A stretch of 62,293 bases of DNA from a virus: the IMG/VR virus record IMGVR_UViG_3300031726_000004, positions 1 through 62,293 of that record. One strand, given 5' to 3'. The translations under genes and the position numbers were made by a program. The notes beneath the pieces were generated by a model. It was not told where the DNA came from and ran no database searches. It was given only the letters and a program-made list of their open reading frames with translations. Position 1 is the stretch's first letter. Each line of letters begins with the position of its first letter. Below are positions 1-62,293 of the stretch, in pieces.

Positions 1-20
1 TAACGACGACGTGCATTCGC

Positions 21-521
21 TTACTTCCTCTTGGTGATTGCCTCAACGATGCCGCCGCCGACATTCTGCACCACAAGAATGCCGACCACCGTTGCGATCA
101 CCTTCAATTCCGAGCCGGCATATTCGCCCGGAAGGGCCGCTATTTTCCACGACCCGACTTCATGTTCGATGATCCACGGATACGGCACGAAGTAGAAAGT
201 CAAGATACCTGGCACCCAGCGGCAGCTATCTAACATCACTTGGGCATAGTGCCAGATCGGCGTGACAGCAGCGGCGACCATCAGCCAACGCGTCCCCCAC
301 CAACCCCAACGCAACGCCGCAAGCGCCGCGTCCTCATGCATCTTGGCGACGGACGCATTGAGCACGGCGAGATCAACGGCTTGACCCGCTTGGATGTTGG
401 TGGCGTTGATCGATACATTGGCATCGGTGCGCTTGTTGATCACGCCGACGACGGATGTTGCCAGCGAATTGAACGCCGACGACGATATCCACGCGATGAT
501 CTGTGTCAGCAGCCACATCAC
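21..521 (-). CDS. Membrane protein, candidate 3-TM holin
   Basis: The 166-residue product has three hydrophobic stretches, about residues 77-97, 104-122 and 138-158, and a short basic C-terminus ending in TKRK. It lies just downstream of the endolysin and a second small membrane protein, so a role in lysis (holin or holin partner) is inferred from position and topology, as in the three-TM holins of alphaproteobacterial phages and gene transfer agents. The start is GTG at 521, overlapping the previous stop as GTGA; ATG at 518 is equally possible. No clear Shine-Dalgarno is visible, which suggests translational coupling. Confidence 0.65.
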   Translation of the reverse strand: MMWLLTQIIAWISSSAFNSLATSVVGVINKRTDANVSINATNIQAGQAVDLAVLNASVAKMHEDAALAALRWGWWGTRWLMVAAAVTPIWHYAQVMLDSCRWVPGILTFYFVPYPWIIEHEVGSWKIAALPGEYAGSELKVIATVVGILVVQNVGGGIVEAITKRK

Positions 522-805
522 GCGGCAATCTTGGTCACTGGAATATCGGCGAACTGCACCACCTTGACGACTTCGCTTGCACCCTCCACGGGCACGATAC
601 GCTCAACCGCCAGCGAATTGCGCCGCCGCAACAGTTCACAGACGATGCCGTTGAAGATGCCCCACACCGCAAACCACTTGACCGACAGCAGCGGCGACAG
701 ATCGGCGATGCTGATGACCGCCCAAGCGATGCCGGCGACGATCTGAAGCCGCGCCCAAAAGATGGTTTCCGAATGTACGAACCAATTCTTGATCGTGTTG
801 AGCAT
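518..805 (-). CDS. Small membrane protein, holin-like
   Basis: The 95-residue protein starts at ATG 805, preceded by GGAAAGG at a good distance. A TTG further upstream would run into the endolysin gene and is less likely. Two transmembrane helices are visible at about residues 15-35 and 42-60, followed by a basic RRR patch and a soluble C-terminal tail. It lies between the endolysin and the three-TM protein, so it is probably part of the lysis cassette (holin or antiholin). No family was recognised with certainty. Confidence 0.65.
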   Translation of the reverse strand: MLNTIKNWFVHSETIFWARLQIVAGIAWAVISIADLSPLLSVKWFAVWGIFNGIVCELLRRRNSLAVERIVPVEGASEVVKVVQFADIPVTKIAA

Positions 806-807
806 GG

Positions 808-1641
808 TCAGCCTTTCCAAAACAGCCGGGCGAGGTTTTGCCAGAACGTCAACTTGACCGGAGCGGGTGTGACTTGCGGCACGGGATCGGGCAACACGAC
901 GGCGGGCGCTGGCGTTGGCTCGACAGGCGACGGCAGCGGCGGCACCGGAGTTGCCTTGATGATCTTCAATTCAAGATGCGCGTAAGCGAGTGCAGCGCTC
1001 AGCCGCTTCAATGCGTCGGTACGGTTGGCCATGCCGTTCGGGATTTTCTGCGTCTGAGCATTGCCGAGATTGATGATGCGAGACACCGACAACAGATCGC
1101 CGACATCCGCATATTTGTTGCAATTGCTCTTGTTCCATTCGGCAAGCGCGGGCTTCAAGGCATGTTCGGCCGACAGCACCAATTCAGGATGGTTTTCGAA
1201 ATCGACACCGCACAACGTGCCCATGGTCCGATAGTTGTAACGGCCCGTGGTCTGCATGATGCCGCCGCCGCGATATATCCAGCCGTCACCGTGCTTGGTG
1301 TTGCCAAGCTCTTTGGCCTTGGACGGATTGCCGAGCCCATAGACCCGCTCCGCGATGGCTTCCGGATGATGCGCCAATTGTTGCGCCTCGGCTTCTGTCA
1401 CGCGTGCGCTGTGATGACCGATGCCGAAAATCTCCAGCAGACGCGGCGCGCTGTAGTTCATGTTTTCCCACGTCACCGAGAGATCGCCGGTCTCCGCGAT
1501 GGTCTGCGCAATGAACATCAACAGCCGCTTGTCGGTGTTGACCTTGTAGCGCTCGAACAGCGCATCACCATTGGCGAAGGCCGCGAGATATTCCGCGCGC
1601 GCGTGCGGGCAGACCTTTTTGACAAGATCGATTGGCCGCAT
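808..1641 (-). CDS. Endolysin, glycoside hydrolase 19 (chitinase-like)
   Basis: The 277-residue peptidoglycan hydrolase starts at ATG 1641 behind GGAAAGGG. The catalytic GH19/lysozyme-like domain fills residues 1 to about 215. The helix IAQTIAETGD supplies Glu50, and WENMNYSAPRLLEIF carries Glu59 and the ENxNYSA signature of phage GH19 endolysins. YRGGGIMQTTGRYNY is the second typical block. After residue 220 comes a Pro/Val-rich linker and a short amphipathic end (LTFWQNLARLFWKG), which may touch the membrane. It has no signal peptide, so release should depend on the neighbouring holin candidates. Confidence 0.9.
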   Translation of the reverse strand: MRPIDLVKKVCPHARAEYLAAFANGDALFERYKVNTDKRLLMFIAQTIAETGDLSVTWENMNYSAPRLLEIFGIGHHSARVTEAEAQQLAHHPEAIAERVYGLGNPSKAKELGNTKHGDGWIYRGGGIMQTTGRYNYRTMGTLCGVDFENHPELVLSAEHALKPALAEWNKSNCNKYADVGDLLSVSRIINLGNAQTQKIPNGMANRTDALKRLSAALAYAHLELKIIKATPVPPLPSPVEPTPAPAVVLPDPVPQVTPAPVKLTFWQNLARLFWKG

Positions 1642-1664
1642 TGAAATCCCTTTCCGGGAAAGTG

Positions 1665-2789
1665 TCAGGTGAGATGTTCGGCCGGCATCGTCGTGCCGCC
1701 GCCGCTGGCACCCTTGCCGCCCGTGCCCTTGCCGCTTCCGCGTGTATCGCTTCCGGCTTCGCCTTGCGGGCATTTGAGCGACAACGTCGTGCGATAGCCC
1801 GAGCCGCGCGCCAGTTCGTGCGTGGCCTTGTCAATCACATAGGTGCCATCGACACCGGGCCGCACGCCGATCACGATGCAATTGCCTTCGGCGCGCGCCA
1901 TCGGGTTGCCGTCGATGATGACCGTGCCCGCGCCCTTGTCGCGCGAACTTTCCTTGCCGGCCGATGTGCCATGACTTTTGGCCTCGGTGGCATCGGCCTT
2001 CGAATGCCGCACGTGCGCTGATACATCTTCGGACTTGGTGCCGCCGAGACTTTCAACCTCGACTTTTTCCTCCATCCACTTTGCTTTTTTGATGTCATAC
2101 CAGCGCGCGCGAACATCGGCATAGGAAGGCCGCGCCATGATTGGCGAAATGCTTGAGGTGATCAGATTGACGCCGACTTGCGCCATCACGTTGCCGATCA
2201 CGCCACCGCCCGCCGTCTGTCCCGAGTTGCGATCAAGGAAGATGCCGCGCGTGCCGCCGACCATCTTGAAGGTGCAACCGGTCTCACGCGCCATGCGTTC
2301 GGCGAAGTGCAGAAAGCTTTCGTGATCCTGCGCAATGTACTTCCGGACATCATTGACCGGGCCGCCGCCCATGAACGACATCGACACGCCGGCCTTTTGC
2401 GCGGCATCGCTGACCGCGTCTTTCACCGACTTGTCGTCGTGGTGAACGGTCTGCTCCTGCTTTTGTTTGCCGTGGGTGTCGGCCGATTTGGCTTCCACCG
2501 TGATGCGACGACCCGCGCCGCGATCGAAGATGTGTTTGACGTCATCGACCACACCGGAGAACACCTGCACGACGCCGCCATCAGAACCGCCCAACGCGAT
2601 CTCGACTTGCGCTTTTTCCTGCGGCATCGATATCGAGCCGTTGGTGTCGTCCAGTTCGATCGTGGCGCTATCGGCATTGCGCCCGGCGCTGTCATTGACC
2701 GTCAACTTGATCAGGCGCGAAGCGAACCGCGTCGATACGTCGGTGCCTGCGACGAAAACGAAAAACTGTGTGGCCTCGACAATGGCCAT
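1665..2789 (-). CDS. Tail protein D, baseplate hub (P2 gpD-like)
   Basis: The 374-residue protein matches the P2 gpD / T4 gp27-like hub family. Its N-terminal beta domain (SATIELDD, VEIALGG, FSGVVDDVKH) is followed by the typical FAERMARETGCTFKMVGG segment. The hub ring connects the tube to the spike at the tail tip. The C-terminal 35 residues are Gly/Ser-rich (GSGKGTGGKGASGGG) and probably disordered. It follows gpX by three bases in the order U-X-D, the same as in P2. Confidence 0.9.
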   Translation of the reverse strand: MAIVEATQFFVFVAGTDVSTRFASRLIKLTVNDSAGRNADSATIELDDTNGSISMPQEKAQVEIALGGSDGGVVQVFSGVVDDVKHIFDRGAGRRITVEAKSADTHGKQKQEQTVHHDDKSVKDAVSDAAQKAGVSMSFMGGGPVNDVRKYIAQDHESFLHFAERMARETGCTFKMVGGTRGIFLDRNSGQTAGGGVIGNVMAQVGVNLITSSISPIMARPSYADVRARWYDIKKAKWMEEKVEVESLGGTKSEDVSAHVRHSKADATEAKSHGTSAGKESSRDKGAGTVIIDGNPMARAEGNCIVIGVRPGVDGTYVIDKATHELARGSGYRTTLSLKCPQGEAGSDTRGSGKGTGGKGASGGGTTMPAEHLT

Positions 2790-2792
2790 GGA

Positions 2793-3023
2793 TCAATCCC
2801 ACAGTTTGATAACAAGAATGGCCGCCGTGGTTTCTTCCTCAAGCGGTGTCGGCAGAATGAATTTCGTACCGACAGGCAGCACCCCGCCGCACCCGGCTAA
2901 GCCGGGATTGACATCAAGCACGCGTTCAAGATAGCCCGGCAGATACTTGCGAAATCGGCGCATGATGAACCGATCCAGCGTGATGCCGTCACCTCGGATC
3001 GTCATCACCTCACCCGAGATCAT
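2793..3023 (-). CDS. Tail protein X (P2 gpX, LysM-like)
   Basis: The 76-residue protein has the P2 gpX / LysM-like pattern: a region with GDGITLDRFIMRRF, then VLDVNPGLA and a final LPVGTKFILPTP. GpX is a small tail protein needed for tail completion. It overlaps gpU by four bases (ATGA) and precedes gpD, the canonical P2 order. Confidence 0.9.
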   Translation of the reverse strand: MISGEVMTIRGDGITLDRFIMRRFRKYLPGYLERVLDVNPGLAGCGGVLPVGTKFILPTPLEEETTAAILVIKLWD

Positions 3024-3442
3024 GGCGACAGTCCGAACAGCGAAGCGAAGGCTGCGACCGCACCGGGACTGTCGGCGCGTTCGATCAAAATCGTCACGTC
3101 GATTTGCTGTCCAACACCATCAGTCGAAAGGTGCTGATGCACTTCACCAACCTTGGTGATGACAAACCACCCCATCACATAGCCATCGCCGCGCATGACA
3201 TATTGCGCGGTCCCGGTTTCGCGCAAGGTGTGCAGCAATTGCAACGCGCCCGACCCGCCGGACTTGAACGGAAACAGCTTGCCGATAATCGTCAGCTTGT
3301 CATCTCCTTCGCCGACATGTTCGTAAATCTTGCGGCGGCCGATAACTTCCTTCCTCGCATAGTCGGTGTCACGTTCGCGCGTGATCTGGTGCGCGTTCAT
3401 CGGCGCAATATCGAATTGCAATGGTCCGATCTGCAACAGCAT
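3020..3442 (-). CDS. Tail protein U (P2 gpU-like)
   Basis: The 140-residue protein begins MLLQIGPLQFDI, typical of the P2 gpU family, and carries GRRKIYEHVGEGDDKLTIIGKLFP with the expected Gly and Phe positions. GpU is a tail completion and tip protein. It lies directly after the tape measure gene and overlaps gpX. No anomaly was seen. Confidence 0.9.
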   Translation of the reverse strand: MLLQIGPLQFDIAPMNAHQITRERDTDYARKEVIGRRKIYEHVGEGDDKLTIIGKLFPFKSGGSGALQLLHTLRETGTAQYVMRGDGYVMGWFVITKVGEVHQHLSTDGVGQQIDVTILIERADSPGAVAAFASLFGLSP

Positions 3443-5178
3443 CAGCCGCCCGTTCTGCTCGGTGAGTTGGCACCATCGCTCTTGATCGCGTTCATGTTCG
3501 GCGTGCCGACCACCGGATTGATGTTGACACTGATGTTGGAGAATTGCGCCTTGATCCGATCGATGATCGGCGCGACCTTGCCCGGCAGCGCGTTTAGCTC
3601 AGCAGTGAAATTGGTGATGAAGTCATTGCCGGCGCTGGCCCCGGCAGGCCCGGCGCTCGGAGCCGGCGCAACGGTTGGCGTCACCGCAATCGGCGCTGCG
3701 GGTGTCGGTGGCCCCATCAATTCCGGCTTCATGTAGGGGAAGCCCTTGGCGTGCATCCAATCAAGCGCCGGCCCCTGAAACATCGACGGCGCGGTCTGCA
3801 CCATGCCAGCTTCTTTCTTGCGTTGATCAAGAATGTCCTGCCAACGCTGGCGTACTTCATCCGATCGCGTCGTGTCGGCGGCTGCGGACGTCGCCTGATC
3901 AATCGGTGACATCTTGCTTTCGCTCTTGGATTTGTCGAGCCCCGGCGTGAAGCCGGCCCAATCCTGATAGGCCTTCACCGTGCCCTGATATTGGGTGATG
4001 GCCCATCGAATGTTTTGGATGGTGGTTTCGATTGCTTGGATCGCGACGAGAACATCTTCCGGCACTTTCATATCGACCAATGCCGAGCCTGCGGCTCTGC
4101 GCAGACCTTCCAACGCAATCGTTAGCGCGTTCAACTTTGCTTCGGTGTCGCCCATGTAGCGATCGAAACCGGTGTTGATTGAGCCAGCATCGGCGCTTGC
4201 AATGCTGGCGAACAAGGCTTGTCGATCGGCTTCCTTGGTCTTGCTCAACGCGGTTAGCACCGCCACAAGGTTTTCATTGCGCACGCCCATCGACTTCAGC
4301 AAACCGAAATCGCCTCCGGTCAGATTGCGCGACAGATTATAGAACACCTCCAGCGTATCCTTGCCGGCTGCCTTGGCCTTCTGCATTTCATCGACGATAT
4401 CAATGTCACCTTTCTTGAACGCACCGACAACGGCCTTGGATTGCATCTGCACCATGGCATCGCCCAACGCCTTGACAGCGTCGGCACCTTCATCCATCTG
4501 CGGCGCGATCACGGCGGCCATCGATAGATATTTCTGCAAGCCTGTGATGCCGCTGTAACCGGAACGCCCGGCATCAGCCATCGAACCCGAAAGGTTTTCG
4601 GCGAAGTCACCGACCGCGATGTTCGATGCTTTCGCAGCCTTCGCCATCGACGCCCACGCCAACGGCATCTGATCACGCGTGAGACCCATTTGTGCGGCCA
4701 ACGCATCGTTGACCTTGGCGACACGTTCCGGCAACACGTCAAACACAGTGCCGACCTTGCCGACGTCGTTCAACATCCCGAGCGCTTCACCCATGCTGCG
4801 ACCGTTCTTCACCAGCACGGACATTGCTGTTTCCATCTTGTCCGTGGTCTGCCCGGTCGCTACCGCCGCGCTTTCGATGGTGTCGTGAGCCATCTGCATT
4901 TGCTCACGCGTCCAACCCGTGGCGACTCCGAGCCGCGACATGGCGCGCTCGCTTTCCGCGAACGCCTTCACGTCGCGCACCGCCTCTTGAATGGTGACGT
5001 AGCTCAAGGCCATCGCCCCGAGTTGCTTCATGCCCGTTGCAAATCCCGACGACGACAATTGGCCACCGGCCCCGCGCGCGGCACTGCCGATGCGGTTGAG
5101 CCCGCCCGCGACGCTGCCGGCAGGACCGGTGACGCCATCCACCAGCCGCATCCACAGCGTGCTTTCGCGGGTGGCCAT
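3442..5178 (-). CDS. Tail tape measure protein
   Basis: The 578-residue protein is Ala/Gly-rich and largely helical, with an N-terminal region (LWMRLVDGVTGPAGSVAGG) and a repeated-helix core seen in P2-type tape measures. It sets tail length and is packed inside the tube. At roughly 0.15 nm per residue this predicts a tail of about 85-90 nm. The C-terminus after residue 470 is Pro/Ala-rich. The position between the tail chaperone and gpU is canonical. Confidence 0.88.
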   Translation of the reverse strand: MATRESTLWMRLVDGVTGPAGSVAGGLNRIGSAARGAGGQLSSSGFATGMKQLGAMALSYVTIQEAVRDVKAFAESERAMSRLGVATGWTREQMQMAHDTIESAAVATGQTTDKMETAMSVLVKNGRSMGEALGMLNDVGKVGTVFDVLPERVAKVNDALAAQMGLTRDQMPLAWASMAKAAKASNIAVGDFAENLSGSMADAGRSGYSGITGLQKYLSMAAVIAPQMDEGADAVKALGDAMVQMQSKAVVGAFKKGDIDIVDEMQKAKAAGKDTLEVFYNLSRNLTGGDFGLLKSMGVRNENLVAVLTALSKTKEADRQALFASIASADAGSINTGFDRYMGDTEAKLNALTIALEGLRRAAGSALVDMKVPEDVLVAIQAIETTIQNIRWAITQYQGTVKAYQDWAGFTPGLDKSKSESKMSPIDQATSAAADTTRSDEVRQRWQDILDQRKKEAGMVQTAPSMFQGPALDWMHAKGFPYMKPELMGPPTPAAPIAVTPTVAPAPSAGPAGASAGNDFITNFTAELNALPGKVAPIIDRIKAQFSNISVNINPVVGTPNMNAIKSDGANSPSRTGG

Positions 5179-5196
5179 GTCAGGTTTTCCTATTGA

Positions 5197-5718
5197 TCAG
5201 GATTTCTCGATTGCTTCGCGGATGAAGTCAGGTATCAGCGCGGTGACCATCGACAGCAACGCCTCGACATCGGGCCACTTCAACGCACCGAGCGACACCG
5301 GATCGATGCCGGACATGCGTGACAGCAATTCCACGTTGGTCTTGATCCGCCCAGCCAAGAAATCCTGCACATCCCACAGCGACAATTGCCCGATGGTGAC
5401 TTCGCGCAAGGTAAGGTTGCCGACAATGACCGGATACAACAAGAAATAGACGCGTTGCCCTTCCGAGCCGAGATATTCGACATCCGGGCGCGGCGGGGGC
5501 GGTTCGGACGGTGCCTCGGCTTCGTCAGGCGCACCCATATGCGTTAAAATTTCCGGGACGGGTTCGGGGACCGGGCGCGGATAAGGCCTGTCAGCGGGCC
5601 GCGCTGGCGTTTCCGCCTCTTGGGCCGGGGCAAAGTCCCCCATCGGATCGGGATCGCCCCTTGCCGGGGCAAACCCGGCCGGGGCGATCTCCGACGGATA
5701 CACCCGCTGATCGTTCAT
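5197..5718 (-). CDS. Tail assembly chaperone
   Basis: The 173-residue protein has a Pro/Ala-rich, disordered N-terminal half (residues 1-80). The helical C-terminal half (YFLLYPVIVGNLTLREVTIG, then LWDVQDFLAG) resembles Mu gp41 / P2 gpE-type tail assembly proteins. It sits between tube and tape measure genes, where the chaperone belongs. In P2 and lambda this gene makes a second product by ribosomal frameshift. No convincing slippery site or second frame was seen here, so a single product is assumed. Confidence 0.78.
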   Translation of the reverse strand: MNDQRVYPSEIAPAGFAPARGDPDPMGDFAPAQEAETPARPADRPYPRPVPEPVPEILTHMGAPDEAEAPSEPPPPRPDVEYLGSEGQRVYFLLYPVIVGNLTLREVTIGQLSLWDVQDFLAGRIKTNVELLSRMSGIDPVSLGALKWPDVEALLSMVTALIPDFIREAIEKS

Positions 5719-6248
5719 CAGACAAGGCCAAGCATCGCCATATATTCGCGATCCTCAACCCCGAACATGCGGGGACGCGGCTGGGTCCAGAAATCCCACG
5801 TCCACCACTCCGCGCCGCCGATCCACAACTCATAATGCGACACTTCAATCAGCGTGTAGTCGTGGCCGAACTCTTTGCCGCGTTCGAACGCTTCCGGCGC
5901 GACCTTGCCGATTGAGCCGCGAAAAATCGCCTTGCCTTGGAGCGCCTTGCCTTCGCGCTTGTCGCGCACCACGCCGTAGGCGGTGACGTTGTTGACCTGT
6001 CCCGATCCAATGCCGAACATGGCGAACGCTTCAGGATCGAAACCGGCAATCTTGAATGTCGGTTCGATTTTCTTGATTGCGTTCATCGAAAACGAAATCT
6101 CGCCGGCACCGCCGCCTGGATTGTGATCGACGGTTTGATATTCAAGCGTCGGCAATGTCAGCGACGTCAAAGACAGATGCTTTGATTTGGTTGGGTCCGC
6201 GTCGCCGAGAAACAGCGACACGGCTTCAAGTAGCAGAATATTCGACAT
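5718..6248 (-). CDS. Major tail tube protein (P2 FII-like)
   Basis: The 176-residue protein matches the P2 FII tube family. It has an N-terminal strand region (LSLTSLTLPTLEYQTVDHNP), the FSMNAIKKIEPTFKIAGFDPE block and the C-terminal GHDYTLIEVSHYELWIGG. It polymerises as stacked rings inside the sheath. It directly follows the sheath gene, as in P2. Confidence 0.93.
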   Translation of the reverse strand: MSNILLLEAVSLFLGDADPTKSKHLSLTSLTLPTLEYQTVDHNPGGGAGEISFSMNAIKKIEPTFKIAGFDPEAFAMFGIGSGQVNNVTAYGVVRDKREGKALQGKAIFRGSIGKVAPEAFERGKEFGHDYTLIEVSHYELWIGGAEWWTWDFWTQPRPRMFGVEDREYMAMLGLV

Positions 6249-6279
6249 GGCGGTTTCCCTTTGGCGAGCGGGTGAGTGA

Positions 6280-7845
6280 TCAGGCTGCGGCGGCCGTGGT
6301 CTGCACGGTCTCAGTCAGCACCGTGGAAGCCGCAAGCGCCGCGATGGTGGCATCGAGCGCGGGGCGATGTGGCCGTGACATGATCGTCGCCAGCCGGAAG
6401 ACCGGGGCTTCCTCAAACCGCGCATCGATATAGATTTTGCCGGTGCGCAGATCGTCGGGGTTGTTCAAGTCGGGATCGAAGCGGCAGAGATAGCCAAGGA
6501 TATCGCCCTTCGATTGCGAAATGTTGAGGATGTTGCCGACGACGTTGACCACGGTCTGAATGGTGTGCGTGGTCAAGTTGAACTTGCCGAGATAGAAACG
6601 CAGCGTGCGCAAGCACGTCAGTTCGATGAAGTCGCGACCGCGCACCTTGTGATATTGCTGCCAAACGGCTTCCTCGCCGACATTGTCGATACCGAGAAAC
6701 ACGAAGCCGCCATCGGAGATCGCAAAATCATCGCCGCTTTCACCACGCACGATCGGGCCAATCTGATGCGTCATCAAGTCTTGGCCTTCGGTCGCGCCAT
6801 CAGTCAATGAAAACTCGACATCGCGACCCGGCCCGACAATCCCATAGATCGGCTGATTGGCCCATGAGTGGAACGGGCGGCCTTCATATTCGAAGTCACG
6901 CCGCACGCCGATGCCGATAACGCGCGGGCTTGCCGGCTTGCGCACGACGACGCCATTCTCCAGCACCTTGACATCGGGACTGACCAGAATAAGCCGATTG
7001 GAGCTAAGCGTTTCGCGGTAGTTGATCGCGGCAAGCTCGGTTGTTGCCGGCGCATCGACAACGGCGACACCAAGATAAGATGCCAAGATCGCCGGCAACG
7101 TCGATGCAATCGGGTTGGCCAGTTCATCAAGCTTGCATGTCGCAGTCGCGCCCGCCCCCGTGGTGTCACCTTCGCCGCGCACAATGGTGAGGATCGGCGG
7201 GGCGGTGTAGTTGCCCGGTGACACCACATTGATGGATACGACCTTGCCGCTATCCGAACCGGTCCCTAGCACACACTCACCGACAAAGCCGGTGCCGTTG
7301 ACTGTGTCGGCGGTGACCGTTGGCACCTTGGTGTAAGCGATGGTGCCGCCACCGCCGCCGATCGTGATTTCGCTCACACCATTCGGCGTTTGCGAGGTGT
7401 AGCCGGGCACGCAAACCAATCGCGGATAAGCGCCGCACACCGCACCCGCGCGCTTGAATGCCCAGATGCCTGAGCCCGCCGCCGAATTGCCGATGATGTT
7501 GGACATCGTATTCCACAAGGCTTTGGTGACATCAGGATCGGTGTCCTCTTCAACGCGCACGAAGATCACACGCGCCGATCGTTGCATGCGGCCAAGCTGT
7601 TCGTTGATCGCGTCCAGCGCATCGCCGATGTAGCAAGCCGGATCGATCAAGCGCGCCGTCGCATCCGTTGACGTGAACATGATCGGCGTATTGAGCGGGA
7701 ACGCCGCGTCAAAATCGGTGTCGAGTACATCCGGCGCTTTCACAGCCGGGCCGCACAGACCAACCACCGACATCATCGCATTCGACGGCGGGGCGGGTTC
7801 GTTGGCTTCACGGATGAACGTAAAGCCGAAATAGGGTGAAGACAT
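6280..7845 (-). CDS. Contractile tail sheath protein with inserted beta domain
   Basis: The 521-residue protein is a P2 FI-type sheath. The N-terminus (YFGFTFIREANEP), the AFPLNTPIMFTSTDATARLID segment and the C-terminal region with GRDFIELTCLRTLRFYL are typical. P2 FI has about 396 residues; the excess is largely explained by an insertion at about residues 157-238. The insert is Gly/Thr/Val-rich and carries VVSINVVSPGNYTAPPILTI and a GAGATATC end, a motif common in phage surface beta domains. The core resumes at ANPIASTLPAILASYLGV. The insert probably decorates the outer surface of the tail. Confidence 0.92.
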   Translation of the reverse strand: MSSPYFGFTFIREANEPAPPSNAMMSVVGLCGPAVKAPDVLDTDFDAAFPLNTPIMFTSTDATARLIDPACYIGDALDAINEQLGRMQRSARVIFVRVEEDTDPDVTKALWNTMSNIIGNSAAGSGIWAFKRAGAVCGAYPRLVCVPGYTSQTPNGVSEITIGGGGGTIAYTKVPTVTADTVNGTGFVGECVLGTGSDSGKVVSINVVSPGNYTAPPILTIVRGEGDTTGAGATATCKLDELANPIASTLPAILASYLGVAVVDAPATTELAAINYRETLSSNRLILVSPDVKVLENGVVVRKPASPRVIGIGVRRDFEYEGRPFHSWANQPIYGIVGPGRDVEFSLTDGATEGQDLMTHQIGPIVRGESGDDFAISDGGFVFLGIDNVGEEAVWQQYHKVRGRDFIELTCLRTLRFYLGKFNLTTHTIQTVVNVVGNILNISQSKGDILGYLCRFDPDLNNPDDLRTGKIYIDARFEEAPVFRLATIMSRPHRPALDATIAALAASTVLTETVQTTAAAA

Positions 7846-7879
7846 TGTCAGACCTCCGTCGAATTGCAGTTGCGGAATG

Positions 7880-8074
7880 TTACCAAGCGAAGCGCGGCAA
7901 CCAGTGTGACCCCACGATGGCCAGCGAGATCAGCGTTCCCGTAAAAAACGTGACCTTGATCGGTGTGGCACTTTGTGTGCCTGTCGTGTCGCGCATGCCG
8001 GTTGCTACCAGCACCAAGCCCGTGGCTAAAATCGTGATCACGAAAACAACCGCGCCAACGACGAAGGCCATCAC
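7880..8074 (-). CDS. Small two-TM membrane protein
   Basis: The 64-residue product has two hydrophobic helices, about residues 4-27 and 40-58, joined by a short polar loop (RDTTGTQSATPIK). It overlaps the upstream gene by four bases (ATGA) and sits just before the sheath gene. Function is unknown; a membrane protein inside a structural operon is unusual. Confidence 0.6.
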   Translation of the reverse strand: MMAFVVGAVVFVITILATGLVLVATGMRDTTGTQSATPIKVTFFTGTLISLAIVGSHWLPRFAW

Positions 8075-8388
8075 GCCGTCGTCGTCGTCTTTGTTGCTAC
8101 GGCTGGCGTCACCGGCACCTTGGGTGGATCATAGACCAGCACGTCAAGCGGATCGACGACCTTTGCGTACATCAGGCCGGCATTGACGTCAGCATCATCC
8201 GTCGCGATTGGCGCGTTGGTGAAGTCGGCAGCGACGACCTTACCGGCTGGGATGCTGTCCCAATACCAGAACGGTTGACCAACGCCCGGCGTGGTCTTCA
8301 CCAATACCGGAACGATGCTTGGCACGGTTGTCAGTCCGCGCACGATGGTCTCGCCCTTCAACTCGATTTCACAAACCAGTTTAGCCAT
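8071..8388 (-). CDS. Hypothetical tail-region protein
   Basis: The 105-residue protein has an N-terminal beta-rich part (VCEIELKGETIVRGLTTVPSI), a FWYWDSIPAGKVVAADF segment and a low-complexity end rich in Val, Pro and Thr (PKVPVTPAVATKTTTTA). No family was recognised. Its place between the fibre-type genes and the sheath suggests a virion or fibre-assembly role. Confidence 0.6.
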   Translation of the reverse strand: MAKLVCEIELKGETIVRGLTTVPSIVPVLVKTTPGVGQPFWYWDSIPAGKVVAADFTNAPIATDDADVNAGLMYAKVVDPLDVLVYDPPKVPVTPAVATKTTTTA

Positions 8389-8400
8389 TTGTCACGTCCC

Positions 8401-8970
8401 TCATGTTGGTAACCTGAAAACCTGCACCGAAAAATCAATCGGATCGAAAGCAGTCGCTTCGCCGTCAACACTCTTCATTTCGATCACGAAGTAATCCGTC
8501 GTCTTTTCGGTCACCTGACCCAACCCGGACGATACGACGAAGTAATTGAGATCAGGCTGCGGCAGCGAAAAAAACAGCATGTAGGAACCGACATCCGCAT
8601 AGACCGCCGCCGCAATGTTGAACAATCCGCCTGTGACGCCGACATCGCCATCGACAATCGGAATGTTGTAAACCGCCGCGACACGAGCAGGCGGCTGCAC
8701 CAGCGTTGCAACCGTGCGCACCTCATAGGTCTCCGTCACGAAGTCACGCACGCGCGTATAGATCGGCTCGCCGTAGGCTTCCTTGCCGGGCGGCACCACG
8801 AACGGCTCGACTTGAAACAGACCAACCGCGATTTGTTGTGCGATTGTCCACGACAGCCAGACTTGCGGCGGCACCTGCACATCAGGCAAGCCATTAGTCT
8901 TCACAATAATGGCGTCACTCGAATTAACGACGCGAAAGTCATAGGCTGCTAGTTGACGAACAAATTTCAT
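8401..8970 (-). CDS. Hypothetical tail-associated protein
   Basis: The 189-residue protein begins MKFVRQLAAYDFRVV at ATG 8970, with GGAG eight bases upstream, so longer starts were rejected. It is beta-rich with no obvious transmembrane segments or known domain. It lies four bases after the glycine-rich fibre gene and is probably part of the adhesion module. Confidence 0.65.
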   Translation of the reverse strand: MKFVRQLAAYDFRVVNSSDAIIVKTNGLPDVQVPPQVWLSWTIAQQIAVGLFQVEPFVVPPGKEAYGEPIYTRVRDFVTETYEVRTVATLVQPPARVAAVYNIPIVDGDVGVTGGLFNIAAAVYADVGSYMLFFSLPQPDLNYFVVSSGLGQVTEKTTDYFVIEMKSVDGEATAFDPIDFSVQVFRLPT

Positions 8971-8974
8971 TCCA

Positions 8975-9625
8975 TCAACTCCAAGAGACATAGACGGCAC
9001 CAGCCGCACCGTAAGCCGGCCCGGACGCACCTGATATTTGTTCACTGACACCGGGCGAACCACCCGGACCAACAACGATAGTGATGACAGACAACGGCAC
9101 TAACTGGCCTTCGATCCAAGTCTTATAGGCGCGACCACCCGGACCACCGCTACCACCTTGGGCAGAACCACCAGCAGGCCCACCACCAAACCCCGGAGCA
9201 TAGCCGCCAACACCACCAGCAGCGCCGCCGCCTGTAATATTCCCATCGCCATTCAAGCCGGTGCCAGACGCCCCGACAGCACCGTTGTAACCGTTAGGAC
9301 CACCGCTGCCGCCATATCCGACAACGTTGCCCGTCGGCGCATTGAAGTAGCTATAGCCGCCCGCGCCGCCCGGCGTTGCAGACCCGGCATGCACTTCGAC
9401 GCCGCCGCCGCCGCCGCCAGCGCCTCGCGCATCGGCCGTCAGCGAATTATGATTTGGTACCGTGAAATTGAATGATCCCACCGTTGCGAAAGTTTGCGAG
9501 CCGGGGATCACTAGCGGACGCAACGCCTTTGGGAACGGCGCAATACCGGGTATCCATAAATGCGGACGCGCGATCACGCGAGGTTGCGGCACATGCTGTT
9601 GTTGCTTGCGCCTGACCGCGATCAT
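8975..9625 (-). CDS. Glycine-rich tail-tip protein, candidate adhesin
   Basis: The 216-residue protein has a short basic start (MIAVRRKQQQ) and the strand block GSQTFATVGSFNFTVPNHNS. From about residue 66 to 200 it carries a Gly-rich region (GGGGGG, GGAGGYSYF, GGSGGPGG) and ends in VYVSWS. This matches the glycine-rich domains found at the tips of many phage fibres, where polyglycine helices form receptor-binding surfaces. ATG 9625 overlaps the stop of the upstream fibre gene (ATGA). Confidence 0.75.
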   Translation of the reverse strand: MIAVRRKQQQHVPQPRVIARPHLWIPGIAPFPKALRPLVIPGSQTFATVGSFNFTVPNHNSLTADARGAGGGGGGVEVHAGSATPGGAGGYSYFNAPTGNVVGYGGSGGPNGYNGAVGASGTGLNGDGNITGGGAAGGVGGYAPGFGGGPAGGSAQGGSGGPGGRAYKTWIEGQLVPLSVITIVVGPGGSPGVSEQISGASGPAYGAAGAVYVSWS

Positions 9626-10761
9626 CCATTCAGCTTTCCGCCCGAGAAAATCACCGCCCCGGACACTACCTGCCATGACAGATAGTTGCTCGCGTTCGCC
9701 GCCGTCGAAAATGTCGGCCACCGCGCATCGATCGGGTACCATGTCGCTCCAAAATTAACCGTGCGCCCCGCCGCCGATCCTTGCGTCCAGTTAAATGAAC
9801 CACACTGCCCATCCTTGGCGTTGAGCGGATCGGCAAGCGTGATACTTCCCCCCAACGTGCCCTTGAAATTGATACCGGTCGCCAGATCAAGCGTCACGGC
9901 CCCTGACAATGCGTTACCAAGATCAACAGGCAACGCCGCTGACCATACTGCATTGGCAGTGATAGCTTTGTTCGCAGCGTTGCCGATAAAGGTCGCGGCC
10001 GTTGCCCAAATATTGGAAGCAAGATCACCGAACCCCGCCGACGACAACACCGCCAACGCACCAAGACCAAGAGCGCTCCGCGCCGCTGGCTTGTCAGGTA
10101 AATCGGAAAGCCCATTCGCCTTGAGCAGCGCATTAGAAATCGGCGCTAGCACCGCAATCAATGCGGTAGCAATCGCATTGGTGGCGTTGTCAGCCTGCGT
10201 TGTCGTATAGGCACCGACTTGCGCCGCTGTTACTTCATGCGGATTATCAGTTCGGGTTGCGTGCCCGGTTTCGGGTGGCGTGCCCACCCGGAACAACCAA
10301 TCGGAAAACTCACCATTCCCCTCGGCAGATATGATCGACACTGACAACAACCGCTTGCCGCGATCGAACAATTGCACACGCGCCAACATCTGATTTTCTG
10401 GTGCGGCGGCAGCACGGATCGAGACATAATCGGTGTAAACATAATTCGTTGCAGTGACCGGCGTGAGTACAAATGACATGTCGCCGCTTGCAGCAATGGT
10501 CTTGGTGTCCGTACTCTCGGCAGAGAATGACGCACCAAGCGTATTGAGCCGCGATTGTGCTTCGACAATCATCGGAATGAAGACGTCATTCAATCGGCTG
10601 ATGCCGACCGAAATCAACTGATCTCCGATCGCTTGCAGATTGGCCGCATCGTTTTCGCGCGCGGCCAACCGCAAATCGATATCCTGAAAGCGTTCATTCC
10701 AGAAATCGGGCACACCGAGATCATCGTTTCGCTTGACTTGGTATCGAGCAAACCGCTGCAT
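9622..10761 (-). CDS. Tail fibre protein
   Basis: The 379-residue protein contains DNPHEVTAAQVGAYT, a phage fibre repeat signature, and LSDLPDKPAARSALGLG, the second classic fibre repeat. The N-terminal 60 residues (FWNERFQDIDLRLAARE) are helical and probably attach to the baseplate. The C-terminal 100 residues are beta-rich and may form the trimeric shaft end. The downstream Gly-rich protein probably caps it. Confidence 0.82.
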   Translation of the reverse strand: MQRFARYQVKRNDDLGVPDFWNERFQDIDLRLAARENDAANLQAIGDQLISVGISRLNDVFIPMIVEAQSRLNTLGASFSAESTDTKTIAASGDMSFVLTPVTATNYVYTDYVSIRAAAAPENQMLARVQLFDRGKRLLSVSIISAEGNGEFSDWLFRVGTPPETGHATRTDNPHEVTAAQVGAYTTTQADNATNAIATALIAVLAPISNALLKANGLSDLPDKPAARSALGLGALAVLSSAGFGDLASNIWATAATFIGNAANKAITANAVWSAALPVDLGNALSGAVTLDLATGINFKGTLGGSITLADPLNAKDGQCGSFNWTQGSAAGRTVNFGATWYPIDARWPTFSTAANASNYLSWQVVSGAVIFSGGKLNG

Positions 10762-10988
10762 CAGACTTTCTCTGCCGTCACAATCGCATCAGCGATTTGA
10801 GTTGCGATCTTGCCCTTGACTAAGATGTCCAGTGCCGACGGGCGCAAGATCGTTGCACCGTCGTGCACTTTGCAGACACGATTAACGGTGATCTTATAGA
10901 GCGCTTCAGGTTCAAACACCTTCGGCACATCTTGTGCAACGGCCTGTGCTTTTGCCTTCGCTGGTTGTTTCGGTTGCTCTTGCGCCAT
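10761..10988 (-). CDS. Small hypothetical protein of fibre cluster
   Basis: The 75-residue protein starts at ATG 10988 behind AAGGA. Residues 1-25 are Gln/Lys/Ala-rich. The rest is a small alpha/beta unit (ALYKITVNRVCKV, then ATILRPSALDILVKG). It overlaps the fibre start by one base. Related short proteins occur near fibre genes of other phages, but no function is assigned. Confidence 0.6.
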   Translation of the reverse strand: MAQEQPKQPAKAKAQAVAQDVPKVFEPEALYKITVNRVCKVHDGATILRPSALDILVKGKIATQIADAIVTAEKV

Positions 10989-11024
10989 GATCTCTATTCC
11001 TTCTGCGATTGAGAACGCCAACTA

Positions 11025-13271
11025 TCAAAGCGCGTAATAAAGCCGCTCACCAATATGAAAGAGGTTTGCCGGCGAATTTGACGTACCCACAAATTCGATT
11101 TGGAAGTCAGTAGTCAAAGCCGGCGTGAACACCCATTCCCTTTTGTAACGCTTCATCCCGAGATCAACGACGGTCGTCGTCACCGTGTCCGCGATCTCTT
11201 CACCCGTGCCGATATGCAGCGCACACGTGATGTCATGCGGGATTTCGTCATAGTGTTCAATTTGCGCGACTACATGAATTTCGGTCGAAGGCGCACCCAA
11301 ATGCATCATCGTGGATACATGCTTGAACGCGATCTTTGGCCGCGACACATAGACCCGCGAACCGGTTATTTGCAGCCCTGCTTGCACGTCTTGGGTTCCG
11401 ACAAATCGAGCGCGAAATTGACAAAGCGGAGGCGCGTTGGTCAACACCTGTAAGTTATCAAGCGTCAATCCCTGCCATTCGCCCGTGCCATTCGGCCGCA
11501 TTTCGTAAATCAATTGACAGCTTGCAGGAACGATGGTGCCAGCCGTGATGTCGATATCTCGAAAGCCACCGTCCAGATTGATCGGCGCAAATTCGATGGT
11601 CACTTGCGAAGCGTTGAACCTCGCGCCCCAAACTTCGATCATCATGTCTCGGATCAAATCACCGAGATAGTAAACGCCGTCTGTCGAGTAGAAAAACGTC
11701 CCGTCAAGATAGGATTGACCGTAAGCCATGCCGACCCGGTGATTTGCGTTTGATGTCAACAGGATCGCGTAGCGCTTACCACGATCAAGAAACGTCGGCA
11801 CGATATCGATATGGTTCCAACCAACCACGATCGACGATTGATCGTAAACCTGATGACTGATCACCCTTGACGTATCAGGCATGCCATTCGTGACTTCGCA
11901 TAGCGACACGATGATGTTTTCCGCGCCACCCTTGGCGGTGATGTAGAACCCGAGCCGGGTTGCCCACATGTCATTCGCATTCAAAAACGTTTGCGCGACT
12001 TGCGCGCCGGAAATGGCGTGATTGATAACCTCCAACTCCCAATAGCTTTCCGTCCAACTATCGTGCCACCAATAATCATAGTTGGTCCAAGTGTGCCCGC
12101 CACCACCACCGGTCACGGTCGTTGTTTGATACGTGGCATAATTCGGCAACCAATACGGCGCTTGTTCTCCTACTGCATTCCATTGCGTCGCGCCGTTCGA
12201 ACACACCGAGTATTCGCCGCCGTAGCGTAGACGTTCTTTGTGAATGGTGACCTGCACCATCTCGAACGTCTGATAGCCGTACTGCGCAATGCCGATGTCA
12301 TCGTGATATGGACCAATCGATAGTTTCACGATCGACGTGAATGCCGGCAGCAACAATCCGGATTGATAATGGGCGTTCTGATCATTCGCCGAGAATAGCG
12401 AAATCTCAAAAATGTTGGCATTGGCGGCAGGGAAGCGTGCGCCCATCTCTACCAAAGCATCATAGCCAAGCAACGTCGTGTTGCCGCTGTCGCTCTGCGT
12501 GTCTTGCAGGAAATAATCCGCGCCGTACTGCGCATATGCCGCTGGCAACCCGACTTTTTCCTTCACTTCCGCAAGATCGCGATACAACGTCACGACATCG
12601 ATTTTTTGCGCGCTACTGTTAGCCTTGGCCGCAAGCGCCGCAAGATCAGATGCCAACGACGTGACACGCGGACCAATCATCGCATCGAACGTCTCAACCG
12701 TTCCTAGCCGGCTGTCCAAATCCTCGACCGATGACACCTCAAATTCCGGGTACATCGTGACCGAAACAACCGATAGCGGATCAAGCAACACGTCGCAAAT
12801 CTTGGCATTGGAAATCGGGATCGACGGCGCTTGCGGATCGGCGCTCTCCGCTCCATTGGTCAACGTCAACACCGCATCGCGTGACGACACCGTCGCCATT
12901 GCACGCGGCTCGGTGCGGCCGGTCGTCACATCAACCAGATAATCACGTTCCTCAATGTCGGTTTCATTGGTGACACCGTAAGCGCTGATCGTGATAATGC
13001 GCTTCGCCGTGCTCGGCAGCAGAGACAGCATTGATTGAACAGTGACAGACGATAGATTGAAGACCGCGCCGCTAAGATCGTAAAATCGTCCGGGAGCAAT
13101 CTGCACTTCGCTTTGCGCAGTCTTGACAACACCGAACCCGGAATATTTTCGGGTAGTCGTCACGACATCGGAAACGAGGTGATCCAACGATGTGCGGGCA
13201 AATAGCTGCAAATCGTTGTGGTCCTGCGCTTGCTGCTCCTGATAATCGCGAAAGATGATTTGCTTTTCCAC
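11025..13271 (-). CDS. Large baseplate/fibre-associated structural protein
   Basis: The 748-residue protein starts MEKQIIFRDYQEQQAQDHND and has a beta-rich N-terminal region (VVKTAQSEVQIAPGRFYD, then TISAYGVTNETDIEERDY), typical of baseplate proteins that anchor fibres. Residues about 180-250 are helical. The C-terminal part is rich in aromatic residues (YDYWWHDSWTESYWELEV) and resembles a carbohydrate-binding beta-sandwich. It sits between gpI and the fibre gene. It was not matched to a named family with certainty. Confidence 0.75.
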   Translation of the reverse strand: MEKQIIFRDYQEQQAQDHNDLQLFARTSLDHLVSDVVTTTRKYSGFGVVKTAQSEVQIAPGRFYDLSGAVFNLSSVTVQSMLSLLPSTAKRIITISAYGVTNETDIEERDYLVDVTTGRTEPRAMATVSSRDAVLTLTNGAESADPQAPSIPISNAKICDVLLDPLSVVSVTMYPEFEVSSVEDLDSRLGTVETFDAMIGPRVTSLASDLAALAAKANSSAQKIDVVTLYRDLAEVKEKVGLPAAYAQYGADYFLQDTQSDSGNTTLLGYDALVEMGARFPAANANIFEISLFSANDQNAHYQSGLLLPAFTSIVKLSIGPYHDDIGIAQYGYQTFEMVQVTIHKERLRYGGEYSVCSNGATQWNAVGEQAPYWLPNYATYQTTTVTGGGGGHTWTNYDYWWHDSWTESYWELEVINHAISGAQVAQTFLNANDMWATRLGFYITAKGGAENIIVSLCEVTNGMPDTSRVISHQVYDQSSIVVGWNHIDIVPTFLDRGKRYAILLTSNANHRVGMAYGQSYLDGTFFYSTDGVYYLGDLIRDMMIEVWGARFNASQVTIEFAPINLDGGFRDIDITAGTIVPASCQLIYEMRPNGTGEWQGLTLDNLQVLTNAPPLCQFRARFVGTQDVQAGLQITGSRVYVSRPKIAFKHVSTMMHLGAPSTEIHVVAQIEHYDEIPHDITCALHIGTGEEIADTVTTTVVDLGMKRYKREWVFTPALTTDFQIEFVGTSNSPANLFHIGERLYYAL

Positions 13272-13327
13272 GGGTCTACTCCTTAGTTGGTGTTGCCGAT
13301 CATCCGGGGATCATCGCGCGATTATCT

Positions 13328-14554
13328 TTAGGGTTGGCCAATCACATAGCTATCAACCCCAGCAAAGAACGGTTTTCCGGCGATAAAGAAGTGAGTTGGC
13401 CCGATCACCAAATCGATGTGATCAGAAAGCCGTTTCGCAGCACGCAACCCGCGCAATGCCTTCTGCAACGGCTCGCCATTGTGCGGTATCCAAAATCGCT
13501 GGAGCGCAGCTACTATCCCCGAGCCAGCCGCGAAAGCACTGCGCTTACCCGGCACCGATATCGTGACCCGCGCATAATGACGTGGCCATCCATAACACCC
13601 AACACCCATGAACTGCACTGCCGCGCCCCTTGGCGGTGTTGATCCATCCAACACGGCATAGCGATGAAAGATGCGTTCCGGCGCTGTCGTGGGGATAAAA
13701 TAGCCATGGAAAACCACATCGCAAAACACGCTGTAGCCACGCGTGCCGTCAACCGTAATCAGTTCGGGAGCACTGGAAACCGCGATCAACGAAGGCGTAA
13801 TCGGTGATCGCCACGACAAACCTGGCTGCGGTGCAATCGAAAGCAATCGTGACGAAGCGGTCGTCGGAATGTAATAGCGACCCGGCTGAAATGGACGCGA
13901 GCAGAAAATACTCTTGCCAGCCTGCGAAGGGATGTGAAGGATTTCAATCGAACCATCATTAGTAACGGTCGTGTCAGTCTCGACACCATTGACGACCCAC
14001 ACCGCTTTGCGCTGATGATGTAACAACGCCGTCGAAGGGATCGACACCGACCAATTGAGGGCAAACGGCGCACCGTGTAGCGAGATCGCGGAAGGTGCGG
14101 CAAGAAATGCTTTCCGCTTTGGAGCGTAAGACACCACACGATGATCGTACAACCGCACCTGCGGCAAGCGCGATAGCCATGCCTCGCGCGCTTCCTTGCT
14201 CAACGACGCACCGGAGAACACCCCCATTGGTGGCCGCTCAATCTTGCTCACATCGGCATCGACATATCGCGCGTACTCACGCAGGCAATAGGCAGTGCCC
14301 TTTTTTGCCTGCAACAACAGCGCCGCCGCCGTCACCGCGCGCTTGCGGGTTTCGTTCCAATCGTCTTCCCAAATATCAGCCGACAGTTCAAACGCCAGAT
14401 GCGGCAGGAATTGCGCTGGCACATCATAGGGACGCTTGAGCAGATCGATATCAACCGGCAACCCCGCCATGCGCGCGCCGACCGCCGACAACACCCGCTC
14501 GAATGCCGTCGCATTACGCGGCAACAGATGTTGATCGAATGTCGGAAGCGCCAT
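13328..14554 (-). CDS. Tail protein I with long C-terminal extension
   Basis: The first 125 residues match P2 gpI: LLPRNATAFERVLSAVGARM, then LPHLAFELSADIWEDDWNE and RAVTAAALLLQAKKGTAYCL. P2 gpI has about 176 residues, but this protein has 408. The extra 230 residues are beta-rich and unrelated to P2. GpI joins the baseplate wedge to the fibre, so the extension may be a fibre-docking or adhesin domain. It overlaps gpJ. Confidence 0.85.
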   Translation of the reverse strand: MALPTFDQHLLPRNATAFERVLSAVGARMAGLPVDIDLLKRPYDVPAQFLPHLAFELSADIWEDDWNETRKRAVTAAALLLQAKKGTAYCLREYARYVDADVSKIERPPMGVFSGASLSKEAREAWLSRLPQVRLYDHRVVSYAPKRKAFLAAPSAISLHGAPFALNWSVSIPSTALLHHQRKAVWVVNGVETDTTVTNDGSIEILHIPSQAGKSIFCSRPFQPGRYYIPTTASSRLLSIAPQPGLSWRSPITPSLIAVSSAPELITVDGTRGYSVFCDVVFHGYFIPTTAPERIFHRYAVLDGSTPPRGAAVQFMGVGCYGWPRHYARVTISVPGKRSAFAAGSGIVAALQRFWIPHNGEPLQKALRGLRAAKRLSDHIDLVIGPTHFFIAGKPFFAGVDSYVIGQP

Positions 14555-15462
14555 CAGTCCGACACCACCGTTTCAATCGTGACACCGAGCAGATGTGGGA
14601 TGTGATCGTCATTGCAGACGACATCGCCAATATCGATCACGACGTTATCGATAGCCGGGATACGCGCCACCGACACCAGCCCGCTTTTATAGATCGTCGC
14701 GCCAATACGCTCATTCATCGTCGCGTAGTTTCGCACTGCCGTTTCGATGGTAGACTTGATAAGCAAGGGATCAGGACCACGTGAAAAATACGCAACGATG
14801 GCCACCGAGTAATCCGTTCGCGCCGCGCGCATGACGTTGACATCATCCGTAAGCGGCACCGTGTCTTCCATGGCAAAGCGCCGCATCAACGTCGCCATAA
14901 CATCATCAGACACATCAGCACCGTTGAAGCCTGCGACGACGACGTTGACCCGGCCATCGCTCGGACTGTAGGCCCACGCGTCCATAACTTCAGCACTCTC
15001 GGTCAGCGCGAAATAGATGTAGGCCCCACGTGGCCCCACGGTTGAAAAGGCTTCCGGTGCAAGTTGAATGCGACGACGAAAGCGATCATCGCTTTCCATG
15101 ATTACCGGCACCGTATCGGTTGCCGGCACAATGACCATGCGCACGGTCCCGAACAGCACGCCAAGGTGATCAAGATCAGTGCCGACCGCATAGGCAAGTA
15201 GGACCGCGCGTGCCTTGTCATTGATCAGCGCACGAATGATGGTTTCGCGATAGGCATAAGACTGCAACACGATCGTCATGGGTTCGGTTTCCAACCCAAG
15301 CGTGTCGATCGGCGGCAGATCGGGACGCGTGACGCGCACAACGTCCCATTGCGACAGCACCCACGCCTTTTGCGCCGTCAAGATCGCCTCGAAACTCACT
15401 TCCTCAATCAGTTGCGGCGGTGCCAATTGCGTGAGATCGGGAGCAAGAAACCGTGTTGACAT
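14554..15462 (-). CDS. Baseplate wedge protein J (P2 gpJ-like)
   Basis: This is a Baseplate_J protein of about 302 residues. LLAYAVGTDLDHLGVLFG is the diagnostic block, followed by FRRRIQLAPEAFSTVGPRGAYIYF and the C-terminal VRNYATMNERIGATIYKSG. It forms the wedge and connects W to I. GTG 15465 or ATG 15462 may serve as start; both overlap the gpW stop. Confidence 0.92.
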   Translation of the reverse strand: MSTRFLAPDLTQLAPPQLIEEVSFEAILTAQKAWVLSQWDVVRVTRPDLPPIDTLGLETEPMTIVLQSYAYRETIIRALINDKARAVLLAYAVGTDLDHLGVLFGTVRMVIVPATDTVPVIMESDDRFRRRIQLAPEAFSTVGPRGAYIYFALTESAEVMDAWAYSPSDGRVNVVVAGFNGADVSDDVMATLMRRFAMEDTVPLTDDVNVMRAARTDYSVAIVAYFSRGPDPLLIKSTIETAVRNYATMNERIGATIYKSGLVSVARIPAIDNVVIDIGDVVCNDDHIPHLLGVTIETVVSD

Positions 15463-15866
15463 CACGCCGCCTCTGGCAAAGCCGTGACGATGGCTTGTTT
15501 GAGTTCATCGACATCGAAGGCGAGCGTCCGAACTCCACTTGGCGTCAAGTCGCCCTGCAACGCGTTCGGTCGATAGATGACTTCAATCACCCATGACGAC
15601 GCGCCCGTGCGATCGAAGTCGGTGATATCAATCCGATAAGGGCTTAAGCGCGGTTCGAACAAATCGATTGCCAGCGCGATGCCCCAACGAATGCGCAGCA
15701 ACGTTTGCGCATTAATCGGCTCACCCAGCAATCGGATCACGTGCGATCCGACATAGCCGCGCATGATCCTTTCGAAAAACGGCGTTGTGAAAATCACCCG
15801 AACCGATTGCACGACATGATCCCAACCCGACAGCAGTTGCCCGGTTTGACGGTTCATGCCTGCCAT
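15462..15866 (-). CDS. Baseplate protein W (gp25-like)
   Basis: The 134-residue protein is of the P2 gpW / T4 gp25 family. VIFTTPFFERIMRGYVGSHV is a close fit to the family core (LxTxxGxRxMRxxfG), followed by WGIALAIDLFEPRLSPYRID. It is a lysozyme-fold wedge protein that initiates sheath assembly. The order V-W-J-I is that of P2. Confidence 0.92.
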   Translation of the reverse strand: MAGMNRQTGQLLSGWDHVVQSVRVIFTTPFFERIMRGYVGSHVIRLLGEPINAQTLLRIRWGIALAIDLFEPRLSPYRIDITDFDRTGASSWVIEVIYRPNALQGDLTPSGVRTLAFDVDELKQAIVTALPEAA

Positions 15867-15869
15867 TGG

Positions 15870-16454
15870 TCACACCTTTGCGTAGGTCTTGAGTGCCGGG
15901 CCGCCTTCGGTCTCAACCTTCGGTCCCTCTTGATCCTTGTCAGTAAGACCAAGATAGGTGTTGCCGATGGTCTCAACGCGCGAACTGCCATTCAGTGTGA
16001 TCTTCTGCGACTTCGCTTCGATGCCGCTTTCGGTCAGAGTGATCGACGTGTTATCGCCAACCTTCAAGATCAGACTGTCCTTCTTGTAAGTAATCGTCAC
16101 CTTGCCGAACGTGATGACGTGTTCGTCTTCACTGTCCCCCGGTGAGGCAAAGGTTTCATTCCACGTGAACGGAAGCGCAACCGCTTGCCCTAACTCACCA
16201 GACGGCGAAATCACCGTCATGTTCTGCCCCTTGGTCGGCGGGTTGTGGAATTTGAAATCGCCCGCCTGTTGTCCGTAGGGTATCCATGCCGATTTAAATT
16301 CGGTGTCGTCGGTGTCCGGGTTCAAACGCAACCGCACTAACTGCTTTTTGGTATCGATATCGGTGACACGACCATGGCGCAACACGTTGGCTTGCCGGCG
16401 CTTCATCTCGCCAACTTCCGCCCATAGCTCGGCTAGATGTTCATCGAGCGTCAT
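15870..16454 (-). CDS. Baseplate spike protein V
   Basis: The 194-residue protein is a P2 gpV-type spike. The N-terminal OB fold (HGRVTDIDTKKQLVRLRLNP, WIPYGQQ) is followed by a repetitive beta region (VTITYKKDSLILKVGDNTSI, TLTESGIEAKSQKITLNGSS) that forms the trimeric needle. No obvious HxH iron-binding apex is visible. It begins the tail operon after the connector genes. Confidence 0.92.
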   Translation of the reverse strand: MTLDEHLAELWAEVGEMKRRQANVLRHGRVTDIDTKKQLVRLRLNPDTDDTEFKSAWIPYGQQAGDFKFHNPPTKGQNMTVISPSGELGQAVALPFTWNETFASPGDSEDEHVITFGKVTITYKKDSLILKVGDNTSITLTESGIEAKSQKITLNGSSRVETIGNTYLGLTDKDQEGPKVETEGGPALKTYAKV

Positions 16455-17311
16455 AGCGGATTTTCATCGCCCCTGATGATGATCACCGGATGATCACCCG
16501 GCAACGCAACAGGGTTGACTTCCTTGTCAACATCATCGGCTTCGATCCTGTCTTGGCTCGGATCAAACCCAATGCGCGACGTCGTGACATCGGTGTCCGG
16601 TGTCGGGTACGGTGGAGCAATGCCGATGCCGCGTGCACCCGCCTCGGTGATCCCGAGCAAGGCGCGCGCCTGAAGCCAATTCGGCAGAGTATCCGCAATG
16701 ATCTCCTGTTCAATCAGCGTCGCGACAGCCGACAACCCGTCGATGTTGGTTGACTTGATGGCGTCTAGAAACTCTCTGATGGGATTATCAGCAGCCATCG
16801 GGATGCCCGGCAACGGTTCGGAAATCGTATCACATACGAACACGATGAACCGCGCCGCCCATCGTGCGCCGCGCTCGCCTTCGCCGCTGCGCTCCGCGTC
16901 GGTGGACTTCACAGCCATCACCATCTTGCGAAACAACTCACCCCATGGCCCGGCCGGATCATTGAACAGCGCGCGCCGCACCTGCATTTCCATCAAATCA
17001 ATCGCGCGCTCATAGCCGGCATCACTTGCAGGAATTGCAACGCCCGGCCCTGTCGCTTCATCGGCTGACACTGCCCCGGCAATTCCGATTTCAGCGACCA
17101 ACGCTAGACGACGCGTGCCGCCATTGACATCAAGCCCGCTGATCTGCGCTTCGTCTTTATCGGTGAAGATCGACACCCACGGCATATCCGTGGAGCGCAC
17201 GGCCTCTTGCAGCGGCGCGTTGCGGGTGTCGTAAACCTGCACACCGGCCCACACTTTCTCTTTCACCGCTAGCACGGCAGCCATGCGAATGCACAGCCGC
17301 ACGACACTCAT
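16451..17311 (-). CDS. Hypothetical neck/tail-completion protein
   Basis: The 286-residue protein overlaps both neighbours by four bases. It lies between a connector-like gene and spike V, where tail terminator or neck proteins usually sit. It has an alpha/beta N-terminal half (VYDTRNAPLQEAVRSTDMPW, RRLALVAEIG) and an acidic C-terminus (RIEADDVDKEVNP). No known family was recognised; a neck or tail-terminator role is inferred from gene order. Confidence 0.65.
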   Translation of the reverse strand: MSVVRLCIRMAAVLAVKEKVWAGVQVYDTRNAPLQEAVRSTDMPWVSIFTDKDEAQISGLDVNGGTRRLALVAEIGIAGAVSADEATGPGVAIPASDAGYERAIDLMEMQVRRALFNDPAGPWGELFRKMVMAVKSTDAERSGEGERGARWAARFIVFVCDTISEPLPGIPMAADNPIREFLDAIKSTNIDGLSAVATLIEQEIIADTLPNWLQARALLGITEAGARGIGIAPPYPTPDTDVTTSRIGFDPSQDRIEADDVDKEVNPVALPGDHPVIIIRGDENPL

Positions 17312-17706
17312 GAGCGGATCAACGCAATCGCCGTGCGCCCGGTTGCGTCGGGCGAAGCGCGGCTGATCTCATAGCGTTCATCGTTGCGCTCAAGCAACAG
17401 CACTATGTCTCCGGTTTGTGGATCGGTGCCGATGACGTCACGTGTACGAACGGACACCGCAAGATTGCTGACTGCGATGCGTTCACGAAACGGCGACCCG
17501 GCATGATCGCCAGCGAGGTTCACAACCATGTCTTGCGCAGTCGTAAACACCGCAACCACCTCGCAAGATGGTCGCGCGTCGTTCTCGGTCGCATCCGAGT
17601 ATTCGCTAACTTGCATCGGCACAATTCGAATGCGCTCGCCCCATTGCTGATTGATGACGCTTTCAACCCGCCCGGCAAGCTTGCGCCAATCAACCAAAGG
17701 ACTCAC
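17308..17706 (-). CDS. Putative head-tail connector protein
   Basis: The 132-residue protein lies directly downstream of the major capsid gene, the position of lambda FI/FII-type joining proteins. The C-terminal strand pattern (DVIGTDPQTGDIVLLLERND, then YEISRASPDATGRT) fits a small beta-barrel connector. It overlaps both neighbours, by four bases each. The assignment rests mainly on position. Confidence 0.6.
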   Translation of the reverse strand: MSPLVDWRKLAGRVESVINQQWGERIRIVPMQVSEYSDATENDARPSCEVVAVFTTAQDMVVNLAGDHAGSPFRERIAVSNLAVSVRTRDVIGTDPQTGDIVLLLERNDERYEISRASPDATGRTAIALIRS

Positions 17707-18722
17707 GTGCGCTTGCCCTTCATCAAGGTTTTCGGGCGCGTGCAGATGTTGAGATTGTTGGTTTGGCTGTCGAGATGAATACCCTTGCCGTTCGGCATGT
17801 CGTATTGCTTGGCATAGGTGCGTTGTCCCGGCCGGTTCACCGTCTCGATATAATCAGCCGGTGCGAAGTAGGTTCGGAACAGTCCGGGGACGCCAATCGG
17901 GAACATGAAACACTTGTCCGTCGGCACGAACAGAGTGCCACCCACAGCACCGCGATAGTTTTCGAAGATGATGCCGCCGAAATCGAACTGTCCCCAAATT
18001 TCGCCGTTGGGTCCGATGTAGGCCTGTCGCAACTGTTCGGCAGCGGGATTATTCAGAAACGTCTTGACCACTTCCGGATGGGCAATCAGGTTGTCGAAGA
18101 ACGTATCGCCGCACACCGCGCGCACACCAGCGAACGGAATGCCGTCCAGATTGGCACCCATGGTGCGCGTGATCTTTGCGCACAACAGACGCAACGCCCC
18201 CGATGCCGGCGTGACGTTGTCGAGATCAAAATCAGTCTCGACTTCCGCCACCACGTTGAACTCACCGAACAAATCAAGCGTGGTGCCATCGGCGTAAGTG
18301 ACAAGGCCTTGCACCGCGCCGATACGCGAATATTCGATGGTCGCTTCATGCGACAGCCGATGCAGCAACAGCCGCTCAGACACCTTGTCTTGCAGAAATT
18401 GGGTTTGATCCTCGGTGCCCCACGCGCGCACGCCCTGCACTTCCTCGGCCATCACACCATCATTGATTTCGAAATGCGGCACAGTGAACGGACGCCCGGT
18501 GCGCAGCGCCTTATCGATGGTCTGACCCGGACCACCACGCGGCGTTGGCGACACCAACACCAGTTGCCCGGCGCGCTGTTCGATCACAATCGTCGTAGTC
18601 GCAACCGGGGTTTCCTGAAACAGCCCGAGACTTCCCAACCGTCGCGGCTGAAACACGGGCGCGTTGATGGCATCGGTGAGCGACACCACGTTGAAAAGAT
18701 TTGAATGGAAGATGTCCAACAT
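17703..18722 (-). CDS. Major capsid protein (lambda gpE-like)
   Basis: The 339-residue protein starts at ATG 18722, with GGAAAGGA nine bases upstream. It matches the lambda E-type capsid family: MLDIFHSNLFNVVSLTDAIN at the start, DKVSERLLLHRLSHEATIEY in the spine helix and the end region TYFAPADYIETVNRPGQRTY. The length is typical of the family. It follows the decoration protein, as in lambda. Confidence 0.93.
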   Translation of the reverse strand: MLDIFHSNLFNVVSLTDAINAPVFQPRRLGSLGLFQETPVATTTIVIEQRAGQLVLVSPTPRGGPGQTIDKALRTGRPFTVPHFEINDGVMAEEVQGVRAWGTEDQTQFLQDKVSERLLLHRLSHEATIEYSRIGAVQGLVTYADGTTLDLFGEFNVVAEVETDFDLDNVTPASGALRLLCAKITRTMGANLDGIPFAGVRAVCGDTFFDNLIAHPEVVKTFLNNPAAEQLRQAYIGPNGEIWGQFDFGGIIFENYRGAVGGTLFVPTDKCFMFPIGVPGLFRTYFAPADYIETVNRPGQRTYAKQYDMPNGKGIHLDSQTNNLNICTRPKTLMKGKRT

Positions 18723-18817
18723 TGGACGGTGTCCTTTCCGAATAGCGATCACGCCCCGCGCGGCGAATGCCGGCAGGTTGTTTAATTCGCTGTGATGTTG
18801 TTGAGGGGGTAGCTAAG

Positions 18818-19186
18818 TTAGCGAACGATAATCCCGACCGTTGCAAGCGCTGCAATGGCGGCTGTCTTCTGTCCCGCGTCGGCAGTGCCGAAATTGAGAA
18901 CCTTGCCGTTGACTTCAGCATCGCGCACGATACAGGCAATGCTCTTGTTCACTTCGCCCACACCTGTCGTGATCGAATAGAGCGCGATGGCCGTTGGCGT
19001 CTGCGATCCATCGGCCGCCGCTGGCGCATACTTCACGATCGCGCCGCCCGTGGTAACCTTCGCAATCAGATCACCAGCCGTGATGGTTTGCGAAGCGCCA
19101 ATGGTGACGTTAGCACGCGACCGTTGCCCATTCGCTTCAGACAGAATGAAGCTAGCGGCAGGCCGCCCTTCGTTGACTGCTACCAT
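18818..19186 (-). CDS. Head decoration protein (lambda gpD-like)
   Basis: The 122-residue protein is an HDPD-type capsid stabiliser. The pattern AGDLIAKVTTGGAIVKY, then TAIALYSITTG and an Ala-rich C-terminus ending AALATVGIIVR is that of lambda gpD. Trimers cap the three-fold sites of the expanded capsid. It is followed by a 95-base gap before the capsid gene. Confidence 0.9.
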   Translation of the reverse strand: MVAVNEGRPAASFILSEANGQRSRANVTIGASQTITAGDLIAKVTTGGAIVKYAPAAADGSQTPTAIALYSITTGVGEVNKSIACIVRDAEVNGKVLNFGTADAGQKTAAIAALATVGIIVR

Positions 19187-19221
19187 ATCAAAATCCTCCT
19201 GTTGACTTCATGTCCCGACAT

Positions 19222-19593
19222 TCAATGCGATGACGGCAGCGTCGCGCCGACCCGCGCTAGCGACGACCGCCAACTAGCCTTTGGATCGGGCCGCGTCTCG
19301 GTACCACCGAGATCAAACGACAACGGAGCCGCTGACCTCTCCGCAATCGTTGGCCCCGTTGCCGTCAATGTCGCGACCACTGCAACCGGCAACGTTGCCA
19401 GCAATGATTTCGCCTCATCCACCGACAGCGAAGTTTTCAACGCAAGATTTTGCGCCTGCGGCTCACGCCCTTTGGCTTCCTCGCATGTCAGGATTGCAGT
19501 GATCCGCGCTTGCGCGGCTGCGGCACCTTCGGCGCGAATGGCGGATGCATCGACTTGAGTCGTAGCGGCGATCTCTGCGGGATTTGCATTCAT
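19222..19593 (-). CDS. Nested internal start: scaffolding protein (Nu3-like)
   Basis: An in-frame ATG at 19593 (codon 311 of the protease gene) is preceded by CGGAG eight bases upstream. It would produce a 123-residue, Ala/Glu-rich helical protein starting MNANPAEIAATTQ. Lambda makes its scaffold Nu3 from the same kind of internal start in gene C. The initiation signal is visible; the product is inferred. Confidence 0.6.
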   Translation of the reverse strand: MNANPAEIAATTQVDASAIRAEGAAAAQARITAILTCEEAKGREPQAQNLALKTSLSVDEAKSLLATLPVAVVATLTATGPTIAERSAAPLSFDLGGTETRPDPKASWRSSLARVGATLPSSH

Positions 19594-20523
19594 GGTCAGT
19601 CTCCGTTGGTTGCTGCGGGTTGAAGCCGACAGACGCGAAAGCGTTTCGGCAAACGTGCCGACACGATCGGCAAGGCCTTTTGCCTCGGCCTCGGCACCAA
19701 TGAAGGTGTCTGCCTCGGTGGCCCGGATCATATCGTTAGTAAGCGACGGCCTGCCGGCTGAAACCGTCTCCACGAAACGATCATAAAACGTATTGACGTC
19801 CCGTTGCAGCGCGGCCTTCACGTCCTCGGACAATGGCCCGAACGGATTGCCGTCAACCTTGTGCGCGCCCGCAAAAATCAGCGTCGGCGTGCGTCCCTTG
19901 TTTTTCAATTCCTGGGATTGGTCCATATGCATCATCACAACGCCGATCGAACCGGTGATCGATGTCGGTGACACCACGATCTCAGTTGCGGCGCTGGCGA
20001 GACCGTAAGCAGCGCTTGCGGCCATATCGTTGACAAGCGCGGTGATCGGTTTGATTTGCCGGGATGCCATGATCTGTTGCGCAAGCGCAAACATCCCCAT
20101 TGCTTCGCCGCCCGGACTATCAATATCGAGCATGATTGCTGCAACGTTCGGATCGGCAATCGCAGCCGCGATTTGCACCCCGAGCCCTTCATAAGACGTA
20201 AACCCCGAACTGTCCTCACCAATGAAAGCGCCACGATTGATCAACGTGCCAATTACCGGGATCACGGCAACACCGTTCGCCACGTTGTAAAGCACCTCAA
20301 GCAAGCGCCCGCGTTCATCGGTCGGGCCGGTTGGATCACCGACCAAACGGTTGCCGGTTGGCCTGATCTGCTTGAAGGCGTCCGGTATGCCGGCGAGATC
20401 AATCGACGTCGGATCAAACCCGATACGCTCGCCTAGCACCGCCGCAATCACACATGCCTTGTAACGATGAATGAACAACGGTCGTCCGAGAACGCGATCG
20501 GCGACATGAGATAGATACGTCAT
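19222..20523 (-). CDS. Prohead protease (S49/SppA family) fused to scaffold
   Basis: The 433-residue protein starts at ATG 20523, overlapping the upstream stop (ATGA). Residues 80-290 are an S49 peptidase of the lambda gpC type: IMLDIDSPGGEAMGM forms the oxyanion region and NDMAASAAYGLAS holds the nucleophile Ser170. A lysine in FAGAHKVDG, about residue 223, fits the catalytic base. The C-terminal 123 residues are Ala-rich and helical and are probably the scaffold. It cleaves scaffold and portal during prohead maturation. Confidence 0.92.
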   Translation of the reverse strand: MTYLSHVADRVLGRPLFIHRYKACVIAAVLGERIGFDPTSIDLAGIPDAFKQIRPTGNRLVGDPTGPTDERGRLLEVLYNVANGVAVIPVIGTLINRGAFIGEDSSGFTSYEGLGVQIAAAIADPNVAAIMLDIDSPGGEAMGMFALAQQIMASRQIKPITALVNDMAASAAYGLASAATEIVVSPTSITGSIGVVMMHMDQSQELKNKGRTPTLIFAGAHKVDGNPFGPLSEDVKAALQRDVNTFYDRFVETVSAGRPSLTNDMIRATEADTFIGAEAEAKGLADRVGTFAETLSRLSASTRSNQRRLTMNANPAEIAATTQVDASAIRAEGAAAAQARITAILTCEEAKGREPQAQNLALKTSLSVDEAKSLLATLPVAVVATLTATGPTIAERSAAPLSFDLGGTETRPDPKASWRSSLARVGATLPSSH

Positions 20524-21140
20524 CGCAGCCCTCGCGAGTAGGAACCAAGCTTCATTGCAAAGCGATAGGGTTTGCTGCCCGGTGTCTGACGCTGGCACGC
20601 GGCTTCGAGCCGCACGATTTCATCACTCAAGGTATCGATATCGGGTGTTGCATATTGCACTTCCCGATCAGAAAATCGCACGCGAATGACGCCAGCGCCG
20701 CCGATCAACTGATAGTAAGCCGCCCGCAACGCGGTAGCTGCGGCGCAAGGATCATCATAATCGACCACGGCCGGATCAACGGGCGTGTATCCCGTCAAGC
20801 TCGGCACGTCTGTGACTTCGATCAGTCCAACGGCTTGCGTTGCGACCGTGCCGTCTTTCATCGTAAGGCGCAAGATATCCTGATAGAGACCCTTGACGAT
20901 CGTCGCGGACTTGGCCGCATCGATTTTGATCAACAACAGCCCGTTGACCTGATCAATGATTTCAATGCCGTCATCAAGAGATGCGCTCAACACTTCCGTG
21001 CTATCCGCACCGTTCAATTGCCATTGAACACTTGCGACCATCGATAGATCGATCGCATTGCCGTGCACATCCGAACACGCCGCATTGATGGACCACGTGT
21101 CACCAATGATGAACGTGAATTTCTGATGCACCGCTGTCAT
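20520..21140 (-). CDS. gpW-like head-tail joining protein with N-terminal beta domain
   Basis: This 206-residue protein looks like a fusion. Residues 1 to about 105 form a beta-sandwich-like region (FTFIIGDTWSINAACSDVHG, VASVQWQLNG, DILRLTMKDGTVA), similar in pattern to N-terminal domains of receptor-binding and baseplate proteins. Residues about 130-190 (CAAATALRAAYYQLIGG, YATPDIDTLSDEIVRLEAAC) match lambda gpW, the plug that joins the head to the tail. Lambda gpW has only 68 residues. It overlaps the SPRY gene and the protease gene by four bases each. Confidence 0.75.
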   Translation of the reverse strand: MTAVHQKFTFIIGDTWSINAACSDVHGNAIDLSMVASVQWQLNGADSTEVLSASLDDGIEIIDQVNGLLLIKIDAAKSATIVKGLYQDILRLTMKDGTVATQAVGLIEVTDVPSLTGYTPVDPAVVDYDDPCAAATALRAAYYQLIGGAGVIRVRFSDREVQYATPDIDTLSDEIVRLEAACQRQTPGSKPYRFAMKLGSYSRGLR

Positions 21141-23722
21141 GAAGACATGCCCCGAATGGAATTGCTCATCACCCGGCCTCGGATAACCGCGTTATCCCTG
21201 CCGCCAACAATCGTCGCACCAGTTTGCGATCCTTTGACCACGCGCGCGAAGCGCAAGTGAAACAAGTGCCCCGCCAATCGGCTTCCCAGCACCTGAAACT
21301 CTGCGGCATCGACAGCGAAGTGATACCGAAAACCAATCTTATAGAAATCGGACGCGCCGCTATCGAGCCGAAACACACGTGATTGAGCGGCTAGCCTAGC
21401 CATATATCTCGCTGATAAGCCAGATGTGCCAGTCACAAACGCGCCCGCGCCAAGGCTCAGTGACAACGCCCTGACTGTCGTATTGCCAGCCACCGAGTAG
21501 TGCGCATGATCACAGACAAGACCACGGCCAACCCGCCAACTCACTGACTGTCCCGTGACACCGCCAGCCCGGCCACCGCCAGATATCACGCGGTGCATGC
21601 CCAACACCGCAACTAATCCAGTGGCCGCTATCACTCCGGTCTGACACACCAGTGAATAGACACTGACCTTGGTCAAAGACACAGGATTGCCGATTAGACC
21701 ATACGATGCGATCGACGCCACCGACGAACGCCTGATAGCGATATTGCCAGCGACCACCGTGAAGCCGCCGTCGTCAAGTGACTTTCGCAATCTGCGAGCC
21801 GTGGCACCACCGAATAGAAGGTATGCACCACCAAAAGCAGCAATGCGATGATGACTTACACCCGCTTGCGGCGAACCAATAAGATCAATCGAGCCGCTGT
21901 CGGCGGCAATGCGCAGATGCGCCACAAGTGGACGCACCCCGCAATGAAATGAAGCCGTCTCACATGACAGGCGCAACGACAGTCGCGTATTCAAGCCAGC
22001 GATGTTGAATGCACCGCACGACGCGACGCGCGATAGCGAACGCGGAATTGACCCACCATTGATCGCGAACGCGCCGACCTCGCTGTGATTGACGTGATTG
22101 CGCGCAATCCTGAAAACGACATCATAGCCAACAACACCAAATGTGCCGCGCGCGGCACAGCAACTCAATCGACGCGACGTTGACGAAACGACAACAGAGA
22201 CATGACCAACCGCTGCTAGCCTGCGCATTGATCGCGCTGCATTCACGCCGTGAAGCGCAATCGCGCCTGTCGAACACGGCATTTTGTATTGCCGCAACGA
22301 AACCGCAACCCCGGTCACGGCGAATGACTGCCCGTCGCAGACTAGACGATTTCGCTTCAGCGTTCCTACACCAACCGCCGCCAACGCAAACGCACCACCC
22401 TCCGCAACCACCTTCAACGCGGGTGCCGCAACGCCATACCAGTTCGAAAACCCGACGGGTGGAGGATAGCTAAACGGGACGGTGCCAGTGTTGATTGTCG
22501 CTGATGCACCAACAGTGTCAGCCAAGAAAAATGGTAGAAACGGCTTTGCAACAACACGAGTAGACCAAGGCACGCCACCAACACCAGTTGCCGGATCGGC
22601 ATTGACATCGTTGTTCCAAAGGCCGCCATCGACTCGAAACCAGAACGTTCGCGAAGCGGCGTCAAGAGCGATATCAACCGTTCCTAGTGATGCGACAGCA
22701 ATCGGCCGCGACGCTATCCCGGTCCATGAAACGAAATAACCAGCGCCGCTATCAATCCAAAATGCTGACCCCGGCGTCAAATTGTCCGGATCATAGTCAG
22801 ACGTCAACCACCGCAAACCACAGATCATTCCGCTTTCGGAATGAAACGACAGAAACCATTTGCCCGTGGCAGGACAGCTATCAACGCCCGAAATGCAGGC
22901 AGGCGCTTCCGTTACAACTACTTTGCGATTGTTGTCCGACAGCGTGCAGTTGCCGCCATTGCCGCTCCAACCTCCCGAAACAGGCGTGAAAATCCGGCTT
23001 AACAAGCGTGCCGACTTCGCGCCATATAACGCCAACGACGCGCCATCACATCGAAGCTGATACCCCTTACCGATCGCAGCGTCACCAGCCTGCAAGCTGA
23101 ATACGCCACCTTGCACGGGCAGACTAGGCGGCGGGGGAGCGTACCAACTTGAAAACCCAACGGGAGGCGGATAGGTGAATGCCTCGGTGCCCGTGTTGAG
23201 CGTGATGAAGTTGCCGTCAGCTTCCAAATATAGAAATGGCAAAAAGAGTGGAGACCCGCTCACCCATGGAGAAAGGTCATAACCTCCAATGCCGGTTGCT
23301 GGGTTAGCTGTAGTAAGCGGTTTCCTATTCCATAGCTTGTTGTCAGCCCGCGCCCAGAACAACTTGGCATCGAGATCGATAGCCAAATCGCAAATGCTGC
23401 CCGCGACCATCGCAGCGCAACCCGGCCCCCCAACTGAAGCACCAGCCCAGCGATAAAGGCCACTGGTTCCGATTTGGATAGCATTATCGGGAGGGTTTTG
23501 ATCGATCGACGCCGACAAGTCAGCGCGCAACAATCCAAACATATTAGCGCCAGTCTGACCGATCGTGAACGAAAGAAAACGCTTCCCGGTTGATTGGCCA
23601 TTCGTTGCAGTGATGGTCATCGGCCACGTGACACACGTTGCCGTTCGATCTCCGTTGGATAGAGCAACCACGCCGGTACGAACGTCGGAGCTATTCCAAC
23701 CGCCGTCTATCGCGCCGGTCAT
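21137..23722 (-). CDS. Tandem SPRY-domain protein with long beta-repeat array
   Basis: This 861-residue protein has two SPRY/B30.2-like domains, about residues 5-190 and 241-430. Each has GKRFLSF or GKWFLSF, an LAIDLDAKLFWARAD or IALDAASRTFWFRVD strand, N-P-A-T-G and a closing TYPPPVGFSSWY or SYPPPVGFSNWY. A short repeat segment lies between them. From about residue 436 to 850 there are some 18 units of 20-24 residues, each with a pattern like Leu-x-x-x-x-Gly-x-Phe-x-x-x-Gly. It lies between head genes, so it may be a head or neck fibre; SPRY folds usually bind proteins. Cysteines are frequent in the array. Confidence 0.8.
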   Translation of the reverse strand: MTGAIDGGWNSSDVRTGVVALSNGDRTATCVTWPMTITATNGQSTGKRFLSFTIGQTGANMFGLLRADLSASIDQNPPDNAIQIGTSGLYRWAGASVGGPGCAAMVAGSICDLAIDLDAKLFWARADNKLWNRKPLTTANPATGIGGYDLSPWVSGSPLFLPFLYLEADGNFITLNTGTEAFTYPPPVGFSSWYAPPPPSLPVQGGVFSLQAGDAAIGKGYQLRCDGASLALYGAKSARLLSRIFTPVSGGWSGNGGNCTLSDNNRKVVVTEAPACISGVDSCPATGKWFLSFHSESGMICGLRWLTSDYDPDNLTPGSAFWIDSGAGYFVSWTGIASRPIAVASLGTVDIALDAASRTFWFRVDGGLWNNDVNADPATGVGGVPWSTRVVAKPFLPFFLADTVGASATINTGTVPFSYPPPVGFSNWYGVAAPALKVVAEGGAFALAAVGVGTLKRNRLVCDGQSFAVTGVAVSLRQYKMPCSTGAIALHGVNAARSMRRLAAVGHVSVVVSSTSRRLSCCAARGTFGVVGYDVVFRIARNHVNHSEVGAFAINGGSIPRSLSRVASCGAFNIAGLNTRLSLRLSCETASFHCGVRPLVAHLRIAADSGSIDLIGSPQAGVSHHRIAAFGGAYLLFGGATARRLRKSLDDGGFTVVAGNIAIRRSSVASIASYGLIGNPVSLTKVSVYSLVCQTGVIAATGLVAVLGMHRVISGGGRAGGVTGQSVSWRVGRGLVCDHAHYSVAGNTTVRALSLSLGAGAFVTGTSGLSARYMARLAAQSRVFRLDSGASDFYKIGFRYHFAVDAAEFQVLGSRLAGHLFHLRFARVVKGSQTGATIVGGRDNAVIRGRVMSNSIRGMSS

Positions 23723-23729
23723 TGGCTAA

Positions 23730-23996
23730 CTACCCGAACCGCGCGCCGACCGCGCCTTGCTCGGCGAGCATGTGAAAGTGTTTGCCTCCTGGCTGTCGCG
23801 TGACCTCACGCGCGCGCGAGCGATAGCCTCTGCACCACATTTGCACAAAGGCCTCCGCTACTTCAGGTGTCATCACGTTTGCGGCGATCTGCTCATGCGC
23901 AGCACCGTTGCCGTGCACGATGTAGAGGTTGCGGCTTTCAGGTTCCCACGCGAAACCGAAATTCAGATCGGGCGCAATCATTCTCAAGACAGCCAT
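23730..23996 (-). CDS. Hypothetical protein next to portal cluster
   Basis: The 88-residue protein starts MAVLRMIAPDLNFGFAWEPE; a G-rich stretch precedes ATG 23996, while a TTG at 24017 would overlap the neighbour. It has a mixed alpha/beta pattern with LYIVHGNGAAHEQIAANVMT and no transmembrane segment. Function unknown; location between the portal and SPRY genes suggests a virion or assembly role. Confidence 0.6.
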   Translation of the reverse strand: MAVLRMIAPDLNFGFAWEPESRNLYIVHGNGAAHEQIAANVMTPEVAEAFVQMWCRGYRSRAREVTRQPGGKHFHMLAEQGAVGARFG

Positions 23997-24013
23997 GATG
24001 ACCCCCACACGTT

Positions 24014-24433
24014 TCAACCCAACGTCAACACGCCATTGGCCTGATCAAAGTCGATGGTGAATGTCTCGGTGTTGGCCAACGTAACATCCGAGCCGTATTC
24101 CCACCAACCTATCAAAGGATCGAGAGGTGTGGCCGGCGTGTCGTTGAAAAGCACGACCGTACCGAACGGAGCGACCGCACCCGATGCCGTCAACACCAAG
24201 TCTTGCAGGATCAACTTCGCAATTCCTGCGGTCTGCCCGAATGATGTCAACGTCGGCACGCGCGCCGACAAGTTGGTATAGGCAATCTGTGTGAGGTTGC
24301 CGAGAATGGTGTTAGTGGCAACCGGCTTGTTCGCCGCCGCCGTCAACGCGACAGTGAGCGCACCAGTTGCGAGATTGTGCACACCCTTGCCGACGTCTTC
24401 GACAAACGAATTGATCTTGTTGAATGCAGCCAT
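24014..24433 (-). CDS. Structural protein of head fibre cluster
   Basis: The 139-residue protein begins MAAFNKINSFVEDVGKGVHN, a start shared by a group of phage structural proteins that often accompany fibre genes. It continues with a beta-rich part (LTVALTAAANKPVATNT, VVLFNDTPATPLDPLIG, FTIDFDQANGVLTLG). Together with the SPRY protein and the gpW fusion it forms a three-gene insertion in the lambda-type head module. Function is inferred from position. Confidence 0.65.
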   Translation of the reverse strand: MAAFNKINSFVEDVGKGVHNLATGALTVALTAAANKPVATNTILGNLTQIAYTNLSARVPTLTSFGQTAGIAKLILQDLVLTASGAVAPFGTVVLFNDTPATPLDPLIGWWEYGSDVTLANTETFTIDFDQANGVLTLG

Positions 24434-24452
24434 GGTGATCGTCTCCTAATTG

Positions 24453-26093
24453 TTATGCTTGCGCTTTGTCGCCGTCTTGGCTTCCAGATGAAGCACCACC
24501 GAACCCCGATGGTGGTTTGGGTGGAGGCGGTTCGGGCAAACCCAATTTCTTGCGCATCGCCATTTCGCGCTGGCGCTGCTCATAGATGTCTTCCCAATCC
24601 TCACCCATTTCGGCGCAAATCCATTCGTCAGTTAGCACGCCCATGCCCTTCAGGGTCTCAACGGCGGTAGCGAATTTCTGATCATCGGCTTGCGGTCTTG
24701 CCGGGCCTCGCCAATGCGAGCGCGACGCCGCCGCACGATTGGCGAGATAGCCGGCAACTCCACCGGGGAAAGTAATCCAGCCGTTTTCGATTTCTTCCTC
24801 AAGCCAACTTTCGAAGATCGCTTGCAGGAACGGCGACAGGATGTGAGCGCGACGATAAATCGTCATCATCCACATTTCGGCCCCGGCCATGCGAACGGAC
24901 GAATACGTTGCGCCGCTATAGTCTCCGGTCAGTTGCTCCACAGTGATGCCAAGACAGCGCGCGATCTCGCGTAGCAGGAAGCGCACAAAGGCTTCATAAG
25001 TGTCGTTCGGATGTTGGCTGGCGTTGAAATTCAGTTCGTCACCGGGCGCAAGATGCGCGATCTTGCCATGTGATCCGAGATCGATCTGTGTCGCGTCATA
25101 CCAGCCGGCGCGCATTTCAAGCATGGCTTCCAACGGCGAGCCCGGCACGCCCGTACTTGATGCCGACACCTGTTGCTCGGCCAAATCCTGAAACGCTTGC
25201 AACACCGCCTCAGTAGGTTCGGGCGATTTAATTGTCGCGGCGAAGATCGCTTGAATGAGCGCCGCTGTGAGTGTCGCATCAGCTAGTTGATCGAACTGCT
25301 TGACCACCTTGAGCGCTGGCGTGATCGGCGGTATCCCGCGCAATTGTCCGGGCATGCCGTCGAACACATGAATGATATTCGGTCGTCCAAATCGATCGCG
25401 CGCGGGCACGTCGGTATAGGCACCGAGCGGAAACATGTTGCGCACATAGGGTGCTTGCAACATGCGATAGCCAACCGGGAAGCCATAGGCATCCCTGAAT
25501 ACGCCCTGCACCAAACCGCGATCGATCTCGGTATCTTGCGACAACCGATGCGGCGGCAACATCTGCACCTTGGTGCCGTACTGATTGAACGACCGCTTTA
25601 GATACGGCAGGCCGGCGAGAATTTCACCGTAGCAAAACCACGTTCGCATACCTTGCGCCGTCATCTTGCCGACCGAAGACTTGCCTTCGATATCGCATTC
25701 GAGTGCGTTATCTGCCCAGCCTTCCCAACGTCGTTCAACCGTGCGCGCCCATGCTTGCGCAGTCTCTTGCGTCCAACCGAGCCCTTGCGCATCCGGCCGC
25801 GACGATAGCCGCAGACCCGGCCCCACCGTCATCACCACGGCCTGATCAATGCCACCTGAAACAAAACCAGAATTTTGCACGGTGTCGATCGCACGCGAGG
25901 CGGCAATCACATAAGCCTGTCGCACATCGTCGGAAGCCTCGCGCAAGGCAGGCCGCCACGAATGAAAGAACGGCGAGACATCGCCCTTCATGTAGGTTGC
26001 GCCGATCCGCTTGCGCGGCGCGTCAGCCTTCGCAGGCACCGCGCGGCGCACCGCTTTCTTGACCGGTGCCTTGCGCGATGTCTTTGCGGCCAT
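24453..26093 (-). CDS. Portal protein (lambda gpB-like)
   Basis: The 546-residue protein is a lambda-type portal: RRWEGWADNALECDIEGKSS, MRTWFCYGEILAGLPYLKRS, VQMLPPHRLSQ and a YSSVRMAGAEMWMM segment in the stem-wing region are typical. It forms the dodecameric ring through which DNA enters. A Lys/Arg-rich extension at residues 1-30 (TSRKAPVKKAVRRAVPAK) may contact DNA or scaffold. The C-terminus is Pro/Gly-rich. Confidence 0.95.
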   Translation of the reverse strand: MAAKTSRKAPVKKAVRRAVPAKADAPRKRIGATYMKGDVSPFFHSWRPALREASDDVRQAYVIAASRAIDTVQNSGFVSGGIDQAVVMTVGPGLRLSSRPDAQGLGWTQETAQAWARTVERRWEGWADNALECDIEGKSSVGKMTAQGMRTWFCYGEILAGLPYLKRSFNQYGTKVQMLPPHRLSQDTEIDRGLVQGVFRDAYGFPVGYRMLQAPYVRNMFPLGAYTDVPARDRFGRPNIIHVFDGMPGQLRGIPPITPALKVVKQFDQLADATLTAALIQAIFAATIKSPEPTEAVLQAFQDLAEQQVSASSTGVPGSPLEAMLEMRAGWYDATQIDLGSHGKIAHLAPGDELNFNASQHPNDTYEAFVRFLLREIARCLGITVEQLTGDYSGATYSSVRMAGAEMWMMTIYRRAHILSPFLQAIFESWLEEEIENGWITFPGGVAGYLANRAAASRSHWRGPARPQADDQKFATAVETLKGMGVLTDEWICAEMGEDWEDIYEQRQREMAMRKKLGLPEPPPPKPPSGFGGASSGSQDGDKAQA

Positions 26094-26100
26094 CTGATCT

Positions 26101-28134
26101 CTATCTGTTGTTGAACCGCGACGCGAACCCGCTCATGCGTTTGCGCAACTCAGTGTTGGGTGCTGGCACCAATGGCGGTTGAGGCGCTGGCGTTACTTCG
26201 AATGTCTCTGCCTCTGGCACGTCGATGACCTCGGTGAAGTCATCATCGATCCGGCGCTTGGCACCGAGCGGAATTTTTTGCACAGCCAGCATATGCCCGG
26301 CCGCTTCGTTCATCGCCTCGCAATCAAGGTAATGATTGCGCCGCGACACCGCGACCCATACCGGTTTGCCGGTTGGCGACAGCTTGCGGGTTTCGGAAGC
26401 AAGCTGTTTCAGATAATCGTCACTGGCATCGGCCGCTAACAGAAACCCGCCAGCCTGATCTTGTGGCCACGCCAAGCGCTCATGCAGACGTTGTTTCCAG
26501 AAATCAGTATCGAGCCGCACCAATTCCAACTGCACCGGCATGCGTTGACCTGGCACTGTCATCTTTGCCTTGCCGCGCATCACCGGCGCTGACAACGTGC
26601 TGTAGCCTTTGGTTGGCTTGACGAAACGACGGAAGCGCCGCGCGAACTCATAGACGACGTTTGCCGGCCCTTCGTTCGGCTTGTTCACGCGGAAACCCGA
26701 GTCGATCAAGCACAACGCGATATGCAAACCACCATAGGCATCGAGTAACACGCTTGAGAGATCGCCCCACACTTCCGGTTCATTGGTGAAGCCTGCAATT
26801 TCTCCGCTTTCGATCTGCCACGATGACGCGCGCTCGCCCCATCCTCGGATCGAATAAAAGAAACCGTTGCCCTGCACGTCAACCGCCGCAGTGAGCCGCA
26901 ACACTTCGATCGGCACTTCGCCGAACTTGTGCGGCATGCGACGACGCTTGTATGCGCGCCAATCATTCGCGCCGACACCACCCGGTGTGTATAACTCACC
27001 GAACCCGGCATTGATCGCGGTTTGCACCATGGCTTCATCGCCAATGGCAAACGCCTCGACATACGCGCGCACGCGTTCGCCGAACGTGACGAACGGCGAC
27101 GCCAGACCCGACACCCAAAACGAAATCGATGTCGCTTCAACCACGTCACCCGACACCACGCCATCGGGCGCGATGGTCTGACCGGGCGCGACGTAGCGCC
27201 CGCGCTCGTTCATGTCGGCCTTGTGCGCTTCCTCAATCACACCGCCGCAGCGCGGGCATTCCAGATGCGCGGTGTGTTCGGCTTCAATCGGTGTCGCGCC
27301 TTCCGGCCATCGCACGCATTCGAAACGTGGTACGAAATATTCGTCGCAGTGCGGACAAGGCCACGTCCAATGATGTCGCGACCCCTGTTGCCACAACCGC
27401 CAAATCGGGCTTTCGAGATCATCAGCCGGCGCGACATCCCAAAATCGCAAGCCGCTCAATTCATCGGTCACGATCTTGACCATCCCCCGACGACACGTTG
27501 ACGTCACAGCGCAAACGAAATCGGCGTAGGTGTCGCCGCGTCGTTCAACTAAGCCAAGCGGATCACCTTGCCCTTTGATGTTCGCCAACATCTCATCGTA
27601 TTCATCGACCAACGCCAACCCAGCCGGATCGGACTTCAACGCCGCCGATGATCCCGCATGCGCAAGACGAAGCGGGACACCGCCAATCACCTTGCGTGAT
27701 TTGGTCATCCGCTTGCCGCGCTGTACCTTGTTGGCCAACGACGGCGCGGAGTCGAGCAGCGCCATGATGCGCGGCTCTAACTGTTCGGTGATGAACAGTT
27801 GCGTCGGCGCGACAAACAGACACGGCACCGGCTTTTGATCGAGCCGTTGACCAATACAATCAAGCAAGGCTTCCGTTTTTCCCGATTGCGACGCGGTGAC
27901 GATGACAATGCGTTTCGCCGCGCCCGTCGCTATCGCCTTTTCGAACGGGATGACGTAGGGCGTAAGATGAACGTCACGCGGTCCCGGTACCGCCGCGCTC
28001 TGCGGGTAGGTTCGGTTTTGCTCCGCCCAAACCTCCGGTGAAAGCAGCCGCGATGGCTTCAGCAGTAGCGCGACCCTCTCCAACCATTCGCGCGCTCTCG
28101 GTCGCAGCATCGGCAAGGGTGTCGAGTATGTCAT
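26101..28134 (-). CDS. terL: Terminase large subunit (GpA type)
   Basis: The 677-residue packaging ATPase/nuclease of the lambda GpA family. Walker A is TASQSGKTE (residues 80-88) and Walker B is ALVDEYDE (174-181). A zinc-binding pair CPHC (260-263) and CPRC (293-296) lies in the middle region. The C-terminal nuclease domain begins near residue 390 (RLTAAVDVQGNGFFYSIRGW) with TAAVDVQ as a metal-binding strand. The N-terminal homology (LSPEVWAEQNRTYPQ) starts inside the small terminase gene, so the two genes truly overlap by more than 100 bases. Confidence 0.95.
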   Translation of the reverse strand: MTYSTPLPMLRPRAREWLERVALLLKPSRLLSPEVWAEQNRTYPQSAAVPGPRDVHLTPYVIPFEKAIATGAAKRIVIVTASQSGKTEALLDCIGQRLDQKPVPCLFVAPTQLFITEQLEPRIMALLDSAPSLANKVQRGKRMTKSRKVIGGVPLRLAHAGSSAALKSDPAGLALVDEYDEMLANIKGQGDPLGLVERRGDTYADFVCAVTSTCRRGMVKIVTDELSGLRFWDVAPADDLESPIWRLWQQGSRHHWTWPCPHCDEYFVPRFECVRWPEGATPIEAEHTAHLECPRCGGVIEEAHKADMNERGRYVAPGQTIAPDGVVSGDVVEATSISFWVSGLASPFVTFGERVRAYVEAFAIGDEAMVQTAINAGFGELYTPGGVGANDWRAYKRRRMPHKFGEVPIEVLRLTAAVDVQGNGFFYSIRGWGERASSWQIESGEIAGFTNEPEVWGDLSSVLLDAYGGLHIALCLIDSGFRVNKPNEGPANVVYEFARRFRRFVKPTKGYSTLSAPVMRGKAKMTVPGQRMPVQLELVRLDTDFWKQRLHERLAWPQDQAGGFLLAADASDDYLKQLASETRKLSPTGKPVWVAVSRRNHYLDCEAMNEAAGHMLAVQKIPLGAKRRIDDDFTEVIDVPEAETFEVTPAPQPPLVPAPNTELRKRMSGFASRFNNR

Positions 28135-28543
28135 TCACTGCCGTTTCAATTGTTCGCCGCACTTGCAGATCGCGCGTGACGCGCGCCGCAAGCCCGGACA
28201 ATTCAGAACGGACGACGCCGCAAAGCATGTCCGCCATTTCAATGAACTCCGCGAACTCGACTAGACGTCCCTCGCGTTCTGCGATGCGCAATTCGAGATC
28301 GCGCGTCCGCGCGTCACTCACGCGGGTTTGCGCCGCTGATTTGTTGACGCGCCTATCTTCACTGTCACGCCAGCGCAAATAATCGTGCACAACCTGCACT
28401 AGATAATATTTGCCGGACACGTCTTTGCGCAATGCGCCTTGCTGCGTGAGTTTGAGCACCCATTCGCGCGAACACATCAGCAGATGCGCAACCGCGTCCT
28501 GCGAAATCAACGGCCCGTTGTCGTCAAGTGGTTTTTTGGCCAT
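27974..28543 (-). CDS. terS: Terminase small subunit (Nu1-like)
   Basis: The 189-residue protein has an N-terminal winged helix of the lambda Nu1 type, residues 13-55 (ISQDAVAHLLMCSREWVLKL, then GKYYLVQVVHDYLRW). A central helical region (SDARTRDLELRIAEREGRLV) is followed by a flexible Gly-rich C-terminus. It would bind cos or pac DNA and recruit the large subunit. ATG 28543 follows GGGAAG at nine bases. Confidence 0.85.
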   Translation of the reverse strand: MAKKPLDDNGPLISQDAVAHLLMCSREWVLKLTQQGALRKDVSGKYYLVQVVHDYLRWRDSEDRRVNKSAAQTRVSDARTRDLELRIAEREGRLVEFAEFIEMADMLCGVVRSELSGLAARVTRDLQVRRTIETAVNDILDTLADAATESARMVGEGRATAEAIAAAFTGGLGGAKPNLPAERGGTGTA

Positions 28544-28595
28544 CGAGCAAGGCTTCCCCGCGGTCGGTATCCCGGTACATTTTTACAAATATGTT

Positions 28596-28636
28596 TTGAC
28601 TAGGGCCTTGCGCCCTAGGGCGCGACGCCCTATCTT
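28596..28636 (+). promoter_or_regulatory. Promoter with two tandem TAGGGC-N5-GCCCTA operators (ardC)
   Basis: Two 17-bp dyads, TAGGGC-cttgc-GCCCTA (28601-28617) and TAGGGC-gcgac-GCCCTA (28616-28632), overlap by two bases. The second lies between a -35-like TTGCGC (28608-28613) and a -10-like TATCTT (28631-28636) with 17-base spacing. The same arrangement, with a better -35, recurs at 29611-29639. The site drives ardC and is probably controlled by one DNA-binding protein. The 28544-28675 gap also holds the start region of the divergent late operon. Confidence 0.7.
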
Positions 28637-28675
28637 AGTTAGACGGAAGACGGAAACGAAAGAGAACAAAACAAA

Positions 28676-29548
28676 ATGGCACGTGACCTTTACCAGCAAG
28701 TTACAGACAGGATGGTTGCAGCGCTTGAAGCGGGCAACGTTCCTTGGATACGACCCTATAGCGTGTCGGGATCAGCCATTCCGATGAACGCAATCAGCAA
28801 TCGCCCGTACAGCGGCATTAACGTGGTGCTGTTCTGGATTTCGAAAGCGGAAGGTTATGCGACCTCGCGTTACCTGACCTTCAAGCAAGCCAAAGAAGCC
28901 GGCGGGCACGTGCGCAAGGGCGAAAAGGGCATGCCGCTGTATTTCTTCAAGCAACTCGCCATCCAAGACAAGGCAACGGGCGAAGACAAAACGATCCCGA
29001 TGCTTCGCGAATACACCGTGTTCAATGTGGCGCAATGCGACGACCTGCCCGAGCACATCGTCACGGGCAAGACCAGCACCACACCGAAAAATCCCGATGA
29101 TCGCGCGGCGGAAGCCGATGCATTCATCGCCGCGACAGGCGCGGACTTTCGCGAGGGCACGGGCAAGCCTTGCTACATCCCTTCGAAAGACTTCATTGCA
29201 ATGCCGTCGTTCAAGGATTTCCACGCCGCTCCGAACTTCTACAGCGTGGCATTTCATGAACTGGCGCATTGGACAGGCGCGAAGTCACGCCTTGATCGCG
29301 ACTTTTCGGGCCGGTTCGGCACGAAGCAATATGCCGCTGAAGAGTTGGTGGCCGAACTCAGCGCCGCGTTTCTCTGTGCAGAGTTTGGTTTCGACAACGA
29401 ACAGCAGAACGCGGCCTATCTCGCAAGCTGGATTGAACTGCTTAAGGAAGACAAGCGGGCAATCTTCACCGCCGCAAGCAAGGCGCAAGCCGCTGCAAAC
29501 TACCTCCGCGATCTGGCCATCGCGGAACCTGAAGCACTCGCCGCATGA
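28676..29548 (+). CDS. ardC: ArdC-type antirestriction protein with zincin domain
   Basis: The 290-residue protein matches ArdC. The N-terminal ssDNA-binding domain occupies residues 1-125 (RMVAALEAGNVPWIRPY, then NRPYSGINVVLFW, FKQAKEAGGHVRKGEKG). A metallopeptidase-like domain occupies about residues 145-285, with HELAH at 194-198 (FHELAHWTG) and YAAEELVAELSAAFL supplying a likely third zinc ligand. ArdC proteins protect incoming DNA from host restriction. As the first gene of the rightward early operon it would be made early. Confidence 0.93.
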   Translation: MARDLYQQVTDRMVAALEAGNVPWIRPYSVSGSAIPMNAISNRPYSGINVVLFWISKAEGYATSRYLTFKQAKEAGGHVRKGEKGMPLYFFKQLAIQDKATGEDKTIPMLREYTVFNVAQCDDLPEHIVTGKTSTTPKNPDDRAAEADAFIAATGADFREGTGKPCYIPSKDFIAMPSFKDFHAAPNFYSVAFHELAHWTGAKSRLDRDFSGRFGTKQYAAEELVAELSAAFLCAEFGFDNEQQNAAYLASWIELLKEDKRAIFTAASKAQAAANYLRDLAIAEPEALAA

Positions 29549-29599
29549 TGTTTCGACACTGCACCGCCGCACAAAGGCGGTGCAGCACGAAGCACCAAC
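29546..29599 (+). repeat. Repeated intercistronic hairpin, copy A
   Basis: Directly at the ardC stop, a stem of ten perfect pairs, CTGCACCGCC (29559-29568) with GGCGGTGCAG (29576-29585), has a seven-base loop. Outer bases (GTTTCG ... CGAAGC) extend it. The same element with changes recurs at 30097-30145, also immediately after a stop. There is no T-run, so it may stabilise or process mRNA rather than terminate it. Confidence 0.7.
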
Positions 29600-29610
29600 C
29601 GTAAGAACAC

Positions 29611-29639
29611 TTGACACCTAGGGCGTAATGCCCTATTTC
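29611..29639 (+). promoter_or_regulatory. Promoter with TAGGGC-N5-GCCCTA operator, second copy
   Basis: TTGACA (29611-29616), a 17-base spacer and TATTTC (29634-29639) form a sigma-70-like promoter. The dyad TAGGGC-gtaat-GCCCTA (29619-29635) fills the spacer. The arrangement is the same as at ardC. It would drive the small genes from 29663 onward. Confidence 0.75.
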
Positions 29640-29662
29640 TAAGACAACGAAACGAAAGACGA

Positions 29663-29881
29663 ATGCAAATGGCCACTTGGCACCAGTTAAACGCCCCCGC
29701 TGTTCCGCTGTATCACGCGACGGAATGGACGGTGGTAATCGATCCCCCAAACGAAATGCGCGCGCTCATGACGTTCAAGACGAAGGCCCTTGCCGACGTC
29801 TACAGGCGAAACCTGAAAGCGAATAACCCGCGCATCTATCCGCACAGCTACATCTTGAAACCCGCAAAGGCCACCCGATGA
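29663..29881 (+). CDS. Hypothetical small protein
   Basis: The 72-residue protein lies right behind the second operator-promoter. It has an alpha/beta pattern (ATEWTVVIDPPNEMRALMTF, then ALADVYRRNLKAN) and a basic end (ILKPAKATR). ATG 29669 is an alternative start. It overlaps the next gene by four bases. No known family was recognised. Confidence 0.6.
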   Translation: MQMATWHQLNAPAVPLYHATEWTVVIDPPNEMRALMTFKTKALADVYRRNLKANNPRIYPHSYILKPAKATR

Positions 29882-30099
29882 CAGACACCACCACCAACGC
29901 CGCCCCGGTCAAGTTCACTCTGCAACGTGTGCGGCTCAACAGCGGCGGTTATGACAGCGGCGGTTCATATTGGGGCGTGGATGCCCCGCTCTATTGGGCC
30001 ACCGACGAAACCGAAAGCTTCTATTTTCGCGCCGCAGATCGGCAAGCGGCCAAGACGCACATTCGAACCAAGCACCCGACCGCAATGTTCTACCGCTGA
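29878..30099 (+). CDS. Hypothetical small protein
   Basis: The 73-residue protein starts in an ATGA overlap with the preceding gene. It contains YDSGGSYWGVDAPLYWA and a basic end (AKTHIRTKHPTAMFYR), a pattern shared by small proteins of plasmids and phages. Function is unknown. The hairpin copy B begins at its stop codon. Confidence 0.6.
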   Translation: MTDTTTNAAPVKFTLQRVRLNSGGYDSGGSYWGVDAPLYWATDETESFYFRAADRQAAKTHIRTKHPTAMFYR

Positions 30100-30145
30100 T
30101 GTTTCGACACTGCACCGCATGCGAGCGATGCAGCACGAAGCAACA
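30097..30145 (+). repeat. Repeated intercistronic hairpin, copy B
   Basis: This is the second copy of the element at 29546-29599. CTGCACCGC (30110-30118) faces GCGATGCAG (30125-30133) with one mismatch and a six-base loop, inside flanks TGATGTTTCGACA and CACGAAGCAACAAC that match copy A almost exactly. The conserved flanks and changed loop point to a selected structure. Confidence 0.65.
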
Positions 30146-30169
30146 ACTTCAAATCAGATTGGGGACGCC

Positions 30170-30469
30170 ATGACTATCAACAGCATTTCCGACTTTCGCA
30201 AAGCGATACGCAACGGTCCTTATGCATGGCCGGGCGGTTACCCGCTGTTCTTCATCATGGGTGACGGCGAAGCACTGTCATTCAAGGCCGCGAAATCCAA
30301 CCGCCGCGCCATGCTTGAAGCCTTGCGCGACAAAGACACCAGACCGCGCGACCAATGGTTGCCCATCGCTTGCGAAATCAATTGGGAAGATCAGAGTTTG
30401 TTCTGTTCCCACACCAACGACAAAATAGAAGCCGCCTATGAAGGCGAGGAAACGGATAACAACGGATGA
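30170..30469 (+). CDS. Hypothetical protein
   Basis: The 99-residue protein starts MTINSISDFRKAIRNGPYAW at ATG 30170, preceded by GGGGA. It has a C-terminal acidic stretch (IEAAYEGEETDNNG). WPGGYPLFFIMGDGEALSFK is a conserved-looking core found in small phage proteins. Function is unknown. Confidence 0.65.
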   Translation: MTINSISDFRKAIRNGPYAWPGGYPLFFIMGDGEALSFKAAKSNRRAMLEALRDKDTRPRDQWLPIACEINWEDQSLFCSHTNDKIEAAYEGEETDNNG

Positions 30470-30540
30470 AGCGCACAGCAGCAATTCCCTACGCATCGAT
30501 TGATGTACTTCAGCGCAACACCAGAAAGCACACCCAACCA

Positions 30541-30777
30541 ATGACCACTTGGAAACTAATCCACGTTGAAACCGGAGTTGAACTTCGCGCCGATGATCTT
30601 TGCCAGACCTTTCGCGGTGAAAAGGCGCGGATCACCAGCCTCACACCGCCGACGCATGCGCCATCAACGGGGCGAGTTTACATCCGCATGATTGGCGACC
30701 CTCACACGCCTGAGACCGAGCAAGGCTACTATCCCGGCGTCATAGGCGCGAAGTTCATTCGATCGGAGATCAACTAG
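30541..30777 (+). CDS. Hypothetical small protein, MTTWKLIH-type
   Basis: The 78-residue product starts MTTWKLIHVETGVELRADD, the usual start of this small family; an ATG at 30466 that overlaps the previous gene would add 25 residues. It carries FRGEKARITSLTPP, GRVYIRM and YYPGVIGAKF, a small beta-barrel-like pattern common on plasmids and phages of Proteobacteria. Function is unknown. Confidence 0.7.
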   Translation: MTTWKLIHVETGVELRADDLCQTFRGEKARITSLTPPTHAPSTGRVYIRMIGDPHTPETEQGYYPGVIGAKFIRSEIN

Positions 30778-30778
30778 C

Positions 30779-31090
30779 ATGCGCTATCAGATTTGGTACA
30801 TGCGTCCGACGTGGTTTGCAGAGGGCATCATGGGCAAGTTGCCCGATGCCGGCAATCTACACGCGACACATCTGCACTTGACCAACATCGACGCCAACGG
30901 CCTTGATGCCGGCTATGCCGCGATGCAAGCCGAACATTGGTCGCCGAACGGCGAAGCCCGCCCCTTGATCGAAATCCTAGGACTTGAACACACGTCGATG
31001 TGTGTGGGTGACGTGCTGATTGATGACGTTGGCAACGTGCACACGGTGGCGAATACCGGGTTCAAGGCGATAGGCGGGTTTCGGCCATGA
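30779..31090 (+). CDS. Hypothetical protein, conserved in plasmids and phages
   Basis: The 103-residue protein carries IWYMRPTWFAEGIMGKLPD, ATHLHLTNID, WSPNGEARPLIE and HTSMCVGDVLIDDVGN, a set of motifs conserved in a family often carried by mobile elements. Function is unknown. It overlaps the next gene by four bases. Confidence 0.75.
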   Translation: MRYQIWYMRPTWFAEGIMGKLPDAGNLHATHLHLTNIDANGLDAGYAAMQAEHWSPNGEARPLIEILGLEHTSMCVGDVLIDDVGNVHTVANTGFKAIGGFRP

Positions 31091-31263
31091 TCATCGTCGC
31101 GCTAATCATCATCGTCGCGTTTCTGTACGCGATCAATCGCAAACTGCAACCGGCAATGACGTGGCAAGAGCGCCACAAGCGCTTGAAGCGCAACGTCCTG
31201 ATCTGCGCTGCAATCGTCACGCTGTACTACGCAATCGATCTAGCGAGGTTTTACTACCCATGA
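31087..31263 (+). CDS. Small two-TM membrane protein
   Basis: The 58-residue protein starts at ATG 31087 in an ATGA overlap with the upstream stop. It begins MIIVALIIIVAFLYAI (first membrane helix); a second helix is LICAAIVTLYYAIDLA, with a basic loop between (WQERHKRLKRN). Its stop overlaps the next start. Confidence 0.6.
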   Translation: MIIVALIIIVAFLYAINRKLQPAMTWQERHKRLKRNVLICAAIVTLYYAIDLARFYYP

Positions 31264-31502
31264 CACCGCGCAAGCCACGACCATTCATGAGCGCGAAACG
31301 GTTTGAAGAGGCAATCGAACTGCTCAACCTCAATCAAACACAAGCCGGGAAATTCCTGGGGATCAATGGCCGCACCTCGCGACGCTACATCGCGGGTGAT
31401 CTGCTCATTCCCAAATCGGTCGCGATGCTTTTAGAACTGATGGTCCTGAAAAAGGTGAAGCCGGACGGCGTTCTCGAACTGATAGGAGAAGACGCGCAAT
31501 GA
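31260..31502 (+). CDS. Small helix-turn-helix regulator
   Basis: The 80-residue protein starts MTPRKPRPFMSAKRFEEAIE at ATG 31260. Residues 15-65 form an HTH unit (ELLNLNQTQAGKFLGINGRT, then SRRYIAGDLLIPKSVAMLLE) like those of XRE-type repressors. It could be the protein that binds the TAGGGC-N5-GCCCTA sites of its own operon, but this is inference. It overlaps both neighbours by four bases. Confidence 0.7.
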   Translation: MTPRKPRPFMSAKRFEEAIELLNLNQTQAGKFLGINGRTSRRYIAGDLLIPKSVAMLLELMVLKKVKPDGVLELIGEDAQ

Positions 31503-31660
31503 AAGTGCCAGAGATCGCAGCGCGCGAAGCGGCAGAAGAAAGCGCCGGTTACGAAAGCCGCTTCGCAAAGATCGATACCGAACTTGCGGTTTTAAAATGG
31601 ATGGTCGGGACGAACCTCGCTTTAACGCTCGCCATTCTCGGAAAACTATTCCTGCATTGA
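31499..31660 (+). CDS. Small membrane-anchored protein
   Basis: The 53-residue protein starts at ATG 31499 behind AGGAG. The first 35 residues are acidic and helical (AAREAAEESAGYESRFAKID). A single C-terminal membrane helix follows (GTNLALTLAILGKLF). It is the last gene of the rightward early operon. Confidence 0.55.
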   Translation: MKVPEIAAREAAEESAGYESRFAKIDTELAVLKWMVGTNLALTLAILGKLFLH

Positions 31661-31690
31661 GCTAACTAATCGAGCGGACAAAACCAAACG

Positions 31691-31715
31691 GCGGCCTTCG
31701 GGCCGCTATTTTTTT
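31691..31715 (+). terminator. Rho-independent terminator of the rightward early operon
   Basis: The stem GCGGCC (31691-31696), UUCG loop and GGCCGC (31701-31706) are followed by TATTTTTTT. It is a textbook intrinsic terminator with a stable tetraloop, placed 30 bases after the last stop codon. Confidence 0.93.
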
Positions 31716-32147
31716 GTGTCAGCCTCACTGCCATGCACATGAAACCGTAAGGAAAACTGAACAAAATATGGCGATATATCGGGGGCGGCGCCCTCGCAGG
31801 TGTCAGCGTGACGTTGTACGGTCCCTAAAAACAACTAACTCAACTGAGCAAGAGAAACGAACAACAACACACACACATGCATTGCTTTGTTGTCGTGCCT
31901 ATGCCCAGCCATAGCCAAGGGCACGGGCATTGATGATCATGTGTTGTCGATCAATGCATGACATCAACACATCGATCATGCATGCACGCATCAGCACGTA
32001 CACACACGACAGCACAGCATGCCCCTGCCTATGCATGTGCACACTGCCATGCTCAATGCACTCGCTTACTAAGCATCATGCCTTTGAGACAGGGAGGGGG
32101 GGCACCCCACCCCTACCCCGCCGCCGCTTTGTTTGTATTGTTGCTGA
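31716..32147. other. Non-coding gap with CATG/TGCA-rich composition
   Basis: This 432-base stretch lies between the rightward early operon and the convergent gpZ-like gene. It has no convincing gene: short open frames lack Shine-Dalgarno sequences and protein-like composition. It is crowded with ATGCAT, CATG and CACACA words (about 31860-32080) and ends in a G-run followed by a C-run (about 32092-32122) that could pair. No promoter was recognised. Confidence 0.6.
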
Positions 32148-32678
32148 TCACCAAGGCAAGAACTGCGCTAGCTTGCGCTCCATTGCTTCAGGTAGTTCGT
32201 TGTCCATTGCTGCATCAGCAAGGAAGGGCACTGCATCGCGCTCCATCTCGCGCGGGATACTGCCGCCCATCAACTTCTTGAGTGGTCCACGTGCAGCAGT
32301 GGTGCGCGCATAGACCTCGCTGCCCAGCATGAACGCATGCGCGAAACGTTGCGACTTGCCCCATGGCTTGGCACGCACACCATAAGAGAATTGCGATGGG
32401 TGAAAGTGTGCCAGCGAATAGTATTTGCCCGTCGCTGTGATCTTGTATTGCAGCATGCCGGACCACGCCTTGTCGATAACCCATGATGCCGGCGCATCGC
32501 TATAGGGCACACCGAGTTGCTTTGCTGTCTGTCGCTTGACTGCCGTCGTCAACTTGCCACCGACTTGATTGAGTGTCCACGCTGCAAGCTGGCGCGCTTT
32601 GCCTTGACCTAACTCGACAGCGGCGCGCTGAAACATATCAAGGTTGGCAAGGTCCAACGTGATCTCAAAATCAGGCAC
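32148..32678 (-). CDS. Tail completion protein, lambda gpZ-like
   Basis: The 176-residue protein has the features of minor tail protein Z: WTLNQVGGKLTTAVKRQTAK, then VPYSDAPASWVIDKAWSGML, WGKSQRFAHAFMLGSEVYAR and RGPLKKLMGGSIPREMER. GpZ positions DNA at the head-tail joint. GTG 32678 is chosen as start because the preceding in-frame stretch is Arg/Trp-rich and not protein-like; a TTG at 32846 overlapping the upstream stop remains possible. It lies outside the late operon. Confidence 0.75.
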   Translation of the reverse strand: MPDFEITLDLANLDMFQRAAVELGQGKARQLAAWTLNQVGGKLTTAVKRQTAKQLGVPYSDAPASWVIDKAWSGMLQYKITATGKYYSLAHFHPSQFSYGVRAKPWGKSQRFAHAFMLGSEVYARTTAARGPLKKLMGGSIPREMERDAVPFLADAAMDNELPEAMERKLAQFLPW

Positions 32679-32842
32679 GGGACGCCGCCTCTCAACAGGC
32701 GAGCCGCACCCCTTCCGTTTGTCGGGGGGACGCATCAAGGGGCGCGGCTCTTTGGGGATGTTCACCACGGACGCAAGTATGGCAGTCCAGTTGTGCACGC
32801 GAAGCATCCACCACCGTTTTTTGCGCCAGTCAACCGCTATTC

Positions 32843-33454
32843 TCAACCCGCTTCCACAATCGCGGTTGATATGTCCCCGAACACCTCGGAAAGCATGGTC
32901 TTGTCGATCTCAAGGCTATCGGTCTGCACCAGCCGCTTGGTGATCACCCGGCGCAACCGGGCGCGCGCTTCCACGTAGTTCATCGGTCCAAGCCGCGCCA
33001 GCCTGTAGACTCGAAACGCGCTGTTGAACCACGCCAGATCACCGCGCGCATTGGCTTGCACCAGCAAATCCCGAACCCTCTTGGTTGCCGCCCTCACACG
33101 CAACATCACCGCGTCATGCTCGGTGAGTTTGATATCAAGATCACCGGAAGCGCCGATGATCTCCCGGCGCACGCGATCGACAGCAACAGCAAGCCGCCCC
33201 GTTCGATCATGCGGCAAGCGTGCTGCCACGTGATCAACCATGTTTTCCGTCGTGTCCCGATCCTGCATCCAATAGGCAGCGACGATTTCAGACCACGCCC
33301 AACGCTGTCGCCACACCCGAAACGATTGTTCAAGATCACGCGTCGCATCGATGATGCATGGCTCACCATAGGGAATGCTGACAACGTAAATCGCACCGAT
33401 CCCGCACAGATGCAGATATTCCCGATCGGCACGGCGCGGCAGATCGAATGACAT
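32843..33454 (-). CDS. Hypothetical protein
   Basis: The 203-residue protein starts MSFDLPRRADREYLHLCG at ATG 33454. The N-terminal GAIYVVSIPYGEPCIIDATR, followed by a QSFRVWRQRW segment, faintly resembles a GIY-YIG-like fold but lacks clear catalytic residues. The C-terminal 100 residues are helical and basic. Function is unknown. Confidence 0.6.
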   Translation of the reverse strand: MSFDLPRRADREYLHLCGIGAIYVVSIPYGEPCIIDATRDLEQSFRVWRQRWAWSEIVAAYWMQDRDTTENMVDHVAARLPHDRTGRLAVAVDRVRREIIGASGDLDIKLTEHDAVMLRVRAATKRVRDLLVQANARGDLAWFNSAFRVYRLARLGPMNYVEARARLRRVITKRLVQTDSLEIDKTMLSEVFGDISTAIVEAG

Positions 33455-33455
33455 G

Positions 33456-33962
33456 TCAGAACACCAACACCCTGTCACGGTTCAAATAGTCAGCAATCAG
33501 ATCACAACCCTTATCGTGTCGCGACCGCCACGTGTCGCCATAGCCGCCACGCTTGCGCGTCACCCAATCAGCATCACGCCCCAACGAATGCGCCATCGCT
33601 ACCGCGTTGACCGCTTCGCACAGATGCGGATATGTCAAAAACAGGTATTGCATCGGCCAATAGCACGACATCACCGCTTGCGTGATCTCGCGAACGCTCG
33701 GCGAAACGCGCGTTCTGTTTTGCATGCGCTGCGTTTTCTCCAACTCGCCCTGCTCTTTCTGTGCCACCAGATCATCAAACTCATAGGTGTAAGGCGGCCA
33801 CGCCGTGTTCGATCCGCCTGCATTTCCCATCGGCAACAATCGCAATGTCTGCATGCCCTCGCTAATGCGCCTGCCAACATGCGGACCAATCCAAATCGTC
33901 GGTCTGTCACAGTCCAACGGATCAAGCATCGCCGATCGTGATTGGTCACGCTTGATCAACAT
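33456..33962 (-). CDS. Hypothetical protein
   Basis: The 168-residue protein starts MLIKRDQSRSAMLDPLDC at ATG 33962, behind GAGGTG. It contains RPTIWIGPHVGRRISEGMQT and a helical C-terminal half (EAVNAVAMAHSLGRDADWVT). It overlaps the upstream gene by 17 bases. No family was recognised. Confidence 0.6.
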   Translation of the reverse strand: MLIKRDQSRSAMLDPLDCDRPTIWIGPHVGRRISEGMQTLRLLPMGNAGGSNTAWPPYTYEFDDLVAQKEQGELEKTQRMQNRTRVSPSVREITQAVMSCYWPMQYLFLTYPHLCEAVNAVAMAHSLGRDADWVTRKRGGYGDTWRSRHDKGCDLIADYLNRDRVLVF

Positions 33963-34473
33963 CGAACACCTCATCGATTTCAGCACCAATAAACACTTGC
34001 TTGACATCAGCGATCATCTTGAACCGCGCATTGATCGCGATCATGGTCGCGAGATCATCAGGCGAAAACCATTGCACGTCTGCCCCATATAGCTCACGCA
34101 CACGCCTTGCAGAAAATGGATGCACACCGATTGCGATCGTCAACTTGGTCTTGGGATCGCGCCCTATCAGGTAAGCATCATCAGCCACGCCACCCGCCGC
34201 CATCTTGGCTGCGATCAACGCATAGGCACGACAGAGGCGCGACCCTTCCGCATCGATCTCCAGCGATGTGCCCGTATCCATCGCCTCACGAAATCGCTCA
34301 AGCTGCGCTTGGAATTGCGCTGCCAACTTTGCGTCGTAACGTCTGAGTGCATGACGCGTCCATCTCGACTCAAACGCGCATGCGGCCTCGGTGACTTTCG
34401 GTCCCCACGACCGCATTGCAGCATCGACCTGTTTGGTGATCTGCCGGCGTGGCTCGCGGCGCTGCTCAGTCAT
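33946..34473 (-). CDS. Hypothetical protein
   Basis: The 175-residue protein has a helical, basic N-terminal half (RREPRRQITKQVDAAMRSWG) and an alpha/beta C-terminal half (LTIAIGVHPFSARRVRELYG, then FSPDDLATMIAIN). It is the first gene of a leftward cluster of four. Function is unknown. Confidence 0.6.
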   Translation of the reverse strand: MTEQRREPRRQITKQVDAAMRSWGPKVTEAACAFESRWTRHALRRYDAKLAAQFQAQLERFREAMDTGTSLEIDAEGSRLCRAYALIAAKMAAGGVADDAYLIGRDPKTKLTIAIGVHPFSARRVRELYGADVQWFSPDDLATMIAINARFKMIADVKQVFIGAEIDEVFDVDQA

Positions 34474-34491
34474 CGCGGTTCCGACCGAAAA

Positions 34492-34792
34492 GTATCAGAC
34501 GCCCCGCGAAATCTCCTATTTCCCTTATAACTCACTTTTCTATACCTCGTTCTCAGTTAGTTCTTATTTCTCTCTCTTCATTCTGTTGTTATTAGCCTCT
34601 CTAAGAAAAGAACTGATACTTCTGTCACCTCACTTGCCATTTCCCTTTGATCTTCAATGTGATGACGGCTGGTGACAGTTCGATATCAGTTCTCTAAAAC
34701 GCCTCGAAAGAACTGATACCTAAGCGAGAACTGAGGTATCAGTTCTTTTGGGGTGTATCAGTTTGCAGTTTGCGCATTTTTCGCACTGATAC
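34492..34792. repeat. CTGATAC iterons and AT-rich tract, candidate replication origin
   Basis: The word GTATCAG/CTGATAC occurs at 34492-34498, 34613-34619, 34713-34719, 34736-34742, 34755-34761 and 34786-34792, with the variant ATATCAG at 34683-34689. Most copies extend to AGAACTGATAC. AAAGAACTGATACC (34707-34720) and GGTATCAGTTCTTT (34735-34748) are a perfect 14-bp inverted repeat with a 14-base loop. Between 34510 and 34615 the plus strand is a T/C-rich AT tract. The cluster overlaps the 3' end of the primase-helicase gene. An origin is likely; a leftward terminator hairpin is the alternative. Confidence 0.6.
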
Positions 34793-37357
34793 CTTGGTGT
34801 CCCACGACGCTGGAATGAGGCTGTTGACCTCGCCGCCCAAGGTAGTGGTCGCCGCCGTCTTCCCTTCAAACATGTAGCTTTCGACGGCCCTTTCCCAATA
34901 GTTTAGGCCGCTCTCATTGAGCATGACCCCGGCATAATAGCGCCGCTTGTTGTCCTGCAATTCTTTCGGATTGATCGCGATACGGGGATCGGCCATCGCA
35001 CGCATGGCACGGCCTATGCTTTCATTGCTCGGTAGCTTGCGGTCCTCCCCCTTCTGCTCTGCCCACCACACCGAGAACGCCGCGCAGAAATCGGGCACCG
35101 ACACGCGGCGATAGGGGTTGAACTCGACACAATCTTCCAAGAACCCCGCCACAAGGTTGCTGTCGCGCCTGATGTCTTCCGACGTTTCCCTGATGCTATC
35201 GGTCAGCGCGATCACACCGCGACGTGTGGCCCTCTGAAGCCCGGCAATCGCCCAATTCAGAAGCCCCGGCAACTCAGTTGCCAGAATGAACGCCGATGGC
35301 TTTTCAAAGCCCCGTGACACGGCTTCCTTGGCAGTCCCGACCAATTCGCCCTCGATAAACTGCCGCTTGCATTCAATCACGATCATGCGCGACACAACTG
35401 CCTTGGTGGCTTCCTTGAACTGCGGCGCGGCATTGGTGGCCCAAAAGATCGGCGAGCGGATCGCGGCGGTGATCAGTGGCCCGTTCTTGACGTTGATCGT
35501 GACCGGCTCTTGCGTGACGATCGATTTGAAGATCGCGGGCATATGCCATTTGTTGTTGCCGTCAAATGCTTCATGCAACACCCACGGCAGCCGGCGCATG
35601 AACGGCATCAGTCCGTGCGGATTTTCCAGTGTCTCAAGTGAAACACCAATGCGCTCCGACCCGAACAACCCAGCCAACACCTCCAACACCTCGGACTTGC
35701 CGAGATCAGCGCCGCCCCACAACACCAGCGCTTTCGACAGCGCGCGTGATTTGTAGTCGATCAATGCCGCGCCCAAGATTTCCTGCACGACATTCACCAG
35801 CGCTTCACGCTCCAATGGTTCACGATCATCAAAGAAATCGTTGATCATCATGACCCACCACGGACATCTGGCGCTTGGATCATATTCGCATTCGACACGC
35901 CACGAACAGAAGTCATCGGGACTGACATCGCTTAGCTCAAGCGTCACAGGATCGAGCAACCCTGAGCGCGTTGGAATTTTGTGATGATGATCCCATGGAA
36001 TGCTGTCGCGCCAGTGAGCCGGATGACACAGCAGCCACGCCCGCGTTTCCGATCTCAACTTGATCTTGCTCTTGAACCCCAACCCTCGACAGGCTTCCTC
36101 GATACGCACGTCAAGCCATTTGGTGTTGGACATCAACGTCCACATGCCCTCTCCAAAGAACCATTGTCCTTGCGCCATGTTGATAAAACTCTGTTGATCC
36201 AAGCGCATCTTGGCAATCACAGCCTCACCGAGTTTGATGTGCTGTTCTTCTTTCTTGATCGGGATCGGCTTTGGCGCTGGCATCGGGATAACCTTGGCGC
36301 TGTTGCCGGTGCCGTTCGCGGTCTGCTTATTCTGCTGTTCTTCGCGTAGCTGCTCAAGATGTTTGGTCGCGTCCTGCGGCTCGGCGCGCTCAGTGGGTGG
36401 ATGTTTCTTGACCCACGTGGCGCACATCTTGGCAATGTTGCGCCGTTCTCTATTCCAATTCCAGCGCGCGCCGTACTCGCCAGCCGCCGCCTTGGTGGCG
36501 TGCAAAATCATGTCGATGACGTCTTCCACATCCATGCCGGCATTCAACAGCGATGCCGAGCACGCGATTTGCGTGTTGTGGATCGATGCGTCTTCGCCAC
36601 CCATGTACTGCATCGATGCCAATCGTTGCTCAACGTCGATCGGGCGCTTGTGGCCATGCTCTTTGCAGTAGTCCAGCCAGAAATTACTTTCGCCCGTGGT
36701 GATCGGACGTTCACGCACCTTGCGCAACAGGATCGGCGATGTTTCCGCCAACCAATCCTCAAGATCGTCCAACTCATAGCGACGATCGGAAAACTCGACC
36801 ACTTGGACTTCGACCCAGCCATCGGCCTTGCTGTTGTGAGACTGCGGCAAGCGCAGCACGCGCGACACCTCGCACACTTGCAGATCGCCACCAACCAGAT
36901 CAGCAAGCAGTCTCAAATCGTCTTCGATGCGTTCGATGTTGCCTTGGGTTGGTAGCGCTTCCTTGAACAGCCAATAAGCATGGAGCCCGCCACCTGAAAA
37001 CACGACAACGCTAGGCCGCAGTCTCAAATACTCCAGCTTGCGCACCACTTCATCGCGCTTTGGATCACCCTCGACATTCTTGAAATCGATATCGGCATGG
37101 AGCCCGATGGTCTCAACGATGTATTCTTTCGATCGCTTGGTACCTGGCTGCACGGTGCCGACGCAGAAGAACAGCCCGCGTTTTGGCCGATCCCACTTCG
37201 CGGCGAATGATGTGATGTGCGATGGCAGGCGCGTGGTGACGTGGCGTTCGGGTGGCTGCGTTTCATCAAGCCGCTCATTGGGAAACGAACAGATATAGAT
37301 CGGCGCTGTTGTTGCGTCGAACAGTCTGCGAATGAAATCTGTTGCGCTGACTGTCAT
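34739..37357 (-). CDS. Primase-helicase (AEP primase plus SF3 helicase)
   Basis: The 872-residue protein is a fused replication enzyme. Residues 80-130 hold archaeo-eukaryotic-type primase motifs: HADIDFK (Asp89, Asp91) and FSGGGLHAYWLF (His126). The C-terminal half is a D5/VapE-type SF3 helicase with Walker A GGADLGKS (around residue 550), the downstream PWVLHEAFDGNNKW and the sensor PIFWATNAAP. It probably unwinds the origin and makes primers. It ends at the iteron cluster. Confidence 0.9.
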   Translation of the reverse strand: MTVSATDFIRRLFDATTAPIYICSFPNERLDETQPPERHVTTRLPSHITSFAAKWDRPKRGLFFCVGTVQPGTKRSKEYIVETIGLHADIDFKNVEGDPKRDEVVRKLEYLRLRPSVVVFSGGGLHAYWLFKEALPTQGNIERIEDDLRLLADLVGGDLQVCEVSRVLRLPQSHNSKADGWVEVQVVEFSDRRYELDDLEDWLAETSPILLRKVRERPITTGESNFWLDYCKEHGHKRPIDVEQRLASMQYMGGEDASIHNTQIACSASLLNAGMDVEDVIDMILHATKAAAGEYGARWNWNRERRNIAKMCATWVKKHPPTERAEPQDATKHLEQLREEQQNKQTANGTGNSAKVIPMPAPKPIPIKKEEQHIKLGEAVIAKMRLDQQSFINMAQGQWFFGEGMWTLMSNTKWLDVRIEEACRGLGFKSKIKLRSETRAWLLCHPAHWRDSIPWDHHHKIPTRSGLLDPVTLELSDVSPDDFCSWRVECEYDPSARCPWWVMMINDFFDDREPLEREALVNVVQEILGAALIDYKSRALSKALVLWGGADLGKSEVLEVLAGLFGSERIGVSLETLENPHGLMPFMRRLPWVLHEAFDGNNKWHMPAIFKSIVTQEPVTINVKNGPLITAAIRSPIFWATNAAPQFKEATKAVVSRMIVIECKRQFIEGELVGTAKEAVSRGFEKPSAFILATELPGLLNWAIAGLQRATRRGVIALTDSIRETSEDIRRDSNLVAGFLEDCVEFNPYRRVSVPDFCAAFSVWWAEQKGEDRKLPSNESIGRAMRAMADPRIAINPKELQDNKRRYYAGVMLNESGLNYWERAVESYMFEGKTAATTTLGGEVNSLIPASWDTKVSVRKMRKLQTDTPQKN

Positions 37358-37383
37358 GTGTGTACCTGTAAAGATAGAAATGA

Positions 37384-37405
37384 CCCGGTGCCGAATGACA
37401 CCGGG
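37384..37405 (-). terminator. Hairpin between SSB-like gene and primase gene
   Basis: The stem CCCGGTG (37384-37390) with CACCGGG (37399-37405) has an eight-base loop. On the minus strand it is followed by TCATTTCTATCTTT, so it may act as a weak or partial terminator that reduces primase expression. The short T-run makes this uncertain. Confidence 0.5.
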
Positions 37406-37431
37406 CCTTTGTTGGCACGCATGCAGTCAGA

Positions 37432-38124
37432 TCAGAACGGGATATCTTCCTCTTGGTCTTCCTTGCGTGCCGCTTCATTGGCCGCGTGCATGCCGAGTGC
37501 CGCTTCGAACTCGTTCGCTGGTGCCCAGCCGATCACAGTGAGCAGCGGAATTTTGATGCGACCATAGGCCTTGTTTTTGTGCTGGTAGCTATCGACGCCA
37601 AGCTTGACGATCGGCAGTTGTCCCGCACGCTGGCGCATGGCGCGGCCATAGGTGCGCGATAGATCGATGATGGCATCGCGACCGCCCTTGCTTGAAGCTG
37701 CGAACGTCATCAGGCTATCGTCATCGACAGCACCGGGCGGCTTCATGATCAGGTAGTTCGATAGTTGCCATGGATCGCGCGGCTGGTGCGTGACTTCATC
37801 AACTTCCCATGTGGCTTCGTCGAGATCGCCCAACTCGGCGCGCTTCGGTGGCCGGTAGCCGTCGGCAATCCTGCCCATGACGTGCGACACCGGTTTGTTG
37901 TCATTCCAGCAAATCCACCCGAACATCAGTTCGGGCATGTTGCAAGCCAACTCGGTGCCGACGTCCAATTGATCATTGCCCTCACCGAGCAACCAGTCAC
38001 CTTTGCTGAACTTCAGGAGTTGACCGACAATGTTGCGCGTCGAATAGGCGTCCGCATACTCTTCAAAGAAATTCTTCTGCGGTGTCGCCACCTCGGTGCC
38101 TTTGCGTTCTGTGATCGCGTTCAT
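37432..38124 (-). CDS. Putative single-stranded DNA-binding protein
   Basis: The 230-residue protein ends EEDIPF after an acidic stretch (ARKEDQEEDIPF), which is the C-terminal tip of SSB proteins that recruits replication and repair enzymes. The body carries FGWICWNDNKPVSHVMGRIA and a central acidic region and resembles phage ssDNA-binding proteins, but no canonical OB motif was seen. Its position between nuclease and primase genes fits. Confidence 0.7.
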   Translation of the reverse strand: MNAITERKGTEVATPQKNFFEEYADAYSTRNIVGQLLKFSKGDWLLGEGNDQLDVGTELACNMPELMFGWICWNDNKPVSHVMGRIADGYRPPKRAELGDLDEATWEVDEVTHQPRDPWQLSNYLIMKPPGAVDDDSLMTFAASSKGGRDAIIDLSRTYGRAMRQRAGQLPIVKLGVDSYQHKNKAYGRIKIPLLTVIGWAPANEFEAALGMHAANEAARKEDQEEDIPF

Positions 38125-38202
38125 CTGTTCGCCTTTCGCGTTTCGCTGTTCGCTGTTTACGTTTTGCTTGAACCGCAGTGCCCGTGCGGCAACGGGGACT
38201 GA

Positions 38203-39261
38203 TCAGCCGGGCAAGGTGATCTGCAATCGATCGCCCGGCTCGCCTTCAGTCTTGAACTGTTCGGGATCGACGCCGCATTGCTTGAGCGTTTCGCGAATGG
38301 CCGCGTTGTCATAGCCGGCGCGACCCTTCACCGGTGTCCAACTCACAACGCCCTTGATCTTGCGCACGCGCAGATCACGCATGCGATCTTTCAAGGTCTG
38401 TTGCGCCTCGCGTAACAGGATGGTGTCGGCATCAACGGCGTTGTCGTATTGCTTGACGATGCGGGCAAGGTCCGTGATCTCTGCCAACACCTGCGGATCA
38501 AGATCAGCAGCGGTGACCACGTCGGGCACACTGCGGCGCTCGACACCGCATGGCTTGACGAAGGGACAATATTCGCATTCCTTGCCGCCCGTGATCCACC
38601 CTTCCGGCTTCAATTCGCTTGCCGATGTCGCCGTCATGATCTTGGCCGCGCGTATCTTGGCGTTGTCATAGATGACGGGATCGAACGGGATGACAAACTC
38701 CGGTCCCTCGTTCCAGAAGCTCGCATTCGTATATGACAGGATCGAATGCGTTGGTCTGAATGTGGTTGTCTCGCGCACAAGCCCCATCTGCACATGGGTT
38801 TGAAACACGTTTTCCGGTTTGGCCTCGGTGAGATTAGAGCGAGGATCGGCGGTCTTGCATTCGACCATCACTTGATCTGAAGCATCGATCTTGATTTGCT
38901 CAAGTTCTTCTTTCGTCAATCGTGTCAACAGGCCATCGGGCGTTGCCGACAGATAGCCCGACACGAACGTCTGTTGATCATTGCCCGCGAACAACAGCCT
39001 CGGACCGAACGCCGCTTCAAGCGCTGGTGCCCAGAAATATTGTTCGAAGATGGTGCCGCGCAACTTCGCGCCATAGCCATCGACATAATCGTCATCGACA
39101 GGCGCACCCAATTCAGGATCACCGAGATTTTTGGTGTAGTACACCTTGCGTTCGCACTGTCCGACATCGCTTGCGCCAACCGTGTTGGCGCGATCTTCAT
39201 GCGTCCACTTGTTCAAGGTCAGTGCATAGGCATCGAGTAAGGGGCGGAGTAACGATGTCAT
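38203..39261 (-). CDS. Cas4/RecB-like PD-(D/E)XK nuclease
   Basis: The 352-residue protein has the Cas4/AddB-like nuclease layout. The active site is SATPDGLL (Asp109) and VMVECKTAD (Glu134, Lys136). Cys36 and the late CEYCPFVKPC (about residues 230-239) would hold an iron-sulfur cluster. It probably degrades or trims DNA ends in phage recombination or replication. Confidence 0.88.
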   Translation of the reverse strand: MTSLLRPLLDAYALTLNKWTHEDRANTVGASDVGQCERKVYYTKNLGDPELGAPVDDDYVDGYGAKLRGTIFEQYFWAPALEAAFGPRLLFAGNDQQTFVSGYLSATPDGLLTRLTKEELEQIKIDASDQVMVECKTADPRSNLTEAKPENVFQTHVQMGLVRETTTFRPTHSILSYTNASFWNEGPEFVIPFDPVIYDNAKIRAAKIMTATSASELKPEGWITGGKECEYCPFVKPCGVERRSVPDVVTAADLDPQVLAEITDLARIVKQYDNAVDADTILLREAQQTLKDRMRDLRVRKIKGVVSWTPVKGRAGYDNAAIRETLKQCGVDPEQFKTEGEPGDRLQITLPG

Positions 39262-39494
39262 TGGGGTGCACTCCTTTCGCTTTGTTGTTCGTCTTCGGTA
39301 TAGCGAAGTCGAATTTCGTGGATGGTTTTTTGAAGCGCCAACATGCCTTCAAGCGCGTCTGCGATGCGCGCAGCATCTTGAGCAACGCCAATGACAACGT
39401 TCGCGATCGATTTTGCGATGTCTCGTTCCGACGCTGGCATTTGAGCGTCGATCTTTTGATGGATGATGCCGCGAAGTGTTTCCAAATGCGTCAT
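39258..39494 (-). CDS. Small hypothetical helical protein
   Basis: The 78-residue protein is largely helical (ETLRGIIHQKIDAQMPASER, then NVVIGVAQDAARIADALEGM). It overlaps the nuclease start by four bases and may be coupled to it. Function is unknown. Confidence 0.6.
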   Translation of the reverse strand: MTHLETLRGIIHQKIDAQMPASERDIAKSIANVVIGVAQDAARIADALEGMLALQKTIHEIRLRYTEDEQQSERSAPQ

Positions 39495-39498
39495 CTCA

Positions 39499-39954
39499 CT
39501 AGACCCCCAACAGTTTGCGCCGAATGATCAGGTACAAATTCAACGGCTGACCCGGCAACGGATCATCCATCGGTGACATTCCGTTTTCTTCACGGTGACG
39601 CATGATCTTGGTATTGATCACGGACAAGATCATGCTGCGTTCGGCTTCGCTGCACCGGTTGATCCATGTCGCGTGTCGGATATAGCGCACCAGCGCTCTA
39701 GCGTTGTCCGGTGTCAGTGGCTTCAGCAACGCCAGTATCGAGCGATAGCCATCGCCATACACACCTGCCAACATCGCCTTGTGTTGCGCCCGTAGTCCGC
39801 GCGAGTAGAGCGCGAACTGTCGGGACTGATCGCGCTGCGCTTTCTCCATCGGTGTCGGCACCATCGGTGCAGATGCTTCCGACGCGACCACGCGCACGCG
39901 CGAAGGCCGGCGCGTGGCGGCAAGATCAGCCGCGTATTGTTCGAACGGGTTCAT
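39499..39954 (-). CDS. Hypothetical protein
   Basis: The 151-residue protein starts MNPFEQYAADLAATRRPSRV at ATG 39954, overlapping the upstream stop. It has a basic N-terminal region and a helical core (RALVRYIRHATWINRCSEAE). No family was recognised. Confidence 0.65.
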   Translation of the reverse strand: MNPFEQYAADLAATRRPSRVRVVASEASAPMVPTPMEKAQRDQSRQFALYSRGLRAQHKAMLAGVYGDGYRSILALLKPLTPDNARALVRYIRHATWINRCSEAERSMILSVINTKIMRHREENGMSPMDDPLPGQPLNLYLIIRRKLLGV

Positions 39955-40148
39955 GATGGCTTTGCCATGAAATCGTGCGCCCAATTCTGTTTGTAGCCAC
40001 AGCCCTTGCAAACCCAGCCCTTTGCTGTCGCGGTCAATTCGCGCCCCTGATGACTGTTCGGGCACGTGAACGGATGCACCGCATCATTGCCTTGCCAGCG
40101 ATTGAGCGCGGCTACCTGTTCATCAGTCCAAGGGGCTGTTATCTTCAT
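39951..40148 (-). CDS. Small zinc-binding protein
   Basis: The 65-residue protein starts MKITAPWTDEQVAALNRWQG at ATG 40148. FTCPNSH and WVCKGCGYKQNWAHDFM supply Cys and His ligands for one zinc. It belongs to a small conserved family in phages of Proteobacteria. It overlaps both neighbours. Confidence 0.8.
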   Translation of the reverse strand: MKITAPWTDEQVAALNRWQGNDAVHPFTCPNSHQGRELTATAKGWVCKGCGYKQNWAHDFMAKPS

Positions 40149-40591
40149 GCGATTTCGTTGACGATCGCTTTGACAACGGGTGTGCATTGACTGCACCATG
40201 TCCAGAGCCGATCAAACTCCATGACACCGCGAAGCGTGCCGCCACATTCGCATTTGCCAGTGTCAACACCGCCGCGTCGTAAAGACGTGATCAATGACAC
40301 GGGGATGGCATAGCCACCGCCGCGCAATTTCACCAACCAGCCTTCATAGATTGCATTGCCGGGCTGGTTGGCGTGCGCCCCGATGTTGCGCAACACCGCA
40401 TGCCACTTCAGATCGGTCAGCCGATGGCGCTGACATTCCTTGTCCTGTTTAGTCAGTTCGATGAAGTCGCATAGATAGAATTTCAGATAGGCGAAGTTTG
40501 CTTCGCCATAGGGGCGCGTCCAGCAACAGGCCTCAACGGCGGTTGCGATCTCGGTTTCAGTGGAGCGCTCACCGGCTGGAATGATCTTCAT
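40145..40591 (-). CDS. Zinc-ribbon protein of early operon
   Basis: The 148-residue protein starts MKIIPAGERSTETEIATAVE at ATG 40591. The region CWTRPYGEANFAYLKFYLCD and the C-terminal CECGG with WCSQC form a likely zinc ribbon. It overlaps both neighbours by four bases. Function is unknown, possibly DNA- or RNA-binding. Confidence 0.7.
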   Translation of the reverse strand: MKIIPAGERSTETEIATAVEACCWTRPYGEANFAYLKFYLCDFIELTKQDKECQRHRLTDLKWHAVLRNIGAHANQPGNAIYEGWLVKLRGGGYAIPVSLITSLRRGGVDTGKCECGGTLRGVMEFDRLWTWCSQCTPVVKAIVNEIA

Positions 40592-40902
40592 CGGCTGTAC
40601 CTCGGTGGTGGCTTGTCGTTGATCACGAAATGCCGGCATGACGCGGCATCGTTCGGCACGGCCGCGCCTTGCTTCCCGGTCAACGCTTTGTATTTGGCGC
40701 ATAGCGCGGGCTTGATCAGGCCGCCCCATTTCCCCGTTCTGGCGTAGTAAGCAAAGCTTTCGTGATGCCAGTGACGACACTCCCGACAGGTGAGACCACG
40801 TGGCCCGGTGCCAGCGAAATGCGCCATGCCGGGGAACGAGTCGAATTGACCGCTGTCGAGATCGGTCAGTTTGTCCGATAGCGCGTCAATGAAGATGTTC
40901 AC
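40588..40902 (-). CDS. Cysteine-rich small protein
   Basis: The 104-residue protein starts at GTG 40902 (GTGA overlap). LTCRECRHWHHESFAYYART, then LCAKYKALTGKQ and CRHF provide cysteines and histidines for zinc or an iron-sulfur centre. Similar small Cys-rich proteins are common in phage early operons. Function is unknown. Confidence 0.7.
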   Translation of the reverse strand: MNIFIDALSDKLTDLDSGQFDSFPGMAHFAGTGPRGLTCRECRHWHHESFAYYARTGKWGGLIKPALCAKYKALTGKQGAAVPNDAASCRHFVINDKPPPRYSR

Positions 40903-41084
40903 GTGATCACCTTGCGCGCTTGATCGATGACGATTTGCAGATCGAAAAATTCCGGGCTGTGCCGATACTCCGCGCTCCAGTCGCGTTCGTAATTGTCGAA
41001 CCATCGCACCAGCGCGCGCAACGTCGTCACGCTTGGATGTTTCATGTTGGTGTCGTGTGCGGATATGTCGTGTTGATCGCTCAT
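40899..41084 (-). CDS. Small hypothetical protein
   Basis: The 61-residue protein starts MSDQHDISAHDTNMKHPSVT at ATG 41084, with an ATGA overlap to the nuclease gene. The rest is a helical pair (ALVRWFDNYERDW, LQIVIDQARKVIT). Function is unknown. Confidence 0.6.
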   Translation of the reverse strand: MSDQHDISAHDTNMKHPSVTTLRALVRWFDNYERDWSAEYRHSPEFFDLQIVIDQARKVIT

Positions 41085-41482
41085 AGGATCACCGCCCCCG
41101 GCTTGAGTGCGTTCCAGCCGCGCAAGATGTCGATGGCTTCGTCGATGGATTTCGCCATGGCCCAGCGATGCCCGAGCCGCGCACAAATCGCGCGAAAGCC
41201 TTTCTGCTCGGTGCGCAGCGTGCCGCCGCGTTTCTTTTTCATCTCCAACCAACCGATGCTGCCTTCATCGGCTGGGAACATGAAACAGAGATCGGCAACA
41301 CCGGAGCGCACGCCCTCGGCCTGCATCTTCATGGCGTTGTTGATGTGGCGATTGCTCTGATTGGGAATGGCGAAGAAATAGATTTCGGGCCGAAGCATGT
41401 AGGCCAACGCGATGACAAGCTGCACCTGCACCGAATGCTCGGACGGATCGAACAACACCGCACGCCTGATGCGCTTGGCCAT
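41081..41482 (-). CDS. VRR-NUC domain nuclease
   Basis: The 133-residue protein starts MAKRIRRAVLFDPSEHSVQV at ATG 41482. It is a VRR-NUC-type PD-(D/E)XK nuclease: GVRSGVADLCFMFP holds the Asp, GWLEMKKKRGG the Glu and Lys, then TEQKGFRAICARLGHRW. Such phage enzymes are predicted Holliday-junction or structure-specific nucleases. Confidence 0.9.
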   Translation of the reverse strand: MAKRIRRAVLFDPSEHSVQVQLVIALAYMLRPEIYFFAIPNQSNRHINNAMKMQAEGVRSGVADLCFMFPADEGSIGWLEMKKKRGGTLRTEQKGFRAICARLGHRWAMAKSIDEAIDILRGWNALKPGAVIL

Positions 41483-41934
41483 CACTGCACCATTGCCCGT
41501 TGATAGAAGACGGCATGGTGTTGTGCACAAAACCACGATGGGCGACCGTGGACGTTATAGGTGCGCGTGTTGCCGCAACAGATCGCGATCCCATCGTCAC
41601 CGCGCCCGACGATCGCGCGGCAATCATGTGGCCCGACCATGAGCAGCGAGATATTTTGTCCGGCACCCGACATAATGGTGCGCGCCGTGGGGTGCACCAG
41701 CACGACACAGCGCGCACGGCGGGGAGCACGGGGAGCAACACCAGCAGCGGGTTTGCGACGCTTGACCGGCTGGTGAACAACAGACCCGGCCAAACCCAGA
41801 CGATTTATTTTTCCACAGACCGAGCCGATGGTTATTTTCATCCGGCTTGCGATCTTGGATCGGCTCAAGCCTTCCGCGTGATATTTCGTCAGATCATCAA
41901 CGGCTTGCGCGCTCCATGTTTCCCTGCCTACCAT
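41482..41934 (-). CDS. GcrA-like cell cycle regulator
   Basis: The 150-residue protein has the GcrA layout. The N-terminal HTH (WSAQAVDDLTKYHAEGLSRS, then KIASRMKITIGSVCGKINRL) is the DNA-binding part, and the C-terminal CRAIVGRGDDGIAICCG with WFCAQHHAVFYQ is the sigma-70-binding, Cys/His-containing end. GcrA binds CcrM-methylated GANTC promoters in Alphaproteobacteria. A phage copy could redirect host transcription. It follows Cro after about 100 bases. Confidence 0.85.
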   Translation of the reverse strand: MVGRETWSAQAVDDLTKYHAEGLSRSKIASRMKITIGSVCGKINRLGLAGSVVHQPVKRRKPAAGVAPRAPRRARCVVLVHPTARTIMSGAGQNISLLMVGPHDCRAIVGRGDDGIAICCGNTRTYNVHGRPSWFCAQHHAVFYQRAMVQ

Positions 41935-41949
41935 CGGTTACAACTTTCA

Positions 41950-41961
41950 ATTGACCGTCAG
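41950..41961 (+). promoter_or_regulatory. Shared 12-bp word ATTGACCGTCAG upstream of gcrA
   Basis: ATTGACCGTCAG lies 16 bases upstream of the gcrA start (minus strand). The same 12 bases in the same orientation occur at 53142-53153, in the gap ahead of the regulator gene at 53285, and in both cases a TTGACA follows within about 25 bases. It may be a common binding site. Two copies alone do not prove it. Confidence 0.4.
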
Positions 41962-42038
41962 CGTTTCTTGACAAAATTAAGAATGCGCGTTAGTCCGAAT
42001 ACCCAAGTACCCCATGCGATAGACGGGCCTTGTTAGCT

Positions 42039-42242
42039 TTATGGGTATGGGTAAAGGTCCGGGCGCACCTTGTAGCGAGGGAGACCTAGGAATTTGGCAA
42101 CCTTGATCGCGTGTTGGGCAGGCACTTTTCGCCACATCCAAACGGCGCTGCGGCTTATGCCAAGCTCTTTCCCGATTGCCGCTGCTAGGCCGCGTTGTTC
42201 GCGGATCATCTCAGCCACGGGGTTGCCCTCGGCCTTCGGCAT
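42039..42242 (-). CDS. Cro/YdaS-like repressor
   Basis: The 67-residue HTH protein carries IREQRGLAAAIGKELGISRS, AVWMWRKVP and a final RPDLYPYP, matching YdaS/Cro-type proteins (VxLRPDIYP end). It is divergent from the CI-like gene and is probably the lytic repressor of that switch. GAGGG precedes the start. Confidence 0.85.
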   Translation of the reverse strand: MPKAEGNPVAEMIREQRGLAAAIGKELGISRSAVWMWRKVPAQHAIKVAKFLGLPRYKVRPDLYPYP

Positions 42243-42336
42243 GGTCTGCCCTCGTTAACCTTTGTCGGGCGTATTGAGTAAATCCAAAAGCGGCAGTTAG
42301 CTAGACGGTTATCAACCGGGAAATAGAGGCTAGACC
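42243..42336. promoter_or_regulatory. cI-cro operator region
   Basis: The 94-base gap separates cro (left) and the CI-like gene (right). CGGTT-atc-AACCG (42306-42318) is a perfect short palindrome. CTAGAC occurs as a direct repeat at 42301-42306 and 42330-42335. CATGGTCT (42240-42247) and AGACCATG (42332-42339) form an inverted repeat over the two start codons. These are candidate operators; no strong promoter match was seen. Confidence 0.6.
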
Positions 42337-43083
42337 ATGTCTCACCATCAAACGACGGATCGGCTTGCAACTCTTGGCGGTAGACTTCGATCGGTGCGAC
42401 TAGCGCGCGGGTTGACTGCCGAAACCATCGCCAAGGAATTGGAAGTCTCGCGTCCGACCATCACGACGTGGGAAGCCGACAAGGTTGAGAAGGTGTCAGA
42501 AGACAAACTGAAAGCGTTCTCGCGTCTGACCAACGTTTCGTTTGAATGGTTGTTGGCTGGTGTCGGTGCGCCGCCTGATCTTCCGCTTGATATCCCGAGC
42601 GACAAGTTCAAGGGCATGCGGACTGATCAGATCATCAAGACAATCCATCATGGTCCCGATCTCGCGCGGGATATGGTTGCGGTGCCCGATCATGGATCGG
42701 CTACGCCTGACGCTGCCAACGCTCAGCCGCAAGCGCGCTGGATGATCCCGCGTGACGTGCTGTCCTACGCGATGAACTGCGACCCAACGCGCACCATCAT
42801 TCAACGCGTGTTAGCCGCACCACCGAGCCGCGACATTGGATTTGCGCGCGGTGACTTCATCCTGATTGATACCAGCCGCACCAAGATCAATGAGCCCGGC
42901 ACGTACATCATTATCGATGGTGACACCGACCTGTCGTCTTGGACATGGGCGCTTGCGCGTGATCAGGATGACGGCCCGTTGTCGGTGACGATCTATGATC
43001 ACGCGAAGCCGCCGCTTGTCGAAACGCTCAACAGCAATCGCTCGGTGAGCGGAAGACTAATGGCTGTGCTTCGATCGGTGTAG
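42337..43083 (+). CDS. CI-like repressor, XRE HTH plus S24-type domain
   Basis: The 248-residue protein has an N-terminal XRE helix-turn-helix, residues 13-75 (LGGRLRSVRLARGLTAETIA, KELEVSRPTITTWEADK), and a C-terminal LexA/S24-type fold (GFARGDFILIDTSRTKINEP, then GTYIIIDGD). The usual catalytic Ser-Met motif is not visible, so self-cleavage seems unlikely. It is the best candidate for the lysogeny repressor. Confidence 0.85.
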   Translation: MSHHQTTDRLATLGGRLRSVRLARGLTAETIAKELEVSRPTITTWEADKVEKVSEDKLKAFSRLTNVSFEWLLAGVGAPPDLPLDIPSDKFKGMRTDQIIKTIHHGPDLARDMVAVPDHGSATPDAANAQPQARWMIPRDVLSYAMNCDPTRTIIQRVLAAPPSRDIGFARGDFILIDTSRTKINEPGTYIIIDGDTDLSSWTWALARDQDDGPLSVTIYDHAKPPLVETLNSNRSVSGRLMAVLRSV

Positions 43084-43127
43084 CTAACTAGAGTTGTAGC
43101 GTCAGCAAAATTTAAACTAACATCCCC

Positions 43128-43161
43128 TTGACATGGGCAACGGCTAGGACTTTGCTAGCCG
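43128..43161 (+). promoter_or_regulatory. Promoter with dyad before DnaA-like gene
   Basis: TTGACA (43128-43133), a 17-base spacer and TTTGCT (43151-43156) resemble a sigma-70 promoter with a weak -10. The perfect dyad CGGCTAG (43141-43147) / CTAGCCG (43155-43161) overlaps spacer and -10 and could be an operator. It would drive the gene at 43209. Confidence 0.55.
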
Positions 43162-43208
43162 CGTTCCGCCGTGGCTTGCGCGGCTGACAAATTGTCGGGG
43201 ACTGATCA

Positions 43209-43622
43209 ATGCCAAAGTCAGGATTGATGCCAGCGCCAGCGCTGGAACGAACACCCGCGCCTTATGATCAACCGCCGTCACTGTTGCCGTTCTTTCGCGA
43301 CGATGCCGCGCGTTATGTGTGGATGATCCGCGAAGTCGATCGACGCACCAAAGATCGACCGTTCGCGCGTGACACGGCCTTCCGCAATTGCGGTGCGTTG
43401 GCCTTCGGCATCAGTGTTGATGAACTGCTATCGGCGGAAGCCGGCGCACGTAAACCTCACCTCATGGTGCCGCGCCAGAAATTGATTTGCGCGACCCGGT
43501 TGCTCACTGGCGCGACGTGGCATCGACTCGGCTTTGTATTCCAGCGCGATCACTCCACCATCATCAACAATTACAATCGCGCATTCGATGATGTCGCACC
43601 GATCCTGCGCAAGCTGGCGTGA
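43209..43622 (+). CDS. DnaA domain IV-like DNA-binding protein
   Basis: The 137-residue protein carries the DnaA C-terminal domain only: VPRQKLICATRLLTGATWHR, then LGFVFQRDHSTIINNYNRAF. RDHSTI corresponds to the DnaA-box recognition signature RDHST. There is no AAA+ domain, so it may bind DnaA boxes to block or redirect host initiation, or act as a regulator. Residues 1-60 are not recognised. Confidence 0.85.
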   Translation: MPKSGLMPAPALERTPAPYDQPPSLLPFFRDDAARYVWMIREVDRRTKDRPFARDTAFRNCGALAFGISVDELLSAEAGARKPHLMVPRQKLICATRLLTGATWHRLGFVFQRDHSTIINNYNRAFDDVAPILRKLA

Positions 43623-43631
43623 GACGATGCG

Positions 43632-43826
43632 ATGTCGCTGGTGCATCTCACCGATACCGAGATCATGACAGCGCTGTGCTGCGGCACCGAGTGCCGCACC
43701 GAAACAGGTGTGTGTCATCGCACCGACTTCATCACAGAGGCCGCGCGCGTGCGGGCCATGCTTGAAAAGAAATCAACCGAGCCGACCCTGATCATTCTCG
43801 AAACGGAGACCGATCATGATGTCTGA
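43632..43826 (+). CDS. Small cysteine-containing protein
   Basis: The 64-residue protein contains ALCCGTECRTETGVCHRTDF, four cysteines and a histidine that may bind zinc, followed by a helical end. It overlaps the next membrane protein gene. Function is unknown. Confidence 0.55.
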   Translation: MSLVHLTDTEIMTALCCGTECRTETGVCHRTDFITEAARVRAMLEKKSTEPTLIILETETDHDV

Positions 43827-43983
43827 ATTTTCGAGCGGATTGGTGATCGGGCTGATTGTCGGTCTCTTGCTCGGTGCAACGTTCGGAGCGGTTTTGCTCG
43901 GTGCGTTCATGGCCGGCAAGCGCAACGACGAACGGCGCGAGCGCGAAAATTGGCTCGCCAGCTACAACAACGACGACAGATGA
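43816..43983 (+). CDS. Small single-TM protein
   Basis: The 55-residue protein starts MMSEFSSGLVIGLIVGLLLG and has a Gly-rich membrane helix to about residue 35, followed by a charged tail (GKRNDERRERENWLASYNND). It overlaps the upstream gene by 11 bases. Function is unknown. Confidence 0.6.
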   Translation: MMSEFSSGLVIGLIVGLLLGATFGAVLLGAFMAGKRNDERRERENWLASYNNDDR

Positions 43984-44003
43984 AAGGAGTTAAACCGCGC
44001 ACC

Positions 44004-44079
44004 GCTACGCTACGCTACGCTACACCGCGCTGCGCCCCGCTCAGCAACGCAACGTTTTTGTCATCGGGGATCGATCCCC
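44004..44079 (+). repeat. GCTAC tandem repeat and ClaI-type palindrome before 44103
   Basis: Four tandem GCTAC units lie at 44004-44023, followed by GCAACGCAACG words. A perfect 14-bp palindrome, GGGGATCGATCCCC, lies at 44066-44079 in the leader of the next gene. The same GCAACG words dominate the tract at 45140-45842. The palindrome could be an operator or a leader hairpin. Confidence 0.6.
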
Positions 44080-44102
44080 ATCGAAACAAAAGGGAACGTA
44101 TC

Positions 44103-44660
44103 ATGCGATCTGTCTCAGTAACACTCCAATCAACCACGCCCTATTCGCAGAGTCGGCAACATGAGACCGCAAAACAGTCAGGCGAAACCGCCGACGCATA
44201 CGAAGTTCGAACGTGGCGGGAGAAATGCAACACCACCGACAAAGGTTTGGTCTTCATCCCGGCAATGGCATTGAAGCAAGCGCTTGATGCCGCCGCGAAG
44301 AAAGCCGGTCTACAAATTCCCGGCAAGGGCAAATCGACCTACGCGAAGTATTTTCTGGCAGATGTCATCTGCGATGCAGATGTCGTTCTCTCGGTGCAGA
44401 AGAAAGACGTTTCATCGGTTCGCATCAGCGCAAACGTTGATGGTGTTCGCGGCAGTGGCAAGCGAGTTTGGCGAACGTTTCCAGTTGTTCCGAGTTGGAC
44501 GGCTCAAGCTGATTTCACGATCATGGATGACACCGTGTCGAAAGAGGTGTTCGAAAAAATGCTGGCCATTGCCGGCGCGTCAATCGGCATCGGCCGCTTT
44601 CGTCCTGAAAAGGGCGGGTTGAATGGTCGCTTCAAACCAACCAAGTTTGAATGGAATTAA
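44103..44660 (+). CDS. Conserved phage protein with GIGRFRPEKGG motif
   Basis: The 185-residue protein starts MRSVSVTLQSTTPYSQSRQH at ATG 44103. It is alpha/beta, with WREKCNTTDKGLVFIPAMAL and a C-terminal GASIGIGRFRPEKGGLNGRF that is a striking, conserved-looking signature. I recall similar ends in other phage proteins but know no function. The leader holds a palindrome. Confidence 0.7.
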   Translation: MRSVSVTLQSTTPYSQSRQHETAKQSGETADAYEVRTWREKCNTTDKGLVFIPAMALKQALDAAAKKAGLQIPGKGKSTYAKYFLADVICDADVVLSVQKKDVSSVRISANVDGVRGSGKRVWRTFPVVPSWTAQADFTIMDDTVSKEVFEKMLAIAGASIGIGRFRPEKGGLNGRFKPTKFEWN

Positions 44661-45139
44661 TCCCCATGATCTTCATCGCCAGACCAGAACACGCAGAGAC
44701 CGCACGCAAGATCATCGCGGCGCTTGTCGGTGTGAATGATGAAATCTCAGATGAAGCCTTGAGCATGGTTGTTGGTCAACAAATCGCACCGACAGACACG
44801 CCGATGAAATCCGCGCTGCGTTCACTTGAGCGCAGCAATCCCCCGATCCACTTCCGACGCATCCGCAAGATTGGTTGGAAACGAATGAATGATCCCGATT
44901 TGGTCACGCATTCAGAAACCGATCTCAAGAAAATCTATCGTGCCGGGAGACGTGGTCACAAGAAACTTGGCCACGCTCAATTCGACAATCTGTCGAACGG
45001 TCAGCAACTCCAAGCCGCAAGAAACTCCGCGCGATTTGCGGCAATAGAGAATGCCGCTTCCGTGACACCGGTGCGGCCGATTAGCTCAATCCCCGATCTG
45101 AAAACTGTTCTAGAAAAGATCAAGGAACAAGCGTCATGA
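44651..45139 (+). CDS. Hypothetical protein
   Basis: The 162-residue protein overlaps the preceding gene by ten bases. It has a helical N-terminal region (AETARKIIAALVGVNDEISD) and a basic middle part (HFRRIRKIGWKRMND, IYRAGRRGHKKLGHAQ) that may bind nucleic acid. ATG 44666 is an alternative start. Function is unknown. Confidence 0.6.
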   Translation: MELIPMIFIARPEHAETARKIIAALVGVNDEISDEALSMVVGQQIAPTDTPMKSALRSLERSNPPIHFRRIRKIGWKRMNDPDLVTHSETDLKKIYRAGRRGHKKLGHAQFDNLSNGQQLQAARNSARFAAIENAASVTPVRPISSIPDLKTVLEKIKEQAS

Positions 45140-45842
45140 CCCGATCGCGGCAACACAGACACGAACGAAGTGTGGTGTTGCCGCGCGCCGCGTTGCCACG
45201 CGGTGCAACGCGACGCGACGCAACGCAACGACCTGTCCAGTTTGTCACCGCAACGCGACGCCAACGCCGCTTGCCGCAACACGGCGCTTCACACCACTCC
45301 GCTCCACATTGCTTTGCATCACACCGCAACGTTTTCCGATTTTCTCCCGCGCATCGCACCACGACACAATACCACGCTACACGCGGCCCCGCCGTGCCTC
45401 GCAACGCCCTGCAACACATCGCAACGTTTGCAAAGTTCACTATCGCAGCGCATCACATCGCGACACGATGCCTTGCTCTGCAACTCGGCACTGCGCGCCG
45501 CGTTGCTTCGCATCACGTTTCAGTGCAACGCAACGCAACGCAACGTCTGTCGAAATCAGCACCGCGTCGCCGTGCCAGCGCGGCGCAGCGCGACGCCACA
45601 CAACGCATCGTCCACACACCGCATCGTCAATGCAACGCAACGAACGTTTCTATCGAGATCAACAACGCTGCGCGATGCGCCACTGCACGACGCGCCACCT
45701 CACGACCCAACGCAACGCAACGTCTATCGAGATCACCAACGCTACGCGACGCGTCGCAACTCGACACTACGCCGCACGATGCGACACAACGCTTCACGAC
45801 ACAACGCAACATTCCCTTTCACCAGTTCAAGGAATGCGTATC
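45140..45842. repeat. 700-base CGCAACG-rich low-complexity tract
   Basis: The tract is built from words such as CGCAACG, GCGACGC and CACGACAC and is open in several plus frames because these words lack stop codons. The translations are Arg/His/Thr/Gln-rich, unlike the other genes. Three imperfect longer copies have a GCAACGCAACG head and a TCTATCGAGATCA-like core: about 45524-45569, 45630-45682 and 45708-45757. One frame starts ATG 45136 in an ATGA overlap with the upstream stop, so coding in part cannot be excluded. The tract is treated as non-coding. Confidence 0.65.
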
Positions 45843-46175
45843 ATGTACCTGCGTATCATCATCGGGCTACTCGCCGCGTTGATCGCGACATCCGCCTTTG
45901 CCGCCGACAATTTCGACAGCCTATGGCAAAGCCGCGTCGAACAACATCCGACATTCGAGGCATTTGCACTTGTGCAACTACCTGAAGCCACTGCGTTCAT
46001 AAAAGCGGCCCAGAAATTCGACATCCGGCAATTCAATGAAGATGTTGAGCGCATCGAACGGCATCGACGCCACCGACAAGAGCACAACAGCAGCGAGCAT
46101 CGCCGCATCTGGTACACACGTAACAATCACAAATATTACTACTATGCGAGGCATCGCCATGGCCGCCGGGCGTGA
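45843..46175 (+). CDS. Secreted or periplasmic small protein
   Basis: The 110-residue protein has a classic Sec signal peptide (MYLRIIIGLLAALIATSAFA, cleavage after AFA). The mature part ends in a basic, His/Tyr-rich tail (RRIWYTRNNHKYYYYARHRH). The signal sequence supports ATG 45843 as start over longer frames that run through the low-complexity tract. Function is unknown; secretion by the lysogen is plausible. Confidence 0.75.
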   Translation: MYLRIIIGLLAALIATSAFAADNFDSLWQSRVEQHPTFEAFALVQLPEATAFIKAAQKFDIRQFNEDVERIERHRRHRQEHNSSEHRRIWYTRNNHKYYYYARHRHGRRA

Positions 46176-46449
46176 CTTCATGGTCTTGATCCGCATGCGT
46201 ACCGACGACAGACAAGACAAGGATGCCGCGCGCCAGCGCTTGCACAATTGGCTTGAAACGTTCGGGCACACATCGGTCAGTCATGGATTTGATTTTCTCG
46301 AAACTGTGTCGTTTACCCAACGCGGCAAGCGTGTCGCATCAAAGAAGAAAGCGAGACCATCACATGAAACGAGCCGTGAAAAAGACAGCGCGCCAGCCCC
46401 GGACCATCAAGCCGAAAGGCGTGTTGCTGACCGAACAGCAATGGAATGA
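46162..46449 (+). CDS. Hypothetical small protein
   Basis: The 95-residue protein starts MAAGRDFMVLIRMRTDDRQD at ATG 46162, with GAGG seven bases upstream. It has an alpha/beta N-terminal half (NWLETFGHTSVSHGFDFLET) and a Lys/Arg-rich end. Its 3' part overlaps the next gene by 86 bases in another frame. Function is unknown. Confidence 0.5.
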   Translation, partial: AAGRDFMVLIRMRTDDRQDKDAARQRLHNWLETFGHTSVSHGFDFLETVSFTQRGKRVASKKKARPSHETSREKDSAPAPDHQAERRVADRTAME

Positions 46450-46684
46450 TCACACCACCGCGCAGACACAGACGGTGCAATCGACAGAGCAGACCGGCAA
46501 GCTTGCGGCTTCGCTCAAGACGCAGTTGGATAAGCGCGAAAAGGATCTGAAAACAACCTTGACGCAAATCACCGTGCTGCTCACGGACATCAAGGCGTTG
46601 GTCGGACTGCTCAAGGTCGTCGATGTCGCGGCGGCACCCGTCGAAGCCGAACCGAACGGTGCTGCACCAGATGCCCAACCGTGA
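46364..46684 (+). CDS. Hypothetical coiled-coil protein
   Basis: The 106-residue protein starts MKRAVKKTARQPRTIKPKGV at ATG 46364. A basic start is followed by a long coiled coil (LAASLKTQLDKREKDLKTTL, TQITVLLTDIKALVGLLKVV). Function is unknown. Confidence 0.65.
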   Translation: MKRAVKKTARQPRTIKPKGVLLTEQQWNDHTTAQTQTVQSTEQTGKLAASLKTQLDKREKDLKTTLTQITVLLTDIKALVGLLKVVDVAAAPVEAEPNGAAPDAQP

Positions 46685-47000
46685 AGCCTTGCCGCCGCGC
46701 CGCAACTCGCACACCTTCAATCTAGATTGGGGCGGGTTCAATCGTGCCTATGCGGTAACGGTTGGTCATTACGATGACGGGCGCATCGGTGAGGTGTTCA
46801 TCACGGGCGGCAAGTCCGGCGAAGTCGTGGAAGCCATCGCACGCGATGGCGCGGTGTTGATGTCGATCGCGCTGCAATACGGCGCGAGTGTCGAGACGAT
46901 CGCAGGCGCGATCACGCGCGACGGGCAAGGCGCACCATCAAGCATTGTCGGCGTGGTGATCGATCGGTTGAGGGAAATGGCCAATGAACAAGAACAATGA
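46671..47000 (+). CDS. TSCPD-domain protein
   Basis: The 109-residue protein carries DWGGFNRAYAVTVGHYDDGR, IGEVFITGGKSGEVVEAIAR and YGASVETIAGAITRDGQGAP, the pattern of the TSCPD domain found at the C-terminus of class II ribonucleotide reductases and as a stand-alone phage protein. It may modulate nucleotide reduction or bind metal. The conserved cysteines are absent, so activity is unclear. Confidence 0.8.
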   Translation: MPNREALPPRRNSHTFNLDWGGFNRAYAVTVGHYDDGRIGEVFITGGKSGEVVEAIARDGAVLMSIALQYGASVETIAGAITRDGQGAPSSIVGVVIDRLREMANEQEQ

Positions 47001-47610
47001 CGATGACGACGACAAGCCGGGCTTGACGATCACACTCAATTCGAATGCGAGTAGTGCGGCCTTCCTCGGTGTCGGTGGTCCGCGCGAGATCACCGACCCG
47101 ATCGACATCCCGCCCTATGTCAAAGGACCGCACGGCATGGCGTGGAAATGCGACGCTGCGGTTGGCCGCGCCAAGCTGAAAATTAAGCCGGAAGACGACG
47201 CCACCTTGGTGCATTGGGTGATCGAAGCACCATGGGCGCATCCGATATGGCATTCCTATTCGCTGATCTTGGTGCACCTGCGGCCAATGCCCGATGGCCG
47301 CAAGACCTTGATGTATGTCGATGATGCGACCCATGAACTTTGGCTGTATGCGCTCAATCCCGAGATCGACCGCAACCCGATGGTGCGCACCGGTCTTGTC
47401 GAAGGCAACTTCCTGACTCCGGTCAACTACGCGTCGCAATTCGTCGAAGTCGATGACGCCTTGGCGCTGTTTCGCATTCAACAGGCGGTGCAAGAAATCT
47501 GCAACGGCACGCTGTCACCCGATGTCGATTTCAGTTCGATGTGGGTTGATCGGTTTGGCAACAACATGATGAAAGACCGGCCCAACTATCGCAAACCAAA
47601 AGAGCGATGA
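46984..47610 (+). CDS. Hypothetical protein
   Basis: The 208-residue protein has an acidic start (MNKNNDDDDDKPG), a beta-rich core (MAWKCDAAVGRAKLKIKPED, WVIEAPWAHPIWHSYSLILV) and a basic end. It overlaps the TSCPD gene by 17 bases. No family was recognised. Confidence 0.65.
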   Translation: MNKNNDDDDDKPGLTITLNSNASSAAFLGVGGPREITDPIDIPPYVKGPHGMAWKCDAAVGRAKLKIKPEDDATLVHWVIEAPWAHPIWHSYSLILVHLRPMPDGRKTLMYVDDATHELWLYALNPEIDRNPMVRTGLVEGNFLTPVNYASQFVEVDDALALFRIQQAVQEICNGTLSPDVDFSSMWVDRFGNNMMKDRPNYRKPKER

Positions 47611-47906
47611 CGATGACAGCCACCGCATTGAGAAAGCCGTGGGGCTTCCACACGCGCGGCAGAGAACGACCCGAACCGAAATTGCAGGTAGCTCACATGA
47701 TCGTCAAGGTTCAAGTCCCGCTTGCGACCAATGATCCCGATGCATTGGCGCTGGTGTATGCGAAAGGCCATATCGGCATGACGCAACAGGCCTTGAGCCC
47801 CGGCACGTTGCGCCAGATGAAGGGCGATGCAAAGGCGTTCTTCGAAGGTCATCACAACGGCAAGCGCTGGGTGATCGGCGCGCGCGTCAAAGATCAGGAC
47901 TGGTGA
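47607..47906 (+). CDS. Hypothetical protein, MIVKVQ family
   Basis: The 99-residue product begins in an ATGA overlap; an internal ATG at 47697 behind AGGT gives the form MIVKVQVPLATNDPDALALV, the usual start of a small family carried on plasmids and phages of Alphaproteobacteria. KAFFEGHHNGKRWVIGARV and the end QDW also fit. Function is unknown. Confidence 0.75.
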   Translation: MTMTATALRKPWGFHTRGRERPEPKLQVAHMIVKVQVPLATNDPDALALVYAKGHIGMTQQALSPGTLRQMKGDAKAFFEGHHNGKRWVIGARVKDQDW

Positions 47907-47910
47907 TGCG

Positions 47911-48168
47911 ATGGCAGACGGTCGTTACTTCGCATGGGTTCACAACGTGATGGCGTGGTCAGTGCCGCACCTTGTGCCGCAACTGATCGTCGATGCCGGG
48001 CAATTCGATTATGTCATCACGCAATTGCAGAACGTCCCCGATTGGAAGGTCATCGCAAAGCGCGTGCTTTCGGAAGACGAATACGACCTGACACTTGATG
48101 ACCTGATCAAGAAATACCCCGCTCCACCCATGAGGGATGACGATGTCCCGACGCAGATCAAGCGATAG
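47911..48168 (+). CDS. Hypothetical protein
   Basis: The 85-residue protein contains HLVPQLIVDAGQFDYVITQL and a terminal DLTLDDLIKKYP with an acidic, Pro-rich end. It follows the upstream gene by four bases and overlaps the next. Function is unknown. Confidence 0.6.
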   Translation: MADGRYFAWVHNVMAWSVPHLVPQLIVDAGQFDYVITQLQNVPDWKVIAKRVLSEDEYDLTLDDLIKKYPAPPMRDDDVPTQIKR

Positions 48169-48349
48169 CCGGCTGATCGAGATCACGGTTGAAATCCGTC
48201 ACGAAACAGACTCGGCCTATCTGGTTGACGACGGCTCAACGCGCGATTGGGTGCCCAAAAGCCAAGTTGAAATCGTCGATGACAATGACGGCGATGCGGT
48301 GATTGCGATCATGCCAGAATGGTTGGCCAAAGAAAAAGGGTTCATCTGA
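48143..48349 (+). CDS. Conserved small phage protein
   Basis: The 68-residue protein starts at ATG 48143 behind GAGGG. EITVEIRHETDSAYLVDDG, DWVPKSQVEI and MPEWLAKEKGFI form a family seen in many phages. The strand-rich pattern suggests a small beta-barrel. Function is unknown. Confidence 0.75.
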   Translation: MSRRRSSDSRLIEITVEIRHETDSAYLVDDGSTRDWVPKSQVEIVDDNDGDAVIAIMPEWLAKEKGFI

Positions 48350-48561
48350 TGTCGTCGCGCAAGCCAAGATTTTCAGCGGTCAAACCCAAATTCGCGATTG
48401 GTGACGAAGTCAGTAAGCCGGAAGGGTATCCATTCCCCGGCACGGTGCAAGCGGTGTTCACCCGACGCGACGGTGAGGTGCGGTTCGTCGTCGAACATGA
48501 CTGCGGCGGGTTGCTGCACATCTTCAACGATCTGCAATTGATGAAGGGGCGAAAGCCATGA
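48349..48561 (+). CDS. Conserved SH3-like small protein
   Basis: The 70-residue protein starts MSSRKPRFSAVKPKFAIGDE. GDEVSKPEGYPFPGTVQAVF, VRFVVEHDCGGLLHIF and NDLQL are conserved in a small phage family that looks like an SH3 barrel. Function is unknown. Confidence 0.75.
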   Translation: MSSRKPRFSAVKPKFAIGDEVSKPEGYPFPGTVQAVFTRRDGEVRFVVEHDCGGLLHIFNDLQLMKGRKP

Positions 48562-49139
48562 GCGGCGTGCAAGCCTATCCGCTGCATTGGCCGCCCGGTG
48601 TGCCGCGCGCAAAACATCGCGAGTCCGGGCGGTTCAAAGCCAGCTTCGAAACGGCGCTTGAAAATGTGGTGCGCTCGTTCAAGGGCTTTGCTGCGGACTC
48701 GAATAAGAAGATCACCGACGCGGTGCTGTCGTCCAACATGAACATGCTGGAAAAGAACCCGACAGACCCCGGCGTCGCCGTGTGGTTCACGTGGGATGGT
48801 TTGTCGGTGTGCATTCCGATCGATCGCTATGACACGCCCGCAAAGAACTTGCAGGCGGTGCACCACATCCTGGAAAGCCGGCGTACCGAGCTACGCCACG
48901 GTACCTTGCATTTGGTGCGCGCGACCTTCCAAGGCTTCAAGGCCTTGCCAGCGCCAGCGGGCAAGCACTGGCGCGATATTCTGGGATTGAGGGATAGCCC
49001 TGTCTTGGATGCTGCGGCGGTTGAGCGGGCTTTTAAAGAGCGCGCGCGCACCATCCATCCCGACAGGATCGGCGGGGCATCGGAAGCCATGGCTGAATTG
49101 AACGTGGCGCGGGCCACGGCGCTTGCAGAGATCGGGTGA
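48558..49139 (+). CDS. J-domain-like protein
   Basis: The 193-residue protein has an N-terminal region (VQAYPLHWPPGVPRAKHRES) found in several phage proteins and a C-terminal J-domain-like part: WRDILGLRDSPVLDAAAVER, FKERARTIHPDRIGG with the HPD motif and a final helix. It may recruit host DnaK. It overlaps the previous gene by four bases. Confidence 0.82.
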   Translation: MSGVQAYPLHWPPGVPRAKHRESGRFKASFETALENVVRSFKGFAADSNKKITDAVLSSNMNMLEKNPTDPGVAVWFTWDGLSVCIPIDRYDTPAKNLQAVHHILESRRTELRHGTLHLVRATFQGFKALPAPAGKHWRDILGLRDSPVLDAAAVERAFKERARTIHPDRIGGASEAMAELNVARATALAEIG

Positions 49140-49143
49140 CGCC

Positions 49144-49428
49144 ATGCACACCAAAGACCTATTGGCCCAAGCGTTGCGGCAAGCCGGCTTGCATGACATG
49201 GCCGACAAGGCGGCGGAGGGTTATTATCACGACTACCTGTCGCCGCTGGTGATGCCCGGCATACAGTTGGCCGATGACTTGCGCACGGCATCCACACCCG
49301 CCGCAATGGCCGTGCTGCGGCAGCACCTCGCGGGGGACTTCGACGCCACGACAGAGGAAAGCGAAGCGTGGATCGATAGCCCGGAAGGTCGGGCGACAGT
49401 GGCCGGTTTGATGGGGCCGAAAAGGTAA
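49144..49428 (+). CDS. Hypothetical protein
   Basis: The 94-residue helical protein starts MHTKDLLAQALRQAGLHDMA at ATG 49144, behind GGTGA. It has a YYHDYLSPLVMPG block and a C-terminal DSPEGRATVAGLM. Function is unknown. Confidence 0.6.
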   Translation: MHTKDLLAQALRQAGLHDMADKAAEGYYHDYLSPLVMPGIQLADDLRTASTPAAMAVLRQHLAGDFDATTEESEAWIDSPEGRATVAGLMGPKR

Positions 49429-49431
49429 CAT

Positions 49432-49713
49432 ATGACTCCACACCCCTCCATAACTAAGGGTGTTGGAAAAACAAAGGCTCAACTTAAGAGAAAGCGCAAG
49501 GAAACCTGTACAAATAAGGTTCCGCCTCCTATATGTCCCCCTGCTAACCGTGGCAAAATTGGCATCATTCGACACCTGCCTGTTGATGATCCCCGCAATC
49601 CGAACCACCCGAGCCATGATGACAAGTGGTTGGAGTTGGCAAGGTCTCTAGGTCGGGCAATGGCAGATTTTGAATGGGATCGGCTCAACGGTCCTAATGG
49701 GAAAACAAAATGA
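49432..49713 (+). CDS. Small integrase-associated protein
   Basis: The 93-residue protein has a basic N-terminus (KTKAQLKRKRKETCTNK) and ends in WLELARSLGRAMADFEWDRL, a segment often found in small genes just upstream of serine recombinases. It overlaps the integrase start by four bases. It may be a recombination directionality factor or a coupled leader protein; this is inference. Base composition is more AT-rich than its neighbours. Confidence 0.65.
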   Translation: MTPHPSITKGVGKTKAQLKRKRKETCTNKVPPPICPPANRGKIGIIRHLPVDDPRNPNHPSHDDKWLELARSLGRAMADFEWDRLNGPNGKTK

Positions 49714-51401
49714 AGACCGCAGTTATTTATGCGAGATATTCTAGCGATCTTCAAAAAGATCGTTCTATCGATGATCAGATTTTGTTTTGCCGAGAAATTG
49801 CTTTGCGTAACGGCTATAGCGTCGCCGACGTGTTTACGGATCGAGCCAAATCTGGCGCGAGTATGTTTGAGCGCGATGGCTTACTAGCGCTAATGAGTGC
49901 CGCGAAGAAACGTGATTTCAATGGCGTCATTTGTGAAAGTCTTTCGCGTCTATCACGTGATCAAGAAGACACTGCCGCAATTTATAAGCGGCTCAAGTTC
50001 AATGACATCGAAATCGTGGATGCAAGTGGCGTTGTTTCTGATGTTCATGTCGGCGTAGGTGGCATCGTCAATTCGATGTTTCTCAAAAATCTCGCCGTCT
50101 CGGTCAAACGATCACAAGACGCATTGGCTCGCGAAGGGTTAGTCCCCGGCCGCATCGCATTTGGATTGCGCGCCACTGGCAAAAAATGTGAACGCGAAAT
50201 TGATCCTACCAACGCTGCAATTGTACTCAGGTGCTTCGAAGAATACGCCAACGGAAAATCAATCGAGAATATCAATTTTGAACTGCGGCAATGTGAAAAA
50301 ATCGAGATGCCGCGCGTGAACAGCGAGATGCTGCGCAATCAAATTTATATCGGAAAGATTATCCGGAACGTCACCAATTCGGTCAAAGACCCGGACACCG
50401 GTAGGCGGTTGTTTCGGCGTGGATCAGTTGACAACAGGATTGTTGTCGATGCGCCACAACTGCGGATCATCCCGCAAGAACTTTGGGAACGTGTTCAACA
50501 TTCACTTGCAGCCAGCAACAAGGCGCACGGTTGGCACGGGCCGCGCCAACACAAGTTCGTCAATAAGGATCACTTGCTCCTCGGATTGTTGACTTGTGCA
50601 ACATGTGGCGGTGCGATGTACATCGGCGCAAATAATCCGGACGGTGCTCCACGTGTGAAATGTTCTTTTGGGCATCGTCGTGAAGGTTGCGACCATCGCA
50701 AGAGTTATTCTCTTAAGACCCTGCAAGACATCGTCTTGAGCGGCATCCAAGCCAAGCTGACCGATAGGAAAGCATTGCTCGAAATGACACGCGCCTATCA
50801 TGATCGTTGGGCCGAACGGCAAAAGAGTGTTCGCGGTGATTTAGCCAAAGCCAAGGCCGAACTATCCCGCACGGAAATCCAGATCGACCGTATCGTTACG
50901 GCGATCAGCGACAGCGACAGCCCTGTAAAGGCTTTGGTCAGTAAACTTGACGCCTTGGAAATCCAGCGTGCCAGCCTCGCGCAAAAGGTTGAATTGATTG
51001 AGGCCGATGGCAACGTGGTTACACTGCACCCCGCCGCCATCGATAAATTTGCCGCTTCGATGGAGACAATCCACACTGCCCTAACCGGCGATCTCAGTGT
51101 TGAACAGCTTTCGCCATTTCGCGCAGCCTTTCGCAATGTCTTTGAGCGCATTGTGGTTCACCCGACCACCAAGCAAGGCCAATATGAGGTGACACCCTAC
51201 GCACGATTGTCCGCAATAATCGGCTTAGAACTTTTTCCAAAAATGCGCAGCACCACAGAAATGCTTGCAGAACAAGGGGTTACTGAGATTGCACTTTCGG
51301 ACGGTTCACGAACTCGAACCGTCCAAAAATGCAAACCCGAAATGATCACAAGCCCCGATAACGTGATCATTAATCTAGGAATTTGGAAAAAAGCGGCCTG
51401 A
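49710..51401 (+). CDS. Large serine integrase
   Basis: The 563-residue recombinase has the resolvase catalytic domain (VIYARYSSDLQKDRSIDDQ, nucleophile Ser11), RLSRDQEDT helix motifs, a recombinase domain (VPGRIAFGLRAT, RNQIYIGKI), a zinc ribbon (LTCATCGGAMYIG ... CSFGHRREGCDH) and a coiled coil at about residues 370-430. It would insert the phage at attB. Base composition is lower in GC than its neighbours, suggesting separate transfer. Confidence 0.95.
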   Translation: MKTAVIYARYSSDLQKDRSIDDQILFCREIALRNGYSVADVFTDRAKSGASMFERDGLLALMSAAKKRDFNGVICESLSRLSRDQEDTAAIYKRLKFNDIEIVDASGVVSDVHVGVGGIVNSMFLKNLAVSVKRSQDALAREGLVPGRIAFGLRATGKKCEREIDPTNAAIVLRCFEEYANGKSIENINFELRQCEKIEMPRVNSEMLRNQIYIGKIIRNVTNSVKDPDTGRRLFRRGSVDNRIVVDAPQLRIIPQELWERVQHSLAASNKAHGWHGPRQHKFVNKDHLLLGLLTCATCGGAMYIGANNPDGAPRVKCSFGHRREGCDHRKSYSLKTLQDIVLSGIQAKLTDRKALLEMTRAYHDRWAERQKSVRGDLAKAKAELSRTEIQIDRIVTAISDSDSPVKALVSKLDALEIQRASLAQKVELIEADGNVVTLHPAAIDKFAASMETIHTALTGDLSVEQLSPFRAAFRNVFERIVVHPTTKQGQYEVTPYARLSAIIGLELFPKMRSTTEMLAEQGVTEIALSDGSRTRTVQKCKPEMITSPDNVIINLGIWKKAA

Positions 51402-51410
51402 TCAACGGAC

Positions 51411-51440
51411 GGCGACACCGCGCTAGCACACGGTGTCGCC
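51411..51440 (+). promoter_or_regulatory. Perfect 10-bp dyad after integrase: terminator or attP candidate
   Basis: GGCGACACCG (51411-51420) and CGGTGTCGCC (51431-51440) form a perfect inverted repeat with a ten-base loop, ten bases after the integrase stop. There is no T-run. Serine integrases often have attP next to the gene and bind dyads, so attP is an alternative to a transcription stop or an mRNA-stabilising hairpin. Confidence 0.55.
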
Positions 51441-51474
51441 GCCACTAACCACCGAACCCATGGAGCGGGCTTCA

Positions 51475-52476
51475 ATGGCTGAAGACATCACTGCCACCAT
51501 CCACCAATTGCATCAACCCAAACCCAAGACCGATGCCGAACGAGCCCGCGCCTACCGGGATCGCAAGCGGGGCGGCACGGCCACCCCGTCACCCGCCGCC
51601 CCCAAGGTCACCGCCCCCAAGGTCGCCGCCGCCCCGGTCACCGCCGCCCCGGTTCCCGCCACCCCGTCACCTGCCACCTTGCCGGCCATCATCGTGACGC
51701 CCGTGACGCCCGTGACGCCCGTGACGCCCGTGACGCCCGTGACGCCCGTGACGCCCGTGACGCCCGTGACGCCCGTGACGCCCGTGACGCTGGCCACCGT
51801 CACGGCCCGTCACGTGACGCCCGTCACGCCGTCACGCCAGATCGCCCCGGTTGCGCTCAAGGTTGCCGCCTTTGGCCTTGCCGCCATCGGCCTAACCATC
51901 AATGGATGGTTTGCCCGGTCCCTGGGTTCCACGGATGTGTCGGGATGGATGTTTCTTGGCGTAGGCGTGGCCGCTGATCTTGCGGCGCTGGCGTTGCCAT
52001 CGACCGCCGCCCGGCTTTGGCAGACGCGCCAGCGGGGCACCGCTGCGGTTGCGTGGTCGATTTGGGCCATGACGTTCGCGTTCGCCGTGACGGCAGGCAT
52101 CGGCTTTGCCAGTCTCAACATTGCCGACGTGACGGCGGCCCGTGCGTCACGCGTCACGCCAGCCGTCACGACAGCAACCGCCGCGCTCGCCGATGCCATG
52201 GCGGCACGGGATCGGGAATGCGGTCACGGTGTCGGCAAGTTCTGTCGAGAACGCGAGGGCACCGTTACCGACCGTCGCCAAGCGCTTGACGCCGCCGTGA
52301 CCTCGGTTGAACAGACCGCCGACCCGCAGACCGCCGCCGCCGTGCGCCTTGTGACGTGGCTGACAAAGGGCCTGATCAAACCCGATGGGGATGACTTCGC
52401 CATGCTGCGGCTTATCTTGCTGGTGCTGTTGCCGCAACTTGGTGGAATGCTGTTGTTGGTCGGGCGCACCGAATGA
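51475..52476 (+). CDS. Membrane protein with VTP repeats
   Basis: The 333-residue protein starts [20 protein letters not shown] at ATG 51475. [16 protein letters not shown] is a common start-region motif. Residues about 60-115 are Pro/Val/Thr-rich with ten perfect VTP units. Several membrane helices follow ([52 protein letters not shown] and [18 protein letters not shown]). Function is unknown. Confidence 0.7.
51694..51783 (+). repeat. Ten perfect tandem copies of GTGACGCCC
   Basis: The 9-bp unit GTGACGCCC repeats ten times without error, encoding (Val-Thr-Pro)10, and an eleventh unit is altered (GTGACGCTG). Further copies with changes follow downstream. Slipped-strand mispairing could change its number without a frameshift. 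Confidence 0.95.
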
Positions 52477-52553
52477 AATCCGATCTCGCTTTCTGGATCA
52501 CCATTGCCGCCGTGATCTTGACCGGAGTCCTCATGCTTGTCATGGATTGCTGA
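52473..52553 (+). CDS. 26-residue single-TM micropeptide
   Basis: ATG 52473 overlaps the upstream stop (ATGA) and the stop TGA 52551-52553 shares one base with the next ATG. The product ([20 protein letters not shown], then six residues) is one hydrophobic helix. The tight coupling on both sides supports translation. Function is unknown. Confidence 0.55.
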   Translation: MKSDLAFWITIAAVILTGVLMLVMDC

Positions 52554-53137
52554 TGCCCATCATCACCCGCGCGGCTTCCAGCCTCACCCGTCATTGCGGT
52601 GACTGCCAACTCTGTTGCCGCCTCTTGCCGGTCAACGAAGTGAACAAGCCGGGCGGCACCGTGTGTCGATATCAGAAGTTCAAGAAAGGTTGCACGGTCT
52701 ACAGCACGCCCAAGATGCCGGCGTGCTGCACGCTTTGGAATTGTCGGTGGCTGGTGAACGACGACACCGCCGACTTGCCGCGCCCCGATCGCGCGCACTA
52801 CGTCATTGACCTGATGCCGGATTTCGTCACGCATCAGAACGACGTGACGGGCGAGTGCATCAACATTCAAGTCGTGCAAATCTGGATCGATCCCAATCAC
52901 CGCGACGCATACCGCGACCCGGCATTGCGCAGCTACATGCACCGCCGCGCGCAAGAGGGCACGGCATCCATCGTGCGGTTCAATGAACGCGACGCCATCG
53001 TGATCTTTCCGCCGCCGTTCGATGTCGATGGCGAATGGCATGAGATCATCAGCACATTGCGTGGTCCGTCGCACACCTTCGACCAAGTCGAAGCCGCGCT
53101 TGGTTCCTCAGCGCGTATAATTGTCACAGACGATTGA
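52553..53137 (+). CDS. YkgJ-type cysteine-cluster protein
   Basis: The 194-residue protein starts MPIITRAASSLTRHCGDCQL. CGDCQLCC matches the CxxCxxCC metal-binding signature of YkgJ proteins, followed by VCRYQKFKKGCTVYSTPKMP and CCTLWNCRWLV with more cysteines. It probably binds iron or zinc; the role in phage is unknown. Confidence 0.82.
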   Translation: MPIITRAASSLTRHCGDCQLCCRLLPVNEVNKPGGTVCRYQKFKKGCTVYSTPKMPACCTLWNCRWLVNDDTADLPRPDRAHYVIDLMPDFVTHQNDVTGECINIQVVQIWIDPNHRDAYRDPALRSYMHRRAQEGTASIVRFNERDAIVIFPPPFDVDGEWHEIISTLRGPSHTFDQVEAALGSSARIIVTDD

Positions 53138-53284
53138 ATTGATTGACCGTCAGATTTTTAGACGATTGACAGACCTATTGCAGGTTTGAAAGACTCAAGA
53201 GTCAGACCGCCGCAAATTTCTGGCATGGGGATAGACGCGCGGTCTCCCTCAAAATGACCTTTTGTCTTGCGAGATGGAAACCCC

Positions 53285-53725
53285 ATGCCGACGCCTCCGA
53301 TAAGACGTGCACCTGCACGCAATCAAAACAGTGCAAGACCTTCAGATATCGCGGTTGTCGTCGCCACATTGGTGATGAACCTGACGCGATCAATGCACAG
53401 ACACCCGCCCTATGTTGAACAGCATTTCGGCGCGGCACTCGAATTGATGTTCGTTTCAATGTTGGTAACGATCGCGACTCACGCGGGAAACGAAATGACC
53501 GCAAGTGAGATCGCGCATGAACTGTCGATCCCGCGCAGCAATGTCGTGCGCATTTTAGAAAGACTCAAAACGCGGGGCCGGGTTTTGAAGACCGGTCACA
53601 CGTTCAAGGCGAACATGGATCATCTCGACAAGGTCATGACGCCAGCCATCGCCGCGCAAAAGTTGCGCCGGGTTTCAAAGGCCCACCGCGAATTGCAGTC
53701 GCTTCGGAATAAATTGTTTCGGTAA
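53285..53725 (+). CDS. MarR-like winged-helix regulator
   Basis: The 146-residue protein starts MPTPPIRRAPARNQNSARPS at ATG 53285. Residues about 55-115 form a wHTH (ALELMFVSMLVTIATHAG, then EMTASEIAHELSIPRSNVVR, ILERLKTRGRVLKTG) like MarR-type repressors. Candidate operators lie downstream in the 53726-53993 gap. The shared ATTGACCGTCAG word lies upstream. Confidence 0.75.
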   Translation: MPTPPIRRAPARNQNSARPSDIAVVVATLVMNLTRSMHRHPPYVEQHFGAALELMFVSMLVTIATHAGNEMTASEIAHELSIPRSNVVRILERLKTRGRVLKTGHTFKANMDHLDKVMTPAIAAQKLRRVSKAHRELQSLRNKLFR

Positions 53726-53803
53726 CCAAACCACGGTTTTTTTTCTATCTGTTTCCGTCTGTGCAATCCGATGAATGTTTGTGCGAAGTCTGCGATGTAT
53801 TGC

Positions 53804-53887
53804 TGTCCATTTTGGACAACAACGCGCCGGGTAGTGCCACAACCGAATACTACCTTGGGCTTGACGCGGTATCCTTTTACGATACCG
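53804..53887. promoter_or_regulatory. Two palindromes in regulatory gap 53726-54050
   Basis: TGTCCA-ttt-TGGACA (53804-53818) is a perfect 15-bp palindrome and CGGTATC-N7-GATACCG (53867-53887) is a perfect 7-bp dyad next to a TTGACG (53861-53866). An eight-T run lies at about 53738-53745. The gap separates two regulator genes, so these are probable operators. No gene was seen between 53726 and 54050. Confidence 0.55.
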
Positions 53888-54050
53888 TCAGGCCTTCTTT
53901 ACAAATCCGTCATTCGTTCAACCATAACTAATCGTAGGCAGCAAAAACACCAAAATACAACCGTTTGTAACGACATGCTCCGATCGTTTCCGATTGCCAG
54001 CCCTTTCGGAAATGAACGCGCCCATGCCGCAACAGGAAAGGCATGCGTAC

Positions 54051-54365
54051 ATGGTTGCGAACACTTCATCATGCAGTGAAGAGGTGCTTGATGCGGATGT
54101 ACTTGAACACAAAATCAGGAATGCCCCCGGCTTTCTTCCGCTCGAACGCGAATTGATCTTGCGCGCGCTCAATCTCGGCGCGCGCCCGACATCACATCTC
54201 TATCCGGCCGGACACTCACCGACGTCATCGGTCTATGCCGGCATCGCATGGGATATTCTCGACAGCATCGCGCCGGATACGTTGACGATCCGCGACCGCT
54301 TCATGCTCGGTGCGATGATCACCAACACCTTGCGAGATGTCCACCGCCAACGAACTATCACTTAG
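54051..54365 (+). CDS. Hypothetical protein
   Basis: The 104-residue protein starts MVANTSSCSEEVLDADVLEH at ATG 54051, preceded by AGGAAAGG; starts further upstream at 54012 or 54024 lack such a site. It is helical (LERELILRALNLGARPTSHL, RDRFMLGAMITNTLRDVHRQ). Function is unknown. Confidence 0.6.
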   Translation: MVANTSSCSEEVLDADVLEHKIRNAPGFLPLERELILRALNLGARPTSHLYPAGHSPTSSVYAGIAWDILDSIAPDTLTIRDRFMLGAMITNTLRDVHRQRTIT

Positions 54366-54436
54366 CTGTCTCCGGTTGCGTCGATGGTGCGATTGTGCCT
54401 ATCGTCCGAGCATTCAACCATAAGGGGACGAAGGAA

Positions 54437-55123
54437 ATGGCCACACTTCCGATCTATCTTGAAGTCGAAGACGTCGCAGTCGGGCCGGTGTTGATCGCGC
54501 TGCGACGAATGCCCGGCATCATCAAGATGAATTTGGATATCTCAGCCGGCGCACCAGCACCCGCGCCCGTCGCGCGCAATGGCAACGGCCCAAAGACTAA
54601 CGAAATCATCATTGCGATGATGATGAAAGCCAACGGCGAGCCCGTGCACGTGTCGGACATGGCGCGACAAGTCGGCGGGCACAAGTCGCGCGCCTCTGTC
54701 GTGCTCAACGCCTTGAAGAAAAAAGGCATCGTCAAAGCAGCCGGCAAAGGCAATTGGGTTTTGACACCAAAGGCAATGCGCGATCTCGCCAAGCACGCCG
54801 AGCCGCAACTATTGCCCGCGCCGAAACCTGCGGCAAAGCCGATAGGCAAGGCCAAGAGCAACGGTCACAAGGTGATCGAACACAATGAGCGCGCAGAGCG
54901 CGGCACCGGTCCTGCGGCATTATGCGAAACATTACGCGATGGCCCGTTGTCGGTGACAGACATCCGTACCAACCTTGAAGCCAAGGGCGTGTCAGGCAAG
55001 AGTCTCAGCGGCTTCCTAGATCGCGGCAAGCGCGACGGCATCATCAAGAAGAACGCAAGCGGCCTTTACGAATTGACGGCGAAGGGCGCGAAGCAATCCA
55101 CCGCAGAAACTCAAGGGGCGTAA
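54437..55123 (+). CDS. Protein with two winged-helix domains
   Basis: The 228-residue protein starts MATLPIYLEVEDVAVGPVLI at ATG 54437, behind AAGGGG. It has a small N-terminal unit common in phage proteins, then wHTH 1 (EIIIAMMMKANGEPVHVSDM, then ARQVGGHKSRASVVLNALKK), a Lys/Ala-rich linker and wHTH 2 (LCETLRDGPLSVTDIRTNLE, KSLSGFLDRGKRDGIIKK). A DNA-binding regulator is likely. Confidence 0.75.
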   Translation: MATLPIYLEVEDVAVGPVLIALRRMPGIIKMNLDISAGAPAPAPVARNGNGPKTNEIIIAMMMKANGEPVHVSDMARQVGGHKSRASVVLNALKKKGIVKAAGKGNWVLTPKAMRDLAKHAEPQLLPAPKPAAKPIGKAKSNGHKVIEHNERAERGTGPAALCETLRDGPLSVTDIRTNLEAKGVSGKSLSGFLDRGKRDGIIKKNASGLYELTAKGAKQSTAETQGA

Positions 55124-55124
55124 G

Positions 55125-55508
55125 ATGGCGCGTTTCGTCATGCGATATCGATGCTACAATTTCACGGACAAAAATCCTGTCATCGACAAGACGCGAACCA
55201 TCCTGCAAGACGAAGGACTTTTTTCCAAGAAAAAGCGCCCGCTGTTACATCAACTAACAGGCGTATCGGTCTCCACCTATGACGGTTGGTTCGAAGGCGA
55301 CACCAAAAGCCCGCGACACGAAACCGTCGCAGCCACTATGGCCGCACTCGGCTATGAAGAAACTTTCGTCAAGAAAAAAGCCATAGACCTCGACAAGGAA
55401 CTGGTTGCCGCCGCGAAGTGGTTGGAAACCCAAAACAGACTGAAAGAACAAGCCGGGGCAAAGCGAACGTCCAAGAAAATGAACGGACACGCGAAGGGAG
55501 CTAAGTGA
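55125..55508 (+). CDS. Conserved HTH-type phage regulator
   Basis: The 127-residue protein carries NFTDKNPVIDKTRTILQDEG and LTGVSVSTYDGWFEGDTKSP, then ETVAATMAALGYE, the pattern of a phage regulator family with an HTH (GVSxSTxxxWFxGxTKxP). The C-terminal 40 residues are Lys-rich. Both flanks are regulators. Confidence 0.8.
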   Translation: MARFVMRYRCYNFTDKNPVIDKTRTILQDEGLFSKKKRPLLHQLTGVSVSTYDGWFEGDTKSPRHETVAATMAALGYEETFVKKKAIDLDKELVAAAKWLETQNRLKEQAGAKRTSKKMNGHAKGAK

Positions 55509-55936
55509 TCACCATGGCTGTAAAAAAGAAAACCCTATCTCGCAATGCCACTTCCAAGTATCACGTCGTGCGCCGCGTCACGGATGCAGACGTCCAGATC
55601 GGGGAACGTCTGCGACAAGCACGACTTAAAGCCGGCCTGTCGCAAGACACGCTGGCAAAGGCTGTCGGCGTGTCATTCCAGCAAATCCAGAAATATGAAA
55701 AAGGCAAAAACCGAATGGGCGTCGGCCGCATGATGGAATTTTCCAAAGTGCTGCAACTTGATCCCTCCTATTTCACGGGATCGGTTGACGTCAAGCGATC
55801 AAACGTCGTGGTTGCCTTCGATGCCTTCATGGCGACCCGCGAAGGCGTGCAGATCATCGAACACATGATGAAGTTGCCGCCACGGCAGCGACAGACCGTG
55901 ATCGATCTCGCCAAGTCATTGGCGTTGGCGTCATGA
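55505..55936 (+). CDS. XRE-family HTH regulator
   Basis: The 143-residue protein has a canonical XRE HTH at about residues 30-85 (IGERLRQARLKAGLSQDTLA, KAVGVSFQQIQKYEKGKNRM). GTG 55505 (GTGA overlap, AAGGGAG upstream) or ATG 55514 is the start. The C-terminal helix (LPPRQRQTVIDLAKSLA) is common in this family. Confidence 0.85.
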   Translation: MITMAVKKKTLSRNATSKYHVVRRVTDADVQIGERLRQARLKAGLSQDTLAKAVGVSFQQIQKYEKGKNRMGVGRMMEFSKVLQLDPSYFTGSVDVKRSNVVVAFDAFMATREGVQIIEHMMKLPPRQRQTVIDLAKSLALAS

Positions 55937-56145
55937 CCGCGTGCCCGTTCTGTCTTGAGCACATGGCGGCACGATCGACCAAGCAACTTGCGGTGCGCAA
56001 AGCCAACATGGCCAACGCACCGCAAGTGACTGTGTCCGAATGTCCGAAGTGCGGAGGGATCGAATGGGCAACGACGATAGCCAAGATCGAAACCGAACTC
56101 CCGCCGTCGCGTTTGTCATTCTTGAAACGATTGATGGGGCGGTGA
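55933..56145 (+). CDS. Small zinc-ribbon protein
   Basis: The 70-residue protein has CPFCLEH and SECPKCGGIEWATT, a four-cysteine zinc ribbon, and a basic end (LSFLKRLMGR). ATGA overlap with the regulator. Function unknown. Confidence 0.7.
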   Translation: MTACPFCLEHMAARSTKQLAVRKANMANAPQVTVSECPKCGGIEWATTIAKIETELPPSRLSFLKRLMGR

Positions 56146-56333
56146 ACGAAGTGGCCGCAGATGGCGCGGACTTCATCTGCGAAGACTGCGGCGCGGCGGT
56201 GTTCATCATCGGCACCGACCCGACACCGAACGTGCATGTCTGCGGCGTGTGTCGCTTCATCCGCACCGTGCCCGACATGCCGGAAGATTTCAAAGCGACG
56301 TTGAGGGGCACAGATGACGGACTATCCGAATGA
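56064..56333 (+). CDS. Zinc-ribbon protein overlapping its neighbour
   Basis: The 89-residue protein starts MGNDDSQDRNRTPAVAFVIL at ATG 56064 and overlaps the preceding gene by 82 bases in another frame. FICEDCGAAVFIIGTDPTPN and VHVCGVCRFIRTVPDM supply four cysteines. Both overlapped products look protein-like. Confidence 0.6.
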   Translation: MGNDDSQDRNRTPAVAFVILETIDGAVNEVAADGADFICEDCGAAVFIIGTDPTPNVHVCGVCRFIRTVPDMPEDFKATLRGTDDGLSE

Positions 56334-56664
56334 TGACTTTCATGAGGTGTGGTGGATATACGCACCCGAGCGCCACACGTGGGGCGGCCTTCGCGTCGCG
56401 CATTTCCGCAAGACCATCGACGGCGCGCTGATTGTCGGCATCTTGGGCGAGTCCGATCCCCGCCGCATCGGTCTTCGCATATGGGCTGACATCGCCCCGC
56501 GCGAAGGCTGGGTGATGGTCAAGCAAATCATGCTACCAAGTCGCGGCGAAGTCGATGCCGCGCTTGATACCGCGTTGCGCGACATCGCCGAACAGATCAC
56601 ACGTGACGTTTCCGAAGCAAAGGAAGACAAGCATGCGCGGGACAATTCTGAGCATCTCACCTGA
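56314..56664 (+). CDS. Hypothetical protein
   Basis: The 116-residue protein starts MTDYPNDDFHEVWWIYAPER, behind GAGGGG. WGGLRVAHFRKTIDGALIVG is a strand-rich core and the end is a charged helix. Function is unknown. Confidence 0.65.
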   Translation: MTDYPNDDFHEVWWIYAPERHTWGGLRVAHFRKTIDGALIVGILGESDPRRIGLRIWADIAPREGWVMVKQIMLPSRGEVDAALDTALRDIAEQITRDVSEAKEDKHARDNSEHLT

Positions 56665-56971
56665 CGGCGTTGAAACCGCCAGACAGTTCGAAGGCGAAGC
56701 GACGCTTGACGATTTGCAAGCCGCGATCGGTGGCGGCTCTGTGCAAGTGGTGCCGCTATTCGACATCTTCCAGCACGGTGAAGATTGGCACCGTTGCGTC
56801 GTCTTCTGCGATGAAGACGGCAAGGTCAACAATCTGACATTCAATCCAAAGGCGCAACTGCATTGGCAGTTGGCGTACAACGCCAGCGGCCATCTTGGCG
56901 CGTTGGACGATGCACTTGTCGGCACCGTCGCCATCGTGTGGGGCGATCCCGACTTCATGGAAGCGCTCTAA
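56633..56971 (+). CDS. DUF3846-like protein
   Basis: The 112-residue protein starts MRGTILSISPDGVETARQFE at ATG 56633, behind AAGGAAG. LDDLQAAIGGGSVQVVPLF and FCDEDGKVNNLTFNP, then LVGTVAIVWGDP follow the DUF3846 pattern seen in many phages and plasmids. Function is unknown. Confidence 0.75.
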   Translation: MRGTILSISPDGVETARQFEGEATLDDLQAAIGGGSVQVVPLFDIFQHGEDWHRCVVFCDEDGKVNNLTFNPKAQLHWQLAYNASGHLGALDDALVGTVAIVWGDPDFMEAL

Positions 56972-56984
56972 AGGGTCTTGAGCC

Positions 56985-57212
56985 ATGCGCGCCACAAGCT
57001 ATGCGATCACCATCTATCGATCGCCGTCTGATCATCCGGATAAATTCGTGGCGCGCGTGTTCATCACAAACTTCGGTCCCGAGCCGATCCCGACCGATCG
57101 ATGCGCAATCGTCGATACGCTGGAACAGGCACGCGACGTGATCCCGGCCGGTTGGCTGTGCTTCCCTCGCGCCGCTGATGATGATCCCGTCATCGTCGAA
57201 ACGTGGATGTGA
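56985..57212 (+). CDS. Hypothetical small protein
   Basis: The 75-residue protein contains SYAITIYRSPSDHPDKFVAR and AIVDTLEQARDVIPAGWLCF, an alpha/beta pattern. AAGGG precedes the start. Function is unknown. Confidence 0.65.
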   Translation: MRATSYAITIYRSPSDHPDKFVARVFITNFGPEPIPTDRCAIVDTLEQARDVIPAGWLCFPRAADDDPVIVETWM

Positions 57213-57220
57213 CCGTGGCA

Positions 57221-57802
57221 ATGATCCCGATCCCCGACCGCATGAAGCATCTGAGAACCGTGCGAGATATCGCGGTGCCCTATGGCGTTGTGATCGGCAA
57301 TGACGGGACGCCGCACTTTTCAATCAACGATGAAAGGGTGCGGATACAGTCGATTAGGCGCGATCTTTGTGCAATCTGCGGCACCAAACTATTCCGTGGC
57401 CGATGGCTAGTTGGTGGCCCGCTTGCGGCGTTTCACCCTGACGGCGCATTCGTTGATCCACCGATGCATCACGAATGCTCGCATTACGCGTTGTGCGTCT
57501 GCCCCTATCTCGCCGCTCCACAGTATGTTCGTGAAGTTGGATTGACCAAGGTCGCTGCAAAGCGCGACACCTTTCCTGACAAGATCATCATGGTTGACAC
57601 CACCATGATGCCGGGCCGCCCCTTCGGCGATCTCTTCGTTGCGCTGATGACGACAAGCCGGCTCACCGTTTTCCAGAATTTCAATGTCAAACCAAAGCCA
57701 CCTTATCAGACCGTCGAATATTGGCGACGCGGGCAACAGATCGACGCAGCGGAAGGCGCGCAGATCGTTGCTGATGCCTTGCGTAACTATTCGAGAGGCT
57801 GA
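57221..57802 (+). CDS. Conserved cysteine-containing phage protein
   Basis: The 193-residue protein starts MIPIPDRMKHLRTVRDIAVP; GTG 57209 (GTGA overlap) is an alternative. LCAICGTKLFRGRWLVGGPL, then FVDPPMHHECSHYALCVCPY with five further Cys/His form a likely metal site. The family is widespread in actinobacterial and alphaproteobacterial mobile elements. Function is unknown. Confidence 0.75.
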   Translation: MIPIPDRMKHLRTVRDIAVPYGVVIGNDGTPHFSINDERVRIQSIRRDLCAICGTKLFRGRWLVGGPLAAFHPDGAFVDPPMHHECSHYALCVCPYLAAPQYVREVGLTKVAAKRDTFPDKIIMVDTTMMPGRPFGDLFVALMTTSRLTVFQNFNVKPKPPYQTVEYWRRGQQIDAAEGAQIVADALRNYSRG

Positions 57803-57804
57803 CC

Positions 57805-58245
57805 ATGACGACCTTGATCATCGGTCCCGACGAACACAAGCGAATTGCCGAGATCATCGCGGAAGCCAAGGCGCACCCGATCCCGTTGTCAGTGCTTCGT
57901 CATGGCCTGATGGATGACACCGACATGTTGACGCTTGAGCAGCGCCGCAAGATGCGGCCGGACTTCGTGCGCCCGATCTCCGCAAGCATGATCTTCCCCG
58001 GCGGCTATCGTGCCGCGTTCTCAATTGAAGAACAGCCATCGGGCTTCTGCACCCATCTGTCGATTAGTATCGATGGACACCACAAGGGCAAAGCACCGAG
58101 CCCGGCAGCGGTTGAAATGATCGCGAGGGCATTCGGCGTGCCGTTCCCGCCGCACAAGGGATGGATGGAAGAATACCAACCCGGAGAATATGCGATCAAC
58201 CTTGTTTCGCTTTATGGGCCACCGAGCACGGAGGGACACGCATGA
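57805..58245 (+). CDS. Hypothetical protein
   Basis: The 146-residue protein starts MTTLIIGPDEHKRIAEIIAE, behind GAGG. HLSISIDGHHKGKAPSPAAV and the C-terminal YAINLVSLYGPP are conserved-looking blocks. Function is unknown. Confidence 0.65.
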   Translation: MTTLIIGPDEHKRIAEIIAEAKAHPIPLSVLRHGLMDDTDMLTLEQRRKMRPDFVRPISASMIFPGGYRAAFSIEEQPSGFCTHLSISIDGHHKGKAPSPAAVEMIARAFGVPFPPHKGWMEEYQPGEYAINLVSLYGPPSTEGHA

Positions 58246-58472
58246 ATTTCCAGACCGGCGATCACGTCGAAATCACCTGCGAAGGCCGCACCGTTGACGG
58301 TGTCGTTTCACTGGCATCACCGAGCGGCATGTCATTGGTCCTCTCTTTTGAAGCAGTGTTGAACAACCACGGCGGCATCATGCCGGTGTTGCGTTGCGAT
58401 GATAGTAATTATATCGCCGTCCTGTCGGGCGCTCAAGTCATCGTCAGGAGCAAGAACCATGAGCGACACTGA
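58242..58472 (+). CDS. Small beta-barrel-like protein
   Basis: The 76-residue protein starts MNFQTGDHVEITCEGRTVDG at ATG 58242, behind GGAGGG. VVSLASPSGMSLVLSFEAVL follows a small conserved phage family that looks like an SH3 or OB barrel. It overlaps both neighbours. Confidence 0.7.
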   Translation: MNFQTGDHVEITCEGRTVDGVVSLASPSGMSLVLSFEAVLNNHGGIMPVLRCDDSNYIAVLSGAQVIVRSKNHERH

Positions 58473-58692
58473 CACGCTGGAAGGGCTGGTGACTGAGCTA
58501 CGTCAACAGGATGAACCCATCATGATACGCGCCGCCGAGATGCTTGAGCGAATGGACCGCTTGACGAACTCGCTGGCCAACCAGCTTGCAACAGCGATCC
58601 GGCGCAACGCCCGGATCATGGCCATCGTGCAAAAGCAGTTGCCAATCGATCAACTACTTGTCGCGTTACAGACCTTGAAGGATGAACCATGA
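58459..58692 (+). CDS. Hypothetical helical protein
   Basis: The 77-residue protein starts MSDTDTLEGLVTELRQQDEP at ATG 58459, behind AGGAG. The entire product is helical (RAAEMLERMDRLTNSLANQL). Function is unknown. Confidence 0.6.
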   Translation: MSDTDTLEGLVTELRQQDEPIMIRAAEMLERMDRLTNSLANQLATAIRRNARIMAIVQKQLPIDQLLVALQTLKDEP

Positions 58693-58913
58693 GCGACGCC
58701 GACGTCACACCGGATTTCACTGAAGACGATCGCGTCATCGACGCGTTGCGGCGCGATACCTGTCCGGACTGCGGCAACCTGGGTTTCGACGGCGGGCCGC
58801 GTGGCGGCAGCGGACAGAACATTTTCTGTTCCGATTGCGGATCGGGGTTCAACGTCGCAACGCCACGCTACATCATATTCGCGCAACGCATCGGCAAGCG
58901 GGGATCATCATGA
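58689..58913 (+). CDS. Zinc-ribbon protein
   Basis: The 74-residue protein has CPDCGNLGFDGGPRGGSGQN and IFCSDCGSGFNV, a four-cysteine ribbon conserved in phages. AAGGAT precedes the start; ATGA overlaps on both sides. Function is unknown. Confidence 0.75.
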   Translation: MSDADVTPDFTEDDRVIDALRRDTCPDCGNLGFDGGPRGGSGQNIFCSDCGSGFNVATPRYIIFAQRIGKRGSS

Positions 58914-59353
58914 AACTCACAATCGAACCACAGCCGAAAGAGTACACCGACGACAAGGCCGCGATGTTGCAGATAGTCGAGACTGGCGAATTTATTGTGA
59001 TCGGCACGCCCGGCGCACAGCGATGTGCCAGAGAGATCAGACGCGCCGTCAACTTCCATGAACCGTTAGTGGCTGTGCTCACGCTGTTTCGATCCAGCGA
59101 AATGGGCAAACTGTTGATTGATGCGATGTTCTACAAAACCGCTGTCGCTGATGTCGCACCAATCGACGATATCATCGAAGCGCAATCGCGCATGACTAAG
59201 CTGATCAACTCGGTTGACGTGATCCTGAAGGGTTTGGAGTTGATGAAAGAACGCGATGAAGCGCCCGACTCGGCAATGCAACACGACTATGTGCCTGATG
59301 AAGATCAGACCATGGGTGACTCTGCACCACCGAACCCTGAAACCAAGGACTGA
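58910..59353 (+). CDS. Hypothetical protein
   Basis: The 147-residue protein starts MKLTIEPQPKEYTDDKAAML at ATG 58910. It is alpha/beta (LQIVETGEFIVIGTPGAQRC, AREIRRAVNFHEPLVAVLTL), then a helical C-terminal half and an acidic, Pro-rich end. Function is unknown. Confidence 0.65.
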   Translation: MKLTIEPQPKEYTDDKAAMLQIVETGEFIVIGTPGAQRCAREIRRAVNFHEPLVAVLTLFRSSEMGKLLIDAMFYKTAVADVAPIDDIIEAQSRMTKLINSVDVILKGLELMKERDEAPDSAMQHDYVPDEDQTMGDSAPPNPETKD

Positions 59354-59358
59354 CGCCA

Positions 59359-59580
59359 ATGGAATTGAAAATGGCATTCCACTCGGTGAACGGTCGGCGC
59401 ATGGTCGAAGTCTTCGACAACAGCGGCGCACTTGTCGCCGGCATCTATCCTGACGAAACCAGCAACGGCATCAGGATCATCAGCAAGTACATTGCAACAT
59501 TCGATATCGAAAAGGACACCGAGAGTAGCGAGCCGCTTCCTGCGTTTACTATCAAATTCCTGCGTGCTCATGAACGATGA
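59359..59580 (+). CDS. Conserved small phage protein
   Basis: The 73-residue protein carries MAFHSVNGRRMVEVFDNSGA and IRIISKYIATFDIEKD, a strand-rich pattern with relatives in phages. AAGGA precedes the start. Overlaps the next gene by 11 bases. Function is unknown. Confidence 0.65.
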   Translation: MELKMAFHSVNGRRMVEVFDNSGALVAGIYPDETSNGIRIISKYIATFDIEKDTESSEPLPAFTIKFLRAHER

Positions 59581-60208
59581 CGTCCCGACAGTCCAGTTAG
59601 GCGACCTCACCGTGTTCGGCAAATTCCCGTTGCCGATGATGAAGGCTCTAGCGGTCATCACGACCTGTCTGCATGAAGCCTATGACGACGTGTCGGGATT
59701 TCCGCCCGGCACCTCGAAAGACAAGTGCCTTTTCACATCGCTCGCGGTGCGCGACTTCCTTGTGCGGATCGGATTTCCAGATGCCACCGTGCGCGGTGTC
59801 GCGCTCTACATGGCCGCCATCGATCGCGATGACGATTTGATCCATTCGATTGGCGTCGGGATGCCCGGCTCATTTCAATTGCCCGGCAAGTTCAACGGGC
59901 ACGCGGTCTGCACCGTGCCATCGCTCAACCTGTTGATCGACACCACGCTGTATCAGGCGATCCGCCCGGCATGGGCCGGCGCGGTGCGCGGCATGATGGC
60001 TGTCGAATACGGCCCACCCCGGCCGCACCAAATCATCCATGGCCGCCCCGGCATTGCCGGCGTGCAGATGAAAGGGGACGATCGCGACGTCATCATCGTT
60101 TGGCTCGACAGGCCCGAACTGAATTGGCGCAACAGTGAAGACTTCCGAGTCCGCAATCACAGACGCATCGGTGTCACCAAGGCTTTGTGCGAGATATACG
60201 GGCAATAA
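59570..60208 (+). CDS. Cysteine peptidase/transglutaminase-like protein
   Basis: The 212-residue protein starts MNDDVPTVQLGDLTVFGKFP at ATG 59570. Its motif order is GTSKDKCLFTSLAVRDFL (Cys), KFNGHAVCTVPSLN (His) and LNLLIDTTLYQAIRPAW (Asp), the Cys-His-Asp arrangement of papain-, transglutaminase- or NAT-fold enzymes. This suggests a real catalytic protein. It is the last rightward gene and is followed by a terminator that mainly serves the opposite strand. Confidence 0.75.
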   Translation: MNDDVPTVQLGDLTVFGKFPLPMMKALAVITTCLHEAYDDVSGFPPGTSKDKCLFTSLAVRDFLVRIGFPDATVRGVALYMAAIDRDDDLIHSIGVGMPGSFQLPGKFNGHAVCTVPSLNLLIDTTLYQAIRPAWAGAVRGMMAVEYGPPRPHQIIHGRPGIAGVQMKGDDRDVIIVWLDRPELNWRNSEDFRVRNHRRIGVTKALCEIYGQ

Positions 60209-60234
60209 AAAAAGCCCCGCGCGAGGCGGGGCTT
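60205..60234 (-). terminator. Terminator of the late (leftward) operon
   Basis: AAGCCCCGC (60212-60220) pairs with GCGGGGCTT (60226-60234) around a five-base loop. On the minus strand the hairpin is followed by a T-run (A-run 60206-60212 on plus), so it ends leftward transcription from the late operon. On the plus strand it may also act as a weaker stop for the rightward operon. Confidence 0.9.
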
Positions 60235-60252
60235 GAAGGGCGATGACCGGGG

Positions 60253-60330
60253 CTAAATCATCGCGGAGATAACAGCAACCAGCAATGGGGCTGCTATCAC
60301 CAGAAACGGCCACAGCCGAAACATCGTCAT
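60253..60330 (-). CDS. 25-residue single-TM micropeptide
   Basis: The product MTMFRLWPFLVIAAPLLVAV (then five residues) is a single hydrophobic helix. ATG 60330 overlaps the upstream stop (ATGA). It is the last gene before the terminator. It may be a lysis or membrane-associated peptide; function is unknown. Confidence 0.5.
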   Translation of the reverse strand: MTMFRLWPFLVIAAPLLVAVISAMI

Positions 60331-60788
60331 GTCTTGGTTGTGGCAATGGTCGCGATCGGCTCAGCCGTCGCGATCTTCTCTCTTAGCTCGGTGCATGTCT
60401 TGCGCACGGCCTCCGTCATCATTGCGCATTGTTCGATGCTGTCGAATGTGCGCTTGGCTTGATCCCGGTACAGTGCCGCCGTTTCATTGAGAAAGGTGAT
60501 CGTGTTGTTGACTTCAGCCGCTTGTGCCTCGGCCTTCGCCGCCATGTCCAGCAACTCCCGGCCCATGGCTTCAATCGCCTTGGCTGCGGTCTCATAGTCA
60601 CGCGCCACCGCTTCAGCGCTCAGCGCGCCTACACGCGTGATGCCTTCCCTATGCGTCACGTAGTCCGGCATGGGTTCGATAATGGTCTGAGTCGCGCGAC
60701 GTGGCAAGTGAGCAACCACGTCGCCGACTTCCTGCTCCAACGCATCAACATCGAACACAGGGGCATGCCGCAAACGATCCGTCGTCAT
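60327..60788 (-). CDS. Helical structural-type protein
   Basis: The 153-residue protein starts MTTDRLRHAPVFDVDALEQE at ATG 60788; GTG 60791, eight bases from AGGAG, is an alternative. It is largely coiled-coil (RELLDMAAKAEAQAAEVNNT, EAVRKTCTELREKI). Its role is unknown, but its place in the late operon suggests a virion or lysis-related role. Confidence 0.65.
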   Translation of the reverse strand: MTTDRLRHAPVFDVDALEQEVGDVVAHLPRRATQTIIEPMPDYVTHREGITRVGALSAEAVARDYETAAKAIEAMGRELLDMAAKAEAQAAEVNNTITFLNETAALYRDQAKRTFDSIEQCAMMTEAVRKTCTELREKIATAEPIATIATTKT

Positions 60789-60887
60789 CACGTGGCAATC
60801 TCCTTTCGCAAGTGAAGCTGACGGAATGCTACTTGAACGCCCGCGCAAATTCCTTGTTGATATCTCGCAAAATCACCGTGGATATCT

Positions 60888-61301
60888 TCAGCCGCCAACC
60901 GGCGTTGTGTCGGTTGCGGATGTTTCACCGGTCACAGCATCGACGACGGGAGGCGGCACCGGCACCGGCATCGCGGCCTTGATACTGGCAACGCTGGCAA
61001 CGATGGTGTCGGTGGAAGCGACAATCGCGGCCAAGTCTTCAGCATCGACGGGGACACCGGGGACGATGCCTGCGATTTGCGCTTTGAGATCGATCACTTG
61101 CGCTTCGACCGTGGTCAATTCGGTGGTCGCTTCGGTGATCGCAACGCCCTGCGTTGTGACGGCTTCGACAAGGGCTTGGACTTCAGGGACTAGCGCCATA
61201 AGTATTTTCTCCACGCGTGTTTCCCAAAGGCTTGATTGCCATTGGGCATTCAAAAGAAGTTGCAGATCGGCATGAATGGTATCGAGTGTTGCGACGACCA
61301 T
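60888..61301 (-). CDS. Coiled-coil protein of late operon
   Basis: The 137-residue protein starts MVVATLDTIHADLQLLLNAQ at ATG 61301, behind AAGG. A coiled coil (TTQGVAITEATTELTTVEAQ, VIDLKAQIAGIVPG) is followed by a Pro/Val-rich end. Similar phage proteins are common; function is unknown. Confidence 0.65.
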   Translation of the reverse strand: MVVATLDTIHADLQLLLNAQWQSSLWETRVEKILMALVPEVQALVEAVTTQGVAITEATTELTTVEAQVIDLKAQIAGIVPGVPVDAEDLAAIVASTDTIVASVASIKAAMPVPVPPPVVDAVTGETSATDTTPVGG

Positions 61302-61311
61302 TTGTGAACCT

Positions 61312-62145
61312 TCATTTCATGACATGCGTGATCACGGTCAACACCAACGCGCCGATGCCGATCACCATGCCGGTCACACCGAAAACGAAACCGCGTCCGT
61401 CTGTCGTGTCGTTTCGCTTGTCGGATTGTTGATCGCGATATTCGATGCGCGCCGCCGCGTGTCCGGTGTTGCCACCTTCGCCTTTGTCCAGTCGCGACTT
61501 GACGTCCAGAATTTGCGTGCTCAAGCCGGCGATCGACGTTTGAAACAACGCCTGCAATTGCTTGATGTTTTCGATGGTCGATCCCTCGCTCTTGGCGATT
61601 GCGAGCGCAGATGATTTCTGTGTTTCGCCTGCGGCTTCCTTCTGTGCCTGCAAGGCGGCTGCGATGGCTGTCGATGATGCCAAGGTCAATTGATCGGTTC
61701 GCTTGTCGCGCTCGCTGAATTGCTGATCAATGCGAATGAAGCGCTGATCAGAAATATCGTTCATGCCCTTGAGCGCGGTCTGGATCACCGAAAAGCGGCC
61801 TTCGATCAACTCGCGCAAGTGCACGGCGGCTTCCGCGATTTCATTTGGCCGCTTCTTGACTTCGTCGTCGATGTGGTCAAACGCCTTGTTGACGGCAATG
61901 TAGCGTTCCTCGAAACGCGCCCATAGCTCGCCAACCGTTGGGGATTTGTTGGCTTGCTGTTGCAACAGATCGACAGCACGGTCCATGCCATCGAGCCGGA
62001 TTTCGACCACCCCGCGCAAACCGTCGATCGCGGCGGCCAATTGCTTGGTGGTCAGAACGGTCGGATCGGGCACCGGCCGTCGATCAAAAATTGACGTCTC
62101 GTTTTCGCCCGCGACCAGATCAGGATTTTCGGGCAACGACCCCAT
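61312..62145 (-). CDS. Membrane-anchored coiled-coil protein
   Basis: The 277-residue protein starts MGSLPENPDLVAGENETSIF at ATG 62145, with GAGG seven bases upstream (GTG 62151 is an alternative). A long helical region (residues 35-215) is followed by a C-terminal membrane helix (GFVFGVTGMVIGIGALVLTV). This tail-anchored topology resembles phage spanin-like or exclusion proteins, but the function is unknown. Confidence 0.7.
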   Translation of the reverse strand: MGSLPENPDLVAGENETSIFDRRPVPDPTVLTTKQLAAAIDGLRGVVEIRLDGMDRAVDLLQQQANKSPTVGELWARFEERYIAVNKAFDHIDDEVKKRPNEIAEAAVHLRELIEGRFSVIQTALKGMNDISDQRFIRIDQQFSERDKRTDQLTLASSTAIAAALQAQKEAAGETQKSSALAIAKSEGSTIENIKQLQALFQTSIAGLSTQILDVKSRLDKGEGGNTGHAAARIEYRDQQSDKRNDTTDGRGFVFGVTGMVIGIGALVLTVITHVMK

Positions 62146-62147
62146 GC

Positions 62148-62293
62148 TCACACCTCGCGATCAAGGTTGCCGGGCTTGTGCAACAGCAGATAGGTCAACG
62201 CCTCGGTGAGACTGTGCACCAGTCGATTGCGCACCGCGACATTGGATGGACATACGGTCTTATCGGGATCGGCATCATCGAAGTGATAGACGA
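62148..62293 (-). CDS. Small protein running through the window edge (junction gene)
   Basis: The frame is open from the right edge to TGA at 62150-62148. Joined to bases 16-1 of the window it starts ATG (16-14) and gives a complete 53-residue protein starting MHVVVIVYHFDDADPDKTVC and ending NLDREV. GAGGAAG precedes the ATG. The product is small and alpha/beta; function is unknown. It proves that the window edges are contiguous. Confidence 0.75.
   Translation of the reverse strand, partial: VYHFDDADPDKTVCPSNVAVRNRLVHSLTEALTYLLLHKPGNLDREV

Follow-up and report, generated by a model that had tools for sequence, protein, structure and literature searches.

What is a gene for two SPRY-like domains and a long array of repeats doing inside the head module of a phage? 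The question is raised by the window analysed here, the whole 62,293-nt stretch of virus record IMGVR_UViG_3300031726_000004. Its structural module joins a lambda-type head (TerL, portal, S49 protease, gpD and gpE) to a P2-type contractile tail. The gene lies among these head genes, as the initial annotation had placed it, in an uninterrupted 861-codon frame with an ATG start whose limits agree with those first reported (Table 1). The answer favoured here, with moderate confidence and from comparison of genes and models, is that its product may be an adhesin that can be exchanged between phages, attached to the head-tail adaptor and projecting as an arm from the neck.

Other parts of the window hold features of their own. 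A 748-aa protein of the tail-fibre region (11025-13271) matches phrog_17470 over its full length (E=4e-205). A 290-aa ORF beside TerS, on the opposite strand (28676-29548, +), is ArdC-type antirestriction-like by eye, and the other half of the genome contains short imperfect tandem DNA repeats of 71-77% identity (45528-45808).

Table 1. Features of the cassette and its surroundings, in window coordinates.
Feature	Position	Strand	Basis or match
Tail protein I, followed by ordinary tail-fibre region	13328..14554	-	PF09684 E=2e-22
Major capsid protein E, context	17703..18752	-	PF03864 E=6e-88
S49 head maturation protease, downstream border	19222..20598	-	PF01343 E=1e-34
gpW head-tail adaptor domain of 206-aa fusion, residues 122-203	20532..20777	-	phrog_75 (head-tail adaptor Ad1) E=1.3e-7
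N-terminal beta domain of the same 206-aa fusion, residues 1-118	20787..21140	-	phrog_1084 E=1.6e-4
SPRY/repeat protein, whole gene, 861 aa	21137..23722	-	phrog_10080 E=4.7e-14, function unassigned
C-terminal tail, about three 9-residue units, residues 830-861	21140..21235	-	similar to L167 fibre C-terminus
About 18 degenerate repeats of 18-25 residues, presumed shaft, residues 440-825	21248..22405	-	profile 33.2 bits
Predicted SPRY domain 2, residues 241-432	22427..23002	-	AF2; Foldseek vs PDB; family HMM E=2e-36
Two 22-23-residue repeats between the SPRY domains, residues 203-244	22991..23116	-	weak profile match, 4.4 bits
Predicted SPRY domain 1, residues 1-196	23135..23722	-	family HMM E=8e-45; AH2 gp46 homology E=2e-16
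95-aa ORF, TTG start	23730..24017	-	matches position of small ORFs in L094, EBPR2, MW202742
phrog_644 protein, 139 aa, conserved partner of repeat proteins	24014..24433	-	PHROG match
Lambda-type portal, upstream border of cassette	24453..26093	-	PF05136 E=4e-91

Two predicted SPRY domains and a degenerate repeat array

The two N-terminal domains are copies of one unit of about 190 aa, 36% identical over 177 aa (E=4e-25), which closes with PPPVGFSSWY in the first copy and PPPVGFSNWY in the second. From these ends the initial annotation had proposed two SPRY-like domains and named structure prediction as the check. The AF2 model of the second copy, built with the family alignment, reaches a pLDDT of 86.2 and a pTM of 0.85. 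The best 50 PDB matches listed by Foldseek for this model are SPRY/B30.2 structures or complexes containing such domains, with RanBP10 (E=8e-8) and DDX1 (TM 0.70) at their head, and the prediction thus returned the fold that had been proposed.

Sequence searches with the window protein find no match to Pfam, no match in PDB (phmmer, E≤1), no PF00622 match to either SPRY copy alone even at E≤10, and no close relative of the whole 861-aa protein in genome and viral contigs. The family was therefore reached through proteins of phages AH2, MMDA13 and FLC9. The first copy matches AH2 gp46 by BLAST, and gp46 in turn matches PF00622 (E=1.4e-5). The second matches MMDA13 gp24 (E=1.5e-14), which matches PF00622 at about 1e-5 and is assigned conserved domain cl02614, presumably the SPRY superfamily, in its record. 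A domain of FLC9 gp64 is homologous to both copies as well. Across the family, 35 of 90 aligned members match PF00622 at E≤0.01, and two whole homologous proteins pass the curated Pfam SPRY cut-off (48.2 and 33.1 vs 26.3 bits). Model and homology together assign the SPRY fold to both domains.

The companion claim that SPRY domains are uncommon in phage does not survive. An alignment-based scan of viral contigs returns 144 phage-contig relatives of the domain, Foldseek against BFVD matches phage proteins named B30.2/SPRY, and SPRY domains have been noted before in tail fibres and other virion components of jumbo phages (Iyer et al. 2021, PMC7824862). With its SPRY part the protein joins a kind of domain already known in phage. 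Within the window this protein stands alone, as neither the SPRY nor the repeat profile matches any other of its ORFs.

The repeat array described at the outset is real, and its count and layout change: instead of some 18 units, about 20 degenerate ones are present, two of them between the SPRY domains and about 18 behind, followed by a tail of 9-residue repeats. Taken alone, the period of the repeats gives only a weak signal in the 861-aa protein (z 2.9 at lag 20). When residues 429-861 are scored with a profile built on clean 22-residue repeats from other phages (consensus about SAGAGSFALTGQDATLNKARNL), the result is 33.2 bits, and 500 shuffles of the same stretch reach no more than 6.0 bits, so the window repeats are not due to chance. 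Because two of them separate the SPRY domains, the second domain is embedded in the array. The repeats are far more degenerate than those of relatives, which could suggest a decaying adhesin whose units erode through loss of function. This is very improbable, as the reading frame is intact and the residues conserved across the family persist in both SPRY copies.

The units of the tail read ..ATIVGGRDN AVIRGRVMS NSIRGMSS. Many repeat-protein relatives likewise end in short repeats of 9-12 residues, and the window protein has a C-terminal motif in common with the fibre of contig L167, each of the two beside a gpW with a beta domain (p about 5e-4 by shuffling). The tail is a possible docking peptide. 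Diversification of the gene by template and variable repeats was considered and rejected, since self-comparison of the window gives no repeat touching it.

The repeat family and its phrog_644 partner

The 22-residue repeat type (GSFALTGQ) builds whole proteins or shafts in many phages. Examples lie in contigs L093 (1796-4609), L099 (8789-11377), L077 (5720-11032) and L106 (4014-6470), and such proteins often open with a motif like MLGxxPLAxAPLA and close with the short repeats described above. Where the family was tested against Pfam, no match was found. The AF2 model of the clean L093 array is beta-rich, with about two strands per repeat (pLDDT 75, pTM 0.79), and its search against PDB folds gives nothing better than E=0.4.

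What marks these loci is the company that the repeat gene keeps. In the window, as in its relatives, a phrog_644 gene lies upstream on the same strand, an arrangement found in each of the eight repeat loci whose upstream sequence extends to 4.9 kb or more. The gene occurs in 6/6 further repeat records vs 7/39 SPRY records without repeats; when contigs L014 and L077 are included, the comparison becomes 8/8 vs 7/39 (Fisher p=2e-5). Seen from the other side, 24 of 38 phrog_644 loci in bacterial genomes have a repeat gene within about 7 kb (hand count). In phages and in prophages of alphaproteobacteria, the phrog_644 proteins collected here (L123-L160) are near-constant companions of repeat fibres. 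The window copy is 59% identical to the one adjoining the SPRY/repeat gene of L014. PDB searches with it yield nothing convincing, and the 95-aa ORF that follows it has no relatives in Pfam, PHROG and further searches.

Cyanophage Pam1 (L090) also carries a phrog_644 homologue. Its identification as the Pam1 cement protein, for which a structure has been solved, was rejected, as the annotated cement protein is gp6 and the homologue is gp9, of unassigned function. Directly behind it, gp10 (8272-9003) starts with two repeat-like units, and its remainder resembles a 'needle protein' of solved structure (9vzi, E=2e-7), which might offer a structural way into the module.

These relatives support a virion appendage in general: AH2 gp46 is annotated as a tail-fibre protein, and the L014 gene adjoins tail-hub genes. 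The same facts count against a neck location in particular. The protein might be an ordinary tail-fibre or tail-tip adhesin that assembles at the baseplate, its gene being in the head module by chance. Tail-fibre proteins are found among the SPRY homologues; L014, whose cassette is nearest when phrog_644 proteins are compared, has it behind a tail-hub gene; another close cassette lies in a podovirus-like genome (L077); and in EBPR2 gp72 the repeats are fused to a phrog_8917 domain. However, the P2-type tail of the window has its own fibre region after gpI, so that the 861-aa protein is not a displaced sole tail fibre. Related phages also carry different fibre cassettes at the identical site between portal and gpW, and a gpW with a beta domain accompanies the fibre in the window, L167 and L168. 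A baseplate adhesin is thus judged unlikely, and the neck fibre remains the preferred reading.

The insertion site between portal and gpW

The cassette of the window measures 3.7 kb (about 20778-24452) and consists of the 139-aa phrog_644 protein, the 95-aa ORF and the SPRY/repeat protein. The nearest relative found (L161; portal 77% and capsid 78% identical) has portal, an 83-aa gpW and protease in that order, with no other gene between them. Its gpW matches phrog_75 (E=4e-10) and is 48.8% identical to the gpW domain of the window (E=7e-27), which scores 13.4 bits against Pfam gpW, below the cut-off of 22.5. In Mae-JY30, a Pseudochrobactrum prophage and an Agrobacterium plasmid, too, nothing but a small gpW-type gene stands between portal and protease.

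This compact state is the rule. Of 361 portal relatives, 80 were kept for comparison, and the gap is shorter than 450 bp in 69 of the 74 related contigs that have both portal and protease. The five long gaps belong to L162, L163, L167, L168 and L216. L162 and L163 hold a 139-aa 'virion structural protein' (phrog_3758), a 395-aa fibre-like protein and a 245-aa repeat protein; in L162 (8815-11160) this different cassette, with its different 139-aa structural protein, occupies exactly the site used in the window. The cassettes of L167 and L168 are repeat fibres, and that of L168 adds a 127-aa protein matching phrog_240, 'head protein' (E=1.3e-4). When portals are grouped at 90% identity, 3 of 31 groups have a fibre cassette (those of the window, L162 and L167) and 28 are empty. 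As judged from these gene orders, fibre-like cassettes are exchanged at the portal-gpW site among related phages.

The fibres themselves vary as well. Between L167 and L168, portals are 92% identical and fibres 35%, the pattern expected of receptor-binding parts. By eye, the N-terminal parts of these fibres differ most and the C-terminal ends agree, which fits variable heads on a conserved dock.

Two other readings of the site have to be weighed. In L216 (1987-2916) a transporter-like gene, EamA-like by eye, lies between portal and gpW, so the site may be a mere insertion hot spot. The SPRY/repeat gene might then be a moron with no virion role, encoding for instance a SPRY protein that acts inside the host. 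A lysozyme gene just before the beta-gpW gene of phage RcRhea and a lower GC3 (0.56, vs 0.61-0.69 in neighbouring genes) are in keeping with this. Yet a repeat shaft with a double lectin fold is typical adhesin architecture, the phrog_644 partner is retained beside the gene, and such fibres diverge fast, as L167 and L168 illustrate; a moron is accordingly quite improbable. The second reading is a fibre or decoration on the capsid surface, bound to the lattice through the phrog_644 protein. Head fibres exist in some phages, and small proteins of the site match PHROG head families (phrog_3758 in L162, phrog_240 in L168). This too is a poor prospect, since the genome already has gpD as its decoration protein and phrog_644 also occurs near tail genes in podoviruses and siphoviruses.

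The gpW beta domain and a proposed neck fibre

The protein next door also favours the neck. The initial annotation had reported a beta domain fused to gpW, and this is borne out by its phrog_1084 match and by homologues in relatives. Among the 80 portal relatives, only L167 and L168 have such homologues (E=5e-23 and 1e-25). Like the window, both have a repeat fibre, and within this set every beta-gpW goes with one. L162 pairs its fibre-like cassette with a plain gpW. Beta-gpW is thus present in 3 of 4 fibre cassettes, set against 29 loci without a cassette (p=7e-4, phylogeny ignored); when L167 and L168 are merged, the figures are 2/3 vs 0/28 (about 0.006 by hand, phylogeny again ignored). As these two are close relatives, the link rests on about two independent cases.

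Similar neighbourhoods are found farther afield. In L093 a phrog_644 gene precedes the repeat fibre, and directly after the fibre comes a 297-aa protein in which an N-terminal extension is joined to a phrog_442 head-tail adaptor. L094 and L095, which share a metagenome and overlapping repeat sequence and are probably one phage, have the order TerL, phrog_644, small ORF, repeat fibre, beta ORF, beta-gpW 'head-tail joining' protein, portal. A beta domain does not by itself indicate a fibre, as VP882, RcRhea and CRP-831 have beta-gpW fusions with no fibre beside them. The idea that phrog_1084 marks the repeat module in general was dropped as well, since it matches only 1 of 26 repeat-family and related records.

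From these comparisons a neck fibre can be pieced together. The 861-aa protein would be a virion appendage with two lectin-like SPRY heads at its N-terminus, a beta shaft of about 18 repeats and a short C-terminal tail, encoded in an exchangeable adhesin cassette between portal and gpW. Its C-terminal end would dock on the beta domain gained by gpW, the head-tail adaptor, and several copies would project from the neck with their SPRY heads free to bind a surface ligand, glycan or protein, and aid adsorption. We infer presence in the virion, docking, orientation and ligand binding alike. A fibre of the head or neck with ligand-binding SPRY heads had been the initial proposal, and for the neck it has gained comparative support from the empty site in relatives, the alternative fibre-like cassettes and the beta-gpW that stands alongside the fibre. 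More tentatively, the locus could represent a class of phage parts not seen before: swappable neck adhesins made of a repeat shaft and docking tail, a phrog_644 protein and a beta domain grafted onto gpW or another head-tail adaptor, with SPRY heads in this case.

To judge which hosts a tailed phage can infect, one usually looks at its tail-fibre genes, where the structural module ends with the tail. Should adhesins also be swapped at a fixed site inside the head module and docked on the adaptor, host-range prediction would need to cover that site too. The pairing of phrog_644 with 22-residue repeats recurs in dozens of phages and prophages with no function assigned, and the comparison of portal and gpW regions offers a direct, testable docking hypothesis for it.

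A comparison with known systems shows which parts of this arrangement are familiar. Burkholderia phage AH2 gp46 and Sphingomonas phage MMDA13 gp24 share the homologous SPRY domain. Unlike the window protein, they lie with tail genes, have a single SPRY domain and no 22-residue repeats that could be seen, and their genomes lack phrog_644. The SPRY/concanavalin-fold lectins of jumbo phages place SPRY in virion parts, as proposed here, while the excerpts of that account describe no repeat array, head-module cassette or adaptor fusion, all of which the window has (PMC7824862).

In working, the proposed fibre would resemble that of Anabaena myophage A-1(L), where gp80-gp82 form a bead-chain neck fibre with an anchor on the neck ring and a distal carbohydrate-binding module (PMC10966104). 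A-1(L) differs in encoding its fibre in three genes far from other structural genes and in its pentadecameric gp5 anchor (PMC10966104). No host binding was found for its distal module (PMC10966104), so that the window fibre, too, may serve some purpose besides the primary recognition of the host.

The adaptor fusion has its counterparts in VP882 gp05 and RcRhea gp5 (phrog_5774, 'head-tail joining'), where a beta domain precedes gpW near TerL and portal as in the window; these genomes lack an adjacent repeat fibre, and the window protein has no direct phrog_5774 match. Closest in domain content are L014 and L077, in which the same two domain types follow directly behind a phrog_644 gene, in L077 in the order SPRY-repeats-SPRY-repeats. 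The L014 locus lies behind a tail-hub gene and that of L077 in a podovirus-like genome, whereas the window locus lies in the head module. This combination of a head-module cassette with an adaptor fusion is a new context for SPRY/repeat proteins.
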